A stretch of 33,239 nt of DNA from assembly GCA_003134375.1 (NCBI GenBank), contig PLAY01000147.1, positions 1 to 33,239 on the forward strand, given 5' to 3'. Source of the stretch: Limisphaerales bacterium (lineage in GTDB: Bacteria > Verrucomicrobiota > Verrucomicrobiia > Limisphaerales > UBA11358). Under the pieces are notes generated by a model that saw only the letters and a list, made by a program, of their open reading frames with translations, did no database searches and was not told where the DNA came from. Shown here piece by piece: positions 1 to 33,239 of this stretch. How positions within the stretch are numbered: position 1 is the first letter of the stretch; every line of letters starts with the position of its first letter. A program made the position numbers and the translations under genes.

Positions 1-1
1 G

Positions 2-292
2 AACTCAGAAACGGCGGGCTTTAAAAAAGTCCATGGCAGGAGACGAATGCGTTACGCACGCGGAGATGGTTTCTTCCAGCTAATTGGAAGACCTGAAATG
101 AAAGGTGAATTTGGTGTTGAACGTCTTGACCCACATTTTCTTAAAGAAGTTTTGGGCGTCCCTTACATAAGCACAACAGAAGACATTGCCAATGTTGTTG
201 AGGCATATCATCAGAAAAAACATAGAAACCAACTTCCTTCCCAGATAAAGGAGTTAGAAGCAAAGCCTGTTCAAAAAACAACACCTGTTTAG
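2..292 (+). CDS. Unknown protein, 5'-truncated by the window edge
   Basis: The reading frame is open from base 2 to the TAG at 290-292, so the gene probably begins before the window; the first ATG inside is at 47. About 96 residues are visible. The N-terminal visible part is basic (HGRRRMRYARG), followed by a mixed region with LDPHFLKEVLGVPYIST and a hydrophilic Lys/Gln-rich tail ending KPVQKTTPV. I do not recognise the family. It looks more AT-rich than the SRAP gene after it, and it converges on that gene. The window has only its C-terminus, so no function is proposed. Confidence 0.5.
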   Translation, partial: NSETAGFKKVHGRRRMRYARGDGFFQLIGRPEMKGEFGVERLDPHFLKEVLGVPYISTTEDIANVVEAYHQKKHRNQLPSQIKELEAKPVQKTTPV

Positions 293-336
293 TCACAACC
301 CCCGCGGAAAGGGTCGCTCCTAGAATTTTAGCATTT

Positions 337-1101
337 TCAGCTTTCCCCTTCATCGCCCCACCATTGCCGCTCGAAAAAGTCCCGGTCAATCCGCACCGGT
401 TCGATGCAGCGCGGATCATCCGTTTTGGGGCTGTTCACCAGGTCGCTGACGGGATAAATCTTCAACGGCTCCTCCAGTGGATGCCCCAGCGCCATCTTGT
501 GGGATTCACTGCGCGCGTCATCGTCTTTCAGCCACCAGCCATAATGATTCGGCGCTATGATGACCGGCATCCGGTCATGCAACGGTGCAATGGCCGCGTT
601 CGCCGCCCGCGTGATGATGGTGAACGATTCAATCGTCTCGCTCGCCGGCGCTTCGTCCAGATCGGTGTCAAACTTGCCGACGGCAGGCGGCTTGACCCGC
701 CGGTCCCACAAACCGGCAAAGCAAAACGGCTCGCCGCTTTTCAGCATCACCCGGAACGGTTGCCGTTTGCCGTCGCGTTCCTGCCACTCGTAAAAACTGT
801 CCGCCGGAATCAGGCACCGCCGATGCTTGAACGCCTCACGAACCGCCGTCCGGCTTTCAATCGTTTCCGACCGGGCATTGATCAGCGCATTCCCGACGCT
901 TTCATCCTTTGCCCAGGACGGAATCAGCCCCCATCGCATCAGCTTCACCGCCGGCTGATTGTGATCATGGAAAATGACAGGCGCGAGTTGTGTCGGCGCG
1001 ATATTGTAACGCGGCGCAAAAAACGGCACCCGCGCCATGACGACGCCCATCAGTTTGATCAGCTCGCCAAAATCCTTCGCCGCCGTATATCGTCCGCACA
1101 T
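337..1101 (-). CDS. SOS response-associated peptidase (SRAP/YedK/HMCES family)
   Basis: The 254-residue product starts MCGRY, so after removal of Met the catalytic Cys2 becomes the N-terminus. This is the hallmark of SRAP proteins, which form a thiazolidine crosslink with abasic sites in single-stranded DNA. The NARSET motif near residue 75 (Asn and Glu of the active site) and HDRMPVII near residue 175 (catalytic His) are both present, as is the CLIPADSFYEW signature between them. Length is normal for the family. The ATG at 1101 must be right because Cys2 follows it directly. It is transcribed away from the gene at 1279. SRAP genes are common on mobile elements and phages; here it is the first of several DNA-handling genes in the left part. 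Confidence 0.93.
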   Translation of the reverse strand: MCGRYTAAKDFGELIKLMGVVMARVPFFAPRYNIAPTQLAPVIFHDHNQPAVKLMRWGLIPSWAKDESVGNALINARSETIESRTAVREAFKHRRCLIPADSFYEWQERDGKRQPFRVMLKSGEPFCFAGLWDRRVKPPAVGKFDTDLDEAPASETIESFTIITRAANAAIAPLHDRMPVIIAPNHYGWWLKDDDARSESHKMALGHPLEEPLKIYPVSDLVNSPKTDDPRCIEPVRIDRDFFERQWWGDEGES

Positions 1102-1278
1102 GCCATCACATTATCACACGCCCCGGACAATGCCTGTCCAATGGAAAATAATTCCGCTTACATCCTGAAAAACTTTGACAAGTGCCTTAATCATCCACAA
1201 ACCTCGCCCTCAACCATGAAATCTAGGCTTTTTCCAAACAAGCTTTCCAAAAAGAAGAAGTCGAACAACCTCGCGCCC

Positions 1279-1759
1279 ATGAGACTTCACGCTTACGTCT
1301 TCTGCGACTGTTTAGAACAGGGCCGCCTCAAGCGCCAGCCTCCCAATCCTGAAATCGTCGGGGTGATCGCCAACGGCGACCTCGGTTATTGTCGCGCCAC
1401 TCCCGAGCAACACGCTGCCTTCGTCACGTGGCGTTCCCATGCCTGCCGCCACCCGGAAGGCGTGGTCACGGGCGGCCAACTGGGCTACCGATTGCCCCGC
1501 GAAGTCCTGCACCGTGCCATGTCCCCGCACAGCCGCGCCTTCCCACTTTTCATCCGCAAGGTTCTCGGGTGCAAAACCCACACCCGCAACTCCCATCTCA
1601 CCCTCAATCAAGTCGAGAAACTCCAGGTCGAACTTGCCCGCTTGAAAAACTTTCACTTAGCCGACCGAAAAGCTCGATCGTGAACTGCGGTGTTTTTACG
1701 GCCAGATGAGACAGCTCTTGCGCGCAGCCCTGAAGTTTCACAAGCCCATCGCCATGTAA
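1279..1759 (+). pseudogene. Conserved hypothetical protein broken by a one-base frameshift
   Basis: Frame 1 from the ATG at 1279 encodes MRLHAYVFCDCLEQGRLK and continues, protein-like, to about residue 130 before the TGA at 1681. Translation in frame 2 from about 1667 gives EKLDRELRCF, then GQMRQLLRAALKFHKPIAM and a stop at 1757-1759. This is the usual ending I know for this roughly 155-residue family. One extra base near 1665-1666 (GAC C GAA) would join the two parts exactly. An upstream in-frame ATG at 1216 would add a Lys-rich extension that I do not believe is part of the gene. The function of the family is unknown to me. The break could be a true mutation, an assembly error or, less likely, a programmed +1 shift. 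Confidence 0.62.
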
Positions 1760-2417
1760 TGCTGGTAACTGCCGCCCAACCGCTGTTCCACCATCAATTT
1801 CCTCTTTCGCAGAAACTTCCTCGCATCAATTCCCCCGCCAGCGGACTCCGCCTTGAAACGAGGAAGATTCTGCTCGCCCACCAGCGCTCCCTCGCGAGCT
1901 TTATTCCGCACCGTTCCGCAGGCTTCACTTTCGCTGCATAAACATCACAAGCGAGCCATATAGTCGGGGGGGCGACTTCCGCCCCTACTCGAATCCGCCG
2001 TGACCAACGCGTTCTTTGTTTCGCTGCACGGGCTTTCGGTCGGCCCTTTTCCCCGCTCGACCATGCCCGTTCCGCTTCGCAAAGCCCGCGCTCGTCACGA
2101 GCGGCAACGGATTGGCCGCATCAGCGGCTGGCTTCCGTCTGCGCTCGGCAGCGGCGTTGCGCTCCGGCTCCATTCCCGCCGTCTCTCCGCCTGCGCTTCA
2201 CTTCCCCCGCTCGCCGCCCGCAGACCGAAGCCTCATGAAAATTGAGAAATCTTTTCGAGTGCCGCACAAGGAATCGCATGTAGTCCGATACGGATCCATT
2301 CCGCATCTGGAATTTACTTTTCCCATTTACTGTAATAGTTCACGTTGAAAAACTCCACCTGTTTCAGCATTTCTGAGGGTCGGTTTACCGAGCCTCTCGG
2401 CACTTGGATTTGCTCCT
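1760..2417. other. Gene-free stretch with a repeat copy and palindromes
   Basis: I see no convincing gene here. The first 200 bases hold nothing recognisable. An imperfect palindrome lies at 1962-1989 (arms AGTCGGGGG and GCCCCTACT), the first copy of the dispersed repeat at 1993-2233, and a small hairpin at 2375-2396 (GAGG, TCGG, loop TTTA, CCGA, CCTC with one G-G mismatch) just before the next gene. The short open frames in this region overlap the repeat and are not conserved between its copies. Confidence 0.5.
1993..2233 (+). repeat. Dispersed ~240-bp repeat, copy 1
   Basis: This copy starts around ATCCGCCGTGACC and ends at CGCAGACCGAAGCCT. The copies at 8045-8284 and 13457-13699 share the same start, end and internal order. 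All three contain TCCCGCCGTCTCTCC exactly and blocks such as GGCTTCCGTC and GTTCCGCT, with substitutions and small indels between. All three have the same orientation in the window. No terminal inverted repeats or target duplications are evident. Confidence 0.85.
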
Positions 2418-3404
2418 ATGCCGGGATATGCTCGACGCCACCGTAGCGCCATGACCAAAGCCCTCGCTCTCGACCTGAAAAGAATCCGTGCCCAAGCCTT
2501 TGACCGCGCCGATTGGGCGGAGCCAGCCGTCCGTCATTATCACGCTGTCACGGCAAAGCTGGACGCCTTGACCGTCAAAACGCTCCGTGGCCTCTACGAC
2601 TGGATGTTTGTCCCGACCACCCTCTGGCCGTTTAACATCCAGGACGTGCTGGAGGATTGCCTGTCTGTTCTGGAAAAGGGCAAGCGGCTCAACACCCGGC
2701 ACCGGTTGATCATTGAACTGCTGCCGGAGCCGCCGGGTGAAGCCATCTGCACCGCCGTGGCCGGCCACGAATTTCAGGTCCAAAAAGGCAGCTACGAAAA
2801 TCTCGTCAAAACCCAGGCCAAATATGACCAGAACGAACTAGCCAACCGGAATAACCATGATTTGCGCCGCCAATGGGAGAACATCAAAGCCGCCTTCGAT
2901 GTCCAATCCTACGGCGACCATAAAGGCGTGATCCGCCGGACCATGACCGCCGAGCGCAATTTGCGACCGTCATTTTCCGTCAACCTGCGCCGGCCGGAAG
3001 AAGCCTTTCAAGCGGCGTTCGATGCGTTTTGTCTGCGGTGGAATCTCTACGGGATGCAGCATGACGAACCGCTCCTGCTCAAACTCGCCGTCAACCTCAC
3101 ACCCTACGGGACGATGATTCAGATTCCCGCCTATTGGTCATTTGACCCGAAGCGGGATATTCGGTGGGATGCCATTGCCAAACTTCATCGCACTCGCGTC
3201 CACGGCCGCCAGGGTTCCGCCTTGGCCGAAGGTATTGCCGAACGAATGCAAAACGCCGAAAAACTCCGCAAGCTTGACGAGGAAGTCCGCCGCCTCAGCT
3301 TGAAGGGCGATAAGAAGCATGAGTTCATCTGCCGGGGGCTGGGATGGGATGTTCGCACCAGCCCCAAGCGCATCAGCCGGCTGCGCGCGGAATTCAAAGA
3401 ATAA
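2418..3404 (+). CDS. Hypothetical protein, 328 residues
   Basis: This is a single long frame with good codon texture, but I do not recognise the family. The protein is soluble and mixed alpha/beta in appearance, rich in Arg, Lys and Glu, with no signal peptide or membrane segment. The N-terminal part (about 25-115) is helical with WPFNIQDVLEDCLSVL. The middle has RRTMTAERNLRPSF, and the C-terminal 70 residues are charged (AERMQNAEKLRKLDEEVRRL) and could form a short coiled coil. The start may be the ATG at 2418 or the one at 2451 (MTKALALD); neither has a clear ribosome binding site. It stands alone, between the repeat copy and a palindrome at 3421. A role in DNA transactions would be a guess from the neighbours only. 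Confidence 0.75.
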   Translation: MPGYARRHRSAMTKALALDLKRIRAQAFDRADWAEPAVRHYHAVTAKLDALTVKTLRGLYDWMFVPTTLWPFNIQDVLEDCLSVLEKGKRLNTRHRLIIELLPEPPGEAICTAVAGHEFQVQKGSYENLVKTQAKYDQNELANRNNHDLRRQWENIKAAFDVQSYGDHKGVIRRTMTAERNLRPSFSVNLRRPEEAFQAAFDAFCLRWNLYGMQHDEPLLLKLAVNLTPYGTMIQIPAYWSFDPKRDIRWDAIAKLHRTRVHGRQGSALAEGIAERMQNAEKLRKLDEEVRRLSLKGDKKHEFICRGLGWDVRTSPKRISRLRAEFKE

Positions 3405-3420
3405 TGGGTAGAGTTGGTAG

Positions 3421-3442
3421 GGACGGTCGCGCTGCGCCGTCC
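3421..3442. repeat. Short intergenic palindrome (GGACGG/CCGTCC)
   Basis: Perfect 6-bp arms (GGACGG at 3421-3426, CCGTCC at 3437-3442) surround a 10-base GC-rich loop, preceded by GTA. It lies 17 bases after the stop of the preceding gene. There is no T-run, so it is not a classical intrinsic terminator. It resembles the short GTAGGG-type palindromes scattered between genes in Verrucomicrobiota; that comparison is from memory. Confidence 0.45.
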
Positions 3443-3477
3443 GTTAGTGTCCGTCCGCGAGAACCTCCAACCGCGTT

Positions 3478-3705
3478 TTACAACGCTGGTTCGTGCTTGC
3501 CTTTGTTGGGTCCGAGCGGATGACGCGGGCAGGATGCGGCGGTCAGATTCATAAGGCTGGCGTTGCTAATGCCGCAATGCTGGCACTCATATTTTGCCTT
3601 CTCACTTCCCTGATACAAAACGTGTTTACCTTTGCCTGCGCCCGCCGGGTGGCGGAAACAGGTTGCCGCCGTCAGGCCGGAGATGCCAGCGGCTTTAGTT
3701 TCCAC
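3478..3705 (-). CDS. Small Cys/His repeat protein, zinc-ribbon-like
   Basis: The 75 residues contain two related units of the form LTAA-T/S-C-x-RHP, then a Gly/Lys stretch ending KGKH. Between them is YQGSEKAKYECQHCG with a CxxC pair. The C-terminal KGKHEPAL is typical of a small protein family with such repeated CxxHP...KH / CxxCG units seen in several phyla. The spacing of Cys and His suggests metal binding, but this is inference. The frame needs a GTG start at 3705 or a start further upstream, since the nearby ATG at 3707 is in another frame. It is divergent from the nuclease gene at 3776. The role of the family is unknown to me. Confidence 0.65.
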   Translation of the reverse strand: METKAAGISGLTAATCFRHPAGAGKGKHVLYQGSEKAKYECQHCGISNASLMNLTAASCPRHPLGPNKGKHEPAL

Positions 3706-3775
3706 ATAAATGTTTTCTTTTGACTGATCCGCGATATGCTTTCCGTGTCTGTGAAGATAGGCACAGGATATTGCA

Positions 3776-4789
3776 ATGGATCGCGACCAAAATATTTTTT
3801 ACAAGCTGGTAAATGATGAAAACTCCACAACAGAGTTGCTTTGCAACTTGATGAGGTTTGCATCTTTTCGGTGCGCTTTTCTTGCCAGATTACTTCCCGA
3901 ATCTTGTTTTTCTGATCAAATCGAACATGAAGACGTCGATACTCAAAGGACACTTGATAGCGGTAATGGTCGGCCAGATGTAGTTATAAATGGCGACAGA
4001 ATATATGTTTTAGTGGAGATCAAGACTGATCTGTGTTGCAAACTGACTGAAAATCAGCCAGATGGATACTTTTCACATCTGCTGGGGTTGTCAGAAGATT
4101 ATGCGGAGCGTTGGCTGGTTTTTCTCGTTCCAAAAGGTTGGATTTGTGAAAATATCATCAAAAATAAATTCCGTCATATCAAAGAGGACTCATCAAGTAA
4201 TCGCATCAATACCTCCATTCTTTACTGGGAGGACGTTCTTGAAATAATCGAGGAAAGTGATCTTAAGGAACTAAATCCATTTTTTAACGATTTTCACGAG
4301 ATGCTTGTAAGTTGGTATAGACCCAAACCCATTAAATTTACAAAGGAGGAGGTTGATATGATGTTCACAAATGAAATCCCGAATGTTTTGGAAAAACTGG
4401 ATGAACTAATAGGCCAGATTTATTCTAAAAGCCGAGCATACAAATGCTGTCAGCGTCACAGTGGAAGAGACCTTTGCTGCGAGGAGAAGGCCATCTATTT
4501 CCAAAACGAAAAAGGCAAAGACATCTTTTACTTCGGGGTTTGGACTACTTTTTGGAAAGATAAAGGGCATCCCTTGTGTTATGGCGTGAATAAAGACTAC
4601 ACCAATGTCGAAGCTTTCAGGAATATTTGCAAGGCCACAAACAAGGACACAGTCGAATTCAATAACTGGATAATGAGTTGGGTTTTACAAAAAACATTAT
4701 CAAATGAGAACGTCGCGGATGAGATATGGCTGCAACTTCAACCTGTGCTTGAAGATAAAGATGTTGGTGTGGCCAAAGTAGAGATTTAG
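3776..4789 (+). CDS. Stand-alone PD-(D/E)XK-type nuclease-like protein
   Basis: The 337-residue protein has GRPDVVINGDRIYVLVEIKTD at about residues 65-85: an Asp followed, across a beta-hairpin, by E-I-K. This is the core of the PD-(D/E)XK nuclease fold; a Glu upstream near residue 53 could complete the site. The rest, with many Trp, Tyr and Cys residues, is unlike any named enzyme I know. Such predicted nucleases occur as defence-island proteins of unknown specificity. The ATG at 3776 has AGGA seven bases upstream. The gene is clearly more AT-rich than its neighbours, with many AAA, GAT and AAT codons, which points to separate acquisition. It converges with the exonuclease gene, the stops being one base apart. 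Nuclease activity and target are not established by sequence alone. Confidence 0.8.
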   Translation: MDRDQNIFYKLVNDENSTTELLCNLMRFASFRCAFLARLLPESCFSDQIEHEDVDTQRTLDSGNGRPDVVINGDRIYVLVEIKTDLCCKLTENQPDGYFSHLLGLSEDYAERWLVFLVPKGWICENIIKNKFRHIKEDSSSNRINTSILYWEDVLEIIEESDLKELNPFFNDFHEMLVSWYRPKPIKFTKEEVDMMFTNEIPNVLEKLDELIGQIYSKSRAYKCCQRHSGRDLCCEEKAIYFQNEKGKDIFYFGVWTTFWKDKGHPLCYGVNKDYTNVEAFRNICKATNKDTVEFNNWIMSWVLQKTLSNENVADEIWLQLQPVLEDKDVGVAKVEI

Positions 4790-4790
4790 A

Positions 4791-5351
4791 CTAAAGCCGC
4801 TTCGGCTCCATTCCTATCTTTTGTAAGAACTCGCGTGGCGTGTTAGCGTTGACCTGTTTCATCATCGCCAGCAGCACACGTCCGGCGGCCTCGGCGTCGG
4901 ATTGGGCGTGGTGGTGATTAAATTGGTGGCCAATGTGGGCGGTCAGTGCTTTCAGCCCATGACTTGGCAGTTCCGGCCAGACGCGCCGTGCGAGCTGACA
5001 GGTGCAAATATAATCAAACTCCGGTCGGGGCAGGCCGAAATACTCCAGCGTCACGCGCAAATGCTCGATGTCGAAGGATGCGTTATGCGCAATCACGAGG
5101 TCATCGCCAGCCAACCGACATACCAGTTCCTTCGCAATGGCAGGGAATTCCGGGGCGTCCAAAACATCCAGATGCGTCAGGCCGTGGCATTCAATGAAGT
5201 CGTCGTGAAACCAGCCGTGGCCTTTGGGTGGCCGCACCAGCCAATAAGGCGATTCCGTCAGTTGACCATTTTCAAAGACGGCCAGTCCGGCGGCGCAGAT
5301 GCTCACGCGCGAAGGATTGGCGGTTTCAAAGTCAAGACTGACGAAGTTCAT
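4791..5351 (-). CDS. 3'-5' exonuclease, DnaQ/RNase T-like (DEDDh)
   Basis: The 186-residue protein carries all catalytic positions of the DEDDh family: D7 and E9 in SLDFETA, the Exo II Asp near residue 94 in AHNASFD, and the Exo III His and Asp near 147-152 in HHAQSDAEAA. It is a single exonuclease domain with no polymerase, BRCT or helicase extension, as in the many stand-alone relatives of DNA polymerase III epsilon. It would remove nucleotides from 3' ends of DNA or RNA using two metal ions; which substrate it uses cannot be told. The ATG at 5349-5351 precedes the conserved N-terminus directly. It is followed upstream, on the same strand, by the gene pair 5379-7069, with a 27-base gap, so all three could be one transcript. 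Confidence 0.92.
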   Translation of the reverse strand: MNFVSLDFETANPSRVSICAAGLAVFENGQLTESPYWLVRPPKGHGWFHDDFIECHGLTHLDVLDAPEFPAIAKELVCRLAGDDLVIAHNASFDIEHLRVTLEYFGLPRPEFDYICTCQLARRVWPELPSHGLKALTAHIGHQFNHHHAQSDAEAAGRVLLAMMKQVNANTPREFLQKIGMEPKRL

Positions 5352-5378
5352 CGGGTGCAGGAGGTTTTATGCTTCAAA

Positions 5379-5891
5379 TCACCGGATGTTGTAAAGATAC
5401 AACACCGTTGCCCATCCAGATGGCAACGCCGGAGGCGGTTCAGGCAGTTCTTCGGTATATTTGCAGAGCATCAGAAGCAGGTGACGGGCATGAAAGAATG
5501 CCTCGATGATCGCGCGAGTTGATGACGGCGGTTTCGAGGTGCCTTCGGCCACGATTTCGACGAAGTCTGGATTCAACTTGAGGTGTGGCGCCAGCGATTG
5601 CAGAGTTTCGCCGATTTTCAACGTGGCTGTTTGAGCGCGGAGAACCTTGAACGAATGATGATAAAAGCGGTAAATCGGATCTTCGTAACCCCAATGGTCG
5701 GACACGGAGGCCAGGAGCGCCCTTAATTCGGGCAGCCTGTGTTTGGCCGTGGACAGCAACTTCTTCTCTTCCGCCTCGCGCACTGCCAACGGTTTTAATT
5801 CGATTGGCACCGGCTTTGGTTCGGCGGGAGGCAACGTTCCTTTTCGTTTTCCATCCGGCTTCCGATTCACACCTGGTTTTTTGGTTTTCAT
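5379..5891 (-). CDS. Conserved hypothetical protein, about 170 residues
   Basis: The N-terminal 45 residues are Lys/Pro-rich and likely disordered. They are followed by a helical domain with YEDPIYRFYHHSFKVLRAQ around residues 65-85, an AIIEAFFHARHLLLML stretch, and the ending LPSGWATVLYLYNIR. I know this pattern from a conserved hypothetical family in planctomycetes and Verrucomicrobiota; no function is known to me. The ATG at 5891 lies five bases after the stop of the AAA+ gene (5897-5899). A TTG at 5900 would instead overlap it. Either way the two genes are closely coupled, which suggests that the protein works with the ATPase. Confidence 0.75.
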   Translation of the reverse strand: MKTKKPGVNRKPDGKRKGTLPPAEPKPVPIELKPLAVREAEEKKLLSTAKHRLPELRALLASVSDHWGYEDPIYRFYHHSFKVLRAQTATLKIGETLQSLAPHLKLNPDFVEIVAEGTSKPPSSTRAIIEAFFHARHLLLMLCKYTEELPEPPPALPSGWATVLYLYNIR

Positions 5892-5896
5892 ATTTT

Positions 5897-7069
5897 TCAA
5901 GCCGCAAATCCAATTCGCGGGCGGTTAATTTCGTCGGTGTCCTGTCCGGCAAACACCTCGGCGAGGGAGTAATCATGGGCTTGTGGCAATTTCCGGCCAA
6001 GACTTCCGGCCAGGCGGGCAGCTTGGGCGTAGTCGAGCCGGCCAAATACGCGATGGCAAAGCAGACGACCGGGACGAAGCAGCGCCGGATCAATGTCGGC
6101 GGCGGAGCAATTGATCGTGCAGATGATTTGAAGGCGAAGGAAATCGGCGAGCATTCCATCCGACAAATTCAGGAGTGCGCTTACCTGTTCGCGATTGTCA
6201 GAACCGCGAGTCATCAGCGCCGCGTCGGAATCCTCCAGAATGACGACGAACTTTTTATTGGAATGATGCCATCGCTGATCGGTCCAGAAGCCGATAAAAT
6301 CGGGCTTTGAAAGAATGCCCATCGCGGCTGTCGGGATGAAATAGAATCGGTGCGACTCCTTGAGTTCGCCCATGAGGTGACGAAGATAAAAGGTTTTGCC
6401 CGTGCCCGGCTTTCCCTCAAAAATCGAGAGGCCATTGGGTCGTCTACAAAGTTTTTCGACAAAGCTCCGATGCCATTCTCCGCCGCCACTGCCGTAATGA
6501 AGGGCAAGGGCTTCCGGTTTGAGAACCGTGTCGGAAGATAAAGAGACTTCTTTGGTTTTGATATTGTCTCCTTCCTGCTGGATAAGATAAAAAACCCCGC
6601 CGTCCGAGGCCGGGGGTATGGGCATGCGGTATTTCTTGCCAAACTGTGTCACCAGACGTTCAGCTTCAATCGGAGTGGCAGCGAAACCAATAATCCGGTC
6701 CTTATCGGCATAAAGAAATGCCCGGGGGCCGAACTGAAAGGTGAGATCATCCCATTCCTTCGTGGTGTTTTTGGCGTCTTTGGAAGAAAGTTTGCGGATG
6801 GATCGGAACAGGGTGGCGGCATTCTCTGAAATCATCTGATTCAGATCCCATGAACCATAAAACCGGCAGACATGCAATCGCCCCGCGCCAAAGGCAGACA
6901 TAACCGGAACATGCGGCTTGCGATATTGTTCAACAAAGGCATCTGCCTCGGCCAGGTCGCAGATTATTTGCGTTGGAGAACCAGAGATTTCTGGTGCTGG
7001 GATTGCAGGCTCCGATACCTGGTCGGATTGACCGGTGGCAGTCTTTAGAGATTCAGGCGTTTTTGTCAT
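5897..7069 (-). CDS. AAA+ family ATPase
   Basis: From the ATG at 7069 (MTKTPESLKT) the protein has 390 residues; a TTG at 7138 would add 23. The first ~200 residues form a domain I do not recognise. The AAA+ core follows: Walker A GKPGTGKT near residue 218, Walker B FVVILEDSDAAL near 275 (acidic pair E-D rather than D-E), sensor 1 in IICTINC, and ALLRPGRL, which matches the arginine-finger region of classical AAA proteins. Members of this clade are hexameric remodelling ATPases, but the substrate here is unknown. It is the first gene of a minus-strand unit with the hypothetical gene at 5379-5891 and perhaps the exonuclease. Its promoter would lie in the 245-base gap shared with the divergent HU-like gene. 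Confidence 0.85.
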   Translation of the reverse strand: MTKTPESLKTATGQSDQVSEPAIPAPEISGSPTQIICDLAEADAFVEQYRKPHVPVMSAFGAGRLHVCRFYGSWDLNQMISENAATLFRSIRKLSSKDAKNTTKEWDDLTFQFGPRAFLYADKDRIIGFAATPIEAERLVTQFGKKYRMPIPPASDGGVFYLIQQEGDNIKTKEVSLSSDTVLKPEALALHYGSGGGEWHRSFVEKLCRRPNGLSIFEGKPGTGKTFYLRHLMGELKESHRFYFIPTAAMGILSKPDFIGFWTDQRWHHSNKKFVVILEDSDAALMTRGSDNREQVSALLNLSDGMLADFLRLQIICTINCSAADIDPALLRPGRLLCHRVFGRLDYAQAARLAGSLGRKLPQAHDYSLAEVFAGQDTDEINRPRIGFAA

Positions 7070-7313
7070 ACTGTGATTATTTGTAGTCACAGGATGCACC
7101 CGGCCTGACTGTCGTTCAAAGGAACTGAATGTCCCCAATCCCTGTCCGGGCAGGCGGAAAGCAACTATTCATGTGTTGTTCCCCGGATATTCACCGACCG
7201 AAAGGCGCAGATTCCTCAATAAAGACAGGGTTTTAACTTGGCGAGGGGTTCCAGAACGGCTTTAATGCGCCGTCAACACCAACCATTAACAATCAAACGA
7301 ACGGACCAAATTT

Positions 7314-7601
7314 ATGGCTACAGCCCTGAGCAAATCCCAAATCGCTTCTGAAATCGCTGAAAAGAACGGCATCACCAAAAAGCAAGCGGTGGAAATTCTC
7401 GAATTCATCGCGGAACTAGCCTACAAGAACGCCAAGAACACCTTCACCCTGCCCGGTCTCGGCAAGCTGGTGCTGGTCGATCGCAAAGCCCGCATCGGAC
7501 GCAACCCGGCCACTGGCGAGACGATCCAAATCAAGGCCAAGAAGGTCGTGAAGTTCCGCGTGGCCAAAGCTGCCAAGGACGCCATCCTCGGCACGAAGTA
7601 A
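7314..7601 (+). CDS. HU/IHF-family DNA-binding protein
   Basis: The 95-residue protein has the family layout: a helical dimerisation N-terminus (ALSKSQIASEIAEKNGITKKQAVEILEFI), the TLPGLGKLVLVDRKAR turn, and the RIGRNPATGETIQI beta-arm that inserts into the minor groove (R-x-G-R-N-P-x-T-G). A basic C-terminal helix follows. It would bend and compact DNA, and such proteins also serve as accessory factors in recombination and conjugation. The ATG at 7314 follows a 170-base leader. A strong intrinsic terminator at 7619-7653 ends the transcript, so it is a single-gene unit. Confidence 0.95.
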   Translation: MATALSKSQIASEIAEKNGITKKQAVEILEFIAELAYKNAKNTFTLPGLGKLVLVDRKARIGRNPATGETIQIKAKKVVKFRVAKAAKDAILGTK

Positions 7602-7618
7602 AACCGGCTCCCATTTTC

Positions 7619-7653
7619 AAAGGCACTCTGTTTATTTCAGAGTGCCTTTTTTG
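7619..7653 (+). terminator. Rho-independent terminator after the HU-like gene
   Basis: Arms AGGCACTCTG (7621-7630) and CAGAGTGCCT (7638-7647) pair perfectly around the loop TTTATTT, extended by two A-T pairs, and run into TTTTTTGTT. It lies 18 bases after the stop codon. Confidence 0.95.
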
Positions 7654-7680
7654 TTGCGCCGCCATTTTGCCTCTCGAAAG

Positions 7681-7748
7681 ACCCAGGGCCTTCGTCTAGT
7701 TTGGGGTACAGGACCAATCCGGGCCGGCGATGTCAGCCGGGCCTGGGT
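7681..7748. other. Structured element with tRNA-like outline
   Basis: The outer arms ACCCAGG (7681-7687) and CCTGGGT (7742-7748) pair perfectly over seven bases. Just inside the 3' arm is a perfect 5-bp stem, CCGGC (7724-7728) with GCCGG (7736-7740), around a 7-base loop. A third weaker stem TTGG/CCAA is possible at 7701-7717. The 5' half (GCCTTCGTCTAGT) resembles the start of a tRNA-Glu. There is no TTCGA-type T-loop and no anticodon arm, so it is not a functional tRNA. It could be a decayed tRNA fragment, a small RNA, or the 3' structure of the gene on the minus strand, whose stop codon it touches. Confidence 0.4.
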
Positions 7749-7987
7749 TAGAGCGAATTCTTCCCCTGAGCCTTGGCTGTCTTCCAACGCGCCCTAGCTG
7801 CCGCCGCAATTTTCGCACGGCCGGCCGCACTCATTTTGCGTTTTTTCTTCGGAGCAACAGCAGCAACGGGTTTTATCGAAGCACCCAAAATCCGACCAAG
7901 CTCATTTTCGAGCGATTGAATTTTATCCTTTAGGTCGGCGGCGCGACGCAATTGTTTTGATGATAGACTTGCCAGTAATGAACTCAT
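7748..7987 (-). CDS. Small basic protein with Ala/Lys-rich tail
   Basis: From the ATG at 7987 (MSSLLASLSSKQLRRAADLKDKIQSL) the protein has 79 residues; the upstream TTG at 7996 is a weaker choice. The first 40 residues form a likely amphipathic helix or short coiled coil. The tail has KKKRKMSAAGRAKIAAAARARWKTAK, a strongly basic region that repeats the R-x-x-I-A-A-A-A-R-x-R-W pattern found in small bacterial proteins of unknown role. DNA or RNA binding is plausible by charge only. It converges on the HU-like gene, with the structured element 7681-7748 in between. Confidence 0.7.
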   Translation of the reverse strand: MSSLLASLSSKQLRRAADLKDKIQSLENELGRILGASIKPVAAVAPKKKRKMSAAGRAKIAAAARARWKTAKAQGKNSL

Positions 7988-8426
7988 GGCGGGCAATTAA
8001 GATTTTTAACAGGGAAAAGTCAATGCGTGATTTTTTACTGTTCAGATTCGCCGCGACCAGCGTGCCCTTTGCTCCGCTTCACGGCTGACGGCTGCCCTGT
8101 TCCCTACCAGCCTTGCCCGTTCCGCTGCTCAAAGGGCACGTTCGTCGCGAGCGGCAATTCAAGTGGCCACATCAGCGGCGGGCTTCCGTCCGCGGCTCGG
8201 CGGCGGCGGTGCGCTCCGGCTTCGTTCCCGCCGTCTCTCCGCCTGCGCTCCGCTTTTTCCGCTGCCAACCGCAGACCGAAGCCTTGTCATAGCAATGCCA
8301 ACGCGCTACGTTACAAGATGGCATAGGCTCATCGGTCTTGCTCTCTCAAGCCAATTCTTGAACGCCAAATTCGTGCTGCCTTGCACGGTGAAATTTGTCA
8401 AATTGTCTGCTTAATGTTTTTGAAAC
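7988..8426. other. Gene-free stretch holding repeat copy 2
   Basis: Apart from the dispersed repeat at 8045-8284 I see only the upstream region of the small basic protein (7988-8044) and about 140 bases after the repeat without gene or hairpin. The short open frames within the repeat are not conserved between copies. Confidence 0.5.
8045..8284 (+). repeat. Dispersed ~240-bp repeat, copy 2
   Basis: This is the most diverged of the three copies. It keeps the start (TTCGCCGCGACC), the block CCCGCCGTCTCTCCGCCTGC, and the end GCAGACCGAAGCCT. On the reverse strand, the frame that is open across copies 1 and 3 is closed here by a stop, which argues that the repeat does not code for protein. Confidence 0.8.
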
Positions 8427-11400
8427 TCACGGCATCATCGCCCGATAAAACCGCTGGTTAAAATTCGTCGAATGGTCAACGAATTGCCAAACGGAGGTGG
8501 GTAGAACCACATTTGTCAGTGTCACCCAATTCACCAGATTCGTCGAAGCTTCAATAATATAGGGCTGCCCCGGCAAACCTTTTACCGTAACTTGCACAAT
8601 GCTGCCCGAAATCAGTTGAATCGATCCCATTTGAGGTTGCACTTGCGAAAAAACAACCGCCCGATAAAAGCGTTGCGGATAACTGGCGGTCGCAGGATCT
8701 GTGAATTGCCCTGTGCCGTTGGTGAGCGTCAAGGTCGTCAGTGTAGTCCAGTTCACAAGATCAGTGGACGCCTGAATTAGATAAGTCTGTCCGGCCAAAC
8801 CCATCATGGAAACCTGCAACACACCGCCAGACAGCAACGTCACCGGCCCCAGCAGCACGTTCACTACTGCGATGTTTGGCTGAATCGTTGCTTGCATCAC
8901 GTTGTTTTGTGAATTGAAATCCAGAGAATTCGTGCCGCCGTTGACCACCGCAAACAGAGTCAAGCCGTTCCCCAAACTCGGCACAGTCCAGATGAAGTTC
9001 ACGTCAATGGATTGTCCCGGCGACAAACCGGCAATGTTCGTTGAGAACAGCGTTGTGCCGGTCAGGGAATTAAGCATGAAACTTACCGTTCCCGGCTGGC
9101 TGGCAATCGTCCCCTGATTAATCACAGTTGCCGTGACTGAAAACAAATTGCTCGTGATTTGGCTCCAAGTCACGGATTGCACCTCCAAATCCGGCTCGAC
9201 AAACGTGTTGTTGATCTCTTCATTCTGCAAGTCACTTTCCGGGTATTGTTGATCAGGATCAATCACCGCATAAACAGGTAAAGGATTCGTTGTAGCCGGC
9301 ACGATCCACGGGATGCTCACGCCGTTGGTTGCGCCGGGAGCCAACACGAAGGCCAGATTCGTCTGACCTATTTCAGTCCCGCCATTGTTCGGATCGCCTT
9401 GATAAAATGCGACCAAAACATTTGAAACTGCGCTGTCGCCCAAATTCTCCGCCGTCACCGACAGAGTCACCGTGTCGCCTGGCGCGGGATTGGCGGGCGA
9501 AACCGTCAGCGAATTGGTTACCAACACCAAATTGTTCGTGAGTTCATATTGCAGCACATACAAATCGGCATTGGTGATAAAAGTCCCGCCCATGTCGTTG
9601 GTTGACATGTCAAGGCGATCATACAATGCAATCAATTGATTGGTGCTGTAAAACGTCGCGGCGGTCTCCATCTCCGTCTCGGGATCAGCCGTCAGTTGCC
9701 GGGGGCTTCCCCAAACCTCAAAGATTGGGTCGTAAAATATCACATGTAAATCCGACGGATATTGCGGTGACGGTGCAGCCCACAGAATGGCCAACCGGCC
9801 ATCGCTGCTACTAGCCAGTTTGAAATCGCCCAAGTTGCTCGAATACTGGTTTGTGCTGACGACCTGCCGGTTCGCAAAATTGAAATCTACCACGCTCGAC
9901 ACCTCGCCGCCCTTGAGCCATGTCAACACCACATGCCCGTTCGGGTCAATCGCCATTTGCGGGTTGTCATTCGGCACCGAATCACTCGTCAATTGTTGCA
10001 AACCGCCCCAAGTGCTGTTCTGATATACCACTTCAAACAACTCATGAGCGTTCACATTCGTTAATGCGTTGTCCGAATCCAAGCTCATCACGACGTAGGC
10101 ATTCGTGCCATCATAGGACAAATCATATTTGATTAGTGGATATGGTACGGCAGCGAACGTCTGCGGCGCACTCCAGGCTGAACCATTCCAAGTGGAAAAC
10201 AAAAACTGATTGGTCGCGGTCGCACTGCCTTCTAAATCATTGTTCGAATTGGCGACCCAAACGAGTATCAAATTGTTTTCGGAAGGCCCGGCAATTCGTG
10301 GAGTTCGATCCAGATAACTATTTGTGGTGAGTTGTTGCATCGGTTGCCATTGTCCGGCTACCGGATCATAAAAGGCCGTTGCAATTTCCAAGTTCGTCGT
10401 CATGGCGGTAAAGTCGGCATTGGTTGACAAAACAGTCCCTTCATTTTCCCACGCGACGACTGCTGAACCGTCTGGGAATTCTTTTAACTGCGGATGAAAA
10501 TCCGCCGTGCCGTCTTCGGCAACCGGCGTTGGATCGCTCCACACTGTTCCATCATACTTGGAAAAAACCAGCACTGTCCGGTTGTTCGCGCTCCGGTTTG
10601 GATCATCATAAAGCCAGACCGCGTAACAATTCGTTCCGCTGGCCGCGATGCTGGATTCGGAAAAGGGCAGCACATCCGTTTGTAAGGCATAGAGTGATGG
10701 ATTTTGCGTTGTACTCGGCGGTGTTAAATCCAGCGGCTTAATGCTTTGAGTTGAAACCCTTTGACTGTGAAAAGCAGCATACGAAGGATTTTTCAAGTAG
10801 TCGCGCGGCCAAGGATGTGGCGAACTGGGTATGCTAATCAATAAATTTTGAACTTGCGCGCCTGCGTTTTGATTTGGCCAAGTCCAAGGCTTAGGGTTGT
10901 AATCAAAATAATCCCATCCGAAGGCATAAAGACTGGCACTAATGGACAGTGAAAGATCGTAGCTTTTCAGTGTTGGCTGTTGTGGGTATTGAAAATTGAA
11001 ATTGACTCCGCCGCTGATTGAACCTTCCACCGTAAATACATCTGTTACATCTGCTCCAAGTTTGCCAGTTACGGTGGGAGTAACACTTAATACGCCATTC
11101 AACGTTAGCGGATTTAGATTAACCACGTTCAATGTTCCGGCGAATGGAACATCCATATCCACTTCAGCCGTCACTTGGACATAATTTGTAATTTCCGGCG
11201 GAAGCGGTATTGGAACGGAATATGAAAGTCCTACACTTCCATCCAAATTAATGCCACCGCCACTCAATTGCCATTGCGTTGAAGAAAGATTGTAATTTTC
11301 AAAAAGATTCATACCGGACTGCGGCGAAATGCCGGCATTGACAGCCAAACCGTCCGCTGCTGGGTCAATTGCCGCTAAATTGATAGTGGCATCGAATCCA

Positions 11401-12905
11401 ACTCCGCTGGACGTAAAAGTTGCGGCATTTCCATTCACCGTTCCGACGACTATTGGCGTATATTGTAAGCCGCCGTTGTCGCCACCAAAAATGGGAATAT
11501 CATCGGGAATTGAAGTGCTTATGTCTGTATCCAAGAATGGAAAAGGAGTAGCAAGAAATGAGTAATAGAATTTGTTGCCCACATCAATCACTGAAAAGTC
11601 ATTCGGGTTGGATACCAAGGTGTTTGGCATGACAGCAAAATTGGCAACCGTGGCGATGGAAGAAGTTCCGTCACTGCTGACGGCCTGCACTTGCAATTTG
11701 CCGCCGGGACCAAAAGCATGCCCCACATCAATTTGCTGCGATGCCGTGTTCCCGCCATTGGCGCTGACTTGGTAGATGCCATTGTTTGGCGTGATGAATT
11801 GCGCTGTCCCCGCTGGATGCCCGGCCCAATTCACATTAGCCGTGAATGTGACCGGAAAAGTCACGCCGTCCAAAAAGTAAATTACAGTTTGGCCGTCGGG
11901 ATTATATTTCGTACTGACTGTGACTGTGGGCAGTGAACCGGAAGCGGGCGCAGGGTTCAGCGTGAAGTTTTGCGAGATTTGAGCCGATGCCGAAATCGTC
12001 AACGTGCTGGAAAAAGTTGTGTACCTTGTCGCGCTCACCGTGACGGGATAAGTCCCGGCTGCCAAACCGGTGATTACGTAGCTGCCATCACTTCCGCTGG
12101 TTGCAAAGTTGCTGCCAATTTGCACAGAAGCTCCGGCGATGGGTTGTCCCGAAGAACTTAAAATATTTCCAGTGACGCCGCTTGGCGTTTGCGCTCCTGA
12201 TGTGACACTAATGGACTGCCAAGTCGCAGCGAGAGGCCCGCTGGTACACGGCCAACCCTCTTTTTGGGCCGATATTACGTAGAATGGTCCTTGGCCGACA
12301 GGCAGACCGCTCCGCGCCGCAAGAACAACTCCACTTGAGTTAAGCAACAAAACTGAAGCATTGCCACTCACATCCACCGTAATCTGAATCGTGTAGAAAA
12401 CGCCAAGACTCGGATTTCCGTAGAGCGCGTTTCCTAAGCTTGAGAACGGGATGCCACTGCCCGTATAGTTTATCCAAACATTTTGATAGCAAGTTTCCGG
12501 AATGAGGTCTCCATTTATTTCGAGCCATTGACTTAAATTGTTGTTCACAAGAACAACCAAAAAAGCGTTTCCGTACGAGAGGGTGCCCATCACTGTTGTT
12601 TTTAACGTGAAAGGCGGGGCAAACGCCGCAAGCGACTGAATTCCCGCAAACTGATAGAGGCCATTGACGCCGGTCATCTGCATTCCAGCAGAACCGAAAC
12701 TGAGAGTAGGTGTGATAAATGTTAATCCGAGATTCGCTGCTACTGCATTAAGAAAGGTGGATTGTTGTGTCCATAGCGACGAATTCAAGCTGCTGTCAGA
12801 AGCAAAATTGTCCGCAATCTGACCCAGCGCCGTTAGCGGAAATGAGTTTACAAAAAGCATAATCACCATCGCCGCGATGGTTAATTTAGGCATCTTTAGT
12901 TTCAT
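8427..12905 (-). CDS. Giant secreted multidomain protein with CARDB and C-terminal beta repeats
   Basis: The 1492-residue protein starts with a signal peptide (MKLKMPKLTIAAMVIMLFVN, cleavage near residue 29, ALG-Q). A carboxypeptidase-regulatory-like beta-sandwich lies near 240-315 (SSSGQPIAGASVQIG ... GSYVITGLAAGTYPVTV). A long beta-rich middle includes a probable propeller-like section with repeated W-S/Q motifs at about 750-1120. Two CARDB-like adhesion domains follow at about 1127-1330 (NPAPGDTVTLSVTAENLG). The end is two copies of a module at about 1348-1415 and 1421-1492, each with Q-x-Y-x-I-x-A-S-T-x-L-V-N-W and QRFYRA. The last module is frequent in Verrucomicrobiota exoproteins and may serve surface sorting. 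AAGGAG lies eight bases before the ATG. No catalytic residues were recognised; an adhesion or binding role is inferred. Confidence 0.88.
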   Translation of the reverse strand: MKLKMPKLTIAAMVIMLFVNSFPLTALGQIADNFASDSSLNSSLWTQQSTFLNAVAANLGLTFITPTLSFGSAGMQMTGVNGLYQFAGIQSLAAFAPPFTLKTTVMGTLSYGNAFLVVLVNNNLSQWLEINGDLIPETCYQNVWINYTGSGIPFSSLGNALYGNPSLGVFYTIQITVDVSGNASVLLLNSSGVVLAARSGLPVGQGPFYVISAQKEGWPCTSGPLAATWQSISVTSGAQTPSGVTGNILSSSGQPIAGASVQIGSNFATSGSDGSYVITGLAAGTYPVTVSATRYTTFSSTLTISASAQISQNFTLNPAPASGSLPTVTVSTKYNPDGQTVIYFLDGVTFPVTFTANVNWAGHPAGTAQFITPNNGIYQVSANGGNTASQQIDVGHAFGPGGKLQVQAVSSDGTSSIATVANFAVMPNTLVSNPNDFSVIDVGNKFYYSFLATPFPFLDTDISTSIPDDIPIFGGDNGGLQYTPIVVGTVNGNAATFTSSGVGFDATINLAAIDPAADGLAVNAGISPQSGMNLFENYNLSSTQWQLSGGGINLDGSVGLSYSVPIPLPPEITNYVQVTAEVDMDVPFAGTLNVVNLNPLTLNGVLSVTPTVTGKLGADVTDVFTVEGSISGGVNFNFQYPQQPTLKSYDLSLSISASLYAFGWDYFDYNPKPWTWPNQNAGAQVQNLLISIPSSPHPWPRDYLKNPSYAAFHSQRVSTQSIKPLDLTPPSTTQNPSLYALQTDVLPFSESSIAASGTNCYAVWLYDDPNRSANNRTVLVFSKYDGTVWSDPTPVAEDGTADFHPQLKEFPDGSAVVAWENEGTVLSTNADFTAMTTNLEIATAFYDPVAGQWQPMQQLTTNSYLDRTPRIAGPSENNLILVWVANSNNDLEGSATATNQFLFSTWNGSAWSAPQTFAAVPYPLIKYDLSYDGTNAYVVMSLDSDNALTNVNAHELFEVVYQNSTWGGLQQLTSDSVPNDNPQMAIDPNGHVVLTWLKGGEVSSVVDFNFANRQVVSTNQYSSNLGDFKLASSSDGRLAILWAAPSPQYPSDLHVIFYDPIFEVWGSPRQLTADPETEMETAATFYSTNQLIALYDRLDMSTNDMGGTFITNADLYVLQYELTNNLVLVTNSLTVSPANPAPGDTVTLSVTAENLGDSAVSNVLVAFYQGDPNNGGTEIGQTNLAFVLAPGATNGVSIPWIVPATTNPLPVYAVIDPDQQYPESDLQNEEINNTFVEPDLEVQSVTWSQITSNLFSVTATVINQGTIASQPGTVSFMLNSLTGTTLFSTNIAGLSPGQSIDVNFIWTVPSLGNGLTLFAVVNGGTNSLDFNSQNNVMQATIQPNIAVVNVLLGPVTLLSGGVLQVSMMGLAGQTYLIQASTDLVNWTTLTTLTLTNGTGQFTDPATASYPQRFYRAVVFSQVQPQMGSIQLISGSIVQVTVKGLPGQPYIIEASTNLVNWVTLTNVVLPTSVWQFVDHSTNFNQRFYRAMMP

Positions 12906-13698
12906 AGATTTTCTCCTTCCGGCATCGTTTGCTGAATTAAAAATTTTGCATCGGTTTTAGATGGTTTGAAGCTTTTCCAACGACATTTCCGTTTTACGCC
13001 TATCGCCGAAAATTGCCAAGAAACATTTTGTGAATTTGGTGCCTTCTCCTTAAATGTTTTTTGCCAAATAAATGCCAATCACAGTACACAGAAGCGCGGC
13101 TCAATGAGAAGCCGCCTTGATGCAAACCAGACCGCTGCAATTATCGAGGCTGAAATTGACGGACGTACCATTCGGGATGGCGTTGACCGTGCCGTCAAAG
13201 CAGTCTTTATGTCGTTTGATTTCATGTTGCATCTGCTCATCGACAGCAACGCCTACGTTGAACCGTTCGTTGGCAGCGACTCAACGCTGCTGGAAGTGGC
13301 GGAGCGCTATCCCCACGTCCAGTTTTGGCGAACGACCTTGGCCCGCTTGGATACGCGCTCTGGAAGATCATTGCATCAAGTGGCGATAACTTGATTGCCT
13401 GTGCGAAAGATTGGATGTGGTTTTTTCAAGCAGCACGGACACATGGACAGCACTTATTCCGCCGTGACCAACGCGCTTTTTGCTTCAGTGCCACAGGCTT
13501 GGCGGTCGCCCCGTTTTCCCTGCGACGACGCCTGTTCCGCTTCGCAAAAATCGCGCTCGTCACAAGCGGCAATAGATTGGCCGCAACAACGGCGGGCTTC
13601 CGTCTGCGGCTCGGCGGCGGCGTTGCGCTCCGGCTACGTTCCCGCCGTCTCTCCACCTGCGCTGCACTTTCCCCGCTCGCCGCCCGCAGACCGAAGCC
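12906..13698. other. Long intergenic region with repeat copy 3 and a doubtful ORF
   Basis: The region begins with the leader and promoter of the secreted protein gene. From the ATG at 13104 a plus-strand frame of 96 residues (MRSRLDANQTAAIIEAEIDG ...) runs to the TGA at 13392-13394. A second frame from about 13325 gives GYALWKIIASSGDNLIACA. Together they might be pieces of one decayed gene, but I do not recognise either and would not annotate them as genes. The dispersed repeat fills 13457-13699. Confidence 0.4.
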
Positions 13699-13699
13699 T
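13457..13699 (+). repeat. Dispersed ~240-bp repeat, copy 3
   Basis: This copy starts TTCCGCCGTGACCAACGCG, nearly identical to copy 1, and ends CGCAGACCGAAGCCT. Its last base is the first base of the stop triplet of the minus-strand XRE gene, so its end abuts that gene exactly. Similarity to copy 1 is high in the last 130 bases and lower in the first third. Confidence 0.85.
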
Positions 13700-13986
13700 T
13701 AACGGGATTTTCCACCTTTGGGCTTTAACTTTTTGCCGCGATGCCGCTTAGGTTGTGCTGAAGGAGGCAATTCTGGTGACAGCAATTCATAAACTTCCAG
13801 CCCGTATGCCTGCGCCAGCCGTTCCAGTGTAGATAACCGCAAATGCTCCTTTCGCCCGGCTTCGACAGCCTGGTAATACTTGTAGGACATTCCCGCCCTT
13901 TCAGCGAAGGCTTCCTGGGTCAGGCCATGCATTCGCCTCAATTGCTTCAAGTGAGACAACAACCGGTTGAGCGTCGGATTTTTCAA
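13699..13986 (-). CDS. XRE-family HTH regulator with basic tail
   Basis: The 95-residue protein has a classical helix-turn-helix of the Cro/CI (XRE) type: LKQLRRMHGLTQEAFAERAG, then SYKYYQAVEAGRKEHLRLSTLERLAQAYGLEVYELL. The C-terminus is a basic tail KRHRGKKLKPKGGKSR, almost identical to that of the XRE protein at 14546. Just upstream in this frame is a stop (TGA, about 9 bases before), so the TTG at 13986 is the only start that includes the first helix. It would bind DNA as a dimer and repress or activate nearby genes; the target is unknown. Its stop codon touches repeat copy 3. It is divergent from the receiver gene at 14072. Confidence 0.85.
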   Translation of the reverse strand: MKNPTLNRLLSHLKQLRRMHGLTQEAFAERAGMSYKYYQAVEAGRKEHLRLSTLERLAQAYGLEVYELLSPELPPSAQPKRHRGKKLKPKGGKSR

Positions 13987-14071
13987 AGCACTTCAAAATC
14001 CATTTTTTTGTTTGCCAAATACACCCCTCTATCGGTAGTGTTATGCCCCTGTGGCAATTTCGCTCTAATTT

Positions 14072-14464
14072 ATGCCCTTCAAAGCCAAAATTCTCATCAT
14101 CGAAGACGACACGCCGGTGGCGATGATGATGGTGAATGTGCTGTCGCGCGCCGGTTGCGACGTGCGGGTTGCCAATACCGGGCAAAAGGGAATGGAACTG
14201 GCGCGGGAGAACAAATTCGACCTCATCACGCTGGACGTGGATTTGCCCGACATCAGCGGGTTTGAGATTTGCAGCGAACTCAAACAAAGGCATCTTTCGT
14301 ACCATACCCCAATCGTTTTTGTTTCGGGGCGACCTTGTGAAAACGACCGGCAACGCGGCCTTGACCTCGGCGCGGTGGATTACATCACCAAACCGTTCGA
14401 CGCGCGGGATTTTGTGTCGCGGCTTTTGTCCCAGGTTGGACGGGCCAGGGAAACGTTGAGTTGA
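14072..14464 (+). CDS. Single-domain response regulator (CheY-like receiver)
   Basis: The 130 residues form one receiver domain. The acidic pocket is E11/D12/D13 in ILIIEDDTP, the phospho-acceptor is D55 in LITLDVDLPD, the switch residue is S85 in VFVSG, and K107 lies in ITKPF. No output domain follows, so it would signal by protein contact or phosphotransfer, as CheY or Spo0F do. No histidine kinase is seen in the window, so it is an orphan here. It lies between two minus-strand XRE genes with similar tails. The 85-base gap to the left regulator is shared and may contain both promoters. Confidence 0.92.
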   Translation: MPFKAKILIIEDDTPVAMMMVNVLSRAGCDVRVANTGQKGMELARENKFDLITLDVDLPDISGFEICSELKQRHLSYHTPIVFVSGRPCENDRQRGLDLGAVDYITKPFDARDFVSRLLSQVGRARETLS

Positions 14465-14545
14465 TCTTTGTAATAGCGGACTGAAATGGGAACGATCTGC
14501 CGCTGCGTTCTTGTGTGACATCCCTGTTGCCAAAGCCGCAGAATA

Positions 14546-14836
14546 CTAGCGGGATTTCCCGCTTTTTGGCTTTAGCTTTTTGCCGCGATGTCGCTTGAGG
14601 ATTTCTTCCGGATAAAGCTGATCCGTGGCGACTCCGAGCAAGGATGCCAGAACAATCAATTCCTCGTCCGATACATAGCGCAGCCGGGCTTCAATCTGTC
14701 CCAGCGTGGAACGGCTGATGTCCAGACCGGCCAGTTGGCATTGCGCGGCCAGTTGCTCCTGGGTCAACCCCAATCTCACGCGCACTTTGCGAACTTGGGG
14801 GCCGACAACATTCGCTGGATATTTCTTTCGGGGCAT
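14546..14836 (-). CDS. XRE-family HTH regulator with basic tail
   Basis: From the ATG at 14836 (MPRKKYPANVVGPQVRKVR) the protein has 96 residues; a TTG two codons upstream is less likely. The helix-turn-helix spans VRKVRVRLGLTQEQLAAQCQ to SRSTLGQIEARLRYVSDEELIVLASLLGVATDQLYP. This domain resembles the one encoded at 27610 (both begin V-x-GP-x-V and end D-L/Q-x-x-P-E). The tail KRHRGKKLKPKSGKSR matches that of the XRE protein at 13699, differing at one residue (S for G). The gene converges on the receiver gene. A regulatory role on this element is likely; the target cannot be told. Confidence 0.87.
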   Translation of the reverse strand: MPRKKYPANVVGPQVRKVRVRLGLTQEQLAAQCQLAGLDISRSTLGQIEARLRYVSDEELIVLASLLGVATDQLYPEEILKRHRGKKLKPKSGKSR

Positions 14837-15006
14837 GGCCAAGAATCGACCTTGACCCTAGCGAGAATGCCCGCTTTATTTGTTATGCCAGCGTAACACA
14901 CCGGATTCCGTTGCTTTGGGCCGGTTCAGGAAAGCGAAAATAAACATGATGAACCGAATCCATGCGGAAACGCATATCGTGGCGATGAAACCAACTCGAA
15001 TTGTCC

Positions 15007-15095
15007 GGCGGCGGCGGGAGGTTCAAGCATACTACGGCTCCGCTGCCCTATCCGGTTCGCGGCTTCCGTTCCTACTTGAGCCTCCCGCCGCCGCC
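15007..15095. repeat. 21-bp inverted repeat with 47-base spacer
   Basis: The arm at 15007-15027 (GGCGGCGGCGGGAGG followed by TTCAAG) pairs with 15075-15095 (CTTGAGCCTCCCGCCGCCGCC read in two blocks) at 20 of 21 positions. The one difference is a G-U pair in RNA. The spacer is 47 bases and GC-rich. The length of the pairing is much beyond chance. It could be a large hairpin in a leader RNA or the remains of a small mobile element. Confidence 0.75.
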
Positions 15096-15197
15096 AAAGC
15101 CCTTGCCTCTAGGATTTCATCGCCGGCATCTGTCGCTGCGCGGGGTTCAAATCCATGAACAGATGTCTGGCTTGTTACTTGCCGGTTCAGCGTTCGC

Positions 15198-15320
15198 ATG
15201 AAGCGGACAACACTTTGCAAACACAAAAACATGCGACTATTCGAGAATGGCGAAACACTCTACATGAAGGCGTTTTATTGCACGCTGACGGGCGATGGCG
15301 AAGCGAAGGACATGCCCTGA
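15198..15320 (+). CDS. Possible small protein, 40 residues
   Basis: From the ATG at 15198 (MKRTTLCKHKN) or the internal ATG at 15231 (MRLFENGETLYMKAFYC) the frame ends at TGA 15318-15320. The inner portion, with RLFENGETLYMKAFYCTLTG, reads like a real small domain, a beta-hairpin in appearance. There is no recognisable ribosome binding site and I know no homologue. It lies just before the YwqK-like gene in the same direction. Confidence 0.25.
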   Translation: MKRTTLCKHKNMRLFENGETLYMKAFYCTLTGDGEAKDMP

Positions 15321-15392
15321 TTCGTTCAGGCACATGATTATGAGACAAATCATTTTCGGTATGCTATTATCAAACCACATCCCTGACAAAGC

Positions 15393-16232
15393 ATGAACGC
15401 CAAAGCCAAACGAGGGGTAAGGCGGATGCTTCACCGCAATGGGGTTGTGGCGGTGGAGGAAAATTTTAACGGGCACAAGTTGCATGGCCGGCGCCGAACC
15501 TGGCATCGCAACGGACAGCTCGCGACGGAGGAATTATATTTTGACGGCCGGCTTCACGGCGTCGTCCGCCAATGGAACGAGCATGGCAGATTGCTCGGCT
15601 CATTCCGAATGACGCAGGGGACCGGCACGCAAAAAAGCTGGCATGACAACGGACGGCTGAACCTGGAATTCGCCACCGTCGAGGGGCTGTTTTGCGGACG
15701 CAGCCGGATGTGGCTGCGGGATGGAACTTTGATTTCAGACCAGATTCTCCTTTTTGATCGAAACGTCACGCCCGACCAGTATCGCCGGGCGGCGGCCAGA
15801 GACCCGCGCCTGCCCAAGCTGCGAGGCCGGATCGGAAAGCCGCCGGTAAAAAATCGCGCGTTGCAGAAACATATTTATTGCGTCTTTTTGTCAGGGCTTT
15901 TGTCGAAACGCAACCGCAGCGAAGCGCGGACGTGGTTGAAGGCCGCTGGAAAAAAAGCGCGCTCGCTCGGTCGCTTCAAGCGCACGAATGATGCGGCAAA
16001 GTTTGTGGAGGAACTTTACCAGGCCGGTGCCAGCCAGGTGATGGTGCCGGACATTTACCGCAACCAGCGCGGCGACCAGTTTGCCGACTCCATGCTCGTA
16101 CAACTTCCGAAAGCTGCGAACCAGCGCAAAGCCGTTCGTGCCGTCTGCGCGCAATTGCCGAAACGGAATCCTGGCGCGGTCGAGCCGGACCGGGACATGG
16201 GTGAAAGCCATCTGTATTTATTGCTGGCCTGA
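15393..16232 (+). CDS. YwqK/MORN-repeat protein with unknown C-terminal domain
   Basis: The first ~120 of 279 residues have repeats of the form NG-x-L/V-x-x-E-x-x-(Y/F)-x-x-G-x-(L/K)-HG, as in HRNGQLATEELYFDGRLHG. This is the signature of YwqK-type antitoxin and MORN-variant proteins, which form extended beta-hairpin arrays. The C-terminal half (KNRALQKHIYCVFLSGLLSK ... VMVPDIYRNQRGDQFADSMLV) is a separate domain with a metal-free mixed fold that I do not recognise. In other genomes YwqK-type proteins are often immunity partners, but no toxin is seen beside it. The 3' end overlaps the convergent ClpB-like gene by 15 bases, so the two transcripts would share a tail. Confidence 0.72.
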   Translation: MNAKAKRGVRRMLHRNGVVAVEENFNGHKLHGRRRTWHRNGQLATEELYFDGRLHGVVRQWNEHGRLLGSFRMTQGTGTQKSWHDNGRLNLEFATVEGLFCGRSRMWLRDGTLISDQILLFDRNVTPDQYRRAAARDPRLPKLRGRIGKPPVKNRALQKHIYCVFLSGLLSKRNRSEARTWLKAAGKKARSLGRFKRTNDAAKFVEELYQAGASQVMVPDIYRNQRGDQFADSMLVQLPKAANQRKAVRAVCAQLPKRNPGAVEPDRDMGESHLYLLLA

Positions 16233-17138
16233 CTGAACGACGAGACAATCGCGGGGAACATCCACCGTGAGCGCGCCGCCGGCGGATTGGCCGGCCAGCA
16301 AACATTCTGCGACCGCGTCACCCACGAGTTTTTCCACCGCATCGCGCATCGGGCGTGCGCCGAGTTTGGGATGAAACCCCTTCCGCACGAGAAACGGCAG
16401 CACCGTCTTGTCCAATTCGAGCTTGTGTCCGCGCGCGGCCAGGAACTCGACTTCGCGGGACAAAAACTTTTCGGCGATCTCCAACTGGTGTTCGTAGCTC
16501 AAGCGATTGAACACGAGTTTTTCGTTTATGCGGGCGAAAATTTCGGGGCGCAGGGCCTGTTGCGCGCGGGAAAGGACGTGCCGTTCCAATGTCGCGTCGT
16601 TGGAATGTTGCAGGCTCATCAATTCCGCCGAGCCGATATTGGAAGTCAGCCACACATAAAATCCACTGAAATCCAGCGTCTGTCCCGTCGCCACGGTGAT
16701 GCGCGCCGCGTCCAGCAGTTGCAATAAAATATCCAGCACGCGCGGGTGCGCCTTTTCCGCCTCGTCAAAAAGCAGCGAACCTTCCGCCGCGCGTTCGCGC
16801 ATCGCACCCAGATAACCAGTCTCGCCCAATTTCGCGCCGAGCAACAGGCCGAGCGATTCCTGCGTTTGAAATTCCGACATGTCGTACCGGAATAATTTCC
16901 CCGCGCCAAAAATCTGATTCGTCAGCACGACGACCGTTTCCGTTTTGCCGACGCCGGTGGGTCCGAGCAGCAGGAAACTTCCGCGCGGACGACCGGGCTT
17001 GGTGAGGTTGAGTTCACCGCGTTTCACGGTGGAGATGATGCGGGGCAAAACCTGGGACTGGCCGCGAATTTCGCGGGGCAACACGGAGTCCAGTTCCTGG
17101 AGTTTGCCGAGTTTGTTGGCGTTTGATGCAGTATTCAT
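16218..17138 (-). CDS. Single-domain ClpB/ClpA-like AAA+ ATPase
   Basis: From the ATG at 17138 (MNTASNANKLGKLQEL) the protein has 306 residues; the longer frame upstream is the antisense of the operon leader. It resembles the second nucleotide-binding domain of ClpB. Walker A is LLLGPTGVGKTETVV, then RYDMSEFQTQESL, Walker B is GSLLFDEAEKAHPRVLDILLQLLD, and sensor 1 is WLTSNIGS. A conserved Arg is in LRPEIFARIN, and sensor 2 is KLGARPMRDAVEKLV. The first ATPase domain, the N-domain and the middle domain of ClpB are absent, so it is not a full disaggregase. It is divergent from the first T4SS gene, 139 bases away. A role in assembling or remodelling the secretion machinery, perhaps in place of an absent VirB11, is only inference. 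Confidence 0.85.
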   Translation of the reverse strand: MNTASNANKLGKLQELDSVLPREIRGQSQVLPRIISTVKRGELNLTKPGRPRGSFLLLGPTGVGKTETVVVLTNQIFGAGKLFRYDMSEFQTQESLGLLLGAKLGETGYLGAMRERAAEGSLLFDEAEKAHPRVLDILLQLLDAARITVATGQTLDFSGFYVWLTSNIGSAELMSLQHSNDATLERHVLSRAQQALRPEIFARINEKLVFNRLSYEHQLEIAEKFLSREVEFLAARGHKLELDKTVLPFLVRKGFHPKLGARPMRDAVEKLVGDAVAECLLAGQSAGGALTVDVPRDCLVVQSGQQ

Positions 17139-17173
17139 GCGCCTTTTTCTTATCACAGCCGCCATTTCATTTC

Positions 17174-17188
17174 TTGCAGTTGCTGCAA
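17174..17188. promoter_or_regulatory. Candidate operator between divergent genes
   Basis: TTGCAG-TTG-CTGCAA is a perfect 6-3-6 inverted repeat in the 139-base gap between the ClpB-like gene and the pilin gene. The size suits a dimeric HTH repressor such as the XRE proteins of this window. A second hairpin (GCGGC AGA GCCGC, 17231-17243) follows in the probable operon leader. Binding is not shown by sequence. Confidence 0.4.
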
Positions 17189-17277
17189 CTTCGCCGCCCG
17201 GGTTGGTGGTAAAAGTATTCGCATCATTCGGCGGCAGAGCCGCTGACGAAAAAAGAAAACAATAAAAAAACAACGCC

Positions 17278-17631
17278 ATGAAAAAAATGTTCACTCCGAA
17301 AATTGTCCTGCGGCTGCGTCCGCTCCTCACCGTTGCCGCCCTGTTCGCGCTCAACACCGTCTCCGCTTTTGCCCAAAGCACAACGTTCAATTCCACCGAC
17401 CTGAAGACCGGCATCAGCAACAGTCTCGCCGTCATCATGATGTTCGGCTTTGTGCTGGGCATTTTCTCGGTCATCTACGGCGGCTTCGCCATCCGGCGCG
17501 GGGACGTTGACCAGGGCAAGATGTCCATCCTCGGCGGCGCCATCATCGCGGCGGCTCCGGCGGCGGTCTATGCCTTCTACAAAATCTTTGGCCTCGACTC
17601 CAGCAGTGCCGTCGGGGTGGGCACCTTTTGA
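17278..17631 (+). CDS. T4SS major pilin, VirB2/TrbC-like
   Basis: The 117-residue protein has a long basic signal peptide (MKKMFTPKIVLRLRPLLTVA ... AFA), probable cleavage after ALA-type AFA near residue 32. Two membrane helices follow: NSLAVIMMFGFVLGIFSVIYGGF, a short basic polar loop (AIRRGDVDQGK), and SILGGAIIAAAPAAVYAFYKIFG. Two helices joined by a short positive loop is the layout of VirB2/TrbC pilins, which are extracted from the inner membrane into the pilus. It is the first gene of the operon, as virB2/trbC usually precedes virB3. No ribosome binding site is obvious before the ATG. The identification is by layout and context rather than strong identity. Confidence 0.85.
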   Translation: MKKMFTPKIVLRLRPLLTVAALFALNTVSAFAQSTTFNSTDLKTGISNSLAVIMMFGFVLGIFSVIYGGFAIRRGDVDQGKMSILGGAIIAAAPAAVYAFYKIFGLDSSSAVGVGTF

Positions 17632-17669
17632 AAAGGTGTTCCTGTACCCATTCTTCTTTTGACTGACGC

Positions 17670-18005
17670 ATGAACGCCAAAAACGAACTTCGCCTGACCG
17701 ATACCAACGCCGCGTCCGACTCCAAAGGCCGCACCTGGGGCTTGGAAGGCGGTCTTTTCTGGTGGCTCGTTGGCGGCATCGGCGCGGGCATCACGCTGTT
17801 CTTTGTTCTGCTCGTCGTCATGAACGCGTCGCTGGCCATCTCGTTCCTCGTGGCGCTCGTGCCGTTGCTTATCTGCCTCGCCTACATTTTCGGACTGCGG
17901 CAGGGCAAACCGCCCGGTTATGACCGCGACTGCTTTGAATATCTCCTGACCGGACGCGGCTTCAGTCCCGAAGTTCATCATTCCTGCACCCATCCACTTT
18001 TATGA
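17670..18005 (+). CDS. T4SS inner-membrane protein, VirB3/TrbD-like
   Basis: The 111-residue protein has a polar N-terminus of about 27 residues, then two membrane helices (FWWLVGGIGAGITLFFVLLVV and SLAISFLVALVPLLICLAYIFG). The cytoplasmic tail reads GKPPGYDRDCFEYLLTGRGFSP, as in VirB3-type proteins associated with VirB4. VirB3 is a small inner-membrane part of the T4SS that needs VirB4 for function and is sometimes fused to it. The gene lies between pilin and VirB4, the usual place. Its TGA overlaps the ATG of the next gene by four bases (ATGA). Confidence 0.8.
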   Translation: MNAKNELRLTDTNAASDSKGRTWGLEGGLFWWLVGGIGAGITLFFVLLVVMNASLAISFLVALVPLLICLAYIFGLRQGKPPGYDRDCFEYLLTGRGFSPEVHHSCTHPLL

Positions 18006-18424
18006 AATCTGAAAAATCACATCACACCAAACACAAACGGCAGTTCAACGGCTGCGTTGAACTCATTCCGCCATCGCCGGATTACATCGAGTTTATTGAC
18101 TCACACCGGATATGGGGCTTTGCGATTCGTCATCTGACGTACTTTGTTCTACAGGAAAATCCCAATTGCAGCGGCCAGAAAACCCTGCCGCCCGACCAGC
18201 TCGTTCTGGTTTATCCCCCGGAGATTGTCGTGCTCAAGGGCTGGCGGTTGGAGTTGCTGGTCGGGCCTTTGGTTGACGGGCGCGTGGCGCGCATCCATGC
18301 CGAGAAACATCTCGGCGCGCTGATCCTTGAAGAGGCGTGGGTCTCTGAAATTCACGTCCTTCTGCACGATTCCGTCATTCTGAAACAGGACCAGTTGGAG
18401 GACTTGACGTCACAGCAGGCATGA
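18002..18424 (+). CDS. Unknown protein within the T4SS operon, 140 residues
   Basis: The gene overlaps VirB3 at the start and the next gene at the end by four bases each, so it is translationally coupled in the operon. The N-terminus is basic, followed by FNGCVELIPPSPDYIEFIDSHRIWGFAIRHLTYFVL. A beta-rich section comes next (LVLVYPPEIVVLKGWRLELLVGPLVDGRVARI) and then a C-terminal region with HVLLHDSVI. There is no signal peptide or membrane helix, so it is likely cytoplasmic. I recognise no family. It sits between VirB3 and VirB4, where no Trb or VirB gene is expected, and may be specific to this lineage of secretion systems. Confidence 0.75.
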   Translation: MKSEKSHHTKHKRQFNGCVELIPPSPDYIEFIDSHRIWGFAIRHLTYFVLQENPNCSGQKTLPPDQLVLVYPPEIVVLKGWRLELLVGPLVDGRVARIHAEKHLGALILEEAWVSEIHVLLHDSVILKQDQLEDLTSQQA

Positions 18425-18699
18425 ATCCCGACGACCTCAAAATGGTGGAACCCAGACGGCAGGCGTTGCTCGGCCAGCTCAAGGCCGCCGAGTCCGCCTT
18501 GCGCAGCGGTCTGCACACCCACGGCTTCGGTGAGACCGCCCGCGCGCACCTGGAACGGGCGCTGGCGCACCTCTGTGAAGCCTATGTCGCCATCAATGAG
18601 AGCAAATCCGTGCGCAGCGTCCAGCAACTCGTGGAAGACCTGAACCGCATCCAGCGGGTGATGGACGACGCCAAACGGGGAAGATCCCAACGCATCTGA
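18421..18699 (+). CDS. Unknown small helical protein within the T4SS operon
   Basis: The 92-residue protein appears all-helical: PRRQALLGQLKAAESALRSG, RAHLERALAHLCEAYVAINES, then VQQLVEDLNRIQRVMDDAKRG. There is no signal peptide. The start overlaps the preceding gene by four bases (ATGA), and its stop is three bases before the VirB4 start, so the four genes from VirB3 to VirB4 are tightly coupled. I recognise no family. A regulator or chaperone of the VirB4 ATPase would fit the place and the helical form, but this is a guess. Confidence 0.72.
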   Translation: MNPDDLKMVEPRRQALLGQLKAAESALRSGLHTHGFGETARAHLERALAHLCEAYVAINESKSVRSVQQLVEDLNRIQRVMDDAKRGRSQRI

Positions 18700-18702
18700 T
18701 TT

Positions 18703-21411
18703 ATGTTTGAACGGCCACCCAACGGCTTTTTTGTCCACGATTTGATTGTGTTCAATCATCTGCGGCGCGGCGGGTATGTCGCCAAGGGCTTCGTCTTTGA
18801 AGCGCCCGACCTGACCAACAGCCCCATCGCCGACCTGAATGATTTTCAAGATCAACTCAGCCAGCTCCTGGCGTCGCTGCACGAAAACCAGCGGCTGCAG
18901 GTCCAATACTTTTCCGATTCCGATTACAAGGCCGAGTTGCTGCGGTTTCAACAGGAGACGGAGCGGTTTGAAAATGTCTGGACGAAGCGTTCGCGCAACG
19001 AGCGGTTCGCGCGTTACTGGCAGGCCATGACCGAACGCAAACTGCGGCGGCAGCGCGTGATCTTTTATGTGTCGCGCTCGCTGGATAATATTCCCAAGAC
19101 GGTCGCCAGCAACGCGGTCTTGCGCGAGTATTACCTGACGTTGCTCGACCAGATGGAAGTCGAGTTCGCCCACGTTCACACCCTGTTCAAGGATATTTTC
19201 GCCAGCGCCGGCACGCGCGTGCTGCCGATGACCGACCTCGACCATTTCAAGCACTACAAACAGTTCTTGAATCCGTCGCTCGCCGACCGGTTTGACTTCG
19301 ACGCCGCCGGTGACTTTCTGCCCGAACTTTCCATTCAGGAAAATTGCTGGCACAGCGAAGGCAACGGCCAGAGCGATTTCGGGTTTTTCCTGGACGGCCA
19401 TTATCACTCCGTCATCGCGCTGACCCGCTGGCCGCGCACGACCTATCCCGGCATCATCCAACGGCTCACCAATCTCCGGCTCCTGGATTACACCATCACG
19501 GTCAACATTGACCCGTTGCCGATAACCAAGGAAATCGACAAGGAGGAGAAGGAGCATGACCGCGTGGCCGGCGACTACGCCAGTGAAAGGAAAATCTCGC
19601 TGCTTACCGTGCTGGACAAGAAGCAAAAGAAAATCGCCGCGCTGATGCAGGGGCAGACCATTCCGTTCAACGCGCTTTTTGTCATCCGTGTTTGGGACAA
19701 ATCAAAGGACGGCCTCAACGCCAAGGCTGGCGCCATCAAGAACGCCATCAATTCGATGAACTCGGCGCAGTATTTCGAGAGCAATCTGCCCAGCACGTCC
19801 AAAAACATTTTCTTCCAGACCTGGCCGGGCTGGACGTGGGGCCGTTACGAACATCGCAAGCTCTATTCCGAACACCGTTACCTGGCGGACATGCTTCCCA
19901 TCACCAGCACGTTCACCGGCCATCTCAAAACCGCCGAGGCCATCTATGACGGTCCCGCGAACAATCTCATCGGCATCGAAACGTTTTCCGGTTCCACGGA
20001 CAATAAATCGCCCCAGCACGCCGTGTTGTTGGGAATGTCGGGCGCGGGCAAATCCGTGACCGTTTGTGACCTGCTCTCGCAAACGGAAGGTTACTTCGCC
20101 TACACCGTCATCATTGAGGAGGGGTTGAGTTACGGCATCTACACGCAGACGGTGGAGGAGGGCGCGCGGCCCATCGTCATTCATCCCGACGGCGATTTGA
20201 CCATCAATTATCTCGACACCAAGGGACTGCCGCTCACACCCGACCATCTTTCGGCCGCGACTGCGCTTGTCGCTCGCATGATTGGCACATCGAGTCAGGA
20301 GGACAAACAAATGCTGCGGCAGGCGCAGATCGCCAAATATCTCAACCTGCTTTACGAGGACTCGTTTCAGGATTGGCAGAAGAAACGACACGACCAGTTG
20401 CTCGACATTGCCCGGCACGCACTGGCGTTGCAGAAATTCCGCGCCGAGCGGATGCCGCCGGGCGCAACGACTTTGGAAACTTTTGCGGACTTCCGAGACT
20501 GGAAGGCCAGCCACCTCACCGAGGCAATGGAGTATCTCGCCGCGTTTAACGAAGGCGACGTGCTCCGGTTCTTGAAAGAACCCAAGACCAGCCGAGAAGT
20601 CCGCAATCTCGCTTTCGCCCACTTCACGCCGGAGGAATTCCCGACGCATCGGATGCTTCAAGAGTTGATGATGCTCGACCCGGTGGGTTCGGAGCGCGAA
20701 CAAATAATCGAAATCGCCACCCTGATTCTGCCGTGGTGCCGGGACGGCAACTACGGCTGCCTGTTCGACGGCACGAGTAATTTGTCGCTCACGGGAAAAA
20801 TCGCCCACTTTGAACTGGGTTACATCCCGGAATCCGCCAAGGAGCTGAAAGCGGCGGCTGGCTTCCTCATCACGAACCATGCGCGCAAGCATATCATCAC
20901 GCTGCCGCGCGCCTTGCGGAAACGCAACGTGTATGAGGAAGTCGCCCGCTTCCTCGACATTCCCGGCGGACAGGAAATCGTCCAGGAATCCTACGCCCAG
21001 CTTCGCAAGTTCAATTGCTGGAACATTTCCATCGTGCAGCAATATGCGCGCTTCAAACAATCGCGCATCCGCTCCGCCGTGTTCGGCAACAGCCGCCAGT
21101 TTTTCATCATGCGCCAGAACGACCGCGCGGACCTGGAGGACATGGCGCAGGACATCGCCCTGCCCGAAGTCACCAAGCACGCCATCATGAATTACCCGCT
21201 GCCCGACCATCAATCAGGCCAGAAGTATTCGCCATTCACTTATTTTCACACCGATTCCGGCAGGAATCTTTGCGGTACGGTTCACAACGTTTCTTCGCGC
21301 GAGATGCTTTATTGCAGTTCGTCCAGCGGCGAACACTTCGACAAACGCGCCCGCGAACTTCGTAAAAGTCCCAACATCGTCGAGGGCATCATCGCCCACG
21401 CCAACCCATAA
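18703..21411 (+). CDS. T4SS ATPase, VirB4/TrbE/TraC-like
   Basis: The 902-residue protein is the motor ATPase of the secretion system, located at the cytoplasmic face of the inner membrane. The N-terminal half (to about 400) is the VirB4-specific domain. Walker A is LLGMSGAGKSVTV near residue 445. The segment at about 745-800 holds the Walker B region KRNVYEEVARFLDIPGG, with Glu where the usual Asp of the D-E pair stands, then YAQLRKFNCWNISIVQQYARFKQSRIR, and GNSRQFFIMRQNDRADL. The C-terminal part aligns by eye with the RecA-like core of VirB4. It is the largest gene of the operon and the best evidence that this is a T4SS. An antisense open frame covers much of it and is a shadow. Confidence 0.93.
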   Translation: MFERPPNGFFVHDLIVFNHLRRGGYVAKGFVFEAPDLTNSPIADLNDFQDQLSQLLASLHENQRLQVQYFSDSDYKAELLRFQQETERFENVWTKRSRNERFARYWQAMTERKLRRQRVIFYVSRSLDNIPKTVASNAVLREYYLTLLDQMEVEFAHVHTLFKDIFASAGTRVLPMTDLDHFKHYKQFLNPSLADRFDFDAAGDFLPELSIQENCWHSEGNGQSDFGFFLDGHYHSVIALTRWPRTTYPGIIQRLTNLRLLDYTITVNIDPLPITKEIDKEEKEHDRVAGDYASERKISLLTVLDKKQKKIAALMQGQTIPFNALFVIRVWDKSKDGLNAKAGAIKNAINSMNSAQYFESNLPSTSKNIFFQTWPGWTWGRYEHRKLYSEHRYLADMLPITSTFTGHLKTAEAIYDGPANNLIGIETFSGSTDNKSPQHAVLLGMSGAGKSVTVCDLLSQTEGYFAYTVIIEEGLSYGIYTQTVEEGARPIVIHPDGDLTINYLDTKGLPLTPDHLSAATALVARMIGTSSQEDKQMLRQAQIAKYLNLLYEDSFQDWQKKRHDQLLDIARHALALQKFRAERMPPGATTLETFADFRDWKASHLTEAMEYLAAFNEGDVLRFLKEPKTSREVRNLAFAHFTPEEFPTHRMLQELMMLDPVGSEREQIIEIATLILPWCRDGNYGCLFDGTSNLSLTGKIAHFELGYIPESAKELKAAAGFLITNHARKHIITLPRALRKRNVYEEVARFLDIPGGQEIVQESYAQLRKFNCWNISIVQQYARFKQSRIRSAVFGNSRQFFIMRQNDRADLEDMAQDIALPEVTKHAIMNYPLPDHQSGQKYSPFTYFHTDSGRNLCGTVHNVSSREMLYCSSSSGEHFDKRARELRKSPNIVEGIIAHANP

Positions 21412-21423
21412 CCAAAACCACCC

Positions 21424-21846
21424 ATGAAAATGTCATTACTCACCCGATTCATTCCCTTTGCCTGTGTCGTGTGTCTGTTCACGGGCTGCGCCGCTGTCAC
21501 CCGACCCGTCACGGATGTGGCGTTGGGCGCAGGCGGCGCAGCCCTCGGCGGGGTTCTTGCCAAAGGCAATCCCGCCGCCATTGCGGGCGGCGCGGCGGGC
21601 GGTGTCCTGCTTGGTGAAGGACTTCACTACGCCAACAGCAAACAGAACGACAAATCTTATCAGGACGGCTACGACAAGGGCCGCAGCGACGCCGTCAAGC
21701 AGCAATACTGGCTCTACGTTTCCATGCAACAGGCCAAGGCGGGCAGCGAAGGCCGTGTCCGGCTCTACGAAGTGCATCTGCCCGAACAAGTCATTGACGG
21801 CGTGATTTTCCAACCCACCACCCAATTGCTTCGCATCGAAGAGTAG
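21424..21846 (+). CDS. Lipoprotein with glycine zipper, T4SS-associated
   Basis: The 140-residue protein has a lipoprotein signal ending in LFTGCAAV (lipobox L-F-T-G-C, Cys near 21). A Gly/Ala-rich hydrophobic stretch follows (LGAGGAALGGVLAKGNPAAI, then AGGAAGGVLLGEGL), typical of glycine-zipper outer-membrane lipoproteins. The remaining 80 residues are soluble (YQDGYDKGRSDAVKQQYW ... VRLYEVHLPE). Its place between VirB4/TrbE and VirB5/TrbJ corresponds to the small lipoprotein trbK of Trb systems, but trbK is an entry-exclusion protein of low conservation, and I see no direct similarity. It could otherwise be a VirB7-like part of the outer-membrane core. Confidence 0.78.
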   Translation: MKMSLLTRFIPFACVVCLFTGCAAVTRPVTDVALGAGGAALGGVLAKGNPAAIAGGAAGGVLLGEGLHYANSKQNDKSYQDGYDKGRSDAVKQQYWLYVSMQQAKAGSEGRVRLYEVHLPEQVIDGVIFQPTTQLLRIEE

Positions 21847-21852
21847 CGTGCT

Positions 21853-21877
21853 GCCTGCCAATGCAGGCGGAGCCTGC
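21853..21877 (+). promoter_or_regulatory. Alternating hairpins in an operon gap
   Basis: GCCTGC (21853-21858), GCAGGC (21863-21868) and GCCTGC (21872-21877) follow each other. The middle block can pair perfectly with either neighbour, giving two mutually exclusive 6-bp hairpins. The gap also has AAAGGAGAG before the ATG at 21914. This could be an attenuator, a processing site or merely a small repeat. Confidence 0.35.
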
Positions 21878-21913
21878 GCCCAATAAAAAACAACCAAAGA
21901 AAGGAGAGCAAAC

Positions 21914-22714
21914 ATGAAAAGACTCATTATCACCACCCTCATCGCCCTGCCGCTGGCGTTTTCCGCCCGTGCGCAGTGGATTGTCTATGACCCCACCAGC
22001 AACATTCAGCAAATCATGGATGAAGCCGAGAACATGGCTGAATTCGTTTCCATGATTGACAACCAGGTGCAACAAATCGAGACGCTCGGCAACCAGTTAA
22101 GCGAGTTCAAGAATTATGAATCCCTGTTCGGCAATCCGTCCCAAGTCGTGCTGTCAATGGTTGCACCCTTGGACGCCGATTTGAAGAGCCTTGAGCCGGG
22201 ACTGAACCTCGAAAATCTGGTTGGCAACGCCGACGGCAGCTACGCCCTGACCTACAACGATTCGGGCATCTACGCGACGGTGGGCGTCAACTTCCAGACG
22301 CCCGGCGGCCAGACCATCCAGCGGCCCGCCGACCAATACAAACCGTTTGCGGCCATAAATAATACGGCGAACAACTACGTCACGGTCGCCGACAACGCGG
22401 CGCAACGGCGCGCGACCATCAAGGGCCAGATCGCGCAGACGACCGAGCAACTCCAGAACGCCACCACGGATGCCGAAGTCCAGAAGTTGCACGGTGTTCT
22501 CACCAGTCTCAACGGCGACCTGGCCAGCACGGACGACGAAGTCAATCAGGCGGCGGCCTCCGCCATGGTGCAGGACATCCAGAACCGGAACGACCAGCAA
22601 AAACAGATCCAGGCATTGACCGAACAGCAAAACGCCGAGTTCACGGAGGCGGTCAGCAACTACACGGCGAAGTTCCAGTTGTTCAACGAGCCGACCGTGT
22701 TTCCCACCCCATAA
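21914..22714 (+). CDS. T4SS protein, VirB5/TrbJ-like
   Basis: The 266-residue protein has a signal peptide (MKRLIITTLIALPLAFSARA, cleavage before QWIVYDP). The mature N-terminus QWIVYDPTSNIQQ and the helix EFVSMIDNQVQQIETLGNQL are typical of TrbJ-type VirB5 proteins, periplasmic or pilus-tip components. The middle includes a Gln/Asn/Thr-rich part, and the C-terminal ~110 residues are a long helix or coiled coil (TTEQLQNATTDAEVQKLHGVL ... QIQALTEQQNAEF). AAAGGAG eight bases upstream is one of the clearest ribosome binding sites in the operon. It lies between the lipoprotein and TrbL-like genes, as trbJ does in Trb operons. Confidence 0.85.
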   Translation: MKRLIITTLIALPLAFSARAQWIVYDPTSNIQQIMDEAENMAEFVSMIDNQVQQIETLGNQLSEFKNYESLFGNPSQVVLSMVAPLDADLKSLEPGLNLENLVGNADGSYALTYNDSGIYATVGVNFQTPGGQTIQRPADQYKPFAAINNTANNYVTVADNAAQRRATIKGQIAQTTEQLQNATTDAEVQKLHGVLTSLNGDLASTDDEVNQAAASAMVQDIQNRNDQQKQIQALTEQQNAEFTEAVSNYTAKFQLFNEPTVFPTP

Positions 22715-22735
22715 CCTTCCAACGCTTCATTCATC

Positions 22736-23803
22736 ATGGCCACGTTCGACAGCATCTTCCCGACGTTTCTCGCCAAGTGCTCTGACTTGCACACCCTGCT
22801 GTTGAGCGTGGCCTTCGCGCTTTTTGTCACGGGCATCATCGTGACCGTCGCTCACGGATTCACCCACAAGGCGCTTTTGCATTTGTTGTCGCGCCTCCTG
22901 TTGCTCACGTCGCTGCTCGTCTTTCTGCCCGCCTGGGGAAATCAAATCCAAAGCTTGTTGCAAAACTCCATTCTCTCCGGCCTGGGCGTTGATCCATCCC
23001 AGGTCTATCAGCAATTCAATCAACTGCTCATCATCAAGCGCGACCCGGCCACGCAATCATCCTGGTGGAATGTCATGTCGCAACTTCACAACTTCACCAC
23101 CGACCTCATCATCTCCGCCGTCCTCTGGCTGGTCGGCCAACTGGCTTCGCTGATGATGTTCTGGGGCTATATCTTCCAGAAAATCATTCTCAACCTGGGC
23201 TACGCGCTTTCGCCGCTCTTGATCGGCTTCATGGCGATACCGGCATTGAAGCACATCGGCAGCCGTTACCTGTTGAATCTTGTGGGTGTGTTGCTGTGGC
23301 CATTGGGTTGGGCCGTCGCCGCGCTCATCACGCAGGGCATCCTCGATTTCATGACCGACCCCAGCTTTGAATACATTGACCCCACTTCCACTTTGCCCGA
23401 CCTGCAAAAAACCATCGGCGTCGCGGTAGTTGCCTTTTGGATCATTTTCAGCACCGTCGCCGCGCCCATCATCATCCAGCATGTCATCAGCAGTGGCGCT
23501 CAGGCTGGCAGCCAGTTGCTCTCGGGCGGCGCGAGCAGTTTTCTCCAGACGGCAGCCACCACGGCGGGCGCAGCCGCGACTGCTTCCACCGCCGGCCTGC
23601 CTCTGGTTACCGCCGGCGCGGCGGGCATGGCGGCCTTGTTAAGCACCGCTTCCACTGCCGGCGGATGGGGCAGCGCCGGAGCCATCATCATCGCCGGTTC
23701 CGGTCTGCCCCCGCGCTCCGCGCGCGGCCGGCCCGGCGACGACATCACCGGCAACAAGGCCGTCCGCGAACTCATCGCCAAATCCAAACCCAATTATTAC
23801 TGA
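22736..23803 (+). CDS. T4SS inner-membrane channel protein, VirB6/TrbL-like
   Basis: The 355-residue protein is polytopic. Membrane segments are visible at about 20-45 (TLLLSVAFALFVTGIIVTV), 45-63, 118-150, 150-170, 180-205 (YLLNLVGVLLWPLGWAVAAL) and 228-250 (IGVAVVAFWIIFSTVAAPII). The C-terminal ~100 residues are Ala/Gly/Ser/Thr-rich and end with a basic tail. This layout, with a conserved Trp in the fifth segment, fits VirB6/TrbL, the substrate-conducting inner-membrane component. It follows VirB5 and precedes VirB8, the expected order. The low-complexity tail is variable in the family. Confidence 0.85.
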   Translation: MATFDSIFPTFLAKCSDLHTLLLSVAFALFVTGIIVTVAHGFTHKALLHLLSRLLLLTSLLVFLPAWGNQIQSLLQNSILSGLGVDPSQVYQQFNQLLIIKRDPATQSSWWNVMSQLHNFTTDLIISAVLWLVGQLASLMMFWGYIFQKIILNLGYALSPLLIGFMAIPALKHIGSRYLLNLVGVLLWPLGWAVAALITQGILDFMTDPSFEYIDPTSTLPDLQKTIGVAVVAFWIIFSTVAAPIIIQHVISSGAQAGSQLLSGGASSFLQTAATTAGAAATASTAGLPLVTAGAAGMAALLSTASTAGGWGSAGAIIIAGSGLPPRSARGRPGDDITGNKAVRELIAKSKPNYY

Positions 23804-23806
23804 CCT

Positions 23807-24475
23807 ATGGACACTGCCACTTCAACCCATCCCGATTCGACATCAACGCTGCCCGTGCGGAAGCACCCTGAGCAGAAGGGATTTGATTTCGGGAGACTGC
23901 TGGTGCTGCGCGACCGGCTGCCGTGGTTCTGGTTTTTATTCACCGTCGCCGTGTTGTTGCTTTCGGCCATTGACCGCTATCACATCGTCTCACAGTTCAA
24001 ACAACGCGAACGCGTCGTCATCATTGATCCCGCCGGAACGTATTACTTGAGTCCGCTGCTCCAGTTTTCGGAGGCCAAAGAGTTGCACGTCCAGCAGGCC
24101 GAGCTGGCAACGCTGGCTTTCCTCGAACGCAACCCCAAGGACTTCGACAATCCCGACCTGCTCAAATTGCTGTTTCTCAAACCGGCGCTGGGCAAGGCAC
24201 AGGATGAGCGCATCCAGGAGTCGGTTGAATTTCGCGCCAAGCAGTTGCACCAGAAAGTTGAGATTGGCCGCATTGACATTCTGGCCACGCGTGAAAACGA
24301 GGTGCTGGCCGCCGTCACCGGCCAGATCATCCGCAGCGGCATCTTTCAGGACCGGGCGTTCACCGAGGCGTTTCCGTTCACGCTCCGGTTGCGCCTCATC
24401 CGCAACCCCAACATGGCCTTGAACGGACGTTTCCCCACCGCCGTGGGCGACTTCAAATATGAAATCAATCGTTAG
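23807..24475 (+). CDS. T4SS inner-membrane protein, VirB8/TrbF-like
   Basis: The 222-residue protein has a cytoplasmic N-terminus of about 40 residues, one membrane helix (WFWFLFTVAVLLLSAIDRYHIV) and a periplasmic NTF2-like domain (VVIIDPAGTYYLSPLLQFSEAK ... LIRNPNMALNGRFPTAVGDFKYEI). This is the VirB8/TrbF layout; VirB8 links inner-membrane and core complexes. It starts three bases after the VirB6 stop, and its end overlaps the VirB9-like gene by 17 bases, so the genes are coupled. Confidence 0.82.
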   Translation: MDTATSTHPDSTSTLPVRKHPEQKGFDFGRLLVLRDRLPWFWFLFTVAVLLLSAIDRYHIVSQFKQRERVVIIDPAGTYYLSPLLQFSEAKELHVQQAELATLAFLERNPKDFDNPDLLKLLFLKPALGKAQDERIQESVEFRAKQLHQKVEIGRIDILATRENEVLAAVTGQIIRSGIFQDRAFTEAFPFTLRLRLIRNPNMALNGRFPTAVGDFKYEINR

Positions 24476-25361
24476 CCTGTTCCTGCTTACCGCCTTGGTT
24501 GCCTGGGCACAACCATCCAAAGAAATTTTGAAAGATTTCCTGGATGAGAACGTATTAACCATAGTGCCGGTTGCGTCCAACCGCGTCACCACGATCAGTT
24601 TTCCAAGCGCCATCACCGCCATTGACGGGGTGAGTGTCACTGTGGACGGAAAAACGCCGGGGCTGTTTCAACTCGCCCACACCAAAGGCTCGGCGTTTCT
24701 TTCCGTGCGTGCGCTTTTGCCCAAAGCGTCCGCCAATCTCAACATCCGCTGGAACGACCGCACCTACGTCTTCGAACTATTGGAGAGTGATGTTCCCGTC
24801 CTGTCGCTCAACATGGAAGCACCGCCAACGCCGGAGGAGGAAGGCGTTGGCCGCGCGCCCGAAGTCAGTCCGCTAAAACTCCTGGCGCTGCTCGACAAAG
24901 CCAAAGCGTTTCCGTTGCTCAAGGCGCAACAGCCGGAAAGCGTCGCCGACGTGGGGTTCACCTCCTATGACGGCAAGCCGCTGGTCAGCGATTTTGACGA
25001 TTATGAAATCCAGATTGAACAGGCGTTCCGTTTCAACGCCGAGGACACCCTGGTCTTTCGCGCCGGCATCACCAATAAATCCGATGCCCCGCTGATTTAT
25101 CAGCCTGATAGTTTCGCGTTGCGGGCAGGCAACCGGCTTTATCCCCAATCCATCAGCGCCGCGGACGGCTCCGTGCCACCCAAAGGCCGGAGCATCGTTT
25201 ATTTCGCCATCACCGGCACGCCGGACGGCGGGCGCAATGAGTTGTCGTTGAAAAACCAATTCACTGTGCTGGTGAACCGTCTGTCACCTCCACCGCCCGT
25301 TGTCATCGTCACCAACACTCCGAGCGTGCATCCCATCTATCCACCCAGAGGCCAGCCATGA
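24459..25361 (+). CDS. T4SS core protein, VirB9/TrbG-like
   Basis: The 300-residue protein begins with a signal peptide (MKSIVSLFLLTALVAWAQ). The mature part is beta-rich: VLTIVPVASNRVTTISFPSAITAIDG near residues 33-58 and SAFLSVRALLPKASANLNIRWNDRTYVFEL near 78-108, like the N-terminal domain of VirB9/TrbG, where a W or F follows an I-x-F-P strand. A second beta domain (VFRAGITNKSDAPLIY ... LSLKNQFTVLV) ends the protein, followed by a Pro-rich tail. VirB9 is a periplasmic/outer-membrane component of the T4SS core. The start lies inside the end of VirB8 and its stop overlaps the VirB10 start (ATGA). Sequence identity to classical VirB9 is weak; order supports the call. Confidence 0.75.
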   Translation: MKSIVSLFLLTALVAWAQPSKEILKDFLDENVLTIVPVASNRVTTISFPSAITAIDGVSVTVDGKTPGLFQLAHTKGSAFLSVRALLPKASANLNIRWNDRTYVFELLESDVPVLSLNMEAPPTPEEEGVGRAPEVSPLKLLALLDKAKAFPLLKAQQPESVADVGFTSYDGKPLVSDFDDYEIQIEQAFRFNAEDTLVFRAGITNKSDAPLIYQPDSFALRAGNRLYPQSISAADGSVPPKGRSIVYFAITGTPDGGRNELSLKNQFTVLVNRLSPPPPVVIVTNTPSVHPIYPPRGQP

Positions 25362-26434
25362 AACCGCGCGACTTTCTCAATTTCTTCAAGACCAAGACCG
25401 GTAAGATCATCGCCTTCGGTGCGTTGTTTGCCGGCGCATTGATGATATTCAGCGTCATCCGCAAACACCACACGGCTCCCGAAGACGCCATCGCCGTTAC
25501 GCCTCTGGCCACAAACAATGTTGGCAGCAAACCCCAGGTGGTGCAGTCCGTTGTGCGACCCCTGCAACCTTTCCATCCGCCGGCGGCCAAACCGGAAGCG
25601 GCTTCATCATCTCCCACGCCGACAACGGCAATTCCGTCCGCTTTCACCAATGCATCGCCGCAACCGTTGCCGGTTGTTCCGCCGCGCCCGCCGGAATCCC
25701 TGACCCCCATCAGCCTATTTGCCGACAGCACGGCGGGCGTTCCCCAACCCAAAAAGTTGAGCGCGGTGTATGCGCCGTTCGGACGGTTGATTTCGTGCGA
25801 GACCGTCACCACGGTGGACTCCTCCTCCATGCAGACGCCCATCGTCGGCCTGGTCACCGAAAATGTTTATTTCGGCGGCAAACTGATCATCCCGGCGGGC
25901 ACGGAAGTCCACGGCATGGCGCAGACAGACCGGCAACGCGAGCGGATCGCCGGTAACACAAGTTGGACGTTTGTCTGGCAGAACGGCGAGGAAATGCGGA
26001 TCAGGGCCATCGCCCTCGACCGCGAGTTTGACAACAGCACCAATCAATCGGGCTGGGCCATCACCGACGGCAGCGCCGGGCTGCGCGGCGAGATCATCAA
26101 GTCCGACAACCTGGCCGACATCAAACTTTTTGCCGCCACGTTCCTGTCCGGCGCGGCCAGCGCCCTGACGGAAAAACAGCAGACCATCTTCGGCCCCATC
26201 ACCAGTCCCACGCTCAACAACGCGCCCTTTGCCGGCGCGCAGGCGGTGCTGCAAACCTATGCCCAACAGATTCTGGATTCGATCCAGAAGAATGGGTTCT
26301 ACGTCCGCGTGCCCAGCGGCACGCAGTTTTATCTCTACGTCCTGCAAACCATTGACCGCGCCGATGCCACGTTTGGCGGCGCGGGCCTGGTTGAAGAAAA
26401 GGACGAACAACCTGTAACCACACCAAAACGATGA
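25358..26434 (+). CDS. T4SS core protein, VirB10/TrbI-like
   Basis: The 358-residue protein has a short cytoplasmic N-terminus, one membrane helix (KIIAFGALFAGALMIFSVI, near 17-35) and a Pro/Ala-rich periplasmic linker of about 80 residues. The C-terminal beta-barrel domain carries VYAPFGRLISCETVTTVDSS, PIVGLVTENVYFGGKLIIPAGTEV, DRIR-like DRQRERI, and a final RVPSGTQFYLYVLQTI. The last two are conserved signatures of VirB10/TrbI, which spans both membranes and gates the channel. It overlaps its neighbours on both sides by four bases. Confidence 0.9.
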   Translation: MKPRDFLNFFKTKTGKIIAFGALFAGALMIFSVIRKHHTAPEDAIAVTPLATNNVGSKPQVVQSVVRPLQPFHPPAAKPEAASSSPTPTTAIPSAFTNASPQPLPVVPPRPPESLTPISLFADSTAGVPQPKKLSAVYAPFGRLISCETVTTVDSSSMQTPIVGLVTENVYFGGKLIIPAGTEVHGMAQTDRQRERIAGNTSWTFVWQNGEEMRIRAIALDREFDNSTNQSGWAITDGSAGLRGEIIKSDNLADIKLFAATFLSGAASALTEKQQTIFGPITSPTLNNAPFAGAQAVLQTYAQQILDSIQKNGFYVRVPSGTQFYLYVLQTIDRADATFGGAGLVEEKDEQPVTTPKR

Positions 26435-26991
26435 AAACGTATCATCTCATTCCATTGATATTTCTCACGGCGTGTTCGACCACGCCCAAACTCGCACTGC
26501 GACCGCTGCAACCGCCGCCGGCAGCGGATAACTCCACCGTTCGTTATCCTGAAATTATCAATGCCTACCATGTCGGGCGTTACGTTGACCCCGGCGATGA
26601 TTTGGTGATGCACGAGCAGCACGTCGTCTATCGCGTCGAGGAAAACACGCGCTGGGATTTCCACCCAGGCGCCATTTGTGGCAACGCCACATCACCAACA
26701 CCACACGATGCCGCATTCAGCCCCGCGCCCGTTAATGATGCCATCCTGGCGGAAGTCAATTCGCAGCGGCTCGCCACGGCTCAAATCATGGTGCAAGCCC
26801 GAACCCTATCGGCGGCGCTGATGCAGTTTCAAAGCGCGTTGCAGCAGACCAGAACCAATTTGCAGCAGACGATGGCGTTGCGCGCGACGGTGAGCGAGAT
26901 GAAGCAGCGGCTCGATGCGCTGGAAACGGCGCAAGGGCAGTCACCATCCCTTTCCACGACCAACGAACCGGCTGATCCGTTGAGCCCTTGA
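26431..26991 (+). CDS. Lipoprotein at the end of the T4SS operon
   Basis: The 186-residue protein starts with a lipoprotein signal (MKTYHLIPLIFLTACS, lipobox L-T-A-C, Cys near 15). A soluble part with VRYPEIINAYHVGRYVDPGDD and a helical C-terminus (ALMQFQSALQQTRTNLQQTMALRATVSEMKQRLDAL), a likely coiled coil, follow. It overlaps the VirB10 gene by four bases. It could have a VirB7- or TrbH-like place in the outer-membrane core, but I see no direct family match. The Y-P-E-x-x-x-A-Y-x-x-G-R-Y-x-D-P motif may serve to find relatives. Confidence 0.75.
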   Translation: MKTYHLIPLIFLTACSTTPKLALRPLQPPPAADNSTVRYPEIINAYHVGRYVDPGDDLVMHEQHVVYRVEENTRWDFHPGAICGNATSPTPHDAAFSPAPVNDAILAEVNSQRLATAQIMVQARTLSAALMQFQSALQQTRTNLQQTMALRATVSEMKQRLDALETAQGQSPSLSTTNEPADPLSP

Positions 26992-27049
26992 AACACTCTG
27001 TCGGCACAAAGCTGACAATCTAACAACAACCAACAAAACAAACCTCATT

Positions 27050-27457
27050 ATGAGCACAAAACCAAAAACACCGCCCAGCGCCGCTTCCGGCGCGTCCGCA
27101 CCCCAGGAACCGCCCACGCTTCGGAACATTCCCGAAGTGGACGCCAAAATTGACGCCTACATCCAGGAGAACCCCAAGTATTTGGGTTTCCTCCAGTCCA
27201 TCCCCCGCGACCGGCTCGAACGCATGGTGGTCCTGAATGAAGTGCGTGAACTGGACCGGCAGCACCGGATGCAGAATGGCGTGATGCGGCGCATCAACAC
27301 CGATCCCAAACTCAAGCAGGCGTATGAAACACTGGTCAAGGACGTGCCGGAAGAGCAGCGCGAGGAAGTCATGAGCCAGATCGCGCGCCAGACGCAACGC
27401 GCCGTCTCCCGCTCGCAAGGCCAGCGCCAAACCAAGGGTGAAGCCGTCGGCGTCTAA
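27050..27457 (+). CDS. Unknown soluble protein, last gene of the T4SS operon
   Basis: The 135-residue protein has a Pro/Ser/Ala-rich N-terminus of about 25 residues, then charged helices: VDAKIDAYIQENPKYLGFLQ, DRLERMVVLNEVRELDRQ, LKQAYETLVKDVPEEQREEVMSQIARQTQRAVSRS. There is no signal or membrane segment, so it should be cytoplasmic. I recognise no family. The high charge and a basic C-terminus fit a nucleic-acid or protein-binding role, but nothing specific can be claimed. It lies 58 bases after the lipoprotein gene and before the hairpin at 27505-27533, so it is probably cotranscribed. Confidence 0.75.
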   Translation: MSTKPKTPPSAASGASAPQEPPTLRNIPEVDAKIDAYIQENPKYLGFLQSIPRDRLERMVVLNEVRELDRQHRMQNGVMRRINTDPKLKQAYETLVKDVPEEQREEVMSQIARQTQRAVSRSQGQRQTKGEAVGV

Positions 27458-27504
27458 ACCTCCGGTCAAGCAGAACTGATGAACACCGGTCGCAACTTGA
27501 ATTG

Positions 27505-27533
27505 CGGCGGAATATCGGCAAGGTATTCCGCCG
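27505..27533 (+). terminator. Probable terminator at the end of the T4SS operon
   Basis: Perfect 10-bp arms CGGCGGAATA (27505-27514) and TATTCCGCCG (27524-27533) enclose a 9-base loop and are followed by TTTATCAGATGTTTA, only a weak T-run. It lies 48 bases after the stop of the last operon gene. It may be a terminator or an operator for the following XRE gene. Confidence 0.6.
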
Positions 27534-27609
27534 TTTATCAGATGTTTAATTGGGCGCAAAGGGCTTCTTTGAACTCTGCCGGTGATGTCGGGGGGTGAGG
27601 TGTATCGTC

Positions 27610-27903
27610 ATGCGCCGCCTCAATGTCATCGGACCCAATGTGGTCAGGCTCCGCCACCAGCGGAATTGGACGCAGGAGAAACTGGCCACCAAACTCCAGT
27701 TGCTGGGTTGTGACATCACCCCGCAGGTTGTCGCCAACATTGAGACGGGGCGTTGCGTTGCGACGGACACCCACATCCGTTTCCTGGTGAAGGTATTCCG
27801 CATCCATGTGGCCGATTTGTTCCCGCCGGAATGGCGCGATGGAAGGACGAATACCGGTCAAGCGGCGTCACCCTCAACCAAAAAGTCGCAGGCTGGCGTG
27901 TAG
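27610..27903 (+). CDS. XRE-family HTH regulator
   Basis: From the ATG at 27610 (MRRLNVIGPNVVRLRHQRNW) the protein has 97 residues; a GTG at 27595 is in frame but less likely. The HTH is VVRLRHQRNWTQEKLATKLQL, then ITPQVVANIETGRCVATDTHIRFLVKVFRIHVADLFP, ending in a polar tail. The domain is a relative of the one encoded at 14546 (VIGPNV/VVGPQV start, DLFPPE/QLYPEE end), but it lacks the KRHRGKKLKPK tail. It lies at the head of the unit with the methylase-helicase, nine bases before it, so it may regulate that gene and itself. Its TAG stop overlaps the ribosome binding site of the next gene. Confidence 0.85.
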   Translation: MRRLNVIGPNVVRLRHQRNWTQEKLATKLQLLGCDITPQVVANIETGRCVATDTHIRFLVKVFRIHVADLFPPEWRDGRTNTGQAASPSTKKSQAGV

Positions 27904-27907
27904 GAGG
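27902..27907 (+). promoter_or_regulatory. Strong ribosome binding site before the ATG at 27913
   Basis: AGGAGG lies five bases before the ATG at 27913. It decides the start of the long methylase-helicase frame upstream of the overlap with the TnpV-like gene, and makes use of this ATG likely. Confidence 0.8.
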
Positions 27908-27912
27908 TTCCC

Positions 27913-30900
27913 ATGCCGGTCCGCCGTCGCGATTTCAATGTTGACGACCAGCTTGACCTTTTTTCAAATCAAAGGCTGGCGCATGAAACCCTTGACCCAA
28001 TACGGACGAATGGCCGAGAAACACTGGCGCGAACACCGTCCCCAAATGGTGCGCGACCTGGAGGCGAAAGGACAGTTACACCAGATGCTGCTGGAGGCCG
28101 AGGAGAAGACGAAGGACGAAATGATCGAACTGACGCAACAGTTCGGAAAACAGGGGCTGACGCCGCAGCAGGCGCACGACCGCGCTTGGGAAATGGTGCG
28201 GGAGAACTACATCCTGCTCCCACCAGAGACTTAGCCGTCGGCCATCAAGCGAACGGCAGCGATTCACCCAGGAATCTTGACAACTACCGCATCACCGATG
28301 CCGACCGGCTGGGTGAAGGCGGTCTCAAACAGAAGTTCCAGCAAAACATCAAGGCGGTTGAAATCCTGCGGGCGTTGGATGCCGAGGATCGTCCGGCTGC
28401 ACCGGATGAAAAGGCCTTGCTGGTCAAATACGTCGGCTGGGGTGCGATGCCCCAAGTGTTTGACGTGGACAGCGCGAACTGGCGCAAGGAACAAATCCAG
28501 CTTTCCGAAATCCTGTCCGACGAGGAACACCGGTCCGCCCGCGCCACCACCCTCAATGCCCATTACACCGCGCCTGTCGTCATCCATGCCATGTATCAGG
28601 CCGCGCAGCGGTTCGGTTTCCAAGGCGGCGACATTCTGGAACCGGCCTGCGGCATCGGCCATTTCATCGGCCTGATGCCGGAGGAGATGCTGCGGCGTTC
28701 GGCGATCACCGGCATTGAAATTGATCCGCTGACGGTGCGCATCGCCAGGGCGTTGTATCCAGGTGCCGACATCCGCGAGCAGCCCTTTGAAAAGTCAAAA
28801 CTCACGGACGAATCTTTTGATCTGGCCGTCTCCAATGTGCCGTTCGGCGATTACACCGTTCACGACCCGCGTTGGAACGAATACAAGTTTCCGATTCACG
28901 ATTATTTCTTTGCCGCCGCGCTGGACAAGGTGCGGCCGGGCGGGCTGCTCATGCTTGTCACGTCGCGCCACACGCTGGATAAATTGGATTCTACCTTGCG
29001 GGGAATGCTTTCCGAGAAAGCCGAGTTCCTGGGTGCCGTCCGTTTGCCCAACACGGCGTTCAAGAAAAATGCCGGCACGGAAGTGACCACCGACATCGTG
29101 ATGCTGCGCAAACTGCGCTCCGGTGAACCGTCACGCGGCCCGGCATGGAAAGCGACGGTGGATTTTACCAACGACCATCAGGAAAAGTTTTCCATCAACG
29201 AATACTTCGCCACCCATCCTGAAATGATGCTCGGACAGATGCGGCTCGCACGAGGAATGTATCGGGACGGCGAACCGGTGCTGGCGCCGGACGACCGGGA
29301 ATTGGGCGAAGCGCTGGCACAGGCGGTTGCCCGGCTCCCCCAAAACATTTACGAACTCCAAACCCAATCAGCCGACGAAAAAACTTTCGATCCGGCGATT
29401 CCCGCGCCGGATTACATCAAACCCAATGCCTATTGCATCCATGAGGATGGACGGCTCTGCATTCACGAAGACGGCGTTCTCCGGCCACTGGATGACATGC
29501 CGATGGAAACCCGCTCGCGGATTCGTCGGCTGATTGAAGTGCGGGACGCGGTGCGGGATTGTATGCGCTCGCAACTCGACGGCAGCGGCGAGCAACCGGT
29601 TGTCGAGGCGCGTGAACAGCTAAACTTCGCCTACGACCGTTTTGTTTCCCGTTTCGGCCCGGTCAACGCCCCGGCCAATCAACGGGCGTTTCATGGCGAC
29701 CCGGATTTGCCGCTGTTGCTCTCGCTGGAACAATATGACGACGAAACCAGGGTTGCAGTCAAAGCCGCCATTTTTCGCGAGCGCACCATCCATCACAAAC
29801 AGCCAGTTCAATCGGTTGAATCACCGAAAGAGGCGTTGTTGGTTTCGCTGAATGAAAAGGGCCGGGTGGATTTGGAACACATGGCCGGATTGCTCGGCAA
29901 ACCTGTCGGGGAGTTTCTGCCGGATTTGCGGGGAATGATTTTCCTCAACCCGCAGAGCAAACAATGGGAAACCGAAGACCAGTATCTCTCCGGCAATGTC
30001 TGCGAAAAGTTGGTTGCAGCGGACACGGCCAGTGTTTCCGATGTCCGTTTCCATGAAAATGTCGAGGCGTTGAAATCGGTGCAGCCGCAGGATTTGCCCG
30101 CCACCGAGATTGACGTGCGCCTTGGCGCATCCTGGCTGCCGCCGTCGGACGTGCAGGATTACGTCCACGGATTGCTCGGCGTTCCGTCGGGTGTTGAGGT
30201 CGGTCACATCCATGCCCTTGGCTCGTGGCACCTCACCGCCAATTGGGAGGCGAAAGGGGCGACCGCAAACACAACCGATTGGGGAACCAACCGTTATACC
30301 GCCCTCGAACTCATTGAGGAAACACTGAACCTCAAGACGCCCACCGTTTATGATTACGTGGACAAGAAGCCTGTCGTCAACGCGCAGGCCACCGAAGCCG
30401 CCCGCGAAAAACAGGAGCGAATCAAGGAAAGGTTCAAGGAATGGATCTGGTCGGATGATTCAAGGAGAGAGCGGCTTTGCCGCCTCTACAATGACACGTT
30501 CAATCACAGCAGAGTCCGCACCTTCAACGGCGAACACCTGACGCTTCCGGGAGCCAGTGCGGCCGTTCAACTTCACAATCACCAGAAGTCGGGTGTTTGG
30601 CGTGTATTGCAAACGCCCAATACGCTGCTCGGCCATGTCGTCGGCGCGGGAAAAACCTACACGATGGTTGCTTCGGCGATGGAATTGAAGCGGCTGGGAC
30701 TGGCGCGCAAACCCATGTTCACCGTTCCCAACCACATGCTGGGCCAGTTCTCGACCGAACTGCTCATGTTATATCCGGGCGCAAACATCCTTGTCGCGGG
30801 CAAGGAGGACTTCGAGGCGCAGAACCGCAGGAAATTGTTCAGCCGCATCGCCACCGGCAATTGGGATGCCGTCATTGTCACGCACTCCGGCTTCGAGCGC

Positions 30901-33072
30901 ATTCCGTTGTCACATGAGACCCAGGTTCGATTCTTCAAGGAGCAATTGGACGAACTGGAGGAGATCCAACGCCAGCACGCCGACAGTTCCAATCGCAGGC
31001 TCGTCAAGGAACTTGAGAAAGCCAAAAAACGGCTCGAAGCCCGGTTGGAGGCCCTGGCTGCCGAACACAAGAAGGACAACACGCTGACTTTCGAGGAACT
31101 CGGCGTGGACCGGCTGTTCGTGGACGAGGCGCACTACTTCAAAAATCTTTTCTACGTTTCAAAAATGACCCGCATCGCTGGTCTGCCGCAGACGGCGAGC
31201 GAACGGGCCTTCGATATGTATCTGAAAGTGCGTCATGTTCAATCTGTGAACGGCGGTGGGGGAGTGGTCTTTGCCACTGGCACACCCATCGCTAACAGCA
31301 TGGCCGAGATGTTCACCATGCAGCGTTACCTGCAACCGGACGACTTGAAGAAGCACAACCTGCATCACTTCGACGGTTGGGCGGCCACCTTCGGCGAGCC
31401 GGTGACGGCGATGGAGCTTTCACCGGATGGTGCGGGCTACCGGCTCAACACGCGCTTCGCACGGTTCATCAACGTGCCGGAACTGATGCAAATTTTCCGG
31501 CAAACGGCAGACGTGCAGACCGCGCAGATGCTCAATTTGCCGCGCCCAAAACTGGAAGGTGAAAAGCCCGCCATCCGCAATGCGCCGGCATCGGCTGAGT
31601 TGAAAGAATTTGTCGAGGGACTCGCCAGGCGCGCCGAGGCGCTGAAACGCGGGCGCATTGATCCTCGCGAGGATAATATGCTCAAAATCACCACCGAAGG
31701 GCGCAAGGCCGCGCTGGATCTGCGCCTGATGAAACCCGGCCTGCCGGACGACCCGCAGAGCAAGGTCAATCTGGCGGTGGAAAACATTCATCGCATTTGG
31801 GAGGCGACCAGGGAAGACCGTTTGGCGCAGCTTGTTTTCTGCGATTTGTCCACGCCGCAAGACCGTGGCTTTTCCGTTTATCGGGACATGGCGGACAAAT
31901 TGAAACACCTTGGCATCCCTGAAGGGGAAATCGCCTTCATTCAGGATTACGACGCGGACAACGCCAAGCTGGCGTTATTCCGTTCCGTCCGCGCGGGCAA
32001 GGTCCGTGTCCTTTTTGGCAGCACACAGAAAATGGGTTCTGGTACGAACGTCCAAGAGCGGTTGGTTGCCCTGCATCATCTGGATGCTCCGTGGCGACCC
32101 GCTGATGTGGAACAGCGTGAAGGACGAATTCTGCGGCAGGGCAACAAGAATTCCAGCGTGCAGATTTATCGTTACGTCACGGAAGGCTCGTTCGATGCCT
32201 ACATGTGGCAGACGCTGGAGACGAAGGCCAAGTTCATCGCCCAGGTGATGACCGGCGATATGACCGTGCGCCGGCTTGAAGACATGGATTCCGCCGCGTT
32301 GACCTATGCCGAGGTCAAAGCCATCGCTTCCGGCAATCCGCTGGTCATCGAAAAGGCCAAGGTTGATGCCGAGTTGATCCGGCTCACCCGGCTGCGCTCC
32401 GCCCATGCAGAGGAGCAGTATCGCATCCGCAGCAGTCTGCGCCATTCACACGAGGAGGTGGAGACCTGGACGGAACGGCTGGCGAATTTGCGCGAGGATT
32501 TGACACTGCGGCAGGACACTTCCGGCGACCAATTCCGCATCGAACTGGACAAGCAGGCTCTGGACAATCGCGGCATCGCCGGGGAATTGATGTTGCGGCG
32601 GGCGGAGAAAACCAAAAATCGTTTCGGCGAGGACATCCGCATCGGTCAGTTCGCCGGGTTTGAATTGTTCATCCGTTCCGGCTTCAACAACACCGCCGAA
32701 CTCATTCTGCGGGGCAAAAACAGTTACAGCACCCGCATCACCGACACGGCGCTGGGCACCATCCGTTCGCTTGAATCCGTGGTGCAGGGTTTTGAGGAAC
32801 GTGCCGTGCGGCTGGAAGCCGACATCCGCGATTCACGGAAGCGCGCGGTCGAACTGGAGGCCAAGGTTGGCGCACCCTTCGAGAAGGAGGACCGGTATCA
32901 CCACCTGGTCAAACGCCAGTCGGAAATTGAGGAACAGCTTGACCTAACCAAGAATCAGGCTCCCAACCAGCTTGAGGCTGTGGCTGACAACGAGAACGAC
33001 GAGAAAAACTCACAGCAGCAAACCCAGACAAAATCAAACCGTCAAACCCGAAAGACTGCGGTGTGCGTATGA
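27913..33072 (+). CDS. Adenine-methylase-like/SNF2-type helicase fusion of conjugative elements
   Basis: The 1719-residue protein has in order: MPVRRRDFNVDDQLDLF, a disordered Gly/Ala/Arg/Asp-rich linker (about 20-115, see the overlap with the gene at 27983), and an N6-adenine-methylase-like domain. SAM motif I is ILEPACGIGHFIG near 240, with NVPFGDY near 308 at the catalytic motif usually NPPY/F. A SNF2/DEAD-like helicase follows: Walker A VVGAGKTYTM near 909, DEAH in FVDEAHYFKN near 1070, and motif VI VEQREGRILRQGN near 1400. The C-terminus (from about 1480) is coiled coil with Arg/Glu. Such giant methylase-helicase proteins occur on plasmids and ICEs next to T4SS genes, with an unknown role, perhaps in protection or processing of transferred DNA. 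The replacement of the first Pro of NPPF by Val leaves methylation doubtful. Confidence 0.9.
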   Translation: MPVRRRDFNVDDQLDLFSNQRLAHETLDPIRTNGRETLARTPSPNGARPGGERTVTPDAAGGRGEDEGRNDRTDATVRKTGADAAAGARPRLGNGAGELHPAPTRDLAVGHQANGSDSPRNLDNYRITDADRLGEGGLKQKFQQNIKAVEILRALDAEDRPAAPDEKALLVKYVGWGAMPQVFDVDSANWRKEQIQLSEILSDEEHRSARATTLNAHYTAPVVIHAMYQAAQRFGFQGGDILEPACGIGHFIGLMPEEMLRRSAITGIEIDPLTVRIARALYPGADIREQPFEKSKLTDESFDLAVSNVPFGDYTVHDPRWNEYKFPIHDYFFAAALDKVRPGGLLMLVTSRHTLDKLDSTLRGMLSEKAEFLGAVRLPNTAFKKNAGTEVTTDIVMLRKLRSGEPSRGPAWKATVDFTNDHQEKFSINEYFATHPEMMLGQMRLARGMYRDGEPVLAPDDRELGEALAQAVARLPQNIYELQTQSADEKTFDPAIPAPDYIKPNAYCIHEDGRLCIHEDGVLRPLDDMPMETRSRIRRLIEVRDAVRDCMRSQLDGSGEQPVVEAREQLNFAYDRFVSRFGPVNAPANQRAFHGDPDLPLLLSLEQYDDETRVAVKAAIFRERTIHHKQPVQSVESPKEALLVSLNEKGRVDLEHMAGLLGKPVGEFLPDLRGMIFLNPQSKQWETEDQYLSGNVCEKLVAADTASVSDVRFHENVEALKSVQPQDLPATEIDVRLGASWLPPSDVQDYVHGLLGVPSGVEVGHIHALGSWHLTANWEAKGATANTTDWGTNRYTALELIEETLNLKTPTVYDYVDKKPVVNAQATEAAREKQERIKERFKEWIWSDDSRRERLCRLYNDTFNHSRVRTFNGEHLTLPGASAAVQLHNHQKSGVWRVLQTPNTLLGHVVGAGKTYTMVASAMELKRLGLARKPMFTVPNHMLGQFSTELLMLYPGANILVAGKEDFEAQNRRKLFSRIATGNWDAVIVTHSGFERIPLSHETQVRFFKEQLDELEEIQRQHADSSNRRLVKELEKAKKRLEARLEALAAEHKKDNTLTFEELGVDRLFVDEAHYFKNLFYVSKMTRIAGLPQTASERAFDMYLKVRHVQSVNGGGGVVFATGTPIANSMAEMFTMQRYLQPDDLKKHNLHHFDGWAATFGEPVTAMELSPDGAGYRLNTRFARFINVPELMQIFRQTADVQTAQMLNLPRPKLEGEKPAIRNAPASAELKEFVEGLARRAEALKRGRIDPREDNMLKITTEGRKAALDLRLMKPGLPDDPQSKVNLAVENIHRIWEATREDRLAQLVFCDLSTPQDRGFSVYRDMADKLKHLGIPEGEIAFIQDYDADNAKLALFRSVRAGKVRVLFGSTQKMGSGTNVQERLVALHHLDAPWRPADVEQREGRILRQGNKNSSVQIYRYVTEGSFDAYMWQTLETKAKFIAQVMTGDMTVRRLEDMDSAALTYAEVKAIASGNPLVIEKAKVDAELIRLTRLRSAHAEEQYRIRSSLRHSHEEVETWTERLANLREDLTLRQDTSGDQFRIELDKQALDNRGIAGELMLRRAEKTKNRFGEDIRIGQFAGFELFIRSGFNNTAELILRGKNSYSTRITDTALGTIRSLESVVQGFEERAVRLEADIRDSRKRAVELEAKVGAPFEKEDRYHHLVKRQSEIEEQLDLTKNQAPNQLEAVADNENDEKNSQQQTQTKSNRQTRKTAVCV
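27983..28234 (+). CDS. TnpV-like small protein nested out of frame in the methylase-helicase gene
   Basis: From the ATG at 27983 (MKPLTQYGRMAEKHWREHRP) the 83-residue protein runs to the TAG at 28232-28234. It has the layout of TnpV-like proteins: a GRM-x-x-x-H/Y-W/L-x-EHRP start, then a helix GQLHQMLLEAEEKTKDEMIEL and a C-terminal helix ending ENYILLPPET, as in small proteins near mobile-element genes. AAAGG lies about seven bases upstream. The whole gene is within the first 320 bases of the methylase-helicase, in the next phase. Texture, length and the conserved ending make it a real gene, more convincing than the low-complexity linker encoded in the other phase. Function is unknown. It may be coupled to the large gene by the shared sequence. 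Confidence 0.8.
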   Translation: MKPLTQYGRMAEKHWREHRPQMVRDLEAKGQLHQMLLEAEEKTKDEMIELTQQFGKQGLTPQQAHDRAWEMVRENYILLPPET

Positions 33073-33239
33073 ATGAGAAATCCACGCTTTTCCTGCGGCG
33101 TCTGCCCGCCCGCCTCAATGTGGATCAAGCTGCGGAAATTCTTGGCTTCTTGCCCCATGAACTCACCGTGCTGTTAAAAGCCGGTCTGCTTAAACCTTTG
33201 GGAAAACCTGCTCCCAATGGTCACAAGTTTTTTTCTGCC
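33069..33239 (+). CDS. Excisionase-like HTH protein, 3'-truncated by the window
   Basis: Starting at the ATG at 33069, which overlaps the stop of the methylase-helicase by four bases (ATGA), the frame is open to the window end, giving 57 residues. LPARLNVDQAAEILGFLPHELTVLLKAGLLKPLGKPAPNGHKFFSA has the form of a winged or MerR/excisionase-type HTH domain (A-A-E-x-L-G-F, then L-K-P-L-G). I know this start from small proteins in Verrucomicrobiota. The coupling to the large gene suggests a function on the element, such as regulation or excision, but the rest of the protein is not visible. Confidence 0.7.
   Translation, partial: MNEKSTLFLRRLPARLNVDQAAEILGFLPHELTVLLKAGLLKPLGKPAPNGHKFFSA

Follow-up and report, generated by a model that had tools for sequence, protein, structure and literature searches.

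The window, as the whole stretch of 33,239 nucleotides under study is called here, contains two genes that share the same DNA. A small gene of the TnpV family lies wholly within the gene of a giant DarB-like protein, with a start offset of 70 nt that places it in the +1 phase. The features of the locus are the following.

27595..27903, + strand: upstream helix-turn-helix (HTH) gene, 102 aa, immediately ahead of the giant gene (PF01381 HTH_3, 24.7 bits)
27902..27907, + strand: AGGAGG, Shine-Dalgarno of the giant gene (read from the sequence)
27913..33072, + strand: giant DarB-like polyvalent protein, 1719 aa (phrog_10089, and Pfam methyltransferase and helicase matches)
27949..27963, + strand: QLDLF motif in the giant frame, residues 13-17 (motif in homologous loci; consensus from PMC11139829)
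27971..27975, + strand: AAAGG, internal Shine-Dalgarno-like site of the nested gene (sequence and viral counterparts)
27983..28234, + strand: nested TnpV-family gene, 83 aa, from ATG 27983 to TAG 28234 (PF14198, purifying selection, AlphaFold2)
27985..28236, + strand: overlapped part of the giant frame, disordered linker, residues ~25-108, rich in G/A/R/D/E/T (pLDDT, stop-free homologues, composition)
28276..28452 (end approximate), + strand: LPD36-like N-terminal segment of the methylase-helicase dyad (conserved alignment)
28834..28845, + strand: NVPF, residues 308-311, at the place of the methyltransferase (MTase) catalytic motif NPP(Y/F) (alignment)

The initial annotation had described a 252-base overlap of two plus-strand frames, and both open reading frames (ORFs) are indeed found at these coordinates. 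The AGGAGG that it had noticed before ATG 27913 is present 5 nt ahead of this codon, and overlaps the stop codon with which the preceding HTH gene ends; AAAGG is located 7 nt ahead of the TnpV ATG. From its own start to the end of TnpV, the giant frame contains neither ATG nor GTG, as previously reported, and its sole TTG, previously placed near 28179, is in fact located at 28186-28188. The conserved part of the giant, expected near 28270, begins near 28276 (NYRITDADRLG).

The giant comprises, in this order, an N-terminal region with a clamp motif and a linker, an LPD36-like segment, an adenine-MTase-like domain and a SWI2/SNF2-type helicase. It matches phrog_10089 (DarB-like antirestriction) with 1783 bits over residues 41-1714, and the GXG(G/A/S) motif of its LPD36-like segment is found by alignment as GEGG at residues 134-137 (LPD36 motif as defined in PMC5512222); this match and this motif identify the LPD36 - adenine MTase - SNF2 architecture. 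The protein thereby resembles the DarB-like polyvalent proteins of Iyer et al. 2017 (PMC5512222), with which it shares the domain order, the GXGU-type LPD36 motif and a match to phrog_10089 over nearly the whole length. The MTase motif reads NVPF instead of NPP(Y/F), and NVPF is likewise present in P1 DarB. This archetype, however, has neither the N-terminal linker nor a nested TnpV. The context is that of a mobile element, since a TrbI-type conjugation gene is present in the window (PF03743, E 1.5e-18).

The small protein, first described as TnpV-like and conserved-looking, scores 31.1 bits against PF14198 (gathering cut-off 27, E 2.5e-7) and is under strong purifying selection, as detailed below. 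TnpV is known from Tn4451-type mobilisable transposons and Bacillota elements, where it is described as a standalone transposon gene, whereas here it is found inside another gene. The AlphaFold2 model of TnpV consists of four helices with a pLDDT of 95.3. By contrast, when residues 1-460 of the giant were modelled, residues 1-116 remained below a pLDDT of 50 (~28 over most of this segment) and the fold began near residue 118. As the overlap spans residues ~25-108, one frame encodes a fold where the other encodes predicted disorder. A profile search of PDB sequences with TnpV returned nothing significant, and in a Foldseek comparison of the model with the PDB no entry reached E 0.001. With VIA, the best match, PG0816 (2apl; Z 6.5, 64 residues, 2.2 A), was rejected as too weak for a helical bundle. 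The comparison of predicted folds is thus uninformative on TnpV and provides no support for an Xis fold.

A second conserved element is located upstream of the overlap. Among the distinct Verrucomicrobiota loci, 48 of 49 carry QLxLF in the giant frame before TnpV, and the nearest start codon preceding this motif is ATG in 41 loci. The QLDLF of the giant matches the beta-clamp-binding consensus QL(S/D)LF (PMC11139829) and lies in a predicted flexible segment, so that it presents the sequence characteristics of a putative clamp binder; such a motif at the N-terminus suggests a possible way of tethering these antirestriction enzymes to replicating DNA. No published description of clamp-binding-like motifs in DarB-like giants was found. 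In phages, the giant ORF extends thousands of bases (>1400 codons) upstream of TnpV and includes recognised domains. Since QLxLF is located upstream of TnpV and the phage ORFs extend upstream as well, translation of the giant very probably passes through the overlap, which speaks against a start after 28234, the case initially named as refuting.

Two relatives deprived of TnpV, G041 and G082, possess a similar motif (QLTLDF and QTELDFF, respectively) followed by an ordinary linker. Because both elements are kept in the absence of TnpV, this suggests that the motif and the linker are independent of TnpV, which occupies the linker. More generally, clamp-binding-like motifs are often observed before the enzyme in DarB-like giants with or without TnpV (QLDLF, QLTLDF, QMSLF, QFSFF, ELNLF).

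The coupling of a small element protein with a giant enzyme, first seen at this single locus, proved to be far more widespread than the window. The source genome itself contains five TnpV copies and five methylase-helicase copies, paired 1:1; in all five, both frames are open over the overlap and the giant frame begins with QL(D/E)LF. The presence of five related loci in one genome (contigs C54, C66, C70, C107 and C158 of G000) suggests several co-resident conjugative elements. A scan of GTDB genomes produced 49 loci, nearly all from Verrucomicrobiota metagenome-assembled genomes, in nearly all of which the giant frame is open through TnpV. Nesting and phase are thus common to about 50 distinct Verrucomicrobiota loci. 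TnpV was matched in 22 of the 97 relatives' genomes searched.

The same arrangement can be observed in phages. TnpV copies were found in Erwinia phages PEp14, Pavtok and Stean, Klebsiella phages LASTA and SopranoGao, Agrobacterium phage Atu_ph08, Pseudomonas phage Itty13, Sinorhizobium phage PBC5, Vibrio phage VvAW1, Ochrobactrum phage POI1126 and Microcystis phage Mwe-JY07, all of them within DarB-like giants. Wherever the offset could be computed from the annotated start of the giant it was +1, with the sole exception of PBC5. In this phage (L090/L129), a local frame change, either real or due to a sequencing error, puts TnpV in frame with the upstream orf33, and probably explains both the match to the PHROG 938 'endolysin' and the only strong viral fold match (Q8W6J4). 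An IMG/VR scan added 63 loci, the +1 frame being free of stops across TnpV in 63/63 and part of an ORF of >1300 codons in all but one (L148). A divergent TnpV relative, nested in the +1 phase, was also detected in Bcep22-like Burkholderia phages by profile-profile comparison (probability 80%, E 1.3e-5). The proteobacterial phage members score below the PF14198 threshold or show no match to this family.

In other elements, TnpV is nested in the +1 phase in two Actinomycetota plasmids, a Streptomyces phage-plasmid and a Microbacterium plasmid. In the latter (Microbacterium amylolyticum, L161:2078-2635), the SNF2-related gene is annotated from position 2602 only, yet its open frame reaches back across TnpV and far upstream; this late start is a case of annotation pipelines trimming real overlaps. 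On four human-gut scaffolds (L164, L165, L178 and L179), TnpV scores 87-143 bits with PF14198 and is nested in the +1 phase in ORFs of 2182-3180 codons; from their TnpV type, these elements probably belong to Bacillota. A tblastn search of plasmids gave no match at strict E-values, and relaxing E up to 10 produced mixed matches, among which a Fusobacterium 'ParB' was discarded as a false lead. The PF14198 profile gave no match in the controls, nor in the Pseudidiomarina and marine-biofilm genomes in which tblastn had found relatives. In two Pseudidiomarina chromosomes (L081, L082), a TnpV-like N-terminal stretch is part of a standalone gene instead of a DarB-like one, and is followed by hydrophobic, possibly membrane segments, as judged by eye. 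TnpV is not obligatory, since several relatives of the giant lack it (G041, G082, the gut element L177, the Streptococcus SNF2 and P1 DarB).

Selection on the two frames was examined by counting stops in the giant frame after shuffling the synonymous codons within each TnpV gene, a procedure that keeps the protein and the codon counts. In a first set of 52 representatives below 95% identity (44 of Verrucomicrobiota type, one marine-biofilm bacterium and seven phages), a single stop was observed (L014/L052) for 50.9 +- 5.4 expected, and none of 2000 shuffles was as low. In a viral set, also of 52 representatives and largely separate from the first although sharing some phage lineages with it, no stop was observed for 56.6 +- 5.8 expected. 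These sequences are phylogenetically related and the shuffle tests therefore overstate their independence. Standalone TnpV genes, which constitute a natural control, have the corresponding frame interrupted by 1-13 stops. In the first set, 253 stops (221 expected), or ~5 per gene, fall in the third frame of TnpV, so that +1 is the only compatible phase; the shared phase alone was consequently not counted as evidence of a single origin.

Among Verrucomicrobiota, differences at the TnpV codon positions 1, 2 and 3 amount to 0.226, 0.158 and 0.420. An OLGenie-like classification gave dNN 0.27, dSN 1.55 and dNS 0.17, i.e. purifying selection on TnpV (dNN/dSN 0.17) and no amino-acid-level constraint on the linker (dNN/dNS 1.6), in line with amino acid identities of 0.72 and 0.48, respectively. 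In the most diverged pairs, four-fold sites of TnpV, nearly all of which are amino-acid changing in the giant, differ at 0.535, compared with 0.589 in the methylase part. The linker is thus almost free in its sequence. Its composition nevertheless departs from that of the shuffles: acidic residues are enriched (z +7.5), hydrophobic and aromatic residues are depleted (z -8.1 and -5.5, respectively) and cysteine is absent, as expected for a linker kept disordered. On these sequence comparisons, both frames are under selection, TnpV in its sequence and the giant stretch to stay open and hydrophilic. The initial view of a linker constrained by the other phase is therefore kept with a refinement: its amino acid sequence is hardly conserved, and what is maintained is an open, hydrophilic and disordered state. 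The linker frame indeed stays open in the homologous loci, and the substitution analysis bears out the constraint proposed for the small frame. That both phases seem translated, as first suggested, is supported by the selection on both frames, from which translation itself is inferred. One coding sequence inside the other on the same strand, a different phase, recurrence in homologues and selection on both frames together characterize a nested gene pair.

The start codon of TnpV is at the same place throughout its copies. A Shine-Dalgarno match of at least 4 nt precedes 54 of the 63 viral nested starts, compared with ~15% of all ATGs; AAGGAG or AAAGGAG is found ahead of TnpV in the four gut copies and in the Microbacterium copy, and AAGGAGG lies 9 nt before the nested ATG in Bcep22-like phages. 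About half of the Verrucomicrobiota TnpV starts are without a match of 4 nt. These data point with high confidence to a nested same-strand pair in the +1 phase, in which the giant would be produced from the upstream AUG and TnpV by internal initiation, the overlap being tolerated as only one product folds there. Ribosomes starting at AUG 27913 would produce the giant, with its clamp-binding-like motif, its disordered linker and its LPD36-MTase-SNF2 enzyme, and other ribosomes, entering the same mRNA at the internal Shine-Dalgarno/AUG at 27983, would produce a separate 83-aa four-helix TnpV. The overlap would be tolerable because the TnpV sequence is constrained while the linker, in the frame that carries no fold, needs only to be open, flexible and hydrophilic, and the nesting may in this way have been long preserved.

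Other explanations were weighed against internal initiation. The giant could start after TnpV, at TTG 28186 or a later codon, the open frame upstream being due to chance and TnpV being an ordinary upstream neighbour. The NCBI start of the Microbacterium homologue, which nearly avoids the overlap, and a high G+C content, which makes open frames likelier, are in line with this proposal. It is nonetheless very improbable: codon usage as observed predicts about one stop for each gene while 1 and 0 were counted in the two sets of 52, QLxLF is conserved upstream of TnpV, the ORF of the phage giants reaches thousands of bases further upstream and includes conserved domains, and the Microbacterium frame is itself open far upstream. 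There is similarly very little probability that TnpV is made by programmed +1/-2 frameshifting, or joined in this way to the N-terminal segment or to the enzyme. A T6 run (CCTTTTTTC) does occur just ahead of TnpV in the window, and the upstream frame of phage PBC5 does run into TnpV. This run, however, is not conserved (homologues read, for example, AACTATTCAG, GACCTGTTC and GAACTTTTTGG), and no conserved slippery sequence was found in the TnpV homologues. Moreover, TnpV is preceded by a start codon and often by a Shine-Dalgarno, and in several other phages a stop closes the TnpV frame shortly before this start codon. PBC5 is the only phage to differ, as would follow from one local frame change or a sequencing error.

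It could finally be argued that the TnpV frame is an untranslated by-product of a constrained giant linker, in whose favour stands only the certainly larger size of the giant gene. The probability of this explanation is minimal, as substitutions concentrate at the third positions of TnpV (0.42 versus 0.23 and 0.16), the linker is less conserved than TnpV, the TnpV four-fold sites that change amino acids in the giant diverge nearly like those of the methylase, and TnpV has both a Pfam match and a fold predicted at pLDDT 95.

The role of TnpV is more conjectural. Loci that differ more in TnpV also differ more in the methylase region, with a strong correlation (Mantel r 0.85, 112 loci, 0/999 permutations), and TnpV and the helicase co-occur near 1:1 in relatives. 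On the basis of the nesting, of this correlation and of this co-occurrence, TnpV could with about even chances act in the same process as the giant, plausibly as its partner or regulator. Translated from the giant's message, it would most likely contribute to the establishment or protection of transferred element DNA. TnpV might instead be an excisionase-like DNA-binding protein that is unconnected with the giant apart from their common transcript. This function was postulated for the TnpV of Tn4451 from its similarity to lambda Xis (PMC3158075), and standalone TnpV genes are found beside a recombinase-like ORF (L176) and in a Pusillibacter plasmid. It is a genuine but rather doubtful option, given that the nesting recurs in several phyla and specifically within DarB-like genes, that co-occurrence with the helicase is near 1:1 and that divergence is correlated; the four-helix model, with no convincing PDB match, lends no support to an Xis fold without counting against it.

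Taking the association of TnpV with the giant one step further, TnpV and the DarB-like methylase-helicases may form an ancient, heritable nested pair, in which the nested protein would be a dedicated partner or regulator of the giant, its production being tied to that of the giant in a fixed manner by overlapping translation. This pair, in one phase, would span at least Verrucomicrobiota, Pseudomonadota phages, Actinomycetota and gut (probably Bacillota) elements. The linker upstream of the enzyme would repeatedly host small +1-phase genes, in most lineages TnpV but elsewhere unrelated genes. This broader reading is put forward tentatively, its chances being judged a little short of even.

In bacteria, long same-strand nested genes are usually isolated cases, removed or truncated by annotation pipelines. 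The present pair was found in far more than a hundred loci spread over several phyla; selection on both frames is cleanly evidenced, and the survival of the overlap has a simple structural explanation, a fold encoded on top of a disordered linker. The pair offers a tractable natural system for studying the persistence of overlapping genes, brings to light a small protein of laboratory phages that is largely unannotated, and provides a lead to the working partner of TnpV.

Nested overlapping gene pairs are already known, and it is the breadth and the partners that are unusual here. The Rz/Rz1 spanin genes of phage lambda (PMC5295617) show the same complete nesting on the same strand in the +1 frame, and the embedded mature Rz1 overlies a mutationally silent part of Rz (PMC5295617), which follows the same logic of a fold over a silent region. 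They differ by their unrelated proteins, their lysis function and a short outer gene, compared with 1700-5000 codons here. In Bacillus subtilis, comS inside srfAB (PMC12915044) is likewise a small regulatory gene in another frame of a giant enzyme gene, but it is a single bacterial example involving unrelated genes, whereas elements of several phyla share the present pair. In the related Burkholderia phage JC1, one giant of 4515 aa is annotated and was found in virions by mass spectrometry, and no nested gene is annotated (PMC9144972). Among the sources covered, PMC5512222, which describes the LPD36-MTase-SNF2 dyad, contains neither 'TnpV' nor 'overlap' in its text, and PMC3158075, on the TnpV of Tn4451, reports no such nesting. 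No published mention of the TnpV/DarB nesting was found in this incomplete coverage of the literature, and an earlier notice elsewhere is possible.

Several individual loci deserve a separate mention. At L190 (G021:C8), TnpV is present in tandem: one copy is nested in the remnant of a helicase gene with the giant frame still open, and the second is standalone, its equivalent giant frame having decayed (LPLDLF, then a stop). Pseudomonas phage 8P (L168:4693-4968) and Bacteroides phage BKO1-TP3 (L180:6654-6911) contain candidate +1-phase ORFs of ~90 and ~87 aa, respectively, which are unrelated to TnpV and occupy the same linker position before the methylase of DarB-like giants; no relatives of these two ORFs were found when searched for. 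Finally, in Pseudomonas phage vB_PaeM_USP_25 (L174:2615-2962), a nested +1 ORF of ~116 aa without a Pfam match displays a TnpV-like pattern (ETWRRDSPQMAARLEKQGLLDDL).
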